Below are positions 1 through 51,150 of a stretch of DNA of 51,150 nucleotides, one piece after another. The position numbers were made by a program, and so were the translations under genes. Position 1 is the first letter of the stretch, and every line of letters starts with the position of its first letter. The stretch covers positions 1-51,150 of the forward strand of contig MTLU01000026.1 in the NCBI GenBank assembly GCA_002010975.1, in the 5' to 3' direction. The DNA is from Candidatus Bathyarchaeota archaeon JdFR-07. GTDB taxonomy: Archaea; Thermoproteota; Bathyarchaeia; Bathyarchaeales; Bathycorpusculaceae. The notes beneath the pieces were generated by a model that saw only the letters and a list, made by a program, of their open reading frames with translations, was not told the DNA's origin and did no database searches.

Positions 1-21
1 AACTTACATACAACATTTGCC

Positions 22-648
22 ATGAAAAAGAAAACGCTAGAGTTATTCACTTTTACACCTGAAGGAAAAATCGTTCATGCTTTGTCGAGCGGTGAGAAAT
101 CTTTCTCAGAATTGGTTAAATCCACAGACCTTAGTGAAAGATGGCTTTCAATAAAGCTCAAAAGGCTTCTTAGACTCGGCGTGGTAAAGCTCAACGATAA
201 TGCTTATCGAGTTGACTATGAGAAATTACACGCTTTTCTTATTCCCTCTTTGAAAGATGCTGCATGGATGGCAGCTTATGAAATTGTAGGAAAGCATCCG
301 GAAGTTTTGAGCATTTTGCTTTTCGGGAGTATGGCAAAGGGAAATGTACATGAAGAAAGCGACATAGATCTTCTAGTTATCTCTGAAAGTCCACTGGACC
401 TCACAAACGATGAATATGAGATCTCCATAAGATTTAGAGTACCCTTTGAGATAACATCAATGACTCTTAAAGAATTCCTCGCTATGCTGCATTTTAAATC
501 CTCGTTACTTTTTGGAATATTAGAGGGCTATGAAGTGCTTTTTGATCGCACTAACAGTACAACACTAATGAAGGTATCCGAGAGGGAGATTTACAAGAAT
601 TGGCTTTATAAAAAAGATGAAGAATTATGGCTGAAACTGAAGAAATAA
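22..648 (+). CDS. Winged-helix plus nucleotidyltransferase protein (MNT-type antitoxin)
   Basis: This 208-aa protein has an N-terminal helix-turn-helix of about 60 residues (a SFSELVKSTDLSERWLSIKL-type segment). A minimal nucleotidyltransferase domain follows, with the signature LLFGSMAKG and then SDIDLLVI near residues 99-119. That is the GSx10DxD pattern that binds NTP and metal. Family knowledge: MNT proteins of HEPN/MNT pairs neutralise the HEPN RNase, in studied cases by adding AMP to it. The next gene, a HEPN protein, overlaps its end by 22 nt, which supports a two-gene toxin-antitoxin operon. The HTH domain suggests it may also autoregulate. The gene starts 22 nt into the window, so its promoter is mostly outside. 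Confidence 0.8.
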   Translation: MKKKTLELFTFTPEGKIVHALSSGEKSFSELVKSTDLSERWLSIKLKRLLRLGVVKLNDNAYRVDYEKLHAFLIPSLKDAAWMAAYEIVGKHPEVLSILLFGSMAKGNVHEESDIDLLVISESPLDLTNDEYEISIRFRVPFEITSMTLKEFLAMLHFKSSLLFGILEGYEVLFDRTNSTTLMKVSEREIYKNWLYKKDEELWLKLKK

Positions 649-1067
649 AAGCTTTCGTTAAGAATGCAAAGGAACAATTAATTGATGCAGAAATTGGTTT
701 ACGTGAGAAGAGGTATCACTTATCATTTCTATGTAGTGCACTAAGCGCTGAAAACGTAACCTCCTCGCTCATCATCGCCCTCGGAAGAAGAACGAGTAAA
801 AGACACCGCAATTGGCTAATACTTGGAAACTTCTCAGCTGAGGTTAATCAGAGAATAAAACCCATCATTCAAGAAATCTCTAAAAAACTCCATGATATTG
901 AACCCCACATTCCAAAACTTTTACGATATCCTCTCCGCTACAACGAAAAATGGATAACACCACCCGAGTATTACACAGAAAAAATGGCGAAAGAAGCCCT
1001 AGAAAAAGCCAAGGACATCCTAAAACTAACTCTAAAATGCCTAAAAATGCTAAAAATCGCGATATAA
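627..1067 (+). CDS. HEPN domain protein, probable RNase toxin of a HEPN/MNT pair
   Basis: A 146-aa all-helical protein. The segment RRTSKRHRNW near residues 54-63 gives the R-x4-H motif expected of an active HEPN ribonuclease. The upstream nucleotidyltransferase gene overlaps its 5' end, the usual coupling for HEPN/MNT modules. Its 3' end converges on cas4, 25 bp away. Family knowledge: HEPN toxins cleave RNA and stall growth, and are abundant in archaeal defence islands. The assignment rests on context and motif; the protein is somewhat divergent, so activity is inferred. Confidence 0.75.
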   Translation: MAETEEIKAFVKNAKEQLIDAEIGLREKRYHLSFLCSALSAENVTSSLIIALGRRTSKRHRNWLILGNFSAEVNQRIKPIIQEISKKLHDIEPHIPKLLRYPLRYNEKWITPPEYYTEKMAKEALEKAKDILKLTLKCLKMLKIAI

Positions 1068-1092
1068 AAATGGTGTTTATAATTTCCTTTAT

Positions 1093-1758
1093 TTAAATTG
1101 ATCTCTTACATAGTGTTCTGTAGCCACATCCGCCAGTACACTTATGTTTGGCCACTCTAATTGGCGGAAGCTTTTCGTCGCTTATTATCCGTTTTATATG
1201 ACCTATTACGCGTTTTACATGAGTCTTCATGGTCGGAGTTATCTCAACTTCCAAAATAAGCTTCTCGGGAATATAATTAACAAACATCCTCTTCACAATC
1301 GTGTTATATCTTTCTTCAACTAGCAAAGCGTACGCAACAAGCTGATACTTATGATCCATCCACACTTTACCATGGTTAGATCCCATATTCTTGTAATCCA
1401 CGGGTATGAACTCGCCTTTAACGGTTTTAATTATACAGTCTAATTGTCCAGTTAACCCTAGCTTAGGGGAAATTAAATTTACAAACAGAAGTTTCTGTGC
1501 ACCTATGAAATCTGGGGAATAATAGACTGCGTCTTTTCTTCTCAACTCTTTCCTCACGTATTCTTCATGTTTTTCGCCTCCTTCCTCTTGTTGTGAACCA
1601 AAAACTGGTTTAGCGTGTAAAACCCGCTCAAAATACACTATTCTGGGACAGAAAATGTAGTGTTTCACGTCAGTAACAGCAACAAAAGGCTCTGTTATGT
1701 CGGAAGTAGGCAATCTTTGCCTTCTCCTCAACCAGCTCATATCTTTTCGGCTCTTCAA
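1093..1758 (-). CDS. cas4: CRISPR-associated exonuclease Cas4
   Basis: A RecB-type nuclease with a Fe-S cluster, 221 aa. Visible features are C37 (in YIFCPR), H64, D107 (GQLD), the D121-x-K123 pair (VDYKN), Q139 (QLVAYALL) and the C-terminal cysteines C207, C211 and C217. Together these are the complete Cas4 active site and the four [4Fe-4S] ligands. Family knowledge: Cas4 trims prespacers and helps choose the PAM during spacer acquisition with Cas1-Cas2. It is the last gene of the minus-strand cas cassette and is separated from cas2 by a toxin-antitoxin pair, with only 22 bp between the toxin stop and its start. An internal ATG at residue 7 is an alternative start. Confidence 0.92.
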   Translation of the reverse strand: MKSRKDMSWLRRRQRLPTSDITEPFVAVTDVKHYIFCPRIVYFERVLHAKPVFGSQQEEGGEKHEEYVRKELRRKDAVYYSPDFIGAQKLLFVNLISPKLGLTGQLDCIIKTVKGEFIPVDYKNMGSNHGKVWMDHKYQLVAYALLVEERYNTIVKRMFVNYIPEKLILEVEITPTMKTHVKRVIGHIKRIISDEKLPPIRVAKHKCTGGCGYRTLCKRSI

Positions 1759-1780
1759 CTCGCAGCACTCCTAAATGCGC

Positions 1781-2293
1781 CTACAATTTTTCTAGGACCT
1801 CGATGATTTTGGCATAGCTCTCTACGCTGCATCTCCAGCCTGTAAAAATCATGTCATTTATAGCTTGTTTGATTCTTTCTTTTGTAATAAGCCCTTGAAA
1901 GAAGGCTCTCATCAAAACGTATGGTGTACCAACATATGATATTCCATAAATTCTCGCGGTTTTTCTAGCCACCTCATCGTCTATGACTGTTATTCCATCA
2001 CGTTCTTTTGCAATGGCCAAAACCTCAGCATCAGTTACGTTAAGACCCCTTGTTTCTAAAAGGCTTTCTAAAAATTTTTTGTTCTTGGGCTTAGTCACTT
2101 TGAATACTTTGTTTTCGAACATCTTCTCCAAGATTATAGCGTCTGGGACGCCTTTGCGTTTTCCTTCATCTACGACTTCTCTCTTAACACGAGGTGATGT
2201 CAGTTTTTCTCCTCTCAAAGCCTCAAAAACCCTGCTCAACCCTATCTTGGTTATGTAGATTAACGGCGTAGCATTAAAAACGAGTGGCTTCAC
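1781..2293 (-). CDS. PIN-like toxin (DUF3368 / VapC-like)
   Basis: 170 aa. The N-terminus (VFNATPLIYITKIG) carries the N/D-x-T/S motif of PIN-like DUF3368 proteins. Acidic residues follow in NVTDAEVLAIA and VIDDEVAR, and the C-terminal stretch resembles the DUF3368 extension (GTPYVLMRAFFQGLI). Family knowledge: these are predicted Mg-dependent RNases paired with UPF0175 antitoxins. The antitoxin gene overlaps the start by 4 nt (ATGA), so translation is coupled. The pair sits between cas2 and cas4, which is unusual. The residue usually Asp in VapC is Asn here, typical of the DUF3368 branch, so catalytic strength is uncertain. Confidence 0.82.
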   Translation of the reverse strand: MKPLVFNATPLIYITKIGLSRVFEALRGEKLTSPRVKREVVDEGKRKGVPDAIILEKMFENKVFKVTKPKNKKFLESLLETRGLNVTDAEVLAIAKERDGITVIDDEVARKTARIYGISYVGTPYVLMRAFFQGLITKERIKQAINDMIFTGWRCSVESYAKIIEVLEKL

Positions 2294-2607
2294 TTGGACT
2301 CCACTGATGCTTTCTTGACTTCTCTCTCAATTTCTTCAGGCGTATACCTAACCCACTCTACATTACGTTGCTTCACCAAGTCGGCGAACTCCCAAAGCGA
2401 AAGCTTAGCCTTTTCTGCAGCCTTGGCAAAAGTCACTTTTCCCTCTCGTAACAACTCCAAAGCAGTCTGCTTCCTCCACTCATCCATTCCCATTTCAAGA
2501 AGGGTTCTAACAACAGTTGCCTTGTCCAACTTTTCCTGTTTAACCACTTCGAGAATTTCCCTTTCAATCTCTTCAGGTATCCTCACAGCCAAAGGTTTAA
2601 GCGTCAA
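2290..2607 (-). CDS. UPF0175 family antitoxin
   Basis: 105 aa if translation starts at TTG 2607, which is preceded by an AGGTGA ribosome site at 5-nt spacing. A longer reading from an ATG at 2646 would run through the operator-like dyad and is less likely. The protein has a ribbon-helix-helix-like first half (VRIPEEIEREILEVVKQEK) and a second helical HTH-like segment (VTFAKAAEKAKLSLWEFADL), the UPF0175 layout. Family knowledge: UPF0175 proteins are DNA-binding antitoxins paired with DUF3368/PIN toxins. The operon has its own TATA box and dyad just upstream, separate from cas2. Confidence 0.82.
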   Translation of the reverse strand: MTLKPLAVRIPEEIEREILEVVKQEKLDKATVVRTLLEMGMDEWRKQTALELLREGKVTFAKAAEKAKLSLWEFADLVKQRNVEWVRYTPEEIEREVKKASVESK

Positions 2608-2618
2608 CGAGTTCACCT

Positions 2619-2651
2619 GTATACAAATGATATCACATGCATACATAAATA
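2619..2651 (-). promoter_or_regulatory. Promoter and imperfect dyad operator of the UPF0175/PIN pair
   Basis: Between cas2 and the antitoxin lies a minus-strand TATA box (TATTTATGT, plus positions 2643-2651). Next to and overlapping it is a 26-bp dyad at 2619-2644, from GTATAC to GCATAC around a perfect TGATATCA core; 10 of 13 base pairs match. The expected transcription start is near 2620, so a bound protein would block the promoter. This is the usual layout for TA autoregulation; the regulator itself is inferred to be the antitoxin. Confidence 0.5.
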
Positions 2652-2709
2652 CCTTGCGAAAAGCTCCTTTTTATCAGTCAGCTTTCTTCAGGCAGGAAGC
2701 CATAGCGCA

Positions 2710-3000
2710 TCAAAAATAAGCAACCCTCTCTTTGTCCTCCTTGAGCTTATACTTCTTAGGCTTACCCACCTCTTTTCTCCCCTTAAAGCACGTATCACAA
2801 ACTGGATAAAGTTGTACGTTCTCTACCAAATCCTTAATCAAATTTTTCAGATCCACAATTAGACTGTTCAGTTTGTCCCTTCTCAAACTTCCAATAAAAG
2901 CGCTGTACTGAATTCGCTGCAACCCATAATCCTTCAAGGTCTCAGCAACCAATGCCCTCAAATTGTCATCGGTAATATCATAGATCACCACATACCGCAA
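2710..3000 (-). CDS. cas2: CRISPR-associated endonuclease Cas2
   Basis: 96 aa, the normal Cas2 length. It opens with a beta strand ending in YDI, and D8 is the conserved metal ligand. It continues in ferredoxin-like pattern (LKDYGLQRIQYSAFIG) and has a C-terminal basic tail. A CDTC motif in the last third is common among archaeal Cas2 proteins. Family knowledge: the Cas2 dimer bridges two Cas1 dimers in the integrase complex. It lies 6 bp after cas1 and is presumably co-transcribed. The next downstream gene is the UPF0175 antitoxin rather than cas4. Confidence 0.93.
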   Translation of the reverse strand: MRYVVIYDITDDNLRALVAETLKDYGLQRIQYSAFIGSLRRDKLNSLIVDLKNLIKDLVENVQLYPVCDTCFKGRKEVGKPKKYKLKEDKERVAYF

Positions 3001-3006
3001 AATCCA

Positions 3007-4050
3007 TCACCAGCCTAAACAAAAAGGTGTATAATTGCTTTCACGGAGAAGAAAACGGACTATACGTCTAGCTTGATGATGAATGAAACGATTAATAGAA
3101 GCTTTTCTTCCATCAAACATTACCTTCACGTCCAAACGCTCCTGAAAACTATTCAACAATGTTCTAATAGTCTCTTTACTTAATACACGGCCTTCCTCAA
3201 CCATATCCGCAGCTAAAATCTCATCTGGCTTAAGCACATTTTTCGTAATAAGCCCTATCAAAGTTCTATCCACCACTTGCTGTCTAAACTCTTCCATCAG
3301 ATCCAAAACCAACGAAGGCTTACCTGGACGATCCGCATGCAAATACCCAGCAAAAAAATCTAATCCCGCATAACTTATAGCCTTCCAAACTTCAGGAAAC
3401 AAAATAGTTTGATAACCAAAATTCAACATTGCATTAAAAGGATCATGAGCACCCCGAGTTTCCCTTCCATAAAACTCTAATTCAGCAGGCAAAACCTGCT
3501 TAATAGCATCCCAATAGATTCTCGCACCCTCCGCTTCAAGATTCATCAATTGTTGACGCGCTCTATCAATATTCAAACCAGGTGTCTGCCCTACTCGAAC
3601 ATTCACATCACTTATAGCCTTACCAGCCCTGTAAAGTCTCTCCGCCAACACCGAATTAGTTTGACGCCTATTCTTCGCCATCAACTTCAAAAGATTAGCC
3701 TGATTCATAAGCTTCCCAACAACAAATTTCTTAGCCAAAATAAAACCCCGTTCATCATTATACGCCAAGAACTGCTCTCTACGAGCCCTCACCGAACCCG
3801 TCATCGACGCAGGCATCAACACAGCAAAAGGCCATCCGCTATAACGCGCAAAAACAACCTGAACGTTATTCTTAACAGCCAAATTTAACGCACTTGCCGA
3901 GAAAGCTACCCCTGAAGAACAGCAAATAATCGAATCAACGTCATCAACCACAATCTCCTTCCTCTCGCCCTCCTTTCTAATTACAAAACGATTACGCTTT
4001 CTCCCAAGAAAAATACCAAACTCATCCAAAAAAATCTTCATAACAAACAC
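3007..4050 (-). CDS. cas1: CRISPR-associated integrase Cas1
   Basis: 347 aa. The C-terminal helical domain carries the expected metal site: E172 in LEAEGARIYW, H238 in GYLHADRPG and the acidic DLMEEFRQQVVD segment at 250-261. The N-terminal beta domain includes VDSIICCSSG. Family knowledge: Cas1 catalyses insertion of new spacers at the leader end of the array. It is 18 bp downstream of csa1 and 6 bp upstream of cas2. Its closest context match is the type I-A adaptation module (csa1-cas1-cas2-cas4). Confidence 0.95.
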   Translation of the reverse strand: MFVMKIFLDEFGIFLGRKRNRFVIRKEGERKEIVVDDVDSIICCSSGVAFSASALNLAVKNNVQVVFARYSGWPFAVLMPASMTGSVRARREQFLAYNDERGFILAKKFVVGKLMNQANLLKLMAKNRRQTNSVLAERLYRAGKAISDVNVRVGQTPGLNIDRARQQLMNLEAEGARIYWDAIKQVLPAELEFYGRETRGAHDPFNAMLNFGYQTILFPEVWKAISYAGLDFFAGYLHADRPGKPSLVLDLMEEFRQQVVDRTLIGLITKNVLKPDEILAADMVEEGRVLSKETIRTLLNSFQERLDVKVMFDGRKASINRFIHHQARRIVRFLLRESNYTPFCLGW

Positions 4051-4068
4051 ACCTTAAATGCTCTAGAA

Positions 4069-4956
4069 TCAACCATAGCAAGCATCAAAAAACATACAGG
4101 ATTCCAAACATTGCGAACGCTCAGGCTTGCCAGGATCACGCCTTTCAGCAACTATTTCCAATTTCTTATCCCGCTCCTCAATCCACCACTGCCTCAATTC
4201 ATCATCAGCAAAAAACAAATCTTTTTGAACACTAACCTTGCCCTTTCTAACATTAAGATACACAACACAACAAATATCCACAGGCGTCTCATGAACACTT
4301 TCAAAAACTAAAGCATAACCCACAGGCGACAGCCTATACCATTCTCTCCGCTCATCATTAACTTTCAAATCAAACATTATAGCATGCAAATAATCATAAC
4401 AATCTAAACTCAATATCCCACTTAAACCCAAAAGTTCACCCGAAATCCTATGCTCAACAAGAAAAGGCAACGCTGAAGCAATAACATCGTACTCAGAAGC
4501 GTAAGGTTGTCTGCTTGAAACTTCAGCAAGCCTCGCTTCACACAACTTCGAAACAAACTTCCAAACCTCTCTTGAAGGTTCCTTCACATTTTCAGGCTTT
4601 TCAGGAATCTCATCCCAACGGATCTTAAGCCACCAAGTCTCAAAATCCAAAGATTTCCTTTGCAGAAAAGCCTGCAAACAATCGCTAACAACACCATGAA
4701 ACATCTTCCCCAAAGCCACCTTAGGTCCCAGCTTAGGACGGACATTCTCCACATTGCGAAGATATACATCCCGGCCTGTAGGGCAATACTTTGAACTCAC
4801 TGCATACATCGGGAGTTTCACATCGCCATAATAAGGCTTAAGGGGTGGCTGAAACCAGCTCCAACCCCTCAACTCTTTACTAACACCTACTTCTCGCGCA
4901 GTTGGCAAAAGCTGATGAAGCAAATATTTATGCTCAACATCTGACAAGAAGTACAA
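4069..4956 (-). CDS. csa1: Cas4-related nuclease Csa1 (type I-A adaptation protein)
   Basis: 295 aa. The N-terminus (MYFLSDVEHKYLLHQLLPTA) and the segment SSKYCPTGRDVYLR are typical of the Csa1 branch of Cas4-like proteins. A RecB-like core follows (MFDLKVNDERREW), with C-terminal cysteines CLESCMFFDAC for a Fe-S cluster. Family knowledge: Csa1 accompanies Cas1, Cas2 and Cas4 in type I-A systems and joins in spacer acquisition. The TTG start at 4956 is supported by GGAG at 5-nt spacing. It is the first gene of the minus-strand cassette and is divergent from the array leader, so cassette and array share one promoter region. Confidence 0.9.
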   Translation of the reverse strand: MYFLSDVEHKYLLHQLLPTAREVGVSKELRGWSWFQPPLKPYYGDVKLPMYAVSSKYCPTGRDVYLRNVENVRPKLGPKVALGKMFHGVVSDCLQAFLQRKSLDFETWWLKIRWDEIPEKPENVKEPSREVWKFVSKLCEARLAEVSSRQPYASEYDVIASALPFLVEHRISGELLGLSGILSLDCYDYLHAIMFDLKVNDERREWYRLSPVGYALVFESVHETPVDICCVVYLNVRKGKVSVQKDLFFADDELRQWWIEERDKKLEIVAERRDPGKPERSQCLESCMFFDACYG

Positions 4957-5092
4957 CTATGCTCCCATCATTTATGGGTGTTAATTCGATTATCTTTATA
5001 AATCAAACTACATTCAAATAATAATCGAGAATACATATCTACAGTTAACAGAAAACAAGCCTTAATGAAGAAAGAGAACAGATTTGGGGTCG
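4957..5092 (+). promoter_or_regulatory. CRISPR leader with a palindromic TATA box shared with csa1
   Basis: This AT-rich 136-bp stretch lies between the divergent csa1 gene and the first repeat. A palindromic TTTATAAA (4995-5002) can be read as a TATA box on both strands. On the plus strand it would start pre-crRNA about 65-70 nt before the first repeat. On the minus strand it would start csa1 mRNA about 15 nt before its TTG codon. The leader side is also indicated by the degenerate repeat at the far end of the array. Confidence 0.6.
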
Positions 5093-6565
5093 GATTCAAA
5101 GAGAAATCCCATTAAGAGGGAATTGAAAGATACAGCTACATTGATTATCAGAATAAGCATTGGTTGCGATTCAAAGAGAAATCCCATTAAGAGGGAATTG
5201 AAAGTTGCAGTAGCCGCTTCCCTACTATCCACAATTATGTCGGATTCAAAGAGAAATCCCATTAAGAGGGAATTGAAAGTATCACCCAGGAATATGAGAA
5301 GATAATTAAAAGCTAAGATTCAAAGAGAAATCCCATTAAGAGGGAATTGAAAGTCTGCTCGTTAAAACGCACTTCATCGTAGCTGTTAGCCAGATTCAAA
5401 GAGAAATCCCATTAAGAGGGAATTGAAAGAATTTACATGTTTTCATTTTCACATCACCTCTGTATCAGTGATTCAAAGAGAAATCCCATTAAGAGGGAAT
5501 TGAAAGTCAAGATACTTTTCTGCAAGGCGGTTTAATGGTTTTTCCCGATTCAAAGAGAAATCCCATTAAGAGGGAATTGAAAGGCACATGGCTAGTATTC
5601 AAGCCAAACGTCTTACAGCCAGATTCAAAGAGAAATCCCATTAAGAGGGAATTGAAAGCTGTTCTCGTCCAAGTCTATGGTGTGGGTTGCTCCAGTGATT
5701 CAAAGAGAAATCCCATTAAGAGGGAATTGAAAGAGGGACTTACTACAAGAGACAGAGAGAGTTAGAGGAAGATTCAAAGAGAAATCCCATTAAGAGGGAA
5801 TTGAAAGCCTAAACTCTCTATCTCATATAGATAACTGTAGGTGTCGATTCAAAGAGAAATCCCATTAAGAGGGAATTGAAAGGTAGAGGAACACTTTGTG
5901 TACAAGAAGATCTGCTTTGAGATTCAAAGAGAAATCCCATTAAGAGGGAATTGAAAGTCTAGTGGTAAACTGTATTTTTCCGGGTTTTTCAGGAAGATTC
6001 AAAGAGAAATCCCATTAAGAGGGAATTGAAAGTTCACTTGCCAAAATGTTTTTACACTTCAAATACGCAAACGATTCAAAGAGAAATCCCATTAAGAGGG
6101 AATTGAAAGTCCACCTCCATAATTTAACGTGTCTTAAGATGTAAGACGGATTCAAAGAGAAATCCCATTAAGAGGGAATTGAAAGAAGACTGGGAATTTT
6201 CTGCGGTAGAAGTGTAGGGCTGCTGATTCAAAGAGAAATCCCATTAAGAGGGAATTGAAAGAGCCATACATCATCAAACCATATACATCCATGTGTGAGA
6301 TTCAAAGAGAAATCCCATTAAGAGGGAATTGAAAGGTATTAAGCCTGATAGGTCAAGGCTGAAGCTTGCTATGGCGGATTCAAAGAGAAATCCCATTAAG
6401 AGGGAATTGAAAGTCCAAACCGCTTTGTGCTATTACCCAAAAACCTCGAAGTGATTCAAAGAGAAATCCCATTAAGAGGGAATTGAAAGGTTATGGTGTA
6501 ATTTGTAGTTTTAGTGCGAACAATGAGAGATTCAAAGAGAAATCCCATTAAGAGGGAATTGAAAA
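5093..6565 (+). CRISPR. CRISPR array, 20 repeats of 37 bp and 19 spacers
   Basis: The repeat begins GATTCAAAGAGAAATCCC and ends AGAGGGAATTGAAAG. Repeats start at 5093, 5168, 5243, 5317, 5393, 5470, 5547, 5622, 5697, 5771, 5846, 5921, 5996, 6073, 6149, 6225, 6299, 6377, 6453 and 6529. The first 19 read as identical; the last ends in A instead of G, the usual sign of the leader-distal end. Spacers are 37-41 bp and all differ. The 3' end ATTGAAAG is the standard archaeal crRNA 5' handle, so transcription is on the plus strand. A TCCC/GGGA pairing gives only a 4-bp stem. Adaptation genes are adjacent, but no cas3, cas5, cas7 or cas8 lies in the window, so interference must come from elsewhere. 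Confidence 0.98.
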
Positions 6566-6666
6566 ATATAGGGGGGTACCTATTAGGATCCAAATATACC
6601 ACAAATCTACAGAACAGAATGATCTGCAGAAAATTTATTTATCTATATATAGGATGCGTGAAGTTA

Positions 6667-6837
6667 ATGGTTGAATGTGTGGAGTGTAACAAAGAGATCA
6701 CAGAAGACGAAGAGATATGCTGCGAAATCTGTGGTGCACCTCTATGCCAAGAATGTGCTGTTAACGGACTCTGCGCCGCATGCACCGAACTCTGGATTGC
6801 TGAAATAGACCTAGAAAACGCAGAAAATGAAACATGA
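6667..6837 (+). CDS. Small multi-CxxC zinc-finger-like protein
   Basis: 56 aa, starting at ATG 6667. A longer reading would extend back into the last CRISPR repeat and is artefactual. The protein has four cysteine pairs, CVEC, CCEIC, CQEC and CAAC, and an acidic tail rich in Glu and Asn. The spacing suggests two interleaved zinc sites (B-box or RING-like), with no recognised enzyme motif. TATA-like sequence at 6631-6650 implies a leaderless or nearly leaderless transcript. It starts 101 bp after the last repeat; whether it has any link to CRISPR is unknown. Confidence 0.65.
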   Translation: MVECVECNKEITEDEEICCEICGAPLCQECAVNGLCAACTELWIAEIDLENAENET

Positions 6838-6980
6838 TAACTGTTTATTCCCACCTTTTTTATAATTTTGATTTGATAAAGTAAAATTTTAACAAAAAAT
6901 CAAAGACCCCTACTATTTTCTTATTTTCTGATTATAATATTTTTTAATGAGACGCTCACTGATATAAAAGAGGTTGAAGT

Positions 6981-8060
6981 TTGAAACTCCTAGAGATAAA
7001 CCTTAAGAAAGGTTTTGTAAAGGTTGTTCCAGAAACCTTCGATGATTTGTGGCATTTATATAACATAATCTACAAAAGCGATGAAGTTTACGCGTATACT
7101 ACCCGTCTAATAAAACAGGACGAAAGAGGATATGCAAGACCAAAACAGGGAGAACGTGTTTCAGTTTTTCTCGGAGTAAAAGTTGAAAATGTTACATGGG
7201 ACAGACTTTTAGGCAGATTAAGGGTTCACGGAACTATTTGTCAAGCACCGGATCTAGTCCCCACAGGCGCCCACCACACCATTAACATTGCATTGAATAC
7301 ACCAATAACAATAGTGAAAAAAGAGTGGGCTAAACACCAAATTGAAAGGCTTAAAAGAGCAAGCAAAACATCAGAAAAACCCATAATAATCGTTTCTATA
7401 GACGATGAAGGCTACGCTATAGCAACTACTGCTCAATATGGTGTAGAAGTGAAAGCAGAAGAAAACATAAAGTTGCCCGGAAAACTTGAAGCAGAAAAAA
7501 GAGAAACGGCCACAAAAGAATTTTTTAAGCGGGCATTGAATAGCCTAAGGCAAGTTTGGAGTGAAAAACGCAGCCCTATAGCTATAATTGGTGTAGGCTT
7601 CGTAAAAAATCATTTTGTAAAATTTTTGCAAAATGAAGCAGCAGAAATAGCTACTGCTGTCGTGGATGTAAAAAGTGTCAATAATGGGGGTGTAGCTGGG
7701 ATTTATGAGGCATTACGTTCAGGGATCTTGCTAAAAGCTATGAAGCAACAACGACTTGCAGAAGAAACAGAACTTATAGAAAAAATATTGAAAAGACTTG
7801 GAAAAAGCGAGAAAACAGTCACTTATGGCCTAGAAGAAGTAAAAAAAGCAGTTCAATTAGGCGCTGTGGAAAAACTTGTTCTAGCAGACACCACCCTTCG
7901 AGAAACTTCAAACGAAAAAAGAAGATTACTTGAAAAATTAATGAAGAATGTTGAAGAGAAAGGTGGAGAAATAACGGTCATAAGCACAGAACATGAAGCA
8001 GGAGCTAAGCTCACAGCGTTAGGAGGCATAGCTGCTCTACTGCGCTTCCCGATACGATAG
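6981..8060 (+). CDS. pelA: Pelota (aPelota / Dom34), mRNA surveillance factor
   Basis: 359 aa, the normal archaeal length. The N-terminal Sm-like domain (residues 1-130) includes EINLKKGFVKVVPETFDDLWHLYNII split over conserved positions, and PTGAHHTINI. A central and a C-terminal eRF1-like domain follow (FVKNHFVKFL; GLEEVKKAVQLGAVEKLVLAD). The family lacks the GGQ motif of release factors, and none is seen here. Family knowledge: with aABCE1 and an EF1A-like GTPase it rescues ribosomes stalled on broken or stop-less mRNAs. Translation starts at TTG after a GAGGTTGAAG-type leader. The convergent neighbour is a predicted nucleotidyltransferase. Confidence 0.93.
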   Translation: MKLLEINLKKGFVKVVPETFDDLWHLYNIIYKSDEVYAYTTRLIKQDERGYARPKQGERVSVFLGVKVENVTWDRLLGRLRVHGTICQAPDLVPTGAHHTINIALNTPITIVKKEWAKHQIERLKRASKTSEKPIIIVSIDDEGYAIATTAQYGVEVKAEENIKLPGKLEAEKRETATKEFFKRALNSLRQVWSEKRSPIAIIGVGFVKNHFVKFLQNEAAEIATAVVDVKSVNNGGVAGIYEALRSGILLKAMKQQRLAEETELIEKILKRLGKSEKTVTYGLEEVKKAVQLGAVEKLVLADTTLRETSNEKRRLLEKLMKNVEEKGGEITVISTEHEAGAKLTALGGIAALLRFPIR

Positions 8061-8066
8061 CTTAAA

Positions 8067-8774
8067 TTAAACAGTTTTTAACCTTCTCCGAACTGCTGGA
8101 TTCTCATCAGCAAGCCTTTTTAAAGCCATTTCAAAGGTTTCGCCTTCAGAAAGCTCTCTTTTTACAAAAACGCCGGTTCTACCAATCTTGTCTCTTCTTA
8201 AAAGGGCGTGAACACGATCCAAAACAGTTTCTACAGATATTCCAAGGAGCTTTGCAGTAGATTCTTCTCTGCCTACAATTGTACTTTCTACGTGTCCCTT
8301 TTCAGTAGGCTCAATTAACATCAGACGCTTATCCACACCACATACCCGACCATCATTTTTTAAATCTTCTAATGATAATTCACCACCAAACTTGTAAAAT
8401 TCCCTTTCGATTCTACGCATTTTCATCAAAGGAAAAGACACACTTGTATTTTCATTTATTTCCACATAGGCTTTCATAGCATAAGCAGGCGTAGCCTGTA
8501 CCACAATTCGCTTATTTATAGGAATTCCAGCCCTTTCAAGAACTGTTTCCACAAGAAAGGATGAGGAAGGAGTGGGTATGAAAACATCTATGTCACTGTT
8601 TTTGTTTACATCCCCTCTTGCAATGCTACCATGAACAATAGATTTTAAATGAAAGGCTTCTAAAGCCCTCATTATCTCTAGTGCTTTCCGCCTAAAACTT
8701 TTAAGCAGATTCCATCGCTCCTCGGTATAAACTATTTCCAGAAACTCCAAACGTTTTTCAGGCTTTGAAGCCAT
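8067..8774 (-). CDS. Predicted nucleotidyltransferase with C-terminal HTH (COG1665-like)
   Basis: 235 aa. HGSIARGDVNKNSDIDVFIP near residues 48-67 is a Pol-beta-type nucleotidyltransferase signature (GSx10DxD). The C-terminal third (EESTAKLLGISVETVLDRVHALLRR in part) looks like a helix-turn-helix, and the end is basic. The layout fits a conserved archaeal family of unknown substrate. It is convergent with pelota, 6 bp away, and divergent from the tRNA thiolase gene. Its length and full domain set argue against a simple MNT antitoxin. Confidence 0.65.
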   Translation of the reverse strand: MASKPEKRLEFLEIVYTEERWNLLKSFRRKALEIMRALEAFHLKSIVHGSIARGDVNKNSDIDVFIPTPSSSFLVETVLERAGIPINKRIVVQATPAYAMKAYVEINENTSVSFPLMKMRRIEREFYKFGGELSLEDLKNDGRVCGVDKRLMLIEPTEKGHVESTIVGREESTAKLLGISVETVLDRVHALLRRDKIGRTGVFVKRELSEGETFEMALKRLADENPAVRRRLKTV

Positions 8775-8854
8775 ATATCTAACCTTCTTAAGAAGACTAT
8801 TGTAGTGGGGTTTTATTTTAATAACCCTGAAAAGTTAAGGTTGTGAAGTAGGCA

Positions 8855-9811
8855 ATGGATAAACGGGCTGTTATATGCACTTTGTGCAAACGTAGAGAAG
8901 CCTTTTACCTAAGGCCATATTCTGGAGAGAAACTTTGCAGAAAGTGTTTTTCTAAATCTATCGAAACGAAAGTGAGAGCAACAATAGCCAAATATAAAAT
9001 GTTGAAGTTTAATGACAAAATAGCTATTGCAGTTTCAGGTGGAAAAGACAGTCTTAGCCTACTTCACATATTAGCCAGAATAGAAAAGGGATATCCAAAA
9101 GCATCACTAATTGCGGTTACGGTGGATGAAGGAATCAAAGGCTATAGGGATGAAGCCCTAAAAATTGCAAGGGAAAACTGTAAAGAGCTAGATATAGACC
9201 ACCATGTTATTTCTTTTAAGAAACTTTATGGCTTTACACTTGATGAAATTGTTAAACGCATAAAACAAAAAGAGAAAAAAGAGTTAACCCCGTGCGCCTA
9301 CTGTGGGGTAATGCGAAGAAAAGCCTTAAACCTTCTTGCAAGAAAAGTTGGAGCAGATAAGCTTGCTACGGCTCACACTCTAGATGATGAAATCCAAACA
9401 AATCTGTTAAACATTTTCCATGGAGACGTGCTGCGCATAGCAAGAGAAAAACCAACTACAGACGAAGCTCATCCAAAACTTGTCCCAAGAGTAAAGCCCT
9501 TCTGCGAAATTCCAGAAAAGGAAACAGCCCTATATGCTTATATCAAAAAAATAAAGTTCCAGACTATACCATGTCCCTATGCTCCAGAAGCCCTAAGAAA
9601 CGACATTCGCGTAATGCTAAACAGAATGGAAGAAAAACATCCAGGGATAAAATTTACAATTTTCAAATCTTTTAATAAGATTTGTCAAGCAGTAGAAACG
9701 ACCGCGAAAAAGGAAGAATTGACACAATGCAAACTCTGTGGCGAGCCAACAACCGAAAAAGTATGCAAAACGTGCCAAATGATCGAAGAAATAAGGGGGG
9801 TAAACCGATAG
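8855..9811 (+). CDS. tRNA 2-thiolation protein, TtuA/NcsA (CTU1) family
   Basis: 318 aa. An N-terminal zinc finger (C8, C11, C28, C31) is followed by the PP-loop ATP-binding motif SGGKDS at 61-66. C147 and C150 (PCAYCG) and C240 (IPCPYAPEALRND) match the three cysteines that hold the catalytic [4Fe-4S] cluster in this family. A C-terminal finger (CKLCG, CKTC) follows. Family knowledge: the enzyme activates a tRNA uridine with ATP and replaces oxygen with sulfur from a SAMP/Urm1-like carrier. Position 34 or 54 specificity cannot be told from sequence here. A ZIP transporter gene follows after 33 bp and may be co-transcribed. Confidence 0.88.
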   Translation: MDKRAVICTLCKRREAFYLRPYSGEKLCRKCFSKSIETKVRATIAKYKMLKFNDKIAIAVSGGKDSLSLLHILARIEKGYPKASLIAVTVDEGIKGYRDEALKIARENCKELDIDHHVISFKKLYGFTLDEIVKRIKQKEKKELTPCAYCGVMRRKALNLLARKVGADKLATAHTLDDEIQTNLLNIFHGDVLRIAREKPTTDEAHPKLVPRVKPFCEIPEKETALYAYIKKIKFQTIPCPYAPEALRNDIRVMLNRMEEKHPGIKFTIFKSFNKICQAVETTAKKEELTQCKLCGEPTTEKVCKTCQMIEEIRGVNR

Positions 9812-9844
9812 CCTAATAAGAAAAGAATAGAACACAAGAAGCTA

Positions 9845-10585
9845 ATGAACGACTTAGTTGTAATTTTAGCTTCGGTAATGTCCATAAGTCTAATAGCTTT
9901 CATTGGAGTACTCTTTGTAGGTTTAAATGAAAAAATTTTGAAACGCTTATTGATGGCTATGGTGAGCTTCGCGTCAGGAACCCTTTTAGGAGGAGCCCTA
10001 ATCCATCTGCTTCCAGAAGCTGTGGAAATGGATCATACAATAACACCCTTCCACTATGCCATTTTGGGCGTTGTTGTCTTTTTCGCCATGGAAAAATTTC
10101 TATATTGGCGACATTGCCACGAAGGAGAATGCCCAGTTCACATGTTCGTATACCTCAATCTTTTCGGAGATGGTTTACATAATTTCATTGATGGCATGAT
10201 AATAGCAGCCACATACTTAATTTCCCTTGACTTGGGATTTGCTACAACCTTGGCTGTGGGTTTCCATGAAATCCCCCAAGAAATAGGCGACTTCGGAGTT
10301 TTAATATATGGAGGATTTAGCAAAAGGAAAGCCTTGGCTTACAATTTTGTCTCAGCGGTAACAGCCATCTTAGGCGCATTAGCAACCTATTTTCTAGCAT
10401 ATTTACAAACCATAGAGAATTTGCTTGTTCCTTTTGCCGCAGGAGGATTTATCTATATTGCAGCTGCAGATTTAATTCCGGAACTTCATAAGAGATTTCG
10501 CGTCCGTGATTCGGTGGTTCAGCTTGTAGCAATAATGTTGGGAATTGGGCTTATGGCTTACCTCAGAACCATGTTGCACGCTTAA
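9845..10585 (+). CDS. ZIP family metal transporter
   Basis: 246 aa with about eight membrane segments. Metal-site motifs are clear: HLLPEAVE in TM2, DGLHNFIDGMIIAA in TM4 and GFHEIPQEIGDFGVL in TM5. These are the paired HNxxD and HExxH-type sites of ZIP (SLC39) proteins that move zinc or iron into the cytoplasm. A short His/Cys/Glu-rich loop (WRHCHEGECPVH) precedes TM4 and could sense metal. It follows the tRNA thiolase gene, whose product needs metal, but a functional link is only inference. Confidence 0.9.
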   Translation: MNDLVVILASVMSISLIAFIGVLFVGLNEKILKRLLMAMVSFASGTLLGGALIHLLPEAVEMDHTITPFHYAILGVVVFFAMEKFLYWRHCHEGECPVHMFVYLNLFGDGLHNFIDGMIIAATYLISLDLGFATTLAVGFHEIPQEIGDFGVLIYGGFSKRKALAYNFVSAVTAILGALATYFLAYLQTIENLLVPFAAGGFIYIAAADLIPELHKRFRVRDSVVQLVAIMLGIGLMAYLRTMLHA

Positions 10586-10590
10586 AAATT

Positions 10591-10788
10591 TCACTTTTGA
10601 AAAGAATTTCTTTTTAACCGTCGAAGGAGTTCTGAAGCTTCATAGGCATTTACGGCGGAAGCTATTTTTTTCGCCTTATCTAATATCACCTTAGAACCAC
10701 AATAGGGACATGTTCTTGTTTTTTGTCCAGTTTTGGCTAAAAGAAATCTGCCACATCGGTTACATGCAACTATTAAGAAGGATGCCAT
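10591..10788 (-). CDS. DUF1922-type small zinc-ribbon protein
   Basis: 65 aa from ATG 10788, chosen because GGTGGAG sits just upstream; an earlier start at 10818 would add ten residues and ignore that site. CNRCGRFLLAKTG and CPYCGSK form a single zinc ribbon. A helix with NAYEASELLRRLK follows. This matches archaeal DUF1922 proteins, whose function is not known. It is convergent with the ZIP gene, 5 bp away. Confidence 0.7.
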   Translation of the reverse strand: MASFLIVACNRCGRFLLAKTGQKTRTCPYCGSKVILDKAKKIASAVNAYEASELLRRLKRNSFQK

Positions 10789-10856
10789 AACTCCACCCGT
10801 TCCGAAAATCTTTTCCACACTTCAAGTAAATAACATTTAGCACCAGAGGAAAAATA

Positions 10857-11225
10857 ATGAGTGTCAGCAGAAAAACAGCGTCGAAAACAAAGGCATATTT
10901 GATAGAGTTGACTAAGAAATATTTCAAGAAAATTGGTTACAAAGTAAGGCAGGAAAATGCAGTTCTGGAAGGGTTTAGCGGGATTATCCGGAAATTTGAC
11001 TTAATAGTTCAAAAAGGACGCATGACGCAGGGAGTTTGGGTGAAAGACTGGAACAGGACCATTGGCGTTAATATCATAATAAATCTTGACAAGGCTTCCG
11101 AAGATGTAGGCTTATCTAACCCCATACTTATAGGCGAAAAATTCAGTGATCACGCAAAAGCCTATGCCAACAGAAGAAAAATCATGCTTTTAACAAAACG
11201 CAAAATCCGTATGGGTTTAAGATAA
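10857..11225 (+). CDS. Conserved small basic protein, possible nuclease-like fold
   Basis: 122 aa and strongly basic (pI clearly high; many Lys and Arg at both ends). A middle segment alternates hydrophobic and polar residues (FDLIVQKGRMTQGVWVKDW) and could be the beta core of a restriction-endonuclease-like fold, but the D...ExK set is not convincing. No firm family match. It starts right after the divergent DUF1922 gene and is convergent with the Fap7-like kinase. Confidence 0.5.
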   Translation: MSVSRKTASKTKAYLIELTKKYFKKIGYKVRQENAVLEGFSGIIRKFDLIVQKGRMTQGVWVKDWNRTIGVNIIINLDKASEDVGLSNPILIGEKFSDHAKAYANRRKIMLLTKRKIRMGLR

Positions 11226-11236
11226 CAACTCCAAGA

Positions 11237-11824
11237 CTAAAACTTCATATACTCATCTAGAAGGTTCTCTTTTTCAAGCTTTCTCAACCAATCCACAATC
11301 CCTACGCCACATTTTTTATTCCCTTCCAGAATATCCATAATTTCCTCAACAATCTCCTCAACGCTTCTACTAGTAATATTCAACTCACAAATCTTTTCTT
11401 CGCCATGGAACTTTAACGCTTCAACCAAACAGACATCCAAAATTTCGGAGGCAAGGTTTTCCCACAATTTTTGATTAGAAAAGCCACGTTTCTCCATAAG
11501 CCTTCTTAACTCAACAGGATCCCGCCGCAAAACAAAAACATAATCCACAAGCTTTGAAGAAACAACACTTGCAGCATAATGACCATCAATGACCACGCTT
11601 TCCTCATCACATTTTTCTATAATTTCAGCCAGCCTATCTTTTAAGCGAGTTTCATCAACAATCATAGAACCACGCTTTTCATCCCTACCTACTATAAGAT
11701 TTTCACGTACAGCTAAATCGTTCAAATTCACATACAAGGCACCAATCTTAGATGCAAGAGAACGAGCTACAGAAGTTTTCCCCACACACGGAATCCCAGT
11801 AACCAGTATCGCACCTTTACTCAT
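11237..11824 (-). CDS. Adenylate kinase-like NTPase of the Fap7/AK6 family
   Basis: 195 aa. The P-loop is GIPCVGKTS at residues 10-18, close to the N-terminus. VVIDGHYA near 78-85 is the Walker B-like, substrate-facing motif of Fap7. RRDPVELRRLMEKRGF is the AMP-side arginine helix. Family knowledge: Fap7 (AK6, hCINAP) binds ribosomal protein uS11 and aids maturation of the 3' end of small-subunit rRNA, hydrolysing ATP. Other ribosome-maturation genes (Tsr3, NIP7) also lie in this window. It ends convergently with the basic 122-aa gene. Confidence 0.85.
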   Translation of the reverse strand: MSKGAILVTGIPCVGKTSVARSLASKIGALYVNLNDLAVRENLIVGRDEKRGSMIVDETRLKDRLAEIIEKCDEESVVIDGHYAASVVSSKLVDYVFVLRRDPVELRRLMEKRGFSNQKLWENLASEILDVCLVEALKFHGEEKICELNITSRSVEEIVEEIMDILEGNKKCGVGIVDWLRKLEKENLLDEYMKF

Positions 11825-11910
11825 GTATACTCATCTCTCAACTATAAAGGGCCGGACAATAAAAAAGGCTTCCAAAATTCTTATCTCATACCCTTACCCA
11901 CATATCCATG

Positions 11911-12230
11911 AGGGCTGGCGAGTTGGTGTGTGGCTTTCGAGCCTCCTACCCGAGACTTGAGGAAACTCCGCCCACACGTAGAATTGCAACGCCCGCAAGG
12001 GCGTAAGGCGAGAGCCTTGGCAACGGAGCAGAAACGAAACGTCCATCCAGCATGTGCCCATGATACATGCTAAGTTGTTGAGAATGCTGGGTGGAAACGG
12101 TGAAACGGCCGTCCTGCAAGTGGAAAGGGCAAATAGACGCCTGTGAGGAGTCTACCCAGAGGCGTGGGTAGCCCGATTAGTCGAATGCCACATTAAACAG
12201 AAGGCGGGTTACAGCCAACACGCCAGTCCC
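11911..12230 (+). ncRNA. rnpB: RNase P RNA (archaeal type)
   Basis: The ends pair as helix P1: GGGCTGGCGAGTTGG at the 5' end and CCAACACGCCAGTCCC at the 3' end. Conserved region I appears as GAGGAAACTCCGCCC near 11958. The GAAACGGTGAAACGGCCGTC block and GGAAAGGGCAAATAG follow. The 3' conserved region is ACAGAAGGCGGGTTACAG near 12198. This set and the length of about 320 nt identify the catalytic RNA that removes tRNA 5' leaders. The full catalytic core seems present (type A-like). Its protein partner Pop5 is also encoded in this window, at the right edge. It fills most of the 524-bp space between the kinase gene and the Fe-S operon. Confidence 0.95.
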
Positions 12231-12348
12231 TATTACACTATCAACTTTTAGTGTTAATTTGTATTTCAATGCTTTAGGAGATTAAAGAAAAATTTCCCAC
12301 TGCAGAATAAACCTGAACAGCAAAATTAATCCCAGTCTTCTCCTTGGA

Positions 12349-13500
12349 CTATTTGGAGACTTCCTTCAAAAGCTCACTAATATCTTTAACAAAGAGTTCC
12401 TTTTCTAGTCCTTCATTTTTAACAGCATCTTCAAACATTGTTAAGCAGCTTGGACAAGCCACAGCAAGAATTTCAGCGCCTGTTTCATAGGCTTCCTTGA
12501 CTCTAATTCTACTGGGACTTTCTTCTGAACCTCCTAAGAGGTCCATAACAAAGTTTCCGCTTCCTCCACCACAGCAGAAAGAGTTTTCTCGATTTCTATC
12601 CATCTCTACTAATTTGATCCCTGGAATATTCTTCAAGATTTTTCGTGGCACCTCGTAAATATTGTTATATCTACCTAAGAAACAGGGATCGTGATAGGTG
12701 ACTTCAACGTTTAATTCAGATAGTTTTAGCTTAGCTTCCTGAATTATTTTCAGAAGAACCTCCGTATAATGGAAAACCTCAAATGTCCCATATCGCGGAT
12801 ACTTGTTTTTCATAACATTGTATGCATGCGGTGAAAGTGTAACAACTTTCTTGACATTAAGCTCCTTAAATTTTCCAGTATTCTTCCTGGCTAGTTCCTG
12901 GAATAACCCCATTTCACCAAGCACATAAACCTCATTTCCGTCACATTCCTCTTCTGACCCTAGGATGCCATAGGAAACATCAGCCTTTTCCAGTAACTCG
13001 GCGAAACTTCTAGCCATTCTTTGGCCACGTTCATCATAGGATCCTACACATCCAACGTAGAAAAGAAATTCGTCACCAGGTTTGTACCGCTTCACATCTT
13101 CTGCCCAGACAGCCCTCTTACCTCTTGCTTCACCCCACGGGTTCCCATATTTATGAATATTATTGAGAAAATCCCTGACACTTGAAAGAACAGCACCTTT
13201 TTCGATAATATCCTTTCTTGCTGAAACAATCCAGTCAACAATGTCATCTTTAAACTTCATTGGACAATGTTCAACACAGTTCTTGCACGTTACACAAGAA
13301 AACATTATTTTTGCAAGATTTTCAGACCATTCAACTTCTTTCTTTACCCAAGCCCATAAGAGCCATAACCTTCCACCAGTAGAATAAGTTTCAAATCGAA
13401 ACCTGCTAAAGGATGGACAGTTATACTCTGCATAGTCGCTTGGAAATTTACAATAACCACATCTAAAGCATCTATGTATCTGCTTAGTGTATGAGGACAT
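12349..13500 (-). CDS. Fe-S oxidoreductase with CCG domain (HdrD/GlcF-like), third gene of operon
   Basis: 383 aa. Two ferredoxin-type cysteine sets lie at the N-terminus (RCFRCGYCKFP...NCPSF and CVTCKNCVEHCP). A CCG cysteine-rich domain follows: DPCFLGRYNN, then SFCCGGGSGNF, then CPSCLTM. Family knowledge: CCG domains bind an unusual Fe-S cluster and pass electrons in heterodisulfide reductase, glycolate oxidase (GlcF) and lactate oxidase (LldE). The start lies 3 bp after the stop of the FAD subunit gene, so the pair is co-translated. Electron acceptor is unknown: either a membrane quinone carrier or a soluble Hdr-type partner. Confidence 0.88.
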   Translation of the reverse strand: MSSYTKQIHRCFRCGYCKFPSDYAEYNCPSFSRFRFETYSTGGRLWLLWAWVKKEVEWSENLAKIMFSCVTCKNCVEHCPMKFKDDIVDWIVSARKDIIEKGAVLSSVRDFLNNIHKYGNPWGEARGKRAVWAEDVKRYKPGDEFLFYVGCVGSYDERGQRMARSFAELLEKADVSYGILGSEEECDGNEVYVLGEMGLFQELARKNTGKFKELNVKKVVTLSPHAYNVMKNKYPRYGTFEVFHYTEVLLKIIQEAKLKLSELNVEVTYHDPCFLGRYNNIYEVPRKILKNIPGIKLVEMDRNRENSFCCGGGSGNFVMDLLGGSEESPSRIRVKEAYETGAEILAVACPSCLTMFEDAVKNEGLEKELFVKDISELLKEVSK

Positions 13501-13503
13501 TAT

Positions 13504-14880
13504 TCAGCCCTCCCAATTTCCAGGATTCATGATTCCATTAGGATCCAAAAACCTTTTAATGCGCTTCATGAGCTCAAGCGTGTTTTTATCCATCCTCGCC
13601 ATGATCATTTTTTGCGCTGGAACTTCAGGCTTCCAAGGAACACCCCCAATGTCTAAACTTGCTACATTTGATTCATGTAGAGCTTTCTTAGTTCTTTCCA
13701 TATTGTCAGGATCAGCACGGTTAAAGGGATATCCAAAAGCAAACATCATACAATGACCCCTTCCAATGACTCGACATGTATTGCCATATGTTACCCCATA
13801 TTCAGAAGAAAGCTCAAGCAGTTTCTTGTAGGCTTCTGGATACTTTTCCACAGGAATTATTGGACCACAATATTCGAATCCTCCACCTTTCATTACATCA
13901 GCGAACCGTGTCGTGCCAGTGATAGGCATTTCTAAAAGAGCCCGTTTAACATCAGGCGTCGTCATCATAAATCCACCTTCCTTACTATCTATATAAGTTC
14001 GAAGAACATTCCAAATCATTCTTCTTTTGAATTCAAGTTCCTCCTCAGAATCTCCAGTGATGCAGATTCCCATCATTATTATATCTTTAAATATTGGCGG
14101 ATAGGGTTGAGCATTGACGAAGATGTCTTCCGCCATTTCCGTATGAGTAACCCTGTAAACCACATCCGGAACAAGGTGTGGATCCTCAACTATGAACACC
14201 TCAATGTCTCTAAGCTTTTTCCTCGGGTAAAGTCTAAGCCCTAGCTTTGTGATTATGCCCGTTGTTCCGAACCATCCCAGAAAAAGTCCAGCTATGTCGG
14301 GTAATGGTGCAAGCGAAAACCAGTAGGGGCTCACAGAACATGATCCTATTTTGCATATTTCTCCTGTCGGTAATACAACTTCAAGCCCCGTAACCATATC
14401 AGAATTAAATCCATATTGCTGAGAAAGATGTCCTTGCCCATGGATTACAATATTTCCAACAACCGTAGCCGAAGGAGGAGCATCAGGAATCGAAAACCTA
14501 AGCCTGGGATAATGCTTCTCTAGATAAGCCTTCAATCGACCAGTCGTTACTCCAGCTTCAATAACAACATATCTACATCTCTCATTTACCTCTATTATTT
14601 TATCCATCCTCTTTAGATCTAACACTATACCGCCCTTATGGGGAATAACTAAACCAGATAAACTTAAAGAACCGCCCACAGGAATAACAGGAATTTTCTC
14701 CTCATTGGCAAGCTTAACTATTTTTTGAACCTCTACAGTGGTTTTCGGCATCACAACATAGTCAGGCTCGCGGGGCTCCATCATCCCAGGATCTTGAGAA
14801 TATATGTAAAGCTCTTCCTTCATGTTCGAAACATAGTTTTCGCCCACTATCCTGGCTAGACGTTCACATACCCTATCCAT
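13504..14880 (-). CDS. FAD-linked 2-hydroxyacid oxidase subunit (GlcD / D-lactate dehydrogenase type)
   Basis: 458 aa from ATG 14880, which has GGTGG upstream and follows the first operon gene by 8 bp; the ATG at 14925 would overlap that gene. PVIPVGGSLSLSGLVIPH near residues 63-80 is the FAD-binding PP-loop of the FAD_binding_4 family. The C-terminal end is RIKRFLDPNGIMNPGNW, the classic GlcD ending. Family knowledge: such proteins oxidise D-lactate, glycolate or related acids and hand electrons to partner Fe-S proteins. The substrate cannot be fixed from sequence. It is flanked on both sides by CCG Fe-S genes. Confidence 0.88.
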   Translation of the reverse strand: MDRVCERLARIVGENYVSNMKEELYIYSQDPGMMEPREPDYVVMPKTTVEVQKIVKLANEEKIPVIPVGGSLSLSGLVIPHKGGIVLDLKRMDKIIEVNERCRYVVIEAGVTTGRLKAYLEKHYPRLRFSIPDAPPSATVVGNIVIHGQGHLSQQYGFNSDMVTGLEVVLPTGEICKIGSCSVSPYWFSLAPLPDIAGLFLGWFGTTGIITKLGLRLYPRKKLRDIEVFIVEDPHLVPDVVYRVTHTEMAEDIFVNAQPYPPIFKDIIMMGICITGDSEEELEFKRRMIWNVLRTYIDSKEGGFMMTTPDVKRALLEMPITGTTRFADVMKGGGFEYCGPIIPVEKYPEAYKKLLELSSEYGVTYGNTCRVIGRGHCMMFAFGYPFNRADPDNMERTKKALHESNVASLDIGGVPWKPEVPAQKMIMARMDKNTLELMKRIKRFLDPNGIMNPGNWEG

Positions 14881-14888
14881 AAAACCAC

Positions 14889-15941
14889 CTAACTTTTGAT
14901 AACTTCGCCTAAAGCAAGCCTGCATAACTCATGCATCATTATCGGTTTTATATCCCTCTTTACTACAGCTTCTGAGAGCGAAGCAAAACACATAGGACAG
15001 TTAAAAACACAGTATTCAGCTTCAGCGTTCACCATATCGACTACATTCCTTCTTTGCACATCAACAAATAAATCATATCTTTGCTGCCCCCTAATAATGC
15101 CTCCACAGCACAAAGAGTTCTCTCTGTCATACTCCCTTTCAACCCTCTCTACTCCTATCAAATTAAAAATATCATCTACAAAATGCTCCTTTTCAGGAGC
15201 AAGACGAGAGGAACAAGGACGCTGATACGCTACCTTCACATTTAATGGACTTATCTCGTCCTCAAGCTCTCTTAGTCGTCCATAGAGATATTCAAACAAA
15301 TGCACACTTCTAAACGGAACTTGAATCCCATAAGCTTGCGTATATGAAGTAAAAGTAGAGTAACACTCATCATGAAAGAAGACGATCTCCTGGAAGCCAT
15401 GGTTGGCAATGTTTTCTATTATACTTGAAAGCCTCTCCCGTATAATAGATGGCCTCCCAAAATGCAGATATGCAAGCTGACAAAAAAAGTATCTCCCCAC
15501 TACTATGGAAAATCCTTCGAAGAGTTTCCCTTCAATCGAGTTAATATACTCAGGGAAAAGACATAAAGAGATAACTGGTTCCACGGCGCCCCAGAACTCG
15601 CGAATATCTTTCTTGGTGGGAATACCAGTGTTTATCCATTGAGTAATAAGCGGTTTAGGCATGGGTAATATGCTGTTCTTCTCCTGAAGATCTGAAATCA
15701 AGTAAAAAGGATGATTTCCCCTTTTGCAATATTCCTCACACGCATAGCACGTTACACAACGATATAAAACAAAAGAGTTTTCCCCTCTGACCATTTTTTG
15801 CATCTCAATTTTCGCTACCTCTTTGTCCAAATTCATATACTGACATCTTACTAGACAATCGTAAGTCGGACACGTTTCACAAAGTTTTTGATCAAATTTC
15901 AATTTGAAATCTGACAGGGTTAACACCAATTTTCTATACAT
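14889..15941 (-). CDS. Fe-S oxidoreductase with CCG domain, first gene of operon
   Basis: 350 aa. N-terminal cysteine sets CETCPTYDCLVRC and CVTCYACEEYC should bind two [4Fe-4S] clusters. A single full CCG domain is at the C-terminus (RPCSSR, SLCCGGI, CPMCFAS); the first CCG half is degenerate. It resembles the other operon Fe-S protein in layout but is clearly divergent in sequence, so this is not a recent duplicate. Having two CCG proteins with one FAD subunit suggests a larger electron-transfer complex. It is the leading gene; the 236 bp upstream hold the promoter and the macrodomain terminator. Confidence 0.82.
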   Translation of the reverse strand: MYRKLVLTLSDFKLKFDQKLCETCPTYDCLVRCQYMNLDKEVAKIEMQKMVRGENSFVLYRCVTCYACEEYCKRGNHPFYLISDLQEKNSILPMPKPLITQWINTGIPTKKDIREFWGAVEPVISLCLFPEYINSIEGKLFEGFSIVVGRYFFCQLAYLHFGRPSIIRERLSSIIENIANHGFQEIVFFHDECYSTFTSYTQAYGIQVPFRSVHLFEYLYGRLRELEDEISPLNVKVAYQRPCSSRLAPEKEHFVDDIFNLIGVERVEREYDRENSLCCGGIIRGQQRYDLFVDVQRRNVVDMVNAEAEYCVFNCPMCFASLSEAVVKRDIKPIMMHELCRLALGEVIKS

Positions 15942-16139
15942 AATCGCAAAGCTTTATTAACCTAGTGTGAGACGACAAGGATCGAACTGGACTAGGTAGA
16001 TGCTTTGAAAAAACTGAGTTTAAACTTGAATTAGTCTAAGATAGGAGAAATAACCGAAAAAATTTTACTTTCAGCAAAGTTAGCAATAATAAAACTTGAA
16101 AACTAAGAAATATTAACGAGTTTGTTAGAAACGGAAAAA

Positions 16140-16155
16140 CAGTCAACGTTGACTG
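16140..16155 (-). terminator. Perfect 16-bp palindrome followed by a T-run, 3' of the macrodomain gene
   Basis: CAGTCAACGTTGACTG is a perfect inverted repeat 22 bp past the macrodomain stop. On the minus strand TTTTT follows directly, so RNA would form a 6-bp stem with a 4-nt loop and a U-tract, like an intrinsic terminator. A protein-binding site for the Fe-S operon promoter region is the alternative. The rest of the 15942-16177 gap shows nothing clear. Confidence 0.5.
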
Positions 16156-16177
16156 GTAATCTTTCCTGTGATCAAAA

Positions 16178-16747
16178 TTAAGTTATCAATTTTAAAATTT
16201 CATTAGCCACATCTTTGTAAACTTCTAAATCATGTTTGGTAAATAGAACAAATACTACCTTGTCAATTTTGTCTTCTTCCTCCAAAAACGCCTTAACCGT
16301 TGTTAATGCTATCTTACAGGCTTGCTCGATGGGATACCTGTAAGCACCAGTGCTTATAGACGGAAAAGAAATAGTTTTTAGACCTTTAGAAACTGCTAAT
16401 TTCAGCGAGTTACGGTAAGCTTCTGCCAAAAGTTCTGGTTCACCCTTGTCTCCTCCATGCCAAACAGGACCCACAGTGTGAATAACGTGTTTAGCTTTCA
16501 AATTTCCACCCGTGGTTATAACAGCTTTCCCTGTGGGAAGACCCTCAGGCCATTCTATGGCTCTTATACGCTTACATTCTTCAAGAATCTTAGGTCCACC
16601 TTTTCTATGGATGGCCCCGTCAACTCCTCCCCCGCCCATCAAAGAGGAGTTAGCAGCGTTAACTATAACATCCGTATCCATTTCTGTTATGTCGCCTTGA
16701 ACCAGTATGATTTTCGCTTTTCCTACCGTATATTCGTTTAAAGCCAT
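16178..16747 (-). CDS. Macrodomain protein (ADP-ribose binding/hydrolase, MacroD-like)
   Basis: 189 aa, one macrodomain. VNAANSSLMGGGGVDGAIHR at residues 29-48 is the ADP-ribose-binding signature of MacroD-type hydrolases, with the catalytic-loop Asn and Asp-Gly residues present. HTVGPVWHGG and SFPSISTGAYRYP complete the pocket. Family knowledge: such enzymes remove ADP-ribose from proteins or nucleic acids, or deacetylate O-acetyl-ADP-ribose. It is divergent from the serine hydrolase gene, and a palindromic terminator follows it. Confidence 0.92.
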   Translation of the reverse strand: MALNEYTVGKAKIILVQGDITEMDTDVIVNAANSSLMGGGGVDGAIHRKGGPKILEECKRIRAIEWPEGLPTGKAVITTGGNLKAKHVIHTVGPVWHGGDKGEPELLAEAYRNSLKLAVSKGLKTISFPSISTGAYRYPIEQACKIALTTVKAFLEEEDKIDKVVFVLFTKHDLEVYKDVANEILKLIT

Positions 16748-16869
16748 TTCATACTCCGCCTTGTTATGTAAGAAATTACAGGATAATTCTTTTTTAAATT
16801 TTGATATCTGTTTAATAGTTTAAGATTTATCAACTGAATCCGTACTATTCTAAAGAATTAGGAGTTAAG

Positions 16870-18240
16870 TTGAAATTGGATTTAACAAGATTAGAAAACT
16901 TCATTTTCGAGAAAATTTCCGAAACCCATCTGCCAGGACTGAGTCTAGCACTTATTAAAGACAACAAAACGATCTATAAAAGAGGTTTCTGTTTCAGAGA
17001 TTTAGAATATGGCCTTAGAGCCACTCCAGAAACACTTTACGGTGTAGGCTCTGTTACAAAATCCTTCACGGCACTGTCTATAATGCAGTTGAAAGAACAA
17101 GGAAAACTGGATTTAGACGATCCCATCAATAAGTATGTTCCTCTAGAGCTTAGCTCTGAAGAAAAGACTGTTAAAATATGGCATTTAATGTGTCACTGTT
17201 CAGGCATACCTGCATTAGCCTATGCTGAAGCATTCATCCGCTATATTACTGGGGCTGGAGGAAAATGGATTCCCATAGCAAGTCCGGAAGACCTTTACAC
17301 TTTTATGCGGGACGCGAACCAGTGGGCTTTAACAAAACCTGGCCAAAGATGGTTCTATTTAAACGAGGGATATGTGATTCTAGGACATATTATCGAAAAA
17401 GTTTCAGGCGTTAAATATGACGACTATGTGAAGAAAAATATTCTTGAACCCCTAAACATGAAAAGAAGCTTTTTCCGCAAAGAGGATGTAGAAACAGATG
17501 GGAATGTGGCTACACCCTACATAATCACCAGAGATGGGGAATGCAAAAAGTCTGTTCACCCTTATGGAGTGCAAGCTGATGGAGGTCTGATAAGTAATGT
17601 CATTGATCTAGCCAACTATATCATTATGTATTTGAACCGTGGGAAACATGGCGAAAATACTTTGCTTTCACCGGAGCTTATAGAAGAAATGGAAAAACCA
17701 AGGATCAAACTTCCCCTTCAAGTTTTCGGTGATGACGCATATGGTTATGGGTTAAGCATAATTCCAAACTTTTTAGGTCACAAACTTGTGGGTCACGGTG
17801 GCTCAGTGCTTGTCTACACGGCTTATATGGGTTACATCCCAGAAAAAAGAGTTGGCATAGCTCTCCTAGCTAACGGAAGCGGATATCCCATGTCCCAAAT
17901 AGGTCTATATGGACTAGCTCTTTTACTAGGCAAAAATCCTGAGAAGCTTCCCTTCATTAGAATGGAAAAGACCTACGAGTTGTTAAGCGGGGTTTACGAG
18001 ACTTATAAAGGAACGATGAGTGCAACAGTTACAACTAAGAATGGTATACTTCAGCTGGAAATCAAGGACAAGTATGTGGATATGATAATACCATTGATTC
18101 CAGAACAGGTTGAAGGCGAAGTGAAAAAGTTTTACACGATCCAAAGTGGGGGAAAACTTCCTGTAGAATTCATTGTTAAGGATCAAAAAGTTGAATTGAT
18201 TTATGAGCGGTATACAATGAAGAAAGTTAGCAGTCTGTGA
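16870..18240 (+). CDS. Serine hydrolase of the beta-lactamase/CubicO family
   Basis: 456 aa. The catalytic motifs of class C-like penicillin-binding folds are present: SVTK (SxxK) near residue 59, YLN (YxN) near 165 and HGGS near 313. A C-terminal lipocalin-like region of about 110 residues follows (YELLSGVYETYKGTMSATV). The TTG start has AGGAG upstream. No signal peptide is visible, so it is probably cytoplasmic. Family knowledge: archaeal members act as esterases or D-aminopeptidases; true beta-lactamase activity is not implied. The 3' end meets LysE convergently, 3 bp away. Confidence 0.85.
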   Translation: MKLDLTRLENFIFEKISETHLPGLSLALIKDNKTIYKRGFCFRDLEYGLRATPETLYGVGSVTKSFTALSIMQLKEQGKLDLDDPINKYVPLELSSEEKTVKIWHLMCHCSGIPALAYAEAFIRYITGAGGKWIPIASPEDLYTFMRDANQWALTKPGQRWFYLNEGYVILGHIIEKVSGVKYDDYVKKNILEPLNMKRSFFRKEDVETDGNVATPYIITRDGECKKSVHPYGVQADGGLISNVIDLANYIIMYLNRGKHGENTLLSPELIEEMEKPRIKLPLQVFGDDAYGYGLSIIPNFLGHKLVGHGGSVLVYTAYMGYIPEKRVGIALLANGSGYPMSQIGLYGLALLLGKNPEKLPFIRMEKTYELLSGVYETYKGTMSATVTTKNGILQLEIKDKYVDMIIPLIPEQVEGEVKKFYTIQSGGKLPVEFIVKDQKVELIYERYTMKKVSSL

Positions 18241-18243
18241 ACT

Positions 18244-18879
18244 CTATAAAAATGCAGAAACAATAAACCATATGCCAAAGCCTACTAACAGCACGAAACA
18301 GAAAAGGAATATTAAATTGTACATTTTCTCGCCCCAGAAACGGTGCAACTTAAAAATTGTAAAAGTGACAAAAGTGTTCCAAAGAAAGTCGCATGACCAA
18401 TGGATTACTATGAATATCAAAAATCCTATAAAACCAAAAAGATAAGCATTCATAATTAACATAGTGCCTATGGTTGCCCACCACAGAAAGAAGTAGGGAT
18501 TCGCACCGGTCGCGAGAATCCCAGCGATAAAGGAAGAAGTGTGTTTAGACTCTTCATATTCTATGTGCACTTTCCTTTTCCGGGTTATGAACGCATGAAC
18601 TCCCATGTAAATTAGAATGGCGCCGCCTACAAGGCTTATTACTTTTTGAATTGAAGCAGAAGTAAAAAAGTTTGAAAGACCAAGGTATAGAAGAAAAATA
18701 AGAGGGAATTCTATTGCTCCATGACCAAGGGTTATTAAAGCCCCAGCAGCTTTATTTTTGTAACCTTTTTCCACTGTGACAGCGAAAAGGGGTCCAGGCA
18801 TCATAACACCTGATAAAGATATGAATATTACTGAAACCAGGAAAAAATAGAAGTCGGTGATAGGCGCCATGCTTTGCAC
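18244..18879 (-). CDS. LysE/RhtB family amino-acid exporter
   Basis: 211 aa with about six membrane helices. The N-terminal helix ends in GVMMPGPLFAVTVEKGYK, the G-x-x-PGP motif that marks LysE/RhtB exporters. Family knowledge: these export basic amino acids, homoserine or threonine, driven by the proton gradient. The start is either GTG 18879 or ATG 18870; neither has a clear ribosome site, but Tsr3 stops only 5 bp upstream, so translation may be coupled. It is the last gene in the nnr-tsr3-lysE run. Confidence 0.85.
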   Translation of the reverse strand: MQSMAPITDFYFFLVSVIFISLSGVMMPGPLFAVTVEKGYKNKAAGALITLGHGAIEFPLIFLLYLGLSNFFTSASIQKVISLVGGAILIYMGVHAFITRKRKVHIEYEESKHTSSFIAGILATGANPYFFLWWATIGTMLIMNAYLFGFIGFLIFIVIHWSCDFLWNTFVTFTIFKLHRFWGEKMYNLIFLFCFVLLVGFGIWFIVSAFL

Positions 18880-18884
18880 ATTAT

Positions 18885-19415
18885 CTAGCTTATTTCAAAG
18901 TTTTCCATGAAAGCTTGCTGCAGTTTCACCATTTCTGTGCTATTCCTTGCTTTTCCATAAATTTCCAGTCTTTCCTGATTTATTTCAAAAAAAGTATGTC
19001 CCCATTTGAAAATGGAAAGCAGTTTATACGCTTCCTTTTTTAAACCAATAATGTAAAGGGCTGCGGCTAGAGCTTCCGCGGTTGTAAGCTTTGTTAATTT
19101 GCCAAAATTCACAGGGTTCCCAGCTAGCAAAACGGGTAGACATCTAGAGGTTCCCCTAACATGTTTCATCATAACTTTTTCGGCATGCTCCCAACTACAA
19201 TCTAAAGCAACTAATCCAAATCTTTCTACACGTAGCTTATCAGCCGCAGAAAAAGCAATTTCAGAAAAAGGATTAAGCACGATAGCTCTTTTTGGCAAAA
19301 GCTTTAGTTGCCGTACCAAGCGAACTAAACCATGACGTTTTAGCTTCAAAGCTGTACATTTTTTGGGATCGCATTGCCCAGCATGATAAACAACGATTTT
19401 AACTAGTTTGTGCAA
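18885..19415 (-). CDS. tsr3: 16S rRNA aminocarboxypropyltransferase Tsr3 (DUF367)
   Basis: 176 aa. The N-terminus VYHAGQCDPKKCTALKLKR matches the Tsr3 start with its D-P-K-K-C/S-T motif. ALDCSWEH (near 73-80) and RCLPVLLAGNPVNFGKLTKL (near 91-110) form the SAM pocket of the SPOUT-like fold. Family knowledge: Tsr3 transfers an aminocarboxypropyl group from SAM to a hypermodified uridine in helix 31 of small-subunit rRNA. The gene overlaps the end of the nnr gene by 17 nt, and LysE follows. Confidence 0.93.
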   Translation of the reverse strand: MHKLVKIVVYHAGQCDPKKCTALKLKRHGLVRLVRQLKLLPKRAIVLNPFSEIAFSAADKLRVERFGLVALDCSWEHAEKVMMKHVRGTSRCLPVLLAGNPVNFGKLTKLTTAEALAAALYIIGLKKEAYKLLSIFKWGHTFFEINQERLEIYGKARNSTEMVKLQQAFMENFEIS

Positions 19416-20949
19416 TCCTTTTTTTCACCTTTAAGTGACCCATAGGATCATTTAAAATATGTGGGATCATATCAATAAGGTCTGTTGCAACCATGTGATA
19501 ACCTTTCTCTTCAAAGACCATGTCTCCCACAGCACCATTAACAAAGGCACCTGCAACAGCAGCTTCAAAAGAATCTGTTTTCTGAGCTAGAAAAGTACCT
19601 ACAATTCCAGATAGCACATCTCCTGTCCCACCCACGGTCATGCCAGCATTTCCAGTAAAATTCAATTTATGCTGTCTTCCATCACAGATTATGTCTATGG
19701 GTCCTTTCAAAAGAATCACCGCACCTAGCTCAGCTGCTGTTCTCTGCACTTCTTTGATTTTTTCGTCCAACTTCTCGGGAATACTCTTACCACTTAATAT
19801 GGCATATTCTCCAGCGTGCGGTGTCAAAACTAAAGGCACTTTAAGTCTCCTTTTGAACTCTGCAAAAGCCTTTAATCCATCAGCATCTAAAAGCAGAGGT
19901 TTACCATAATCTTCAACAGCTTCAATTACGGCTTTAACACTTCTTTTCGTATCTGCATGTAAACCAAGTCCTGGTCCAAGGACAACAGCATCCACTTTTT
20001 CTATATACATTTCTAAAATTGCTAGGTTGTCGACGTTTAGGTGTTTTCCTTCAAGTTTTATGGCGATCAAGTTAGGCGACATAGAAGATATGGCAAAGGC
20101 AGCTTTTTTGGGAGCAGCAACATAAGCTAGATCTGCCCCAGTTCGCAAGGCAGCCAATGCTACCAATGCAGGGGCTCCAGAAAAGATTTCACTCCCACCA
20201 ATAACAAGTAAGCGCCCAAAATCTCCTTTATGAGCTGTAGGCGAACGTGTTTTAGTAGCAAGCATTACATCTCCAGGGCCAGCATAGTTTTCTAATTCTT
20301 TGGGTAACCCTATGCTTTTTACGACCAATTCACCAACATATCTTCTAGCGCTTTCTAAACCTTTCTTTGGTTTATGAAAAGTTATTGTGAGATCGGCTTT
20401 AACTGCTTCGCCCAAAACTTCGCCAGTATCTGAATTTATGCCTGTGGGCACGTCAACTGCTATTTTAAAGGCATTTATGGAGTTGATTTTTTGCACTAGC
20501 TGAAGAATTGGAGGTCTTAACTTGCCCTTGGTGCCTACTCCTAATAAGGCGTCAACTACAATCTCTGTTTCTATTTCAGGAATAAGAGAGCTGTCGTAAA
20601 TTTCGCGAAGAATGACAGTTTTTCTTAAAAATTGTAGCGCATTCCAGTTTTCTAAAGCAGTTTTATCACCTATTTCTTTAGCTTTTCCAGCAAGAATAAC
20701 CCTAACCTTGAAGCCCATGGAGGACAAATGGCGAGCCGCTACGAAACCATCGCCTCCATTTCCACCTAGACCACAGAAAACTGTAACAGAATTTTTTGGT
20801 CTAAATCTTGAAACAATTTCTGCAGCAATTCCCGCTCCAGCATTCTCCATCAACTGAAGCCTAGAAACACCAAAATATTCAGCGTTCAACTCTAAAGCCT
20901 GCATCTGGCGGCTAGTAACAAAAACCTTTGTTTCACCTCTCTTCAGCAT
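19399..20949 (-). CDS. nnr: Bifunctional NAD(P)HX epimerase and dehydratase
   Basis: 516 aa, the size of the fused enzyme. The N-terminal YjeF_N domain shows GLGGNGGDGFVAARHL near 59-74 (epimerase). The C-terminal ribokinase-like YjeF_C domain shows KGDFGRLLVIGGS, VLGPGLG and GNAGMTVGGTGDVLSGIVG (dehydratase, nucleotide site). Family knowledge: the protein repairs hydrated NADH and NADPH, which form readily at high temperature, using ATP or ADP. It leads a minus-strand operon with tsr3 and lysE. All domain landmarks are present, so it should be fully active. Confidence 0.94.
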   Translation of the reverse strand: MLKRGETKVFVTSRQMQALELNAEYFGVSRLQLMENAGAGIAAEIVSRFRPKNSVTVFCGLGGNGGDGFVAARHLSSMGFKVRVILAGKAKEIGDKTALENWNALQFLRKTVILREIYDSSLIPEIETEIVVDALLGVGTKGKLRPPILQLVQKINSINAFKIAVDVPTGINSDTGEVLGEAVKADLTITFHKPKKGLESARRYVGELVVKSIGLPKELENYAGPGDVMLATKTRSPTAHKGDFGRLLVIGGSEIFSGAPALVALAALRTGADLAYVAAPKKAAFAISSMSPNLIAIKLEGKHLNVDNLAILEMYIEKVDAVVLGPGLGLHADTKRSVKAVIEAVEDYGKPLLLDADGLKAFAEFKRRLKVPLVLTPHAGEYAILSGKSIPEKLDEKIKEVQRTAAELGAVILLKGPIDIICDGRQHKLNFTGNAGMTVGGTGDVLSGIVGTFLAQKTDSFEAAVAGAFVNGAVGDMVFEEKGYHMVATDLIDMIPHILNDPMGHLKVKKRIAQTS

Positions 20950-21081
20950 TTCTTTGAACCTAATATTTTATGGTAGACGAAGCAAGATAAGCCTATTCCC
21001 ACCAAAGGCAATGCTCTTTGCTTTTTTATGTAGCAAAATATTTTAATGCATAAGATTGAAACATAAAGTGAGGAAAATTAA

Positions 21082-21324
21082 ATGCCAACAGCGTTTGTAT
21101 TAATAAACACGGAAATAGGTTCAGAAGCAGATGTGCTAAAAGAATTGAAAAAAGTTGAGGGTGTTGACGAAGCATTTGCTGTTTATGGAGTCTATGATAT
21201 AATTGCCAGAGTGAGAGCGCCAACAATGGATAAACTTAAAGAGATTGTAACCTGGAAAATTAGAAGACTTGATAAAGTCAGGTCAACATTAACAATGATA
21301 GTTGTAGAAGAACAATCAAAGTAG
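21082..21324 (+). CDS. Stand-alone Lrp/AsnC ligand-binding (RAM) domain protein
   Basis: 80 aa, consisting only of the RAM effector domain: AFVLINTEIGSEADVLKELK, then VDEAFAVYGVYDIIARVRAP, then a last strand ending in IVVEE. It lacks the DNA-binding HTH of Lrp. Family knowledge: stand-alone RAM proteins are common in archaea and form octamers that bind amino acids, possibly modulating full Lrp partners. A TATA-like TTTTAATG sits about 40 bp upstream. No partner HTH gene is adjacent. Confidence 0.88.
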   Translation: MPTAFVLINTEIGSEADVLKELKKVEGVDEAFAVYGVYDIIARVRAPTMDKLKEIVTWKIRRLDKVRSTLTMIVVEEQSK

Positions 21325-21411
21325 CAAACCCCTTCTCTTTTTTATTCAGCATCAACCCTTTTACTTGTTTTCTTCTATAGTTTAAACTTAACCAGAACAG
21401 GTTGCTAGTAA

Positions 21412-22746
21412 ATGAAAACAATGCACATTGGGTTTGACGATACAGATTCAACAAGAAAAGGATGCACAACCTACATTGCAGCTCTTTTAGTTGAAAAACT
21501 GTTAAGAAATGAAGTAAAATTCATAGACTATCCATGCCTTGTCAGGTTAAATCCCAATATACCCTGGAAGACCAGAGGAAACGGAGCCTTATGTCTAAGA
21601 ATAAAGTATCCTGAGAAAAAAGAGGAGATAATAAAAGAAAATGTGATAGCCTGTGTGGAGGAAAAAGCGGACCTGAAAGCAAGAGGTACAAATCCAGGAA
21701 TAGTTTTTTTAAAAAGTAATAGCATTCCAAAAGAGGTTAAGGCTTTCGCAAGAAATACCATAACGGGAATTGTAAGTTTGAAAGACGCGTTAAAGCTTTT
21801 AAAAAAGTTTGAAGCTGAAGCATTAGGTTTCAAAAATGGTAGAGGAATAATTGGTGGTTTGGCGGCGGTAGGTGAGACTCTTGAAGGAGATCATACTTAC
21901 GAGCTTATTGCATATCGCCTTCCGGAAAATTATGGATTAAGAAGACAGGTAGATGAAAACTCAATTTTTGAGATGGATAAAGCAACAGCTCCTTATACGT
22001 TTAACAATGTAGACTGGAAAAAAGGAAGGATTATAATCACACCAAGGGGACCTGATCCCATTCTTTTTGGTATTAGAGGTGAAAACGCTGAAATTGTGAA
22101 GAAAGCCTTTAGAATGGTTAAAACCTTTGAACCTATTGAGAGATGGGTTATTTTTCGAACAAATCAAGGAACAGACGCGCATCTTAAGCGAGTCAGGAAT
22201 CTTAGGGAAGTTAAACCGTACCATCCAGTTATTGTTCGAGGATTTGTAGCCTCTGAGTCTAAAACAATTCCAAGAAGACACATACTATTCTCCTTAAAAG
22301 ATGAAGAAGGAAAAGTGGACTGTGCAGCATATGAGCCTACAGGATTTCTGCGCCATGCCGCAAGAAAACTGATTATTGGAGATTATATAGAGGTTTATGG
22401 TGGCGTACGAGCTCCTTCATCGGCTCATCCATTAACTGTAAATCTAGAAAAAATTAGAGTCTTAAAATTTGCACCTAAAATCATGTACAGAAATCCCCCA
22501 TGCCCAAAGTGTGGTAAGAGAATGAAATCAATGGGTAAAGAAAAGGGATTTCGATGTGAAAAATGCGGTTTGAAAGATCGAAATATTCAAAAAGTTGAAA
22601 TTAGACTAAAAAGAACCTTGAAACGAAGTTTATATATTACATCTCCTAGGTCTCAGAGACATTTAACTAAACCATTAAGGCGTTACGGTTTGGAAAAGCA
22701 TCGCAAGTCGATCGTAAAACTTGTGAACGGGTGGCATTTTCCATAA
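21412..22746 (+). CDS. tiaS: tRNA(Ile2) 2-agmatinylcytidine synthetase TiaS
   Basis: 444 aa. The N-terminal kinase domain begins HIGFDDTDSTRKGCTTYIA, the hallmark of TiaS. The catalytic domain includes GNGALCLRIK and NGRGIIGGLAAVG. An OB fold follows (PYHPVIVRGFVASESKTIPR), then a zinc ribbon CPKCGKRM...CEKCG, all in the expected order. Family knowledge: TiaS attaches agmatine to C34 of tRNA-Ile so that it reads AUA codons, and is essential in archaea. The enzyme is archaea-specific, which supports the domain call for this window. An ATG nine bases downstream is an alternative start. Confidence 0.96.
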   Translation: MKTMHIGFDDTDSTRKGCTTYIAALLVEKLLRNEVKFIDYPCLVRLNPNIPWKTRGNGALCLRIKYPEKKEEIIKENVIACVEEKADLKARGTNPGIVFLKSNSIPKEVKAFARNTITGIVSLKDALKLLKKFEAEALGFKNGRGIIGGLAAVGETLEGDHTYELIAYRLPENYGLRRQVDENSIFEMDKATAPYTFNNVDWKKGRIIITPRGPDPILFGIRGENAEIVKKAFRMVKTFEPIERWVIFRTNQGTDAHLKRVRNLREVKPYHPVIVRGFVASESKTIPRRHILFSLKDEEGKVDCAAYEPTGFLRHAARKLIIGDYIEVYGGVRAPSSAHPLTVNLEKIRVLKFAPKIMYRNPPCPKCGKRMKSMGKEKGFRCEKCGLKDRNIQKVEIRLKRTLKRSLYITSPRSQRHLTKPLRRYGLEKHRKSIVKLVNGWHFP

Positions 22747-22748
22747 TT

Positions 22749-22961
22749 TTAGTCTTCGTGAACCTTGAAGATCTCGCAAAGCAGTCGATAAAGTTCGTTG
22801 CCGCCTTCCATTCTTGAAAAAAGATCTTTTTCAGCTTTTAGTATTCGTCCCACAGCTTGATAAGTTTGTCTCCATTCCAACTCTTTCCACATCATGCGAT
22901 AGTTTTTTAATTCGATCCACGCTCTAAAAACTAGAACCGCAAACATTCCCAGGGTTAACAC
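22749..22961 (-). CDS. Small membrane-anchored protein of unknown function
   Basis: 70 aa from GTG 22961. The first 14 residues are hydrophobic (MLTLGMFAVLVF), then a charged helical tail follows (ELKNYRMMWKELEWRQ). The open frame continues upstream through IIDIYLLNL, which would complete a membrane helix, but there is no standard start codon there. A strong GGAGGTG lies about 35 nt before the GTG. Convergent with tiaS, 2 bp away. No family recognised; reality is probable but the start is uncertain. Confidence 0.45.
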   Translation of the reverse strand: MLTLGMFAVLVFRAWIELKNYRMMWKELEWRQTYQAVGRILKAEKDLFSRMEGGNELYRLLCEIFKVHED

Positions 22962-23079
22962 AAGATTTAGTAGGTATATGTCTATTATATCCGTGGTTTC
23001 ACACCTCCATCTTTTTGAATGTTTATCTTATGAGCAATAGGCATTTAAATGGCTATGTTAAGGTTATAAAAGGGAGTCT

Positions 23080-23388
23080 ATGAACGAGTTGATTTCACCT
23101 TTCGCTTATCAGATTGGTATAGGCGGCATAGGTGGTTTTATAGTAGGGTATGCTGTCAAAAAAATCAGTAAGTTGATAATTGTTTTAACGGGTTTAGCTA
23201 TACTGGCGCTTCTTTATTTAGGGATAAGTGGAGTGATAAGCATAAACTACGGCAAACTGTGGGAGGCATTGTCTAACTTTCTAGTTTTCTTGGGACAAGC
23301 CGCCTCATGGATCGTAGGTTTAATTTCTGTGCTACCATTTGCGGGGAGCTTCATAGCAGGATTTCTGCTTGGCTTTAAACTTGGATAG
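23080..23388 (+). CDS. FUN14-family membrane protein
   Basis: 102 aa with three hydrophobic segments. The Gly-rich start IGIGGIGGFIVGYAVKKISKL and the end PFAGSFIAGFLLGFKLG fit the FUN14 domain. Family knowledge: archaeal and bacterial members are widespread and uncharacterised; the eukaryotic member FUNDC1 is a mitophagy receptor, a role that cannot be carried over. It precedes alaS by 43 bp and may share its transcript. A TATA-like ATTTAAAT lies about 35 bp upstream. Confidence 0.75.
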   Translation: MNELISPFAYQIGIGGIGGFIVGYAVKKISKLIIVLTGLAILALLYLGISGVISINYGKLWEALSNFLVFLGQAASWIVGLISVLPFAGSFIAGFLLGFKLG

Positions 23389-23431
23389 CAATACAGTTTA
23401 AATTTATGTGGTTCTCTAATCCTTTAAGCAT

Positions 23432-26260
23432 TTGAGCCAGCGTGCCTTGGAGCGTTTAAATGTGAAGAAAAAATTTCCAGTGGAAGAATATAGTCTCCCA
23501 TTCTTTAAAGAAGTAGGCTATATCAGAAAGCGTTGCCCAAAATGTGGAGAATTTTTTTGGACGCAAAATCCAGACCAAGAAACTTGTGGAGAAGCCACAG
23601 CAGACGGATGTGCTTTTTACACTTTTATAAATAATCCACCTACAAAGAAACCCTACACTTTCCAAGAAATGAGAGAGAGTTTCCTATCCTTTTTCGAAAA
23701 GCATGGACATACACGCGTAAAACCATATCCTGTGGTTGCAAGATGGAGAGACGATATTTACCTAACTCATGCCAGCATTATAGACTTCCAGCCTTATGTG
23801 ACAGAAGGAATCGCTCCACCACCAGCTAACCCTCTTGTAATTGTTCAGCCTTGTATAAGGATGGTGGACATAGCAAATACTGGACCCACATTTGGCAGAC
23901 ATCTAACAATTTTTGAAATGGGTGGACATCATGCTTTTAACTATCCTGACAAGGAGATTTACTGGAAAGATCAAACTGTAAGATATCACCACGAGTTCAT
24001 AACGAAAGAACTGGGTGTGAAGTCTGAAGAGGTTATTTATAAAGAAGACGTTTGGATTGGCGGTGGAAACGCAGGTCCAGATGTAGAGTGCATAGTCCGT
24101 GGTTTAGAGGTCGCCACTCTAGTGTTTATGCAGTTCAAAGTAATAGATGACAAATTTGTCCAACTACCTATAAGAACAGTGGATACAGGTTATGGCATAG
24201 ACCGTTACACATGGCTTTCTCAGGGAGTGCCAAGTGCTTTCCAAGCCGTTTATGGAAGGTTGCTAGATAAAATTTTCGAAATGGCTGGAATAACAAAGAT
24301 AGATAACAAGCTTTTGGCGAGAATAGCAGAAAACTCTGGTTTGGTAAGCTTAGATAAAATTGTTAACAGACTTAATGTAAGAAGAAAAATAGCTAAACTA
24401 GTTGATATGGATGTAGATGAACTAGACAGTTTTCTTTTGCCTATTGAAAATGTTTTCACAGTAGCTGACCACACCAAATGTTTAAGCTTTCTACTCTCTG
24501 AAGGCGTAGTTCCCTCAAATATTCAAGAAGGATATTTAGCTAGACTAATTTTTCGCAGAATTTACCGCCTACTAAGAATGCTAAACATCCTCGACAAGCT
24601 CTACGATATCATGGAATTGCAAATTAATTTCTGGTCTAAGGATTACCCACATCTTGCAGAGATGCGAAATGAAATTATGGAAATGCTGAAAGTTGAAGAA
24701 GAAAAATTTGAAGACACTATTAGGAGAGGAGAAGGACTAGTTAAACGGATTTCCAGCGAACTAAAAGTAAAGAAAATTGGAAAAATCCCTGTGGATACCT
24801 TAACGGAGCTCTACGATTCTCATGGACTTCCACCTGAAATCGTCAAAGAATTTGCAGAAAAGGAAGAATTGAAAGTAGATGTTCCAGAAAACTTCTACGC
24901 TTTAGTTGCTCAAAGACACATGCAAATCCAGAAAGCAATGAAGGAAGAAGTTAAACCTGAAAAAAGGTTGGAAATTGCAGTTTCACATCTTCCCGAAACT
25001 GAGCCGCTCTACTACAAAGATCAATATATGAAAGAATTTGAAGCAAAAACCCTTAAAGTCATAAACAAAGAGTTTGTTGTTCTCGACAGGACATGTTTCT
25101 ATCCAGAGGGGGGAGGGCAACCAGCAGACACGGGCTATTTCATTTTTGGTGGGAAAAAAGTGAGAGTGATAGACGTTAGGAAAGTTGGCAAAGTAATAGT
25201 TCATAAAGTAGAAGACAGCACCGTTCCAAAGGAAGGTGTAATAGTCAGGGGGGTTATAAATTGGAAGAAGCGTTATGGTCTCATGAAAGCCCATACTGCA
25301 ACTCACTTGATTAATGGAGCAGCCAGAAGAGTGCTGGGGCAACATGTTTGGCAGTTTGGAACCCAAAAAAGCATAGAAAGCTCAAGACTGGATATTTCTC
25401 ATTATAAGAGGCTAACCCAAGAGGAAATCCATAAAATAGAAAAATTGGCAAACGAGGCTATTCTCAAAAACATGAAAGTTGAAACAAAATGGATGCTTAG
25501 AAGCAAGGCAGAAAGTCTTTATGGATTTAGGCTATATCAAGGCGGAGCAGTTCCTGGTAAGGAAATCCGTGTCGTGAAGACAGGAAATTGGGATGTTGAA
25601 GCTTGCGGCGGCACCCATTTGAAAAGTACAGGAGAAATAGGTTTCATTAAAATAATACATTCGGAAAAAGTTCAAGATGGTGTGGAAAGACTTGTTTATT
25701 CTGTTGGTCTTTCTGCACTGAAAGCTGTTCAGCAAAAAGAGAAACTTCTATGGAAACTTTCTGAAATACTGAATTCTCCAGTAGAGAAACTTGACAGGAC
25801 TGCAGAAAAACTTGTTAAAGAATTAAAAGAAGCCAAAGCAGAGAAGAGAAAACTGATTAAAGAAATAGCAAAGCATGAGAGTATCAGTGTAGGCGAAAAG
25901 GGTAAAATTGAAACGGTCAGCGAAATAAGGAATGTGAAGCTTGTAATACGCGATTTTAAAGAAGACATTGATGTTGATCGTATGGTGAAAACCGCAAACG
26001 AAATAATCAAGAGAGACGATTCTGTTGTTGCGATATTTTATGGGACCGACGGAAAAAGTGCGAGAATAATGGTTATGGCTGGAGAGAAAGCTGTGGCAAA
26101 AGGAGTAAATGCCAACGAAATAGTTAGAGAGGTATCAACCGTCCTAGGTGGTGGAGGAGGAGGAAAACCCAGCTTCGCTCAAGGTGGAGGAACGCGAACT
26201 GAAAAATTGACAGACGCTGTAGAAAAAGCCAAAAAGTTAGTGGAAAAATTGCTTAAATAA
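23432..26260 (+). CDS. alaS: Alanyl-tRNA synthetase (archaeal type)
   Basis: 942 aa. The archaeal N-terminal zinc-like insert (KRCPKCGEFFW...ETCGEA) precedes the class II core: YPVVARWRDDIYLTHAS, then PCIRMVDIANTGPTFGRHLT, then GYGIDRYTWL. The editing domain contains HTATHLINGAARR and the CGGTH zinc site. The C-terminal oligomerisation domain carries GGGGGGKPSFAQGGG. The enzyme charges tRNA-Ala and clears Ser and Gly mischarging. The TTG start at 23432 is followed by basic residues; other TTG or GTG codons nearby are possible. Confidence 0.97.
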   Translation: MSQRALERLNVKKKFPVEEYSLPFFKEVGYIRKRCPKCGEFFWTQNPDQETCGEATADGCAFYTFINNPPTKKPYTFQEMRESFLSFFEKHGHTRVKPYPVVARWRDDIYLTHASIIDFQPYVTEGIAPPPANPLVIVQPCIRMVDIANTGPTFGRHLTIFEMGGHHAFNYPDKEIYWKDQTVRYHHEFITKELGVKSEEVIYKEDVWIGGGNAGPDVECIVRGLEVATLVFMQFKVIDDKFVQLPIRTVDTGYGIDRYTWLSQGVPSAFQAVYGRLLDKIFEMAGITKIDNKLLARIAENSGLVSLDKIVNRLNVRRKIAKLVDMDVDELDSFLLPIENVFTVADHTKCLSFLLSEGVVPSNIQEGYLARLIFRRIYRLLRMLNILDKLYDIMELQINFWSKDYPHLAEMRNEIMEMLKVEEEKFEDTIRRGEGLVKRISSELKVKKIGKIPVDTLTELYDSHGLPPEIVKEFAEKEELKVDVPENFYALVAQRHMQIQKAMKEEVKPEKRLEIAVSHLPETEPLYYKDQYMKEFEAKTLKVINKEFVVLDRTCFYPEGGGQPADTGYFIFGGKKVRVIDVRKVGKVIVHKVEDSTVPKEGVIVRGVINWKKRYGLMKAHTATHLINGAARRVLGQHVWQFGTQKSIESSRLDISHYKRLTQEEIHKIEKLANEAILKNMKVETKWMLRSKAESLYGFRLYQGGAVPGKEIRVVKTGNWDVEACGGTHLKSTGEIGFIKIIHSEKVQDGVERLVYSVGLSALKAVQQKEKLLWKLSEILNSPVEKLDRTAEKLVKELKEAKAEKRKLIKEIAKHESISVGEKGKIETVSEIRNVKLVIRDFKEDIDVDRMVKTANEIIKRDDSVVAIFYGTDGKSARIMVMAGEKAVAKGVNANEIVREVSTVLGGGGGGKPSFAQGGGTRTEKLTDAVEKAKKLVEKLLK

Positions 26261-26320
26261 GGTAAACCTTAAAAATATAGCTTACATTATTGCTAAGCTC
26301 TGTATCATGAGGAATTAAAA

Positions 26321-26533
26321 ATGGTAAATGAAGGAAAAGGAAATCTGTTTAGAAGGAAAGACGGCAAATATTTAATCTACGTCCCAGTAGACTTAGCCGA
26401 GGACAGTATGTTCCCTTTCAAAGACTTCAAGAAAACTAAGAGGGGCGCAGAAGCCATTCCATTGAAGATAAGCTTCAAAATTGGAGACAACAAGTTAACT
26501 ATCGAAAAATGGAAAGAACCACAGGGAAAATAA
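26321..26533 (+). CDS. Conserved small archaeal protein, function unknown
   Basis: 70 aa with many Lys and alternating beta-type segments (GKYLIYVPVDLAEDSMFPF; PLKISFKIGDNKLTIEKW). It has no membrane helix and no cysteine. It begins 60 bp after alaS and could be the end of that transcript. Codon use is like its neighbours, and the ATG start and ordered secondary pattern make a real gene likely. No family is recognised with confidence. Confidence 0.6.
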   Translation: MVNEGKGNLFRRKDGKYLIYVPVDLAEDSMFPFKDFKKTKRGAEAIPLKISFKIGDNKLTIEKWKEPQGK

Positions 26534-26576
26534 TTCCAGATTATACCTTTATATTTTGGCTAATGGTTTTTCATAG

Positions 26577-27014
26577 TCAACAACTACATACTTTCGACCT
26601 TTTTGAACTACTTTGTGCCCTTTCCTTTTCTAAAAGAAGTTCTTGACCTTCTACCCCTCCTGGATATTTCTCATTTATCACACCACCACTTTTTAGAGTG
26701 CACCAATAGGGCGTAATTTCCTTTTCGCCCTTCCGTTTTTGTTCTTCAACAGCATTTGCTGCAATCCAAGCAAAAATTCCTGTTGTCATGGGGCAACAAG
26801 TAGTTGCTCCATGTTTTTTCGCCAACGCTAAGCGAATCTCATTAATCGTGATGAGTTTTCCTTTAGGCACTTTTCGCATAATTTCATTAACTTCCATAGG
26901 TGCAGGAATTACTATTGTTCCAGTTCCCCATCTTTTACTCATTTTCTCGCTAATTTTCTCCAATCTAGGCAAGTCTTTGCTATTCTCTAATTTTTCGCGC
27001 CAACTCTTCTTCAT
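26577..27014 (-). CDS. MGMT-family DNA-binding-domain protein
   Basis: 145 aa. The middle has the winged-helix DNA-binding half of O6-alkylguanine-DNA alkyltransferase (VPKGKLITINEIRLALAKKHG). In place of the canonical PCHR site it reads TTCCPMTTGIFAWIA, so a cysteine remains near the active-site position but the flanking His and Arg do not. The C-terminal TLKSGGVINEKYPGG corresponds to the usual Lys-Asn-Gly-Gly loop. Family knowledge: this subfamily occurs in archaea and bacteria and its activity is unproven. The end is rich in Ser, Arg and Cys. It is convergent with the 70-aa gene. Confidence 0.75.
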   Translation of the reverse strand: MKKSWREKLENSKDLPRLEKISEKMSKRWGTGTIVIPAPMEVNEIMRKVPKGKLITINEIRLALAKKHGATTCCPMTTGIFAWIAANAVEEQKRKGEKEITPYWCTLKSGGVINEKYPGGVEGQELLLEKERAQSSSKRSKVCSC

Positions 27015-27249
27015 TGCAAACTCTAGAACAGAATTCTTAAGACTTCTAATAAACTTTTAAGAAACGAGGTCATCTTGCTTTATTGTGTAAAAGAGAGGTA
27101 TGTAGGAAAGCAAGGAAATTACTAAAAAGTAGTAAAGGTTTAAAGCAAGTTTGTATTTTACTACACTGTGGTGTGAAAAGTGAGGGACTACGTTCTCTAC
27201 TCGTGAAGACAAAACCTTTAATACCCCTCAGAGCAGTTCAGAAAACTTT

Positions 27250-30162
27250 ATGGAATTTTTAAAGAAAATCGAGGAAAAATGGCAAAAACGCTGGGAAGAG
27301 GCGAAAATCTTTGAAGCTGATCCGAACCCTGAAAAACCAAAATATTTTATCACAGTGGCTTACCCCTATCCTAACTCTCCTCAACATATAGGACATGCTA
27401 GAACCTATACGCTAGCAGACGTACACGCTAGATACATGAGAATGCGTGGCTACAACGTGCTTTTACCGATGGCATTTCACTATACGGGCACACCAGTTTT
27501 AGCCATGTCTAAACGTCTTGCAGAAAACGACGAGGAGCTCATAAATGATTTTGTAAATGTCTACAAAGTTCCCAAGGAAAAACTGAAGGAATTCACAGAC
27601 CCCTTAATCATGGCGCGATACTTTCATGAAGAAATAAAGGAAGGAATGAGGAAAATAGGCTATTCAATAGATTGGAGACGAGAATTCACAACAATTGATT
27701 CTTACTACAATAGATTTATTGAGTGGCAATTTAACAAACTCCGCCAAAAAGGTTACATAACATGCGGAAGCCATCCAGTAGGATGGTGCCTAAAAGATGG
27801 AAATCCCGTAGGACAACATGATACTATAGGCGACGTGGAACCAGAAATAGGCGAGTTTATACTGATAAAATTCAAACAAGGAAAAACCATTTTCCCCACA
27901 GCAACTTTACGTCCAGAGACCGTGTTTGGAGTAACAAACTTGTGGGTAAATCCTCAAGCTAGATATGTAAAGGCAAAAGTTGATAATGAGGAATGGATTA
28001 TCAGCCAGGAAAGCACAGAAAAACTTCTAAATCAAAACCGTAAAGTCCAAGTGTTAGAAACTTTTCTGGGAAAAAGGCTTATTGGAACATTTGTAGAAAG
28101 CCTTGTAAACCAAGCCAAGATAGTTATTTTACCAGCGGACTTCGTAGATCCCAAAAATGCTACAGGCATAGTAATGTCTGTACCTGGCCATGCTCCTTAC
28201 GACTATGTTGCATTAGAAAACATTAAAAAAGAACATGAAAAACTGAAAGAATACGGTTTCAAACCAGAGAAAATAGAACAAATCAAACCCATTTCGCTCA
28301 TTGCTGTTCCAGGGTATTCTGATATCCCTGCAGCTGATGTAGTTAAAAAAATGAAGATAACAGAACAGTTAGACCCGAAACTAGAAGATGCTACAAAAGA
28401 AGTTTACAGACAAGAATTTCATAATGGCAAAATGAAGACAAATACTGGAAAATACTATGGTATGTCAGTGGCCCAAGCAAGAGAAGAAGTTAAACAGGAC
28501 CTAGTAGCCGAAGGCAAAGCCACAACAATGTATGAACTTGTCAACAGACCAGTAAAGTGCCGCTGCGGAGAAGAATGTATAGTAAAAATATTGCAGGATC
28601 AATGGTTCATAGACTATGGAAAACCTGAATGGAAAACCCTAGCCCACAAGTGTCTAAACAAAATGGAGATACTTCCTGAAGAACTACGCACAGAATTCGA
28701 ATACGTTATTGACTGGCTACACGAAAAGGCATGTGCAAGAAAATCTGGAATGGGAACAAAACTACCATGGGATAAAGAGTGGATTATCGAATCCTTGTCA
28801 GACTCCACCATTTACATGGCTTACTACACCATAGCCAGACATCTTAAAAAATGCCAGATACGACCAGAACAAATGACAGACGAAGTTTTTGACTACATAT
28901 TTTTAGGAGAAGGAAACATCTATAAAGTAGCAGAGAAAGTTGATTTAAATACCGAAATTCTAGAAAGGATGCGTCAAGAATTTTTGTACTTTTATCCTTT
29001 AGACAGTCGTCATTCAGGTCGTGACTTGATCCACAACCATTTAACATTCATGATATTCAATCACATAGCCATATTTCCAGAAAAACTATGGCCAAGACAG
29101 ATAGTTACCAACGGAAGTGTAATGATGGAAGGCGTAAAGATGAGTAAATCCTTCGGCAACATAATCCCCCTACAAGAGGGGCTAGAAAAGTTTGGGGCAG
29201 ACCCCGTAAGATTAAGTGTGTTATCCACAGCTGAGCTATTACAAGATGCTGAATTTAACCCTCATATAGCTAAATCTATGATAGACAAGCTTGAAAAATT
29301 GTATAGATTCGCTATTCAAATTACAAAAATCAGGAATAAAGAAAACGAAAAGAGACAAGTTGAAGCCTTTGATTTAGTAGACAAGTGGATGTTAAGTCGA
29401 CTGCAAAGACGTATTACAGATGCAACGGAAGCCATGGAAAAAATGTCTGTTCGAAAAGCCATTCATTGCATTCTCTACGAGTTAGATCAAGATCTTCGAT
29501 GGTATCAGAAACGTACTGCTAGAAAGCATAAGAAAGATTCTGTGAAGAAAGATGTGCTAAGGCAGGTTTTAGAAACACAGATTTTAATGTTGGCTCCAGT
29601 AGCACCTCACATATGTGAAGAAATATGGGAAATAATAGGTAAAAAGGGCTTTATCTCGATAAGTCCGTGGCCGAAACCTAACCTGGAAAAAATAGATATA
29701 AAAGCTGAAGAAAGCGAAGAGTTGCTGATAAATCTCTTAGAAGATACGGAAAACATTATAAAAGTTACGAAGACAAAACCACGGAAGATCTTTTTTTATG
29801 TAGCTTCTGCTTGGAAATGGAAGGTTTACTTAAAGGCATTGGAAAAGTCCATGCAAGGTAAGATAGAACTAAAAGAACTTATCCAGAACGCTTTAAAAGT
29901 AGGGAGAAAACCAAAAGAGGTTGTAAAATTTGCTAAAAAGGTTATAGAACAAATAAAAACCATTCCTGAAAAGAAAAAACGAAACCTCATAAAAATTAGA
30001 GGAGTAGACGAAAGGAAGATAATTGGAGATGCAAAAGAATTTTTGAGGGGGAGGTTGCAGGCGGATATCACAGTTTACGTCGAAAGAGATAGGGGAATAT
30101 ATGACCCCAAACGAAAGGCGGCAATGGCCATGCCACTTCGACCTGCTATCTACATCGAATAA
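27250..30162 (+). CDS. leuS: Leucyl-tRNA synthetase (archaeal/eukaryal type)
   Basis: 970 aa, typical length. Class I signatures are present: AYPYPNSPQHIGHARTYTLA (HIGH at about 42-45) and VKMSKSFGN (KMSKS near 634). The CP1 editing domain lies between them with the T-rich LRPETVFGVTN motif. A long C-terminal domain (GRKPKEVVKFAKKVIEQIK) is the archaeal tRNA-binding part. The 235-bp upstream gap holds a TATA-like CTTTAATA near 27211; no attenuator is evident. It charges tRNA-Leu. Confidence 0.97.
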   Translation: MEFLKKIEEKWQKRWEEAKIFEADPNPEKPKYFITVAYPYPNSPQHIGHARTYTLADVHARYMRMRGYNVLLPMAFHYTGTPVLAMSKRLAENDEELINDFVNVYKVPKEKLKEFTDPLIMARYFHEEIKEGMRKIGYSIDWRREFTTIDSYYNRFIEWQFNKLRQKGYITCGSHPVGWCLKDGNPVGQHDTIGDVEPEIGEFILIKFKQGKTIFPTATLRPETVFGVTNLWVNPQARYVKAKVDNEEWIISQESTEKLLNQNRKVQVLETFLGKRLIGTFVESLVNQAKIVILPADFVDPKNATGIVMSVPGHAPYDYVALENIKKEHEKLKEYGFKPEKIEQIKPISLIAVPGYSDIPAADVVKKMKITEQLDPKLEDATKEVYRQEFHNGKMKTNTGKYYGMSVAQAREEVKQDLVAEGKATTMYELVNRPVKCRCGEECIVKILQDQWFIDYGKPEWKTLAHKCLNKMEILPEELRTEFEYVIDWLHEKACARKSGMGTKLPWDKEWIIESLSDSTIYMAYYTIARHLKKCQIRPEQMTDEVFDYIFLGEGNIYKVAEKVDLNTEILERMRQEFLYFYPLDSRHSGRDLIHNHLTFMIFNHIAIFPEKLWPRQIVTNGSVMMEGVKMSKSFGNIIPLQEGLEKFGADPVRLSVLSTAELLQDAEFNPHIAKSMIDKLEKLYRFAIQITKIRNKENEKRQVEAFDLVDKWMLSRLQRRITDATEAMEKMSVRKAIHCILYELDQDLRWYQKRTARKHKKDSVKKDVLRQVLETQILMLAPVAPHICEEIWEIIGKKGFISISPWPKPNLEKIDIKAEESEELLINLLEDTENIIKVTKTKPRKIFFYVASAWKWKVYLKALEKSMQGKIELKELIQNALKVGRKPKEVVKFAKKVIEQIKTIPEKKKRNLIKIRGVDERKIIGDAKEFLRGRLQADITVYVERDRGIYDPKRKAAMAMPLRPAIYIE

Positions 30163-30170
30163 CTTCAGTG

Positions 30171-30542
30171 TCACAAAAATCTTGACAGAATATTTAGCGT
30201 TCTAGGATTCACTTTTATATGGTAATTTCGTCTTCCACCACTAGTCGTTGTAACATAGAAGTCTTCTTCTTCTTTAAGATCACTTCCATATAACAACGCT
30301 AAGATGGTACGACAAATATTCACTGTAGTTAATTTTTTGTTTCTAACCTTCTTGTCAATCTCTTCATGTAAGGTTCTAGGGTTAATTGCATAGACAACCT
30401 CAGAACCTCCTCTTTTTTCGTAGTGCATCTCCATATCCTTTAACAGAAACTGGATAACATCATAATAGGGTGATTTACGATCCATGATCAAACGTACATA
30501 ATTTGCTAGAGGGATGGGAAGATCTTTAGGAATTTCAGACAA
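30171..30542 (-). CDS. Conserved hypothetical protein
   Basis: 123 aa, mostly helical with a C-terminal beta hairpin (FYVTTTSGGRRNYHIKVN). The mix of charged helices (LHEEIDKKVRNKKLTTVNICRTILALLYG) could be a helix-turn-helix with a wing, so a DNA- or RNA-binding role is possible, but no family is recognised. It is convergent with leuS, 8 bp away, and its start is about 110 bp before the tRNA-Arg on the other strand. Confidence 0.55.
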   Translation of the reverse strand: MSEIPKDLPIPLANYVRLIMDRKSPYYDVIQFLLKDMEMHYEKRGGSEVVYAINPRTLHEEIDKKVRNKKLTTVNICRTILALLYGSDLKEEEDFYVTTTSGGRRNYHIKVNPRTLNILSRFL

Positions 30543-30620
30543 CTTCGCCTCCCCCGTATATTATAAGAGAGGGGCATTTAAAAAGTTTGAGTAAAAATCT
30601 TCCACAAATAACAGATAAAA

Positions 30621-30628
30621 CTATATTT
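30621..30628 (+). promoter_or_regulatory. TATA box of tRNA-Arg
   Basis: CTATATTT lies 25-32 bp before the mature 5' end of the tRNA, the expected distance for an archaeal TFB/TBP promoter with a short leader. Confidence 0.55.
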
Positions 30629-30652
30629 CACAAACCATATCCAATTTTTAAA

Positions 30653-30745
30653 GGGTCCGTGGCGCAGCTTGGATACGAAAGTGCCAGAGAGCGCGTCGGC
30701 CTTCTAAGCCGGAGATCCTGGGTTCAAATCCCAGCGGACCCGCCA
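30653..30745 (+). tRNA. tRNA-Arg (anticodon TCT), with a probable 15-nt D-loop intron
   Basis: Acceptor arms GGGTCCG and CGGACCC pair fully, and CCA is encoded. The anticodon arm is TCGGC-CTTCTAA-GCCGG, giving anticodon TCT (reads AGA/AGG). The T arm CTGGG-TTCAAAT-CCCAG is perfect. Between the D-stem halves (GCGC/GCGC) there are 15 extra bases. Removing 30675-30689 restores a normal D loop (AGCTTGGATA), so an intron is the best explanation. Confidence 0.93.
30675..30689 (+). other. Probable 15-nt tRNA intron in the D loop
   Basis: The sequence ACGAAAGTGCCAGAG is bounded by a relaxed bulge-helix-bulge. TTGG pairs with CCAG as the central 4-bp helix (one G-T pair). The 3-nt bulges are ATA and AGA, each cut after its second base. 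A small CG/TG hairpin closes the intron, and the GCGC D stem provides the outer helix. Splicing joins GGAT to AGCGC and leaves a standard tRNA-Arg. Confidence 0.75.
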
Positions 30746-30859
30746 TTTTAATCGTCTTGAGCTTTAGCTTCAGTTTAGGAGCGGAAATTATAAATGTGTA
30801 ATACAATAATAAAAGGAAGAGAAGTTAATATTTGCTTTGTCAGTGTATAAGGGATTGTT

Positions 30860-31600
30860 ATGAGTACGCATGCAGATGAATTAAAACTTAGGTTAATGAC
30901 TATTGAACTGCTTAGAACTGCTAAGTATAAACGGAATATTACTTATCGAGAATTAGCTTCCAAAACAGGCTTGCCTGTTACGGTTTTAAGCAGGTACGCA
31001 AAGGGCCATGTGTTGCCAAATACGGCTAGAGCAAGGCAGCTTTGGAAGATTTTATCAAAAATTGTTGGTTTGAAAGTAGAGATTCGCAACAGAATAAAGT
31101 TTGATGAGCAAGGATATTTTGATAATACGGATATTATAGGAGATTATAACATTCTTCAGCAGGCAGCTAATCATGCATTAGCTAATTTTGCTGGAAAACG
31201 TGTGACAAAAGTTTTAACCGCAGCCGTTGATGGAATTCCTTTAGCGACTATGGTGGCTAATGCTTTAGGAGTCAACCTTGTAATAGCAAAAAGAAGCAAA
31301 GAGGTGGGTGTTAAAGCTTTTCTGGAAGAAACCTATGTTTTGGGAAGGGATTCCGGAGTTACAATGACGCTTTACATTCCAAAGGATGCAATAAAAAGGC
31401 GAGACAGTGTTTTGATAGTAGATGACATGATTAAGAGCGGAGAAACCCAAGCAGCACTTGTTAATTTAGTTCGAAAAGCCAGGGCAGAAATCTCAGGAGT
31501 CTTTTCCCTTATATCGGTAGGAGAAGAGTGGAAGAAGAAACTAAAACTTTCAAGTGATTGTCCGGTAGAAGTTGTCACCTATATTAAGGCACCCCAATAG
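30860..31600 (+). CDS. HTH-phosphoribosyltransferase regulator (GfcR/PyrE-like)
   Basis: 246 aa. An N-terminal HTH (ITYRELASKTGLPVTVLSRYAKG) is fused to a PRTase domain with the PRPP-binding loop VLIVDDMIKSGET near 191-203 and a hood region VLTAAVDGIPLATM. Family knowledge: this fusion is archaeal; in haloarchaea GfcR controls sugar-catabolism genes, while in other lineages the target is unknown and purine or pyrimidine sensing is likely. The 3' end overlaps the convergent Endo III-like gene by 17 bp. It starts 114 bp after tRNA-Arg. Confidence 0.85.
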   Translation: MSTHADELKLRLMTIELLRTAKYKRNITYRELASKTGLPVTVLSRYAKGHVLPNTARARQLWKILSKIVGLKVEIRNRIKFDEQGYFDNTDIIGDYNILQQAANHALANFAGKRVTKVLTAAVDGIPLATMVANALGVNLVIAKRSKEVGVKAFLEETYVLGRDSGVTMTLYIPKDAIKRRDSVLIVDDMIKSGETQAALVNLVRKARAEISGVFSLISVGEEWKKKLKLSSDCPVEVVTYIKAPQ

Positions 31601-32294
31601 CTTGACACTCATTCTTAAAAGCACAAGCAGCACATTTTTGTTTTCTGCAAAAATCCTTTCCAAGCCTTAGTAAAGCTGTTTCAAATTTTATGAAAGATTG
31701 TCCGGAAACTCCGTTTTTAAGCCAAAACTCATTAAGCTGTTTCGATGCATTTTCTATTGTTGCCTGTTTTTCTACAATTCCAAGATTCTGAGCAGCTAGT
31801 ATAACTAGACTTGTGGGTTTAGGATCGGCTTTCTTCCAAACATCCCGCAGATCTCTTAAGAAAATACTTATTGTAACGTTCCCTATGCCTTTTCCTAGCC
31901 TTTTCAGTCTTTCCTCTAAATCAAGACTATTGGAAGCTTTGTTGTAAAGGTTGTTTATGCTTCCTTCATATTGTTGTTTGAGGTTTTGCATTACTCCGAG
32001 AAGTTTATCCGCTGTTTTAAAGTCATAACGAGTGTAGCTTCCCTCGTCTAATATCTTAACAAGTCCTTTCCATCCTGTACTTAGGATCTTGTCTGGTGTT
32101 AGAAGATTATATTTTTGAAAGCATCTGTAAGTCTTGATGACGGATGTTTCTGTTATTGGAGCTCCAAAAAGGATCGAAGCTAAAAACCATTTGAAAATTT
32201 CTTTGTCTTTTCTACAGGAGAGGTTTATGTCTAAAACCTCGGAGTAAGGTTTACCTAAACTTTCAATAAGCAGTTTTAAGCCTTCTTTTTTCAC
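31584..32294 (-). CDS. Endonuclease III-like DNA glycosylase with Fe-S cluster
   Basis: 236 aa. An HhH-GPD-type core shows the hairpin LGKGIGNVTIS (133-143) and D157 (in KKADPKP), which matches the catalytic Asp by spacing. The usual Lys of the bifunctional Nth hairpin aligns with V140, so AP-lyase activity is probably absent and a monofunctional glycosylase is likely. The C-terminal cysteines C216, C221, C224 and C230 (C-x4-C-x2-C-x5-C) should hold [4Fe-4S]; the first gap is two shorter than usual. Substrate is unknown. It is convergent with the GfcR-like gene. Confidence 0.8.
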   Translation of the reverse strand: MKKEGLKLLIESLGKPYSEVLDINLSCRKDKEIFKWFLASILFGAPITETSVIKTYRCFQKYNLLTPDKILSTGWKGLVKILDEGSYTRYDFKTADKLLGVMQNLKQQYEGSINNLYNKASNSLDLEERLKRLGKGIGNVTISIFLRDLRDVWKKADPKPTSLVILAAQNLGIVEKQATIENASKQLNEFWLKNGVSGQSFIKFETALLRLGKDFCRKQKCAACAFKNECQAIGVP

Positions 32295-32365
32295 AGTTGT
32301 GTTCTTCCTTTTCTACAAAATTTTATAGAGTTAACCCTCATAAACGGTTTACTGAGGGCTAATTT

Positions 32366-33391
32366 ATGTATGAAAAAACACGAACCATTGAATGGGAAAA
32401 TGGCATAGTTGTGACAATAGACCAGGCAAAACTTCCCTTCGAAACAGTTATTCTTGAGATGAAAAGTTGTAAAGAAGTTGCTGAGGCTATAAAATCTATG
32501 AAGATAAGGGGGGCACCTCTTCTAGGAGCAGCAGCAGCTTTTGCCTTAGCTTTGACAGCCTACCATTCTAGGGCTGGCAATAAGGAGCAGCTTGTAAAAG
32601 AGTTAGAGAGTGCAGCTGAAATTTTAAAAAACACGAGACCTACTGCTGTAAATCTTTTCTGGGCAATTGAAAGAATATTAAAGGGAGCTAAGAATTTTTC
32701 TGGAAACGTTAATGCCTTAACCGCGTTTATAGTGAGTGAAGCTCAGAAAATAGCAGATGAAGATGCTGCTGCAAATAGGCGCATTGGCAAATACGGTGCC
32801 GAACTAATCCACGATGGTGACACCATCTTAACACATTGTAATGCTGGTGCTTTAGCTACTGTAGAATATGGCACTGCGTTGGGGGTTATAAGAGCCGCAT
32901 GGGAACAGGGGAAAATGATCAGGGTTATTGCTACTGAAACGCGTCCAAAACTGCAAGGCGCAAGATTAACAGCTTATGAGCTTGTCAGAGATGGTATAGG
33001 GGTAACTTTGATCACCGATAATATGGTGGGTTATGTTATGCAGAAAGGACTGGTAAATGAGGTTGTGGTCGGAGCAGATAGAATTGTCAAGGACGCGGTT
33101 ATTAACAAAATTGGAACTTTTACTGTTGCTGTTTTAGCTAAAGAGCATGACATACCTTTTTATGTGGCAGCTCCAAAGTCAACTTTTGACCTGAAAATCA
33201 CGTCAGAAGACGTTATTATAGAAAATAGAAGCCCTAAAGAGGTAACACATATAGGCTCAATACGCGTTGCTGCCGAAGGCGTCAAGGTTCTAAATTCAGC
33301 CTTTGACATAACTCCGCTGAAGTATGTAACGGCTATCATTTGTGAAAGCGGCATTTTATATAAGGAAGATTTTGATAAGTTTAAAGCCTAG
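32366..33391 (+). CDS. mtnA: S-methyl-5-thioribose-1-phosphate isomerase (MtnA) family
   Basis: 341 aa, eIF2B-like fold. Key blocks are MKIRGAPLLGAAAAFALAL (about 45-63), NAGALATVEYGTALGVI (active-site Cys in THCNAGA), ATETRPKLQGARLTAYEL and the acid VGADRIVKDAVINKIGT. Family knowledge: MtnA isomerises methylthioribose-1-phosphate in methionine salvage. Some archaeal members act on ribose-1,5-bisphosphate in nucleotide salvage or on adenine-derived sugars; this one looks like the MtnA branch. It begins a run with endA and hisS, 11 bp before endA. Confidence 0.9.
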   Translation: MYEKTRTIEWENGIVVTIDQAKLPFETVILEMKSCKEVAEAIKSMKIRGAPLLGAAAAFALALTAYHSRAGNKEQLVKELESAAEILKNTRPTAVNLFWAIERILKGAKNFSGNVNALTAFIVSEAQKIADEDAAANRRIGKYGAELIHDGDTILTHCNAGALATVEYGTALGVIRAAWEQGKMIRVIATETRPKLQGARLTAYELVRDGIGVTLITDNMVGYVMQKGLVNEVVVGADRIVKDAVINKIGTFTVAVLAKEHDIPFYVAAPKSTFDLKITSEDVIIENRSPKEVTHIGSIRVAAEGVKVLNSAFDITPLKYVTAIICESGILYKEDFDKFKA

Positions 33392-33402
33392 CATAAATGT
33401 GA

Positions 33403-33960
33403 ATGATGAGTCAAATGAAACGAAACCAAAAAATTTTAGAACTTAAAATTAAAGGTGTCCTAGCCGAAAAAGGCGTTAAAATTCCTAAAAAGCAAAAGAT
33501 TGATGAGCTTTCTTCAAGAGGATATGGTATAGCTGAAGATGGGGGACTTATGCTAAGTTTTTATGAAGCACTTTATCTTGTGGATAGGAATCAGTTAGAG
33601 GTAGAAGACGAAAAAGGAGGAAGGATAGATTTTCAAGAACTTTTAAAATGTTATGAAAATGTAGAGGAGGATGCTTGGTCCAAATATTTAGTTTTTAGAG
33701 ATTTGAGAAGCCGTGGATACGTGGTTCGCGAAGGTTTTGGCTTAGGTGTTGATTTTAGAGTTTACCAAAGAGGGGAGTATGGCAAGGATACCGCAAAATA
33801 CCTGATTTTAACTATACAAGAGGGGAAGCCCGTCACGTTAGAGAGGCTAGCACATGTTATGAAACAGTGTCAAAGTCTTAAGAAAGAGCTTGTTTTGGCG
33901 GTTATGAATCGTAGGGGAGAAATTGTTTACTATTCTGTATCCCAATTAACATTAGCATAG
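33403..33960 (+). CDS. endA: tRNA-splicing endonuclease EndA subunit, catalytic His missing
   Basis: 185 aa, the alpha4-type length. The N-terminal domain (LSSRGYGIAEDGGLMLSFYEALYLV) and the C-terminal nuclease domain (YLVFRDLRSRGYVVREGFGLGVDFRVY in two halves) are clear. Y121 (FRVYQRG) and K160/K161 are present, but the His of the catalytic triad aligns with T130 (KDTAKYLI). Family knowledge: EndA cuts bulge-helix-bulge introns with Tyr, His and Lys. The missing His suggests a structural subunit in a two-subunit enzyme, or another active-site solution. It lies between mtnA and hisS. Confidence 0.9.
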   Translation: MMSQMKRNQKILELKIKGVLAEKGVKIPKKQKIDELSSRGYGIAEDGGLMLSFYEALYLVDRNQLEVEDEKGGRIDFQELLKCYENVEEDAWSKYLVFRDLRSRGYVVREGFGLGVDFRVYQRGEYGKDTAKYLILTIQEGKPVTLERLAHVMKQCQSLKKELVLAVMNRRGEIVYYSVSQLTLA

Positions 33961-33963
33961 AAG

Positions 33964-35271
33964 GTGAATGAAATGTCGCCTTTCCAGACCGTTCGGGGAA
34001 TGAGGGATTTCTTGCCCAAAGAAGCAAATATGATGAGGTATATAGAAAGCAAAGCTAGAAAAATAGCGGGTCTTTATGGTTACAAAGAAATAATTACACC
34101 TGTAGTAGAATCCTACAAACTTTTGGCTGCAAAGGCAGGTGAAGAAGTCCGCCTACGAATGTACACCTTCAAGGATTTAGGAGGTCGCATGGTCGCTTTA
34201 AGACCGGAATTTACTCCATCTATAGCGCGGCTTGTAGCTACCACTTTAAAAAACGAACCTAAACCATTCAGATTGTTCTGTGTTGGAAGTCTTTACCGTT
34301 ACGACGAGCCCCAACAGGGACGATATAGAGAGTTTTGGCAGTCAAACTTTGAGCTAATGGGCACCCAAAAGCCTGAAGCTGACGCAGAGATACTCATGTT
34401 GACAGGCGATTTGATGAAAAGTGTTGGATTGAAAAATGTCTTTTTTAAGGTAGGTCATGTTGGAGTTTTAAGGAGAATTATGGCGAGCGAAGGAATAGAC
34501 GAAAAGATGCAAAACAGTGTTATGCAATTGATGGATAAGAAACAGTATCAAGATGCTTTAGAGGTTATCGGAAAGGCTAAGGCTTCTCAAAAATGCTTAA
34601 ACACGTTTAAAAGGTTGATAAAGCTTAAAAGCGGCAATTTTTCGGAAGTATTAAAGAAAATAAGAGGACACGTTAAAGACTATGAAGAAGCTTTAAATGC
34701 CGTAGAGAATCTGGAAGAAATTCTTACGTTGTTTTTGGATAGCGGCTGCAAAATAGGCATTAATCTTGAGGCAAGCTTTGCAAGAGGTTTAGAATATTAT
34801 ACAGGAATGGTTTTCGAAGCTTACATTCCAGAGATGGACATAGCCTTGGGTGGTGGTGGAAGATACGACAAGCTTATTGAATTGTTTGGAGGAGAATCAA
34901 CTCCCGCAGTAGGAGTTGCCCATGGACTGGATAGGATAATGCTTGCAATGCAAAAACAAAAAGTTGGTTTAGAGTTAAAAGCGGAGAAAAAGGTTATGAT
35001 AATTCCTACAAAAAAAGAGTTGAAAAATGTTGCTCTGAAAATCTCACATATTCTCAGAAAAGAAGGTATAACCGCTGAAGTTGAGGTTATGGGCAGAAAA
35101 GTATCCAAGGCTTTAGAAGATGCCGATAGAAGAGGTATGGACTATGCCGTGATAGTTGGAGAAAGAGAATTAAAAGAAAATGCTGTCGTCGTCCGGGACT
35201 TAAAGAAACGTGAACAATCAACTATTAAAATGGAAAATATTGTAAACTCTATAAGAAATGAGCTTATTTAA
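33964..35271 (+). CDS. hisS: Histidyl-tRNA synthetase
   Basis: 435 aa. Class II motifs are in order: VRGMRDFLPKEANMM at the N-terminus, ALRPEFTPSIARL (motif 2 side), FCVGSLYRYDEPQQGRYREF and the His-specific GLEYYTGMVFEAY. Motif 3 is AVGVAHGLDRIML. The anticodon-binding domain (VMIIPTKKELKNVALKI) ends the protein. The enzyme charges tRNA-His. It starts 3 bp after endA; a second ATG eleven bases later is possible. Confidence 0.96.
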   Translation: MNEMSPFQTVRGMRDFLPKEANMMRYIESKARKIAGLYGYKEIITPVVESYKLLAAKAGEEVRLRMYTFKDLGGRMVALRPEFTPSIARLVATTLKNEPKPFRLFCVGSLYRYDEPQQGRYREFWQSNFELMGTQKPEADAEILMLTGDLMKSVGLKNVFFKVGHVGVLRRIMASEGIDEKMQNSVMQLMDKKQYQDALEVIGKAKASQKCLNTFKRLIKLKSGNFSEVLKKIRGHVKDYEEALNAVENLEEILTLFLDSGCKIGINLEASFARGLEYYTGMVFEAYIPEMDIALGGGGRYDKLIELFGGESTPAVGVAHGLDRIMLAMQKQKVGLELKAEKKVMIIPTKKELKNVALKISHILRKEGITAEVEVMGRKVSKALEDADRRGMDYAVIVGERELKENAVVVRDLKKREQSTIKMENIVNSIRNELI

Positions 35272-35278
35272 TAGGGAA

Positions 35279-35746
35279 TCATTTGCTTTCTCTTCTTAGG
35301 AAGTCTCCTATATCCAGAATGTTTTTTATAACCACTCTTTCACTTGTTTTGTTTAAATTATGTAATATCTTGCCGTATCCTAAACATTCGTCTTTCATAT
35401 TTAAAATTAGAACGTAGCTGCCCTTCTCCCTTGATCCCTTCACCTTCTTTATTCCTCTTTTGAAAATATCTCTACCGCAGATAAAAAGCCATTCAGTTTT
35501 CTTGTCTACAACTACCTTATTGGCTTTCGTCTTTCCAATCATTTTCAGCAGGTTAAAACTTGGAAAAAATCTGCCTTTTCTCATTTTTCCTAGATACAAC
35601 CCAGCATAAAAGAAATTTCTCGCAATCACATTTTTTAAAGCTTCATTCCACAGAAAATACCTATTTCTTTTTTTCACCAAAAAAGTTTCGTCAAGGAATA
35701 TTTTTGCATTAAAGTGACTTAAAAAATCCTCTAGAGGTTTCATCAT
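35279..35746 (-). CDS. NIP7-like ribosome biogenesis protein (pre-PUA plus PUA)
   Basis: 155 aa. The N-terminal half fits the pre-PUA domain of NIP7 (YFLWNEALKNVIARNFFYAGLYLGKM in pattern). The C-terminal half is a PUA domain (WLFICGRDIFKRGI; LNMKDECLGYGKIL; LDIGDFLRRE). Family knowledge: NIP7 binds U-rich rRNA and aids 60S/50S assembly in eukaryotes and archaea. It directly follows a NSUN-type methylase gene with a small gap of 3 bp, a pairing that makes sense for an RNA-binding partner. Slightly shorter than the usual 170-180 aa. Confidence 0.82.
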   Translation of the reverse strand: MMKPLEDFLSHFNAKIFLDETFLVKKRNRYFLWNEALKNVIARNFFYAGLYLGKMRKGRFFPSFNLLKMIGKTKANKVVVDKKTEWLFICGRDIFKRGIKKVKGSREKGSYVLILNMKDECLGYGKILHNLNKTSERVVIKNILDIGDFLRRESK

Positions 35747-35749
35747 CTT

Positions 35750-36631
35750 TTATGCCACCTTTTTAAGTTTACAGACAAAGAAACCTTGAGTTTTCCCAGG
35801 CCATATTCTCCTACAATTTTCTATTTGATTGTCCAGCTGCTTCCCAAAAATTTTAGTGGAGGTATTTTCGCCGTAACAGTCTATTTTTGCTACTTTCAGA
35901 TTTAGGTTTTCTATTGCCCAGTTAATGTTTAATTCGTTTTCTTCTGGTTCTAGAGAACAAGTGGAATAAATCATTTCACCGTCATCCTTTAGAATTTTTG
36001 CTGCTTCAGTCATTATCTCTCTTTGAAGTTTTGCATTTCTCTCTATATCCTTAATTGTGCGTTTTCTGAACCATTGTTTATCAGTTGAGAAGTTTCCAGA
36101 GCATGGAACGTCCAGAAGGATGCAGTCGAACTTTAATTTTAGCTTAGAAGCATGACGTGCATCTAAATTGTATATAATAGTGTTTTTCACATGACATCTT
36201 TCCAGATGATTTGCCATAGCTGTTAGCCTTTCTTTTTTGACATCTAAGGCAATTATGACGCCTGTGTTTTGCATTAAATCAGCTAATTGAACCGTTTTTC
36301 CTCCTGGGGCTGCGCAAGCGTCTAGCACGACTTTATTTTTTAATTCTGTGAATAGGGTTGCTGGGATTTGTGCTGCTGCTTCTTGAATAGAGTATAAGCC
36401 TAAAAGGTATTCGGATGTTGCACCTAACGAAAATTCTGAATGGTGCACCCAGTATCCGTGTTCGAGAAATGGAACTTTCTCAAGCTTTATCTTCAAGGCT
36501 TCAAGTCTGTTGACAACTTTTTCTTCAGCAATATTCATTGTGTTTATTCTGATGGCTTGTTTGGGTTTTACGTATTTAAATTTCCATCCAAGCTTTGCAT
36601 ATCGCTCCTCGAAAAATTTTTTGTTAGACAT
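35750..36631 (-). CDS. RNA cytosine-5 methyltransferase (NSUN/NCL1/RsmB family)
   Basis: 293 aa. SAM-binding motif DACAAPGGKTVQLADLM near residues 105-121. The two reactive cysteines are in LDVPCSGNFSTD and YSTCSLEPEENE. A C-terminal strand ends in KTQGFFVCKLKK. Family knowledge: the enzyme makes m5C in tRNA or rRNA; the exact base is not readable from sequence. It is followed by a NIP7-like PUA protein in the same operon. Shorter than many bacterial homologues because there is no extra RNA-binding domain. Confidence 0.93.
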   Translation of the reverse strand: MSNKKFFEERYAKLGWKFKYVKPKQAIRINTMNIAEEKVVNRLEALKIKLEKVPFLEHGYWVHHSEFSLGATSEYLLGLYSIQEAAAQIPATLFTELKNKVVLDACAAPGGKTVQLADLMQNTGVIIALDVKKERLTAMANHLERCHVKNTIIYNLDARHASKLKLKFDCILLDVPCSGNFSTDKQWFRKRTIKDIERNAKLQREIMTEAAKILKDDGEMIYSTCSLEPEENELNINWAIENLNLKVAKIDCYGENTSTKIFGKQLDNQIENCRRIWPGKTQGFFVCKLKKVA

Positions 36632-36807
36632 TATTGGTAAATGGGTTGTCTGCTGATAAAAACTTGATGTCCATAAGGATTGGATATCCTGTAAACAATC
36701 AATGAAAATTAAGAGATCGCCTTTATGTGTTCTTCTTATTAGCGATTATGAATTAAAGTTTATAGTGTCTATGACAATGTTATAGAACATTTGATGAGGT
36801 GCTTAAT

Positions 36808-37077
36808 GTGGATCTGCTTACAATACTAACTCCTTTGGTTGCAGGTGTTGCGCTAGGTTATTTTCTAAGGAAAAGAAGAAAGCTAAGTCTCAACAAGGCT
36901 ACTTTTTGGATCATCATCATCTTGATTTTTTCTTTGGGATTCAGTATGGGCTCAAACAACAAGTTGCTTATTTCATTTCCCCATGTGGGATTAAAAACCA
37001 TAGTCATGTTGTTTTTGACACTGTTTTTTAGTATTATTTTCGTGAAAATTGCGAGAAAGGTTGTAAATTTACAATGA
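36808..37077 (+). CDS. Lysine exporter LysO, N-terminal half (split gene)
   Basis: 89 aa from GTG 36808, with GATGAGG 8 nt upstream. Three hydrophobic segments (LTILTPLVAGVALGYFL; FWIIIILIFSLGFSMG; IVMLFLTLFFSIIFV) correspond to the first three helices of the LysO/DUF340 family. In E. coli LysO is one chain of about 300 aa; here the second half is a separate gene, overlapping by 4 nt (ATGA). Translation is thus coupled and the two products likely form one transporter. Confidence 0.78.
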   Translation: MDLLTILTPLVAGVALGYFLRKRRKLSLNKATFWIIIILIFSLGFSMGSNNKLLISFPHVGLKTIVMLFLTLFFSIIFVKIARKVVNLQ

Positions 37078-37682
37078 TAAGATACATTTTATTGTCGCTA
37101 TTGCTTGGAGGAATCATAGGCTACCTAAACAATTGCTGGGGTTTTCATGTCATAGAGGTTTTCGTATCGGATTACTTGTTTAACTTTGCCCTCGTTGCTT
37201 TACTGTTCGTTATGGGCATAATCTTTGGGGTAGATAAGGAGTCAACAGAAAGGTTCAAGAAAGCAGGTTTCAGAATTTTAGTAGTTCCTTTTGCCATAGC
37301 TTTGGGAAGCATCACGGGCGGATTAATCAGTGGATTCTTATTAAGCATAAATCCTGTAGCTTCTATGGCAGTGTGTGCAGGGTACGGATGGTATACTTTA
37401 GCAGGTCCCTTAAATGGACAATTATTTGGAATGGAATGGGGTGCCTTGGGATTTACGGTAAACTTTCTTAGAGAACTTTTAACAATAGCTACAGTATCGC
37501 TTAGCATTAAAATTGACAAATATGCGCCTATTGCTATGGGAGGAGCTACAGCTATGGACACTACGCTGCCAGTGATAGTTCGTTACTGCGGATCAGATGC
37601 TTTGATAACAGCCTTCTTAAGCGGCTTTATACTAAGCTTAATTGCACCATTCACAATTACACTCATAGCAACACTGATCTGA
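37074..37682 (+). CDS. lysO: Lysine exporter LysO, C-terminal half (split gene)
   Basis: 202 aa with about five or six membrane helices. VCAGYGWYTLAGPLNGQLFG near 100-119 and GGATAMDTTLPVIVRY near 160-175 are the signature blocks of LysO (YbjE, DUF340). Family knowledge: LysO exports L-lysine and toxic analogues. It overlaps the upstream half gene by 4 nt. LysE-type export is also encoded in this window, so two separate amino-acid export systems exist. Confidence 0.85.
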   Translation: MIRYILLSLLLGGIIGYLNNCWGFHVIEVFVSDYLFNFALVALLFVMGIIFGVDKESTERFKKAGFRILVVPFAIALGSITGGLISGFLLSINPVASMAVCAGYGWYTLAGPLNGQLFGMEWGALGFTVNFLRELLTIATVSLSIKIDKYAPIAMGGATAMDTTLPVIVRYCGSDALITAFLSGFILSLIAPFTITLIATLI

Positions 37683-37794
37683 AATGGCGCCTTTTAAGAG
37701 TATCACGAGCAGATAGTAGTTTTTGGAAAGTTTAATACATGATTTTTAGGTGTTTACTTTTTGACTATGTTTTTAAACCATCTAACAGAATTTT

Positions 37795-37953
37795 TCAAAC
37801 TTCTGAAGATTTCCATGAAGAATAAAGTAATAGTGAAAGCAAAAACATTGGTAACCAAATTATATGGAAAAAATGAATTTTGAGAACTATCCCCACTGCT
37901 ATGGTGACGAACAAGATTTGCAGAATTAAATCGAGAATGTCGTTAAATTTCAT
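37795..37953 (-). CDS. Predicted 52-aa double-spanning membrane peptide
   Basis: ATG 37953 to TGA 37795. The protein has two hydrophobic stretches, ILDLILQILFVTIAVGIVLKI and then HIIWLPMFLLSLLLYS, separated by a short HFF turn. No strong ribosome site is seen, but TATA-like TTTATG is about 40 bp upstream, so a short leader is possible. It accounts for much of the 384-bp gap between lysO and tRNA-Gly; nothing else is seen there. Function unknown. Confidence 0.4.
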   Translation of the reverse strand: MKFNDILDLILQILFVTIAVGIVLKIHFFHIIWLPMFLLSLLLYSSWKSSEV

Positions 37954-38066
37954 TTTCTCGTATTAAAATAGGTGAAGTTTACATAAATGTATTCCTTTGA
38001 TGGTTGATAACCTTTGTTCTTAGTTGCAACAGCTCTAATAAAAAACCAAACCATGAAAACAAACAA

Positions 38067-38144
38067 TGGTGCGGTCGCCGGGATTTGAACCCGGGTCCTC
38101 AGCGTGGCAGGCTGACGTCCTAAACCAAGCTAGACTACGACCGC
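38067..38144 (-). tRNA. tRNA-Gly (anticodon GCC)
   Basis: Acceptor arms GCGGTCG and CGACCGC pair perfectly, and CCA is encoded. The anticodon loop CTGCCAC in stem TCAGC/GCTGA gives anticodon GCC. The T arm is CCGGG-TTCAAAT-CCCGG. No intron. A longer reading frame crosses it but is artefactual. Confidence 0.95.
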
Positions 38145-38360
38145 CATTATTTTCACATGAAAGGCTTGTTTTATTAAGCTTTAGGTCAATGTTTTGGTAA
38201 ATTGAATTAATACTTCTTTTTCTCGAATACAAAATAAGATAAAACAATAAGTGAATAGGTTTTACTTGAAGAGGATAATATGGATTGATGTCTTGATAAC
38301 CCACTTTGATGAATAGATTTATCTTCTAGAAAAGACATCTATGTATTATTTGGGGAATTT

Positions 38361-38630
38361 ATGAATTTTAGGTCAAGGAGAAGGGATTTTTTGACTATTT
38401 CTGTTGCCATTCTGAAAGCTGCAAAGAATGGCATAAAGAAAACACATATACTTAGCTCAGTTTCTTTAAGTTATGAGCAAATCATCAGGTATTCCAAATT
38501 TCTGAAAGCTCAAGGTTTTATTGAAAAACATGATACTCTGTATCAAACCACAGAAAAAGGACTAAAATTAATAGAAGAATTCAACTCTTCATCACTAATA
38601 AGGAACCTAGTAGAGCAAACCAAAACTTGA
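38361..38630 (+). CDS. Archaeal winged-helix protein (HTH_45-like)
   Basis: 89 aa. It is a single winged helix: FLTISVAILKAAKNGIKKTHIL (helix 1-2), LSYEQIIRYSKFLKAQGFIEKH (recognition helix), a wing DTLYQTTEKG and a last helix. Family knowledge: such short proteins are common archaeal transcription regulators or toxin-linked DNA binders. The targets are unknown. The next gene, a DUF401 transporter on the same strand 133 bp away, may be one. Confidence 0.75.
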   Translation: MNFRSRRRDFLTISVAILKAAKNGIKKTHILSSVSLSYEQIIRYSKFLKAQGFIEKHDTLYQTTEKGLKLIEEFNSSSLIRNLVEQTKT

Positions 38631-38763
38631 AAATGATAAACGCCAACACAAATAATTCTCCTTTTTTTATCTAGCATAACTAAATTGCAATGTTAAATTG
38701 CATATAGAAAGAATTAAGTGTTAGACGGTTTATTCTGGTTTTCTAAACATTACTTAAAAAGGG

Positions 38764-39978
38764 TTGGTCTTGGCATTCGTTGACCCATTAACTGCTATCG
38801 TGACTTCTTTTTGTTTTCTAGCGTTTATGATTTATAAGCGGATGAATCTCGGGATCATTTTGAACGCCGCTGCCTTACTGTTAGCTCTACTTGCTCTAGA
38901 CCTGCAACAAGTCTTAAACGTATTTGTCGTCACTTCAACAAGCTGGCTTACAATTTCGCTAGTAACTGCATCTTTTGGAATAATGTTCCTAAGTACACTA
39001 TATAAAGAAACAAGGGTAATCGAATCTTTAAGTGAAAGCTTAAGCAGGATAGTTAATAATTCAAAACTTTTGGTCAGCATTCTTCCAGCTGTTATTGGGC
39101 TTTTGCCAGTTGCTGGAGGTGCCCTTATGTCCGCTCCGCTGGTGGAGGCAGAAACTGAAAAACTTGGATTAAGTGCAGATAAAAAAACTTATGTGAATTT
39201 ATGGTTTAGACACACAATTTTTCCTGTTTATCCTATAAGTCAACTTCTTATACTTACTGCCTTGCTTACTGGAACAAGCATTTCATCACTTATATTTCGT
39301 CAGATTCCCGTAGTTATTGGCATGGTCATTGCTGGATATCTCATTGGGCTACGAACAAGTGTGAAAACGAGAGAAGGCCTTAGTGTGGAAATAGATCGTA
39401 AGGCAGAAATGAGACGTTTAGTTATAGCTTTTTTGCCAATCCTAGCGACGATAGTTCCCGTTGTTGTCTTCGGAATCGACGTCTCTATCGCGCCTTTCTT
39501 AGGCATTGCAACCCTTTTTGTTATCGCAAAATCTGATTTTAAGACTATTATGAAACCGTTAAAAGAATGGAGTATTTGGGGAATAACCTTTGCGGCGTAC
39601 GGAGCCTTTCTCTTCAGAAATGTTGCAGAGGCCGTGGGAATTTCTCAGGTTTTTGGATCCTTCGTGACTACAAGTAATGTAGATACTTTCATCTTGTTGC
39701 TTGTTATACCAGCCTTTCTTAGCATAATAACAGGTTCGCCATCAGGAGGAATAGCAATAAGCGTTTCGATCTTAGCGGGCATAGTAAACTTCGCGCCCGA
39801 CAGCGCATCACTTCTTTACATAAGTAGTTATCTTGGATATGTTGCAGCGCCAACACACCTTTGCCTAGTTTTAACAGCAGAATATTTTAAATGCTCCTTG
39901 GGAAAACTCTACAAATATCTTATTCCATCACTAATAATTTGCTATACAATAGCGATAATAGTGTATTTTCTTTTATAG
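38764..39978 (+). CDS. DUF401 family integral membrane protein, probable anion/carboxylate transporter
   Basis: 404 aa with about ten or eleven membrane helices. The motif LPVAGGALMSAPLVEAETEK near 116-135 and TGSPSGGIAISVSILAGI near 320-337 fit the DUF401 (ArsB/NhaD-like superfamily) layout of two similar halves with re-entrant loops. TTG starts are at 38764 and 38770. The substrate is unknown. Its last segment (VAAPTHLCLVLTAEYFKCSLGKLYKYL) matches the family end. Confidence 0.8.
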   Translation: MVLAFVDPLTAIVTSFCFLAFMIYKRMNLGIILNAAALLLALLALDLQQVLNVFVVTSTSWLTISLVTASFGIMFLSTLYKETRVIESLSESLSRIVNNSKLLVSILPAVIGLLPVAGGALMSAPLVEAETEKLGLSADKKTYVNLWFRHTIFPVYPISQLLILTALLTGTSISSLIFRQIPVVIGMVIAGYLIGLRTSVKTREGLSVEIDRKAEMRRLVIAFLPILATIVPVVVFGIDVSIAPFLGIATLFVIAKSDFKTIMKPLKEWSIWGITFAAYGAFLFRNVAEAVGISQVFGSFVTTSNVDTFILLLVIPAFLSIITGSPSGGIAISVSILAGIVNFAPDSASLLYISSYLGYVAAPTHLCLVLTAEYFKCSLGKLYKYLIPSLIICYTIAIIVYFLL

Positions 39979-40021
39979 ATTGCATTAAAGCTAACGACTA
40001 AATTCAACAATCAACAAAAGA

Positions 40022-40327
40022 TTATTCGGTGAAATATCCTTTCCTTTTTAGAAAGGGAATCTGATTCTTCTTGTAACGCCAAATAATATCTCCACGTTTT
40101 TCAAATTGGAAATCCCAAGGAGACACCAGAACCACGTCGCCTTGCCTTATCCATGCCCTTCTCTTCATTTTTCCACGTATCCTGCAAGTGCGTGTGTAAC
40201 CGTCTTGACATTTCACCAGAATTCTGTCAAAACCTAACATTTTCTCAGCGATTCCTAGAACGTCGCTGCCTTCAGGTAACATCATGTTACTAAGTTCGTC
40301 TTCACTGATTACTTTTCTTCTACCCAA
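40022..40327 (-). CDS. Translation initiation factor aIF1A
   Basis: 101 aa, normal length. The OB fold has LGIAEKMLGFDRILVKCQDG and TRTCRIRGKMKRRAWIRQGDVVLVS, almost textbook for eIF1A/aIF1A. Family knowledge: it binds the A site of the small subunit during initiation. It lies 18 bp after the DEAD-box helicase gene, so both would be on one mRNA, coupling mRNA unwinding to initiation. Confidence 0.95.
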   Translation of the reverse strand: MGRRKVISEDELSNMMLPEGSDVLGIAEKMLGFDRILVKCQDGYTRTCRIRGKMKRRAWIRQGDVVLVSPWDFQFEKRGDIIWRYKKNQIPFLKRKGYFTE

Positions 40328-40345
40328 AACAAAAACCTCCCACCA

Positions 40346-41617
40346 TTACATCAACTTCTTTATTGGAGGTCGCCTTTTTGACCAGCATTCATAACAGTAA
40401 ACAGGTCTATCTGAGTCTGGTTTAAAGGGAACCTCGCATTCTTTTCCGCAATCCGTACAAATAGTTTTATATTTCTCTCGAAAATCGTTGGAAGATGTTT
40501 GAATATTGTTTTCCATTTCTTCTATCGATGTGTTTGTTAGTGCTCTTATCTTATTCAGTTCCGCTGTTTCTCCATAGCTTACAAGGGTTATAGCTGTTCC
40601 TTTACGTCCCATTCTTGCAGTTCTTCCAATTCTATGAAAATATACTAATGCATCTAATGGAATGTCATAGTTTATTATATGGGTTATTCCTTGAATATCT
40701 AAACCTCGGGCAGCAACGTCAGTTGCAACAAGCAGCTGGAGCTTTCCTTTTCTAAAAGAATTAATAACAACGTCTCTCTGAGATTGGGTGTAACCACCAT
40801 GAATGGGTCGCGCATCATATCCATGCCGTCTCAGCTTATCTGCTAGCATGCTTGTTCCTCTCCGCGTTTTGCAAAAGATTATGGCTCGTTCAATGTGATT
40901 TTCTTCTAGGATATTACATAAAACCCGAAATTTGTTTCTAGGATTTACAAGCATATAATATTGGCTTATTTGTTTAAGGGCTATTTCATCTTTGCTCACC
41001 AGTATTTTTTCAGGGTCTTTCATGTATTTATTGCATATACCCATTACTGCTTGATCTATGGTTGCTGAAAACAAACTTGTTTGCCGGTCTACAGGAACCT
41101 TTGATAGTATGAATTCAACGTCATCTACAAATCCCATATCAAGCATTCGATCAGCTTCATCGAGAACGACAACCTTTACCGATCCAAGATTCAGCGTTCC
41201 TCGTTTAAGGTGATCGATTATGCGGCCAGGTGTGCCTACAACGATATGAACTGCCTTTTTTAGGGCGTATATTTGTTTTTGAATGGAAGTTCCACCATAT
41301 ATCGGTAAAATTTTGAAAGATGTATACTTGCATATCCTGCTGATATGTTCTGCAACTTGAACTGCTAGTTCACGCGTTGGCTCTAAAACTAAACCTTGAA
41401 CCTTTGGGTTTTTGACATCTATACGTTCAACTATGGGAACACCAAAGGCAGCCGTCTTCCCTGTTCCTGTTTGAGCTTGTCCGATAACGTCTTTACCTTC
41501 AAGTAACGGAATGATAGCTTGAGCCTGAATAGGAAAAAGATCCTCAAAGCCAAGTTCTTCGATACCATTCATAATTTCCGAGCTTAACGGAAGATCCTCA
41601 AAGCTTTTAACTTGCAT
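40346..41617 (-). CDS. DEAD-box RNA helicase with C-terminal zinc ribbon
   Basis: 423 aa. Motifs are Q (FEDLFPIQAQA), I (AQTGTGKTAAFG), Ia (PTRELA), II (DEAD), III (SAT), IV-VI (ARGLDIQG; HRIGRTARMG). After about residue 388 a zinc ribbon is added, CTDCGKECEVPF...YCYECW, that resembles RNA-binding ribbons. Family knowledge: archaeal DEAD-box helicases resolve RNA structure and are often cold-induced. A strong TATA box upstream predicts a leader of about 80 nt. It is followed by aIF1A in the same operon. Confidence 0.93.
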   Translation of the reverse strand: MQVKSFEDLPLSSEIMNGIEELGFEDLFPIQAQAIIPLLEGKDVIGQAQTGTGKTAAFGVPIVERIDVKNPKVQGLVLEPTRELAVQVAEHISRICKYTSFKILPIYGGTSIQKQIYALKKAVHIVVGTPGRIIDHLKRGTLNLGSVKVVVLDEADRMLDMGFVDDVEFILSKVPVDRQTSLFSATIDQAVMGICNKYMKDPEKILVSKDEIALKQISQYYMLVNPRNKFRVLCNILEENHIERAIIFCKTRRGTSMLADKLRRHGYDARPIHGGYTQSQRDVVINSFRKGKLQLLVATDVAARGLDIQGITHIINYDIPLDALVYFHRIGRTARMGRKGTAITLVSYGETAELNKIRALTNTSIEEMENNIQTSSNDFREKYKTICTDCGKECEVPFKPDSDRPVYCYECWSKRRPPIKKLM

Positions 41618-41720
41618 TTTTCAACATCTCCTGTCACAAAAATTCAAATGAACCTTCAAAAGCCTCAGAAGCTTCAAATTCAATTATGAACCGTTGTGAC
41701 TTCTCTACAGTGAGTAGCGT

Positions 41721-41732
41721 AATATAAAAAGG
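41721..41732 (-). promoter_or_regulatory. TATA box of the DEAD-box helicase operon
   Basis: On the minus strand CCTTTTTATATT is a strong BRE/TATA pair about 105-115 bp upstream of the ATG. It predicts an mRNA start near 41698 and a leader of about 80 nt. The remaining part of the 352-bp gap (41618-41969) shows only AT-rich DNA and a TATA-like TTTTAAATAG (41908-41918) for the MFS gene. Confidence 0.6.
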
Positions 41733-41969
41733 TTTGCTACATAAATAGTGAACTTAAGAAGAAAGACAGATCTAAAAAAATAAAAATCTCAGTTTACTTA
41801 AAAAGTCGACGCCAAAGTTCAGCCTTGAAGAGTGGACGTGAAATATTTTAAAATGCAAATGTTCTAACATAGATAGAAGAATTTTGTGGAAAATCGTTGA
41901 TCCATAATTTTAAATAGAGGATTACTATCTCCAAAAAGTGGTTGATCGGTTTGGTTAGGGGCAGTAAGA

Positions 41970-43157
41970 TTGACGCGATTTATGGCCTATGGAAAAAACA
42001 TCCTAATACTTTCCATAATCTTCCTAGTAAGTTCCCTAGCGATTGATTTGATCAGCCCCATATGGCCAATCTACATAAAAAACTCTCTTAACGCATCCAT
42101 GACAGAACTTGGATTGGTGTTTTCTGTTTCTAATGCTGTTGCGGCGGTAATGCAAATTCTCACAGGATTTTTGTCAGATAAATACGGCAGAAAACGACTC
42201 CACGTGATTGGCACATTGCTAGCTGCTTTCCCGCCACTGATGTATGCTTTTGCTAATAATTGGACAGATTTAGTGCCGTGGGTTATGCTTTCAGGCTTTG
42301 CAACAGGTTTATACTTGCCTATTCGATGGGCAATGGTAGCAGACGTTACCTCAACAGAAACCATGGCTTCAGCTTATAGTTGGACAAACATTTCGTGGCT
42401 GGTAGGTTCAACAGTAGCTCCCTTTGTTGGCGGTATAACTGCAGATTTGTTCGGAATACGTTTTCCATTCTTTGCTTGTTTCATGTTGAGATTAGCTGTT
42501 TTTCCTCTTACACTTCTTATGCAAGAGACTAGGAGAAAATCGCAATCGAAAGGCATAATTACCAAGAACGAAGAAACTGATCGGATTAAAGGATTTTTAT
42601 TGACAATAGTTCTGTTTTCGCTAATTAATATAATTCAAGGATTAGGCATAGGTGTTACAATACCTGTGATTCCAGTTTTCGTCGTATCAAACTTTCATGT
42701 AGACTACACCTTTATAGGTATACTATACGCCGTGGGTTTCGGAGTTGCCTCCATAATCGTGCAAATTCCAGGCAGCAAGTGCAGTGATATGTTTGACAGA
42801 AGGAAAATCATGTTTGTAACCTTTGTTGCTTCCTCACCTTTTTTCTTGTTATTTGCTTTCTCTCAAAACCTACTTGAATTAATTCTTTTCATGTTCTTTT
42901 CAAACGCCATATTGAATCTTTCATGGTCTCCATTTCAGACCCTTATGATGGATGCTACACCTCCTTCGAAGTGGGGTCTTGTTAATGGAGTTTCAGCAAC
43001 AACTTTCTGGATAGGAATGTTAACAGGGAATGCCATCAGCGGTATACTTTGGGACACTTTGGGTATGCTAATGCCATTTTATGTCTCTTCATTGGCCATA
43101 GTATTGTCTGCCTTACCCTTACTTCTCTTAAAGGAAACCCGAACTAAAAGCACATAA
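41970..43157 (+). CDS. Major facilitator superfamily transporter (MFS_1)
   Basis: 395 aa with 12 membrane helices. The conserved loop GFLSDKYGRKRLHVIGT after TM2 is the MFS A motif; GSKCSDMFDRRKIM repeats it between TM8 and TM9. Likely a drug or metabolite efflux antiporter; the substrate cannot be predicted. TTG start at 41970 or ATG 41982. No regulator is adjacent, though a phosphatase and two regulators follow. Confidence 0.88.
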   Translation: MTRFMAYGKNILILSIIFLVSSLAIDLISPIWPIYIKNSLNASMTELGLVFSVSNAVAAVMQILTGFLSDKYGRKRLHVIGTLLAAFPPLMYAFANNWTDLVPWVMLSGFATGLYLPIRWAMVADVTSTETMASAYSWTNISWLVGSTVAPFVGGITADLFGIRFPFFACFMLRLAVFPLTLLMQETRRKSQSKGIITKNEETDRIKGFLLTIVLFSLINIIQGLGIGVTIPVIPVFVVSNFHVDYTFIGILYAVGFGVASIIVQIPGSKCSDMFDRRKIMFVTFVASSPFFLLFAFSQNLLELILFMFFSNAILNLSWSPFQTLMMDATPPSKWGLVNGVSATTFWIGMLTGNAISGILWDTLGMLMPFYVSSLAIVLSALPLLLLKETRTKST

Positions 43158-43346
43158 TTAAGGGAAGCATGGGTAACCTTGTTTTCTTTTGTTAACTCTT
43201 GCTTCTTTCGCGAGAGTATGTTCTAAGTATAATATTCTCATATAAGTGGGTAGCAGATTAAATTTAACTTTCATTTTATTTATAGATGGTCTTAGAGTAA
43301 GATCTAAGTGTAGTGTTCACATCAAATACAGCCAGGTTGTTTAAAC

Positions 43347-43745
43347 ATGAAGGTATTATTTGTTTGTTCTGGCAATGCATACCGTAGTCCTGTTGCAGAA
43401 GCATTGCTGAAAAAGCTAAAGCCAGACTTAAAGGTGGATTCTGCAGGAACCAATCCTATGATCCCTATTTCTAATGCTGCTAAAGAATTTCTTGCAAGGG
43501 AAAACGCTCTTACATTTCTCAAACATGCTCCAGAAGAGGTGAATAGGAAAAACCTTAGAGAGTATGATCTGATTATAGTCATGGAGCCTAGACACAAGCA
43601 CATTGTTTTGAGTAAGTGTCCAGACTGCGCGAACAAAATCGTTGTTTGGAACATTGAAGATCCATACTTTTTACCTTATGGTTATGCCGAGAAAGTTTTC
43701 AGACAAATTAAAGAGAAAGTTGCGGAACTTGCTCATATGTTATAA
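43347..43745 (+). CDS. Low-molecular-weight protein-tyrosine phosphatase family
   Basis: 132 aa. P-loop CSGNAYRS (C7-x5-R13) right at the N-terminus, and the general acid in NIEDPYF (D105-P106). No extra cysteines fit a full arsenate-reductase triad, although C91 and C94 form a CPDC pair late in the chain that may be a redox or metal site. Family knowledge: LMW-PTPs dephosphorylate tyrosine in signal or polysaccharide control; related folds act as arsenate reductases. The CPDC pair leaves arsenate reductase as an option. Confidence 0.82.
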   Translation: MKVLFVCSGNAYRSPVAEALLKKLKPDLKVDSAGTNPMIPISNAAKEFLARENALTFLKHAPEEVNRKNLREYDLIIVMEPRHKHIVLSKCPDCANKIVVWNIEDPYFLPYGYAEKVFRQIKEKVAELAHML

Positions 43746-43756
43746 AACCATTAATT

Positions 43757-43799
43757 ATCCTTTGAAAATGAATAATTAAAGGATACATATTCATCCTTT
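43757..43799 (+). promoter_or_regulatory. Interleaved 7-bp inverted repeats (pseudoknot-like or multi-site operator)
   Basis: ATCCTTT (43757), ATGAATA (43768), AAAGGAT (43778), TATTCAT (43788) and ATCCTTT (43793). The first pairs with the third and the second with the fourth in crossed order; the third can also pair with the fifth. This lies 11 bp after the phosphatase stop and 139 bp before an HTH gene, so it may be an RNA 3' structure or a set of half-sites for that regulator. Confidence 0.4.
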
Positions 43800-43937
43800 T
43801 AAGTATATTAAAGGGTTGAGAATTGTGAAAAAATCAAAGGCAAATTACCAGAGCACACTAGGGCAACCAAACACAACGATCATCATTGTTTAGAAAGGAA
43901 ATTATACCTGTTTAACATGTCCTTTTAATGGTCAATC

Positions 43938-44231
43938 ATGACACGCAAAACATCCAAAACTACCAGTGACTCAATAGAGGAAACAAGAAAGTCTCATTGC
44001 CGCTACCTAAGAGCCTTAAACAATCCTTTGAGAAGAAAAATCCTAAATGCTCTCAAAGAAGAATGTCTAACCTTCGAAGAGCTACTATCAAAAACCAGCT
44101 TAAAAAGTAACATATTAAAATGGCATTTAGATGTATTAAACCACGACTTTTGTATAGAGAAAGAAATTAAACAAGGGAAAACATATTACAGACTGACTCA
44201 AGAGGGCAAAGTTATTAGCTATTTGGAATAA
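43938..44231 (+). CDS. ArsR-like winged-helix transcription regulator
   Basis: 97 aa. CRYLRALNNPLRRKILNALK is the ArsR-type start helix; LTFEELLSKTSLKSNILKWHLDVLNHD is the HTH; a wing GKTYYRLTQEG follows. There is no CxC metal site in the expected helix, so this is a general ArsR-like regulator rather than a proven metal sensor. It lies 139 bp after the inverted-repeat region and may bind it. No other gene follows before tRNA-Phe on the opposite strand. Confidence 0.78.
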   Translation: MTRKTSKTTSDSIEETRKSHCRYLRALNNPLRRKILNALKEECLTFEELLSKTSLKSNILKWHLDVLNHDFCIEKEIKQGKTYYRLTQEGKVISYLE

Positions 44232-44289
44232 ATTTACCACTGTAACAGCTTTTATTGGCTATATAGCAATGAGTAAAAATTCACAGAAA

Positions 44290-44363
44290 TGCCGAGGGCC
44301 GGGTTTGAACCGGCGACAACCCGGTCTTCAGCCGGGCGCTCTCCCAGGCTGAGCTACCTCGGC
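44290..44363 (-). tRNA. tRNA-Phe (anticodon GAA)
   Basis: Acceptor arms GCCGAGG and CCTCGGC pair fully. Anticodon stem CCCGG/CCGGG with loop CTGAAGA gives GAA. The T arm is GCCGG-TTCAAAC-CCGGC. CCA is not encoded and there is no intron. On the minus strand GCTATAAATT about 26 bp upstream is a good TATA box. Confidence 0.96.
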
Positions 44364-44511
44364 TAGTTTTGGAATGACATCGGATAATTTATAGCTTTTC
44401 TGGATTTATTTGCGTTTCTTAAAGAATACCCCCCTTATTCACACATACAGAGACATTGTTTTAAGCAACTCTAACATGGAGAAACTAAGTGTATTGATAC
44501 ATGAAATTCTG

Positions 44512-45699
44512 TTAATTCGTGGTAGCGGATCTTTTCATTAGAATCTTTGTAGAAGATTGATTTATTATGGTATGGGCCTTATGGAGGGTTAGTTTATCGA
44601 TCAACTGTTTTTCTGTTACGAATTTTTGGAGAATGTTGACATATCTTTCATGGTTATACATCCATTTTCCCTCTTTAAAGTATTGAAATGGAATAATTTC
44701 TCTTGCTGAGTTGTTTAGGTCTTGAATTATGTACTGATAGCTTTCAAGGAAGCCATCCCTGATAAGCTTAGACAAAACTTCTAGGAATGGTCTGAACTCG
44801 GTTCTCGGAAGATATAGACATGCATAGAGTTTGTTCTCACCCATGATTTTGCCAAATGTCTTTACAAAAGGTTTGTCCAGCAGTGTAGAGGTGAAGTTCG
44901 CTAATTTTTCTGACTCAGTAAATCTGAATATAAAATAGGAAAACTCAGAGTTCTCACCGAAATAAAAAATAGTTATCCTAAAGCTTTCTAAAAGTTTTCT
45001 ACCTAAAACGTGTTTATAAAAATGATAACTTACTAATTGAGCGGATATGCCTATTTTTTCTGCCAGCTTTTTGAGGCTGATCGTAGCATCCTTTTCAAGT
45101 TCTTTTATTAAAAGCACATCTGTTTCATCAGCTTTAATTGAAATCTCAGGTGTTTCGAGAAAGTGAAGCGAGGTTACATTCGCGCTTTTGACTTCTTGAA
45201 CCCATCTTTCCCAATCGAAAATCCATGTTTTTGTTTTCTCGTCAAACCATTTACACAATGAAAGGGTAGGATGAAAAAAGGACGTCCAAAAAACTTGTAT
45301 TCTTCTTGCTAAACCTAATCTTTTTATTTCATTAATGAATTGCTCAAATTGCCCGAGCCTTTCCTTGGGTATTGGAAATATTCCAAAGCAACCTTCAAAC
45401 ATGCCATAACCTCTACAGAGAAAAATCCAAAAATCGTTAATTTTTAATGCATCAAGTAAGGCATTTTCATATCCTGGAACCGCCTCAGCAAACACAACCC
45501 CCGTAACGAGTCCTAAGTTTGAGTGGCAAACGTTTATATGAAATCTTAAAAAAGTTTTGAGGTGGATGCGTTTGATCCTTTTGCGCAATGTTTCAGCTGG
45601 AATTTGTAGTTTTCTCGAAACCCCGCTTACATTTCTTGGACCATAGGTCGCTAAGGCCTCGATTGCTTTTAGATCAACCAGGTCAAGCATTTTATGCAT
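44512..45699 (-). CDS. Large Lrp/AsnC-type regulator with two HTH units
   Basis: 395 aa. A first HTH lies at 9-50 (KAIEALATYGPRNVSGVSRKL) and a second near 195-235 (LIKELEKDATISLKKLAEKIG), each followed by a mixed alpha/beta region, so the chain looks like two fused Lrp-like halves. Family knowledge: such tandem AsnC-like proteins are seen in archaea with unknown effectors. A 58-aa secreted-peptide gene lies 56 bp upstream on the same strand, with a strong ribosome site, so the two may form an operon. Confidence 0.72.
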   Translation of the reverse strand: MHKMLDLVDLKAIEALATYGPRNVSGVSRKLQIPAETLRKRIKRIHLKTFLRFHINVCHSNLGLVTGVVFAEAVPGYENALLDALKINDFWIFLCRGYGMFEGCFGIFPIPKERLGQFEQFINEIKRLGLARRIQVFWTSFFHPTLSLCKWFDEKTKTWIFDWERWVQEVKSANVTSLHFLETPEISIKADETDVLLIKELEKDATISLKKLAEKIGISAQLVSYHFYKHVLGRKLLESFRITIFYFGENSEFSYFIFRFTESEKLANFTSTLLDKPFVKTFGKIMGENKLYACLYLPRTEFRPFLEVLSKLIRDGFLESYQYIIQDLNNSAREIIPFQYFKEGKWMYNHERYVNILQKFVTEKQLIDKLTLHKAHTIINQSSTKILMKRSATTN

Positions 45700-45755
45700 A
45701 ATTAACTACCCGTAGCTGTAAATTGTTGGTCATATCTACTTTAAAAATCTACTTA

Positions 45756-45932
45756 TTAAACACCAGTAGGATCGTCCACTGCTCCTCCACCGGTCGGCTC
45801 GATAGCATTGAATAGAGATGTTGACAATGTTATCTTAAGATGATTCGGTACAATGATTGCATTTATTAAGACTATGGTGGTAGCAGTAGCAAAGAAGACT
45901 AGGAACAGCAACAACACAACTTTCAAGTTCAT
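45756..45932 (-). CDS. Predicted 58-aa exported or membrane-anchored peptide
   Basis: ATG 45932 to TAA 45756, with GGAGGTGA five nt before the start, one of the strongest ribosome sites in the window. The N-terminal helix VVLLLFLVFFATATTIVL could be a signal anchor. The exposed tail ends EPTGGGAVDDPTGV. A minus-strand TATA-like ATATAAG lies about 60 bp upstream. It is followed by the double-HTH AsnC-type regulator. Function unknown; a role as signal or regulator partner is only inference. Confidence 0.65.
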   Translation of the reverse strand: MNLKVVLLLFLVFFATATTIVLINAIIVPNHLKITLSTSLFNAIEPTGGGAVDDPTGV

Positions 45933-45998
45933 CACTTCACCTCCTTTTTATTTTTCATCAACAAAATAGAATATTGAGATGGAAAGCAAAAAACTTAT

Positions 45999-46370
45999 AT
46001 GAAATTGTCTTACAGAACTATGTTCTACCCTTTAGGAGTGATAGGGATATCTCTCGACATTGATTCAAGGATACTTGAATGTGTTGACTCTGCTCTAGGA
46101 AAGCTTGGGGAGAACGTTCGACAATCCATTTATTACTATCTAAAAAAGGATTTTATGTTGGAAAAATTTGAAATACCGAGAAAACCTGAAGTTTTTGAAA
46201 GAGCCTTAATATCAATTTTCGGGAAGGAAGGATGTAAAGTTATAGAAAAGATGATTTTAGTTGAAATCAGAAAGAATTTTAGGTTGAAAAGAGTTTTAAG
46301 TTTTAAAAAGGCAATTAAGGTTCTGAGTGATGCTGGAACTTGTAGTAAAAAGCAATTGTTAAATAAATGA
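45999..46370 (+). CDS. Archaeal output-domain-like protein (NitrOD5/DUF3227-like)
   Basis: 123 aa, mainly helical. The block LECVDSALGKLGENVRQSIYYYLKKDF followed in part by FERALISIFGKEGCKVIEKMIL is like archaeal output domains often placed behind HTH or sensor modules. Here it stands alone. It is divergent from the 58-aa peptide gene, with its ATG overlapping that gene's presumed TATA region. The precise role is unknown and the family name is tentative. Confidence 0.55.
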   Translation: MKLSYRTMFYPLGVIGISLDIDSRILECVDSALGKLGENVRQSIYYYLKKDFMLEKFEIPRKPEVFERALISIFGKEGCKVIEKMILVEIRKNFRLKRVLSFKKAIKVLSDAGTCSKKQLLNK

Positions 46371-46594
46371 GATTTCGTTTACAGCTTCATTCACTCCTTC
46401 AAAATAATTATTTTTTCTATTTTCTACGGAGATATCAAAGATTCCTAAACTTAGCGGAAACAAACTTATAGCTCGCTATAGGCTTGATTATGGGCTTATA
46501 TAATAATACGAGCACTATGTTTACTCACATGCAGAGCTCTTTTTATATTCCTTTAACCTCCTTCGAAGCTCAATTCCGGCTGAAGGAAAAAGGC

Positions 46595-46740
46595 TTATAA
46601 AATAAGCGATCAGCATATCTTTCCATGATGAGTCTTCCTAGCCTTTTCTTAAGTGTGCAAGCTTTTCAATGCTTGCTTTATCCAGTTCCGTAGGTTGTGG
46701 TTACGGACTCTCCGAAGGTCACATGGCAAAATAGTGAACT
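46595..46740 (+). other. Possible transcribed non-coding segment with promoter and hairpins
   Basis: Within the 408-bp gap 46371-46778, TTATAAAATA (46595-46604) with purine-rich AAGG upstream looks like a TATA promoter. About 25 bp later the sequence has two stem-loops: CAAGC/GCTTG (46658-46675) and CCGTA/TACGG (46688-46706). No convincing reading frame fits. An ncRNA is possible but not identified; the rest of the gap shows nothing clear. Confidence 0.3.
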
Positions 46741-46749
46741 TCAGATTTC

Positions 46750-46788
46750 AAAAAAGGAGGGAAACATGTGTGAAAGCATCAACGATGC
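46750..46788 (-). terminator. Terminator candidate of the surface-protein gene
   Basis: On the minus strand the hairpin GCATC-GTT-GATGC overlaps the stop codon, and a run of six T follows about 20 nt later (plus positions 46750-46755). The hairpin is small; the T-run alone may be the signal in archaea. Confidence 0.35.
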
Positions 46789-49091
46789 GTTTTCTTTGAT
46801 AAGATGGCAGCAATTATTGAGAAAACCATGAATACTGATAGGGTCAGAATGTACGGAAATTCTGGTATTGCCCATGTACCCTTTATTTGGAGTGTGTTAG
46901 TGCTGTGAGTGTAGGGAATGTATATGAATGTATGTGTCTTGTTTCCAGTTATGCTGCATGATGCAGTATATTCAGTACTGTTGAGATATATAGCCCATGG
47001 TTCGCCTCGCAGAAGATCCTTAGGAATTGTAACATTGCAATACCCCGTCTTGCCAGCGGGTCCTGTCACATTGAAACTTATTTGCTTCAGGGGCTCGCTG
47101 AAATTGAAACTAGTTATCGTAGAGTTGCTCGCTACGGTGATGTTGAATGCATATCCATCCTTAGCGGTGAAAACGGCTGGCCACATGTTAGTCGCCGTAA
47201 TTCTCCATAGCATCGACATGTTCATATAATAATGCGTCATGTTAACCGTGTACGACATCGCAAAGGACATGATCTCTTCGCATATAACTCCTGTCTTTTT
47301 GTCCCAGTAGAAACTCATGTTCATAGTGCCGTACGTAACGTTGCCAATTATTATGGGATATGTAATGTTTACATAATTAACTTCTCTATTTGCTCCTGCG
47401 TAACGCCTTATGATAGTGCCATTTATGGTGAGCCTTAAGGGCTCCTCAGTATACCACGTTAGATTTCCTGGAATTTTATCACCCGAACTGAGGTTTGAAG
47501 GGATTATTCCAACGCTGAGGTTTCCTTCACCTGTCGCTATATTTCCCCACATCACATCTGTTCGTTCTGTTCCATTTGCATAGATGGTGGTTGATCGAAC
47601 TGTAAGATTGCCGTCTGAAACGCTAAGAATCTTCATATCGGACCAAGACATGTTCATTTCTGAGGGTGGTTCTTCATATCCAGGCATGTTTGACGCATAC
47701 TCGAAAGAAACTTCACCGTATCCAGCCCAGTCACCGGCTTTAACACCCACTTTGACTGGAGGCGCTGTGCCTACAACTGCTCTGATCATAAAGTCGCTGT
47801 ATGTCTCTTGGCTCCAAACTGTTCCGTTATACCGCCAGCTTCGACCGGACGGACTGGTTCTATCCTCTCCGAGATCTGGATTGTATCCATTGATCCACTC
47901 CATTCCAAGATAGAAATCAATGCCTTCTTCTATGCTTATGCCATATGAAGAAAGGTCAACATCAAACCATCCTTCAGAGGTTGGTGTCACATTAAAGGGG
48001 ACTATCAGACCGTTTCGGTTTATGTCCATCACATGGACTTTGAAAGTGTCTGATGGGGAAAAATAAAGGTCATATATGTAATAGCGGGCAGTGAGGAGCA
48101 CACCTGAAAGGAGTGGCGTAAACCTTACCGCGTCTATATACCCTGCACTTTCTGAATGCCATTGAGGTGTTCCGTGATCGTAAGTGTACTCTATTGTTTT
48201 TGCACTTCCTACGGCTCTTAAAACTCCATTACCCGAAACGGTCACTGTGGTTGAAGGTGTGTTTTCATCTGAGACGGCGATGTCACCAGTTGTTTCCCAT
48301 CGAACAAACGTGTAGCCGCTGCTATATGTAACGGTGTAACTGCCGTTAACGACATCCACATCAGTAGGAAGCGAGAAAGTGTAACCTGCAAAGGTTATAA
48401 GCCCTAGATTGGATGTAGCTCCTGTGTCCTGGACAGATTCAAGGTGAACCATAAAAACTGGTTCTGTAGAGTATTCAACTTCCAATTTTGGCTTGTTACC
48501 TCCATCTTTAGAGTTGAAAACAGCGTACCCGTCTCCTGTCTTACTTTCAAACTTTATCACTTCAGTTAGCTTTCCCGCTGAGAATGCCTTTCTTACATCT
48601 TCCGTTACATTCCATGACTTGTACACATCTACGTAGTAAATGATAGAAAAAGACCAACTGTCTGTTACTTCTGTATCGAAACTTGGCTTGCTGTTCCATG
48701 TAATTCCAAGCTCTGTCCAAGAATTATTTGAACAGTAATATGCACCAATAGTGTCGGCTGGATACCAGTATATGTCTCCGCCTGTTGATGAAAGATATAG
48801 ACTGAGCTTAGCCGATATTATGTTGGCCTCTGAAGGTATGCTGGACAAGTCGAACATGACGTATACAAAGTTTTGTTCTGAATTGGCACCTACATACATA
48901 TTACCTTCGGCGCCATAGTTTGTGTCTGGACTGGAAGAGTTTACGTAAGAATCTGCCACCGAATAGAGCGTCGTGGTTGTAGAGCCAATGGCTGGACTTG
49001 CTTTAACAATGGAAATTGAGAAGCATACTGGCATTAAAATCAAAAGCAGAATGTATAGAAGCAAAATTTTCTTTTTTAACAGATTGTTCAC
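46779..49091 (-). CDS. Secreted surface protein with DNRLRE domain and PEFP C-terminal anchor
   Basis: 770 aa. A Sec signal peptide (residues 1-32: KKKILLLYILLLILMPVCF, cleaved near KASPA) is followed by a DNRLRE-type beta domain at about 38-210 (DSYVNSSSPDTNYG; GNMYVGANS; YVMFDLSSIP). Beta-sandwich repeats and many N-x-S/T sites follow, so N-glycosylation is likely. The C-terminus is IPEFPYILTLSVFMVFSIIA followed by KKTHR: motif, membrane helix, basic tail, as in archaeal sorting signals. A TATA-like CTTAAAAG is just upstream, suggesting a near-leaderless mRNA. It may bind polysaccharide or other cells. Confidence 0.8.
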   Translation of the reverse strand: MNNLLKKKILLLYILLLILMPVCFSISIVKASPAIGSTTTTLYSVADSYVNSSSPDTNYGAEGNMYVGANSEQNFVYVMFDLSSIPSEANIISAKLSLYLSSTGGDIYWYPADTIGAYYCSNNSWTELGITWNSKPSFDTEVTDSWSFSIIYYVDVYKSWNVTEDVRKAFSAGKLTEVIKFESKTGDGYAVFNSKDGGNKPKLEVEYSTEPVFMVHLESVQDTGATSNLGLITFAGYTFSLPTDVDVVNGSYTVTYSSGYTFVRWETTGDIAVSDENTPSTTVTVSGNGVLRAVGSAKTIEYTYDHGTPQWHSESAGYIDAVRFTPLLSGVLLTARYYIYDLYFSPSDTFKVHVMDINRNGLIVPFNVTPTSEGWFDVDLSSYGISIEEGIDFYLGMEWINGYNPDLGEDRTSPSGRSWRYNGTVWSQETYSDFMIRAVVGTAPPVKVGVKAGDWAGYGEVSFEYASNMPGYEEPPSEMNMSWSDMKILSVSDGNLTVRSTTIYANGTERTDVMWGNIATGEGNLSVGIIPSNLSSGDKIPGNLTWYTEEPLRLTINGTIIRRYAGANREVNYVNITYPIIIGNVTYGTMNMSFYWDKKTGVICEEIMSFAMSYTVNMTHYYMNMSMLWRITATNMWPAVFTAKDGYAFNITVASNSTITSFNFSEPLKQISFNVTGPAGKTGYCNVTIPKDLLRGEPWAIYLNSTEYTASCSITGNKTHTFIYIPYTHSTNTLQIKGTWAIPEFPYILTLSVFMVFSIIAAILSKKTHR

Positions 49092-49343
49092 GGCGGTCTG
49101 TATAAATCGGGAAAGGACTTTTAAGCTTTTTCATAGCTCAACAGAATATTATGGATACTACTGGTTTAACTACAAGCTTTAATTTATCTAAATCTGAGGG
49201 TTTCTGTTTTAAAATGGCAAATTACGCCTTTCCAGCAGATCGCTTTACACTGGGAATAACGACACACTGTTGTTACTTGTCGCATTCGACAAAAAATCAC
49301 TCATATTTACCTGGCATATTATCAACTCAAAATAGCGAAACCA

Positions 49344-49450
49344 TTTTTAAGTTTTCCGAATGAAATATAGGGACAAGGTGCAAGTTTTAGTTATTTCTTC
49401 CTTTGGGGAGAAGGGAGAAGGAAAAAGTAACTTGAATTTCCACTTGCACC
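49344..49450 (+). ncRNA. Predicted long stem-loop RNA with its own promoter
   Basis: TTTTTAAG (49344-49351) could be a TATA box, and transcription would start near 49371. From 49377 to 49450 the ends GGTGCAAG and CTTGCACC pair perfectly, and an inner arm TTATTTCTTCCTT/AAGGAAAAAGTAA extends the stem with one mismatch and one G-T pair. A purine-rich loop TGGGGAGAAGGG sits on top. No reading frame. Not a known ncRNA by eye. The DNA from 49092 to 49343 shows nothing clear beyond the promoter side of the surface-protein gene. Confidence 0.4.
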
Positions 49451-49552
49451 CAAAGTTGTTAGGCGGAGGTACTAGAAAAATTTTATGAAACATTGTTTTA
49501 GTTTAAATTATGCTCTTCACTATGATCCGTGTTAAGTTATTGATGGAGGGGG

Positions 49553-49696
49553 TTAATGCAGAATGAAACTAGCGTTAACACGTAAGAAATAGGTTAAAAA
49601 GTAGCCGACTGAAGCAAAGGCTAGCAAGCACAAAGCTAGGTAAACCTTCTTTACCTTCTTGTGTTCAAGATTTTCCAAATCTTCTGGGTTTTTCAA
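49553..49696 (-). CDS. Predicted 47-aa single-span membrane peptide
   Basis: TTG 49696 to TAA 49553, with GGAG seven nt before the start. A charged N-terminal part rich in Glu and Lys (NPEDLENLEHKKVKK) leads into one hydrophobic helix (VYLALCLLAFASVGYFLTYF) and a short end. The pattern of a charged head, a helix and an Arg flank is a credible small membrane protein. It is 106 bp from the tRNA-Val on the other strand. Function unknown. Confidence 0.5.
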   Translation of the reverse strand: MKNPEDLENLEHKKVKKVYLALCLLAFASVGYFLTYFLRVNASFILH

Positions 49697-49802
49697 ATTT
49701 GTTCTCCGTGTTTCATTTAGAGCTTGATAAGGAAAGATTTTATGAAAACGAAATACTTATTCAGCTTCTACCTTCAAATCTATATTAGTGTCTCTAGAAG
49801 TA

Positions 49803-49877
49803 GGGCCTGTAGTCTAGCTTGGCTAGGACGTCGCCCTCACGCGGCGAAGGTCGCCGGTTCAAATCCGGCCGGGCCCA
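49803..49877 (+). tRNA. tRNA-Val (anticodon CAC)
   Basis: Acceptor arms GGGCCTG and CGGGCCC pair (one G-T). Anticodon stem TCGCC/GGCGA with loop CTCACGC gives CAC. The T arm is GCCGG-TTCAAAT-CCGGC. CCA is not encoded and no intron is seen. CTATATTA about 22 bp upstream may be the TATA box. Confidence 0.94.
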
Positions 49878-50022
49878 TTATTCATATATTTTTATTTTTT
49901 ATCAAAAAATGCGCTTTTTGGATTTTAAAGATTGAATTGATTAAATGTCTAGGTTTATAAGACTAAAAATTAATTAGAAACCGCTTTGTAAGTCATTATT
50001 TGCTTTCATAGTGAAGGATTAG

Positions 50023-50745
50023 ATGTTTCCAATAAAAGACTTGAATAGGCCCTTGAAAACGCCGCATGTGAATCGTTTGCTTTTAGTGGTAAACATTGTA
50101 ATTTTTGCCGTTTATTGGCTTTCCAGTGAAAATATTTTCTTAAGTAGACGGTTTGCTTCGAATATTGAAGAAAATTTTGTGATGATACCAGAAAATATTA
50201 TGCAAGGACGGCAACTTTACACTTTGTTTACGTCCATGTTTATGCATGCTGGATGGCTTCACCTTTTGGGTAATATACTTTACTTATACATTTTTGGAGA
50301 CAATGTTGAAGACGTTTTTGGCCATGGTGGTTATTTGATTTTTTATATAATTTCGGGGCTGGTTGCTTCTTTAACACATATAATAAGCGTCTTGTTTGCT
50401 CCTGAAATAGATAATTTAATAGGTGTTCCTCAAGTATCAGACTTAACAATAGGTGTTGTGGGAGCTTCTGGTGCAATTTCAGCTGTGCTAGGCGCCTATC
50501 TCGTGTTCTATCCAACTGCAAGAATCCTGACTGCTGTTTTTTATGGGTGGGTGATAATAGTGCCATTGCCTGCAATTTTCTTTTTGGGCTTTTGGTTTCT
50601 AATGCAATGGCTTCTCGTATTTTTTGATATTACTGGCGGGGTTGCTTATTGGGCTCATATAGGCGGATTTATAGCTGGGATGATTTTTGCGTTAGTTTTT
50701 GGTCGTGGAAGAAAGAAAACCGGGGATTCACAGCTTGGTTTTTAG
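50023..50745 (+). CDS. Rhomboid family intramembrane serine protease
   Basis: 240 aa with six or seven membrane helices. The active serine is S149 in VVGASGAIS, with H212 in AHIGGFIAG, and N84 in HLLGN as the oxyanion helper. Family knowledge: rhomboids cut transmembrane segments within the membrane. Possible local substrates with single helices are the short membrane peptides and the anchored surface protein in this window, but no evidence links them. The end is basic (GRGRKKTG). Confidence 0.93.
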   Translation: MFPIKDLNRPLKTPHVNRLLLVVNIVIFAVYWLSSENIFLSRRFASNIEENFVMIPENIMQGRQLYTLFTSMFMHAGWLHLLGNILYLYIFGDNVEDVFGHGGYLIFYIISGLVASLTHIISVLFAPEIDNLIGVPQVSDLTIGVVGASGAISAVLGAYLVFYPTARILTAVFYGWVIIVPLPAIFFLGFWFLMQWLLVFFDITGGVAYWAHIGGFIAGMIFALVFGRGRKKTGDSQLGF

Positions 50746-50874
50746 TTAAAAAATTTTGGAGGAAAAGGGGTCTGTCCGTCATGAGTTCCTCATCTGCATA
50801 AATCAGACTGGGACGGCTACATCATCCCCCAAGAAATAAATAGAGAAGACCTAGAATAAGATTTCTGCGCGAAA

Positions 50875-51150
50875 CTATTGCTTTAGCTTCTTATATAATG
50901 CCTTTATTGTCCCCGAAACATTCAAAACATGTATTGCAACAGGTTTTTCAGCTATTTCTGTTATCGATGCAATTGCTGCCCGAATATTTTCAACAGCTGT
51001 ATGAACTACGCGTATCAATGCAAACCGTTTTTCCGCATCATAATCAATTAGTGCCAAACCTGTTTTGCTTGCACCATATTCCCCATAAAGCTTTAAAAGG
51101 GCATTCCATAGAGCATTCATAAACTCTCCTGAGCTAAAGGTTTCCGTAGA
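50875..51150 (-). CDS. rnp2: RNase P protein component Pop5 (Rnp2), 5' end outside the window
   Basis: The visible 91 codons have ALWNALLKLYGEYGASKTGL and IRVVHTAVENIRAAIASITEI and end HVLNVSGTIKALYKKLKQ, a close fit to archaeal Pop5. An ATG at 51120 exists, but the frame stays open to 51150 and the family has an N-terminal strand before this point, so the true start is almost surely beyond the edge. Family knowledge: Pop5 pairs with Rpp30 and activates the catalytic RNA. The RNA gene is also in this window, about 39 kb away. Confidence 0.88.
   Translation of the reverse strand, partial: STETFSSGEFMNALWNALLKLYGEYGASKTGLALIDYDAEKRFALIRVVHTAVENIRAAIASITEIAEKPVAIHVLNVSGTIKALYKKLKQ

Follow-up and report, generated by a model that had tools for sequence, protein, structure and literature searches.

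A predicted noncanonical D-loop intron in the tRNA-Arg(UCU) gene of a bathyarchaeon, common among relatives in its order

Introduction

The window, that is, the whole 51,150-nt stretch of bathyarchaeal DNA analysed here, carries a tRNA-Arg(UCU) gene (anticodon TCT; 30653-30745, + strand) with 15 additional bases in its D loop, which raises the question of whether these bases are removed as an intron, are retained in the mature tRNA, or mark a decaying gene or an error of assembly. Comparison with related genomes makes it very probable that positions 30675-30689 form a noncanonical bulge-helix-bulge (BHB) tRNA intron, placed in the D loop between 20a and 21, that is probably removed by an (alpha beta)2 splicing endonuclease (EndA), with RtcB joining the exons. 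The observations comprise the insert, relatives in which it is precisely missing, a covarying helix, a restored cloverleaf and all three enzyme genes; transcription, cleavage at the named bonds and ligation are what we infer.

Results

Anatomy of the tRNA-Arg(UCU) gene

The gene, which reads GGGTCCGTGGCGCAGCTTGGAT-acgaaagtgccagag-AGCGCGTCGGCCTTCTAAGCCGGAGATCCTGGGTTCAAATCCCAGCGGACCCGCCA in the window, begins with a 5' exon (30653..30674, +) that comprises the acceptor 5' strand, the D-stem 5' strand and the D loop up to U20a. This is followed by the putative 15-nt D-loop intron (ACGAAAGUGCCAGAG; 30675..30689, +), whose placement between 20a and 21 is based on insert-free orthologues, the covarying helix and the fold, and by a 3' exon (30690..30745, +) with A21, the anticodon UCU, the T arm, the acceptor 3' strand, the discriminator G and an encoded CCA. 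Removal of 30675-30689 (ACGAAAGTGCCAGAG) leaves a normal tRNA with encoded CCA, 78 nt in total, having acceptor, D, anticodon and T stems of 7, 4, 5 and 5 bp, respectively; every stem outside the insert is perfect. A putative TATA-like promoter element, seen in the sequence, is located ~25-33 nt 5' of the tRNA (30619..30629, +).

The source genome (G000) is a Bathyarchaeota/Bathyarchaeia metagenome-assembled genome (MAG) of 908 kb with a completeness of 64.6%, and the closest matches of its LeuRS by identity (65-82%) are all from Bathyarchaeota/Bathyarchaeia. Its tRNA set was compiled with an Rfam search, which revealed no tRNA-Arg(UCU) besides the gene described here in the 65% complete assembly. 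Because it is the only copy found and because AGA is the most frequent arginine codon in six window genes (76/176), this tRNA is expected to be essential and has to undergo maturation.

General tRNA finders read the unspliced gene poorly. ARAGORN started it at 30671, 18 bases late, giving it a false 5' half, and an Rfam tRNA search scored it at 36.6 bits, against 63-67 bits for the window's three other tRNAs; both the late start and the low score are explained by the attempt of either tool to read through the insert. After in-silico removal of the intron, ARAGORN called the window gene at full length, and when given 21 distinct genes, each with complete flanks, it returned a full-length tRNA-Arg(TCT) in 21/21 cases when spliced versus 0/21 when unspliced. 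The preliminary description of this DNA had the gene, strand, anticodon and coordinates right, and its statement that a normal tRNA emerges only once 15 D-loop bases are removed is borne out by these calls.

Distribution of the insert among relatives

The 93-base gene, used as query against 61 related genomes, recovered full-length orthologues with inserts at the same point that differed in sequence and length. Across the class, orthologues in 47 of 257 genomes, representing 31 genera and 4 families, carried an insert at exactly 20a/21 when a pattern leaving the insert free was used; a stricter pattern matched 42 genomes, and the reversed-pattern control gave no match in the 257 class genomes. 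The recurrence at one point in the orthologues of 31 genera, together with the empty control, argues that the insert is not a product of chance. By these sequence patterns, the intron is common within the order to which the window belongs.

The comparison with homologues lacking the insert, which had been proposed as a check, is provided by 27 other genomes from 13 genera, in which a comparable insert-free pattern found the gene in a form resembling the predicted product of splicing; the two patterns, with and without intron, had no genome in common. Across the junction, the intronless orthologue of G020 (GGATAGCGCG; reads GGCGCAGCTTGGATAGCGCG) is the splice product predicted for the window gene. 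Both states occur within genus g34, in which G045 is empty and G037 and G051 are filled.

Two further observations concern gene content in the relatives. Six orthologues (L095, L105, L107, L108, L110 and L111) from several relatives combine the D-loop intron with a second, canonical intron at 37/38 of the same gene. One genome, G030, holds two intron-bearing tRNA-Arg copies (C49:11019 and C51:781) with unlike intron bodies; as the assembly is rated 8% contaminated, the copies may stem from two organisms.

A covarying helix and the splice register

The structural comparison was made on the 48 genes of the class search plus one from G449, a genome outside the class (49 in all). Their inserts are 13-28 nt long (mode 15), with a highly variable middle and a conserved site, and exon bases 17-19 are paired with positions 6 to 3 of the intron, counted back from its 3' terminus. 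In the window gene, UUGG of the 5' exon (30669-30672) pairs with CCAG of the intron (30684-30687), and this 4-bp central helix between the 5' exon and the intron 3' end covaries across the 49 genes. The outermost pair, in which exon base 17 faces the third intron base from the 3' end, is U-A in 20 genes, A-U in 8, C-G in 8 and U-G in 5; it is formed in 41/49 genes versus a mean of 25.6 with shuffled partners. This comparison overstates independence, as the intron-bearing genomes are mostly related and do not count as separate cases of covariation. Genus g20 by itself has both U-G and C-G at this pair, three genera of f1 have A-U, and G449 reads ACGG/CCGU, i.e. with the second pair altered too. 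The outermost pair is absent in 8 of the 49 genes and the innermost in 4.

The 3' bulge has three bases and is A-rich (AGA in the window, mostly AAA in relatives), and is predicted to be cut after its second base (AG|A). The splice register, which is ambiguous from the window alone, is fixed by A21, which is invariant (49/49 genes) only with a cut placed between 20a and 21. The register GGATA|CGAAAGTGCCAGAGA|GCGC, which gives the same product in the window, was rejected, because it places G or U at position 21 in 10/49 relatives. At the 5' site, the minimum-energy fold of the precursor is a hairpin (UAC-GAAA-GUG) whose 5' side bulges out just one A rather than three bases, and on its 3' side the unpaired triplet is shifted by one; an alternative fold with a 3-nt 5' bulge keeps only a weak inner helix, and the helix can gain one base pair in longer relatives. 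As the minimum-energy fold has no clean 3-nt 5' bulge, the motif is called relaxed at this site.

A D-loop intron flanked by a relaxed BHB, as originally suggested, fits every comparison made. The accompanying proposal that both 3-nt bulges are cut after the second base fits the 3' site, with its good helix and 3-nt bulge, and is less certain for the 5' bulge, given the one bulged A in the minimum-energy fold. To call the intron among the shortest was fair, but it is no record: relatives have 13 nt, and a D-arm intron of Sulfolobus tokodaii is ~16 nt.

Retention, gene decay and assembly error

Retention of the 15 bases, forming a hairpin that extends the D arm of the mature tRNA, would account for the presence of the insert across many genera, for the conservation of the exon-intron helix and for the stable hairpin into which the precursor folds at this place; a stable, conserved D-arm extension had also been named at the outset as the finding that would speak against an intron. 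Against this, the middle and the length of the inserts (13-28 nt) vary freely, no conserved helix replaces the D-loop architecture, and the insert is simply missing in close relatives, even inside one genus. A working tRNA needs G18-G19 for the contact between D loop and T loop, and because the conserved helix would bury these very bases, retention is very unlikely.

Still less probable is a decaying pseudogene whose functional counterpart is encoded in the third of the genome that the assembly lacks. A MAG that is just 64.6% complete leaves room for such a counterpart, but the stems are all perfect outside the insert, and the intron form is also the one found in complete or near-complete relatives (G021, 100%; G011, 100%; G005, 98%), with no genome matching both patterns. 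An assembly or sequencing error, conceivable for a single metagenome-assembled contig, is refuted by independent assemblies from many genera, in which this position holds an insert whose 3' end pairs, and its probability is negligible. The splicing of a D-loop intron is hence by far the most probable of these explanations.

Splicing enzymes of the source genome

G000 carries two EndA genes, like most of its relatives, as well as RtcB. The alpha subunit (G000:C7) has the Tyr-His-Lys (Y/H/K) triad, and its best matches are crenarchaeal catalytic subunits (2cv8 and 3p1z); its K39, within GKPLGIAKPK, was aligned to the loop lysine K44 of Aeropyrum pernix, located in the crenarchaea-specific loop and required for broad specificity (PMC6379350). 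The structural (beta) subunit of the tRNA-splicing endonuclease is encoded 2.7 kb downstream of tRNA-Arg(UCU) (33403..33960, +; PF01974 and PF02778) and is degenerate, with Thr at the position of the catalytic His. Judged from these sequences, the enzyme fits the (alpha beta)2 broad-specificity type known to accept relaxed BHB motifs, and it is probably this EndA that removes the intron.

In 15 genomes, including G000, the EndA beta gene is located ~2.4-5.5 kb from the intron-bearing tRNA-Arg, and no such linkage was seen on the contigs of ~10 intronless genomes checked; the pattern could reflect fragmented assemblies and shared ancestry.

Other RNAs of the genome

Additional inserts were seen among the tRNAs of G000. 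A tRNA-Arg(CCT) (L165 1465-1570; G000:C18) has an insert of ~29 nt at the junction of acceptor and D stem, with a GGTAGAG/CTCTACC helix; this appears to be a second noncanonical intron of the genome, with approximate borders. L166 (1500-1630; G000:C3), labelled Asn by ARAGORN, looks Leu-like, and its insert is complex and may comprise two or more introns. Four others (L158, L162, L163 and L164; labelled Lys, Thr, Val and Met by ARAGORN) have introns in or near the anticodon loop, and L162 looks Ser-like despite its label. The window also encodes a complete archaeal RNase P RNA (11918-12223, +; 206.9 bits).

Discussion

In the maturation pathway that we propose, UUGG of the exon would pair with CCAG of the intron, giving a relaxed BHB with a central helix of 4 bp. 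The (alpha beta)2 EndA, with the crenarchaea-specific loop lysine in alpha and with beta encoded close by, would then cut the 3' bulge after its second base and the 5' bulge or loop after U20a, and RtcB would ligate the halves to give a normal tRNA-Arg(UCU).

The most interesting aspect of this intron is its wide conservation in one order. It shows that noncanonical D-loop tRNA introns occur regularly in a large order of uncultured archaea. One scenario, offered tentatively, is that a single D-loop intron was gained early in the bathyarchaeal order and long kept while its body was wholly turned over, with selection acting only on the pairing 3' end and the bulge, and the gene perhaps kept beside EndA beta for a functional reason. 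In practical terms, a general tRNA finder (ARAGORN with the bacterial code) misreads such genes, several times with the wrong isotype. The introns come with empty-site relatives and with covariation good enough for the splice site to be deduced without data other than sequence. The natural set of 13-28 nt introns could be used for finding the smallest substrate cut by a broad-specificity EndA.

D-loop introns are already known in other archaea, and a count of 673 noncanonical introns in 217 archaeal genomes accompanied tRNAscan-SE 2.0 (PMC8450103); what the present case adds is a tRNA-Arg(UCU) intron common to dozens of related genera, of which we found no description in the open literature. 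Our search for reports on Bathyarchaeia tRNA introns covered mainly open-access papers and returned none, which is weak evidence. The earlier characterization of D-loop introns as 'rare, mostly Thermoproteales' is too narrow: D-arm introns are proven in Sulfolobus and Aeropyrum and seen in Methanopyrus RNA, and the present one is common in its order.

The proven cases are D-arm introns established by cDNA and in vitro cleavage in tRNA-Glu of S. tokodaii and tRNA-Thr of A. pernix (PMC4307357). The introns of S. tokodaii tRNA-Glu(UUC) and tRNA-Glu(CUC) resemble the window intron in being short (~16 nt from the positions given), BHB-like and located in the D arm, and their cleavage by the organism's own EndA, as proposed for the window intron, was demonstrated by cDNA and in vitro cleavage (PMC4307357). 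They differ in isotype and lineage and in their position at 22-25, further 3' than 20a/21. Similarly, tRNA-Thr(UGU) of A. pernix has a D-arm BHB intron that lies as far from the tRNA 5' end (22 bases) as the window intron and is cut by the A. pernix EndA (PMC4307357), again in another isotype and another lineage. Methanopyrus kandleri tRNA-Glu shares a D-loop intron, seen in RNA-Seq precursors and a predicted EndA substrate, but there it is a second intron alongside a canonical one (PMC3695527), unlike in the window gene, and the M. kandleri EndA is euryarchaeal and without the specific loop (PMC6379350), unlike the alpha subunit of G000. In the Thermoproteales, the published list of noncanonical intron sites includes position 20/21 (PMC4090602), as in the window gene. 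In that group, however, introns spread by transposition among many tRNAs (PMC4090602), whereas the bathyarchaeal intron looks long-retained in one tRNA, with unrelated intron bodies.
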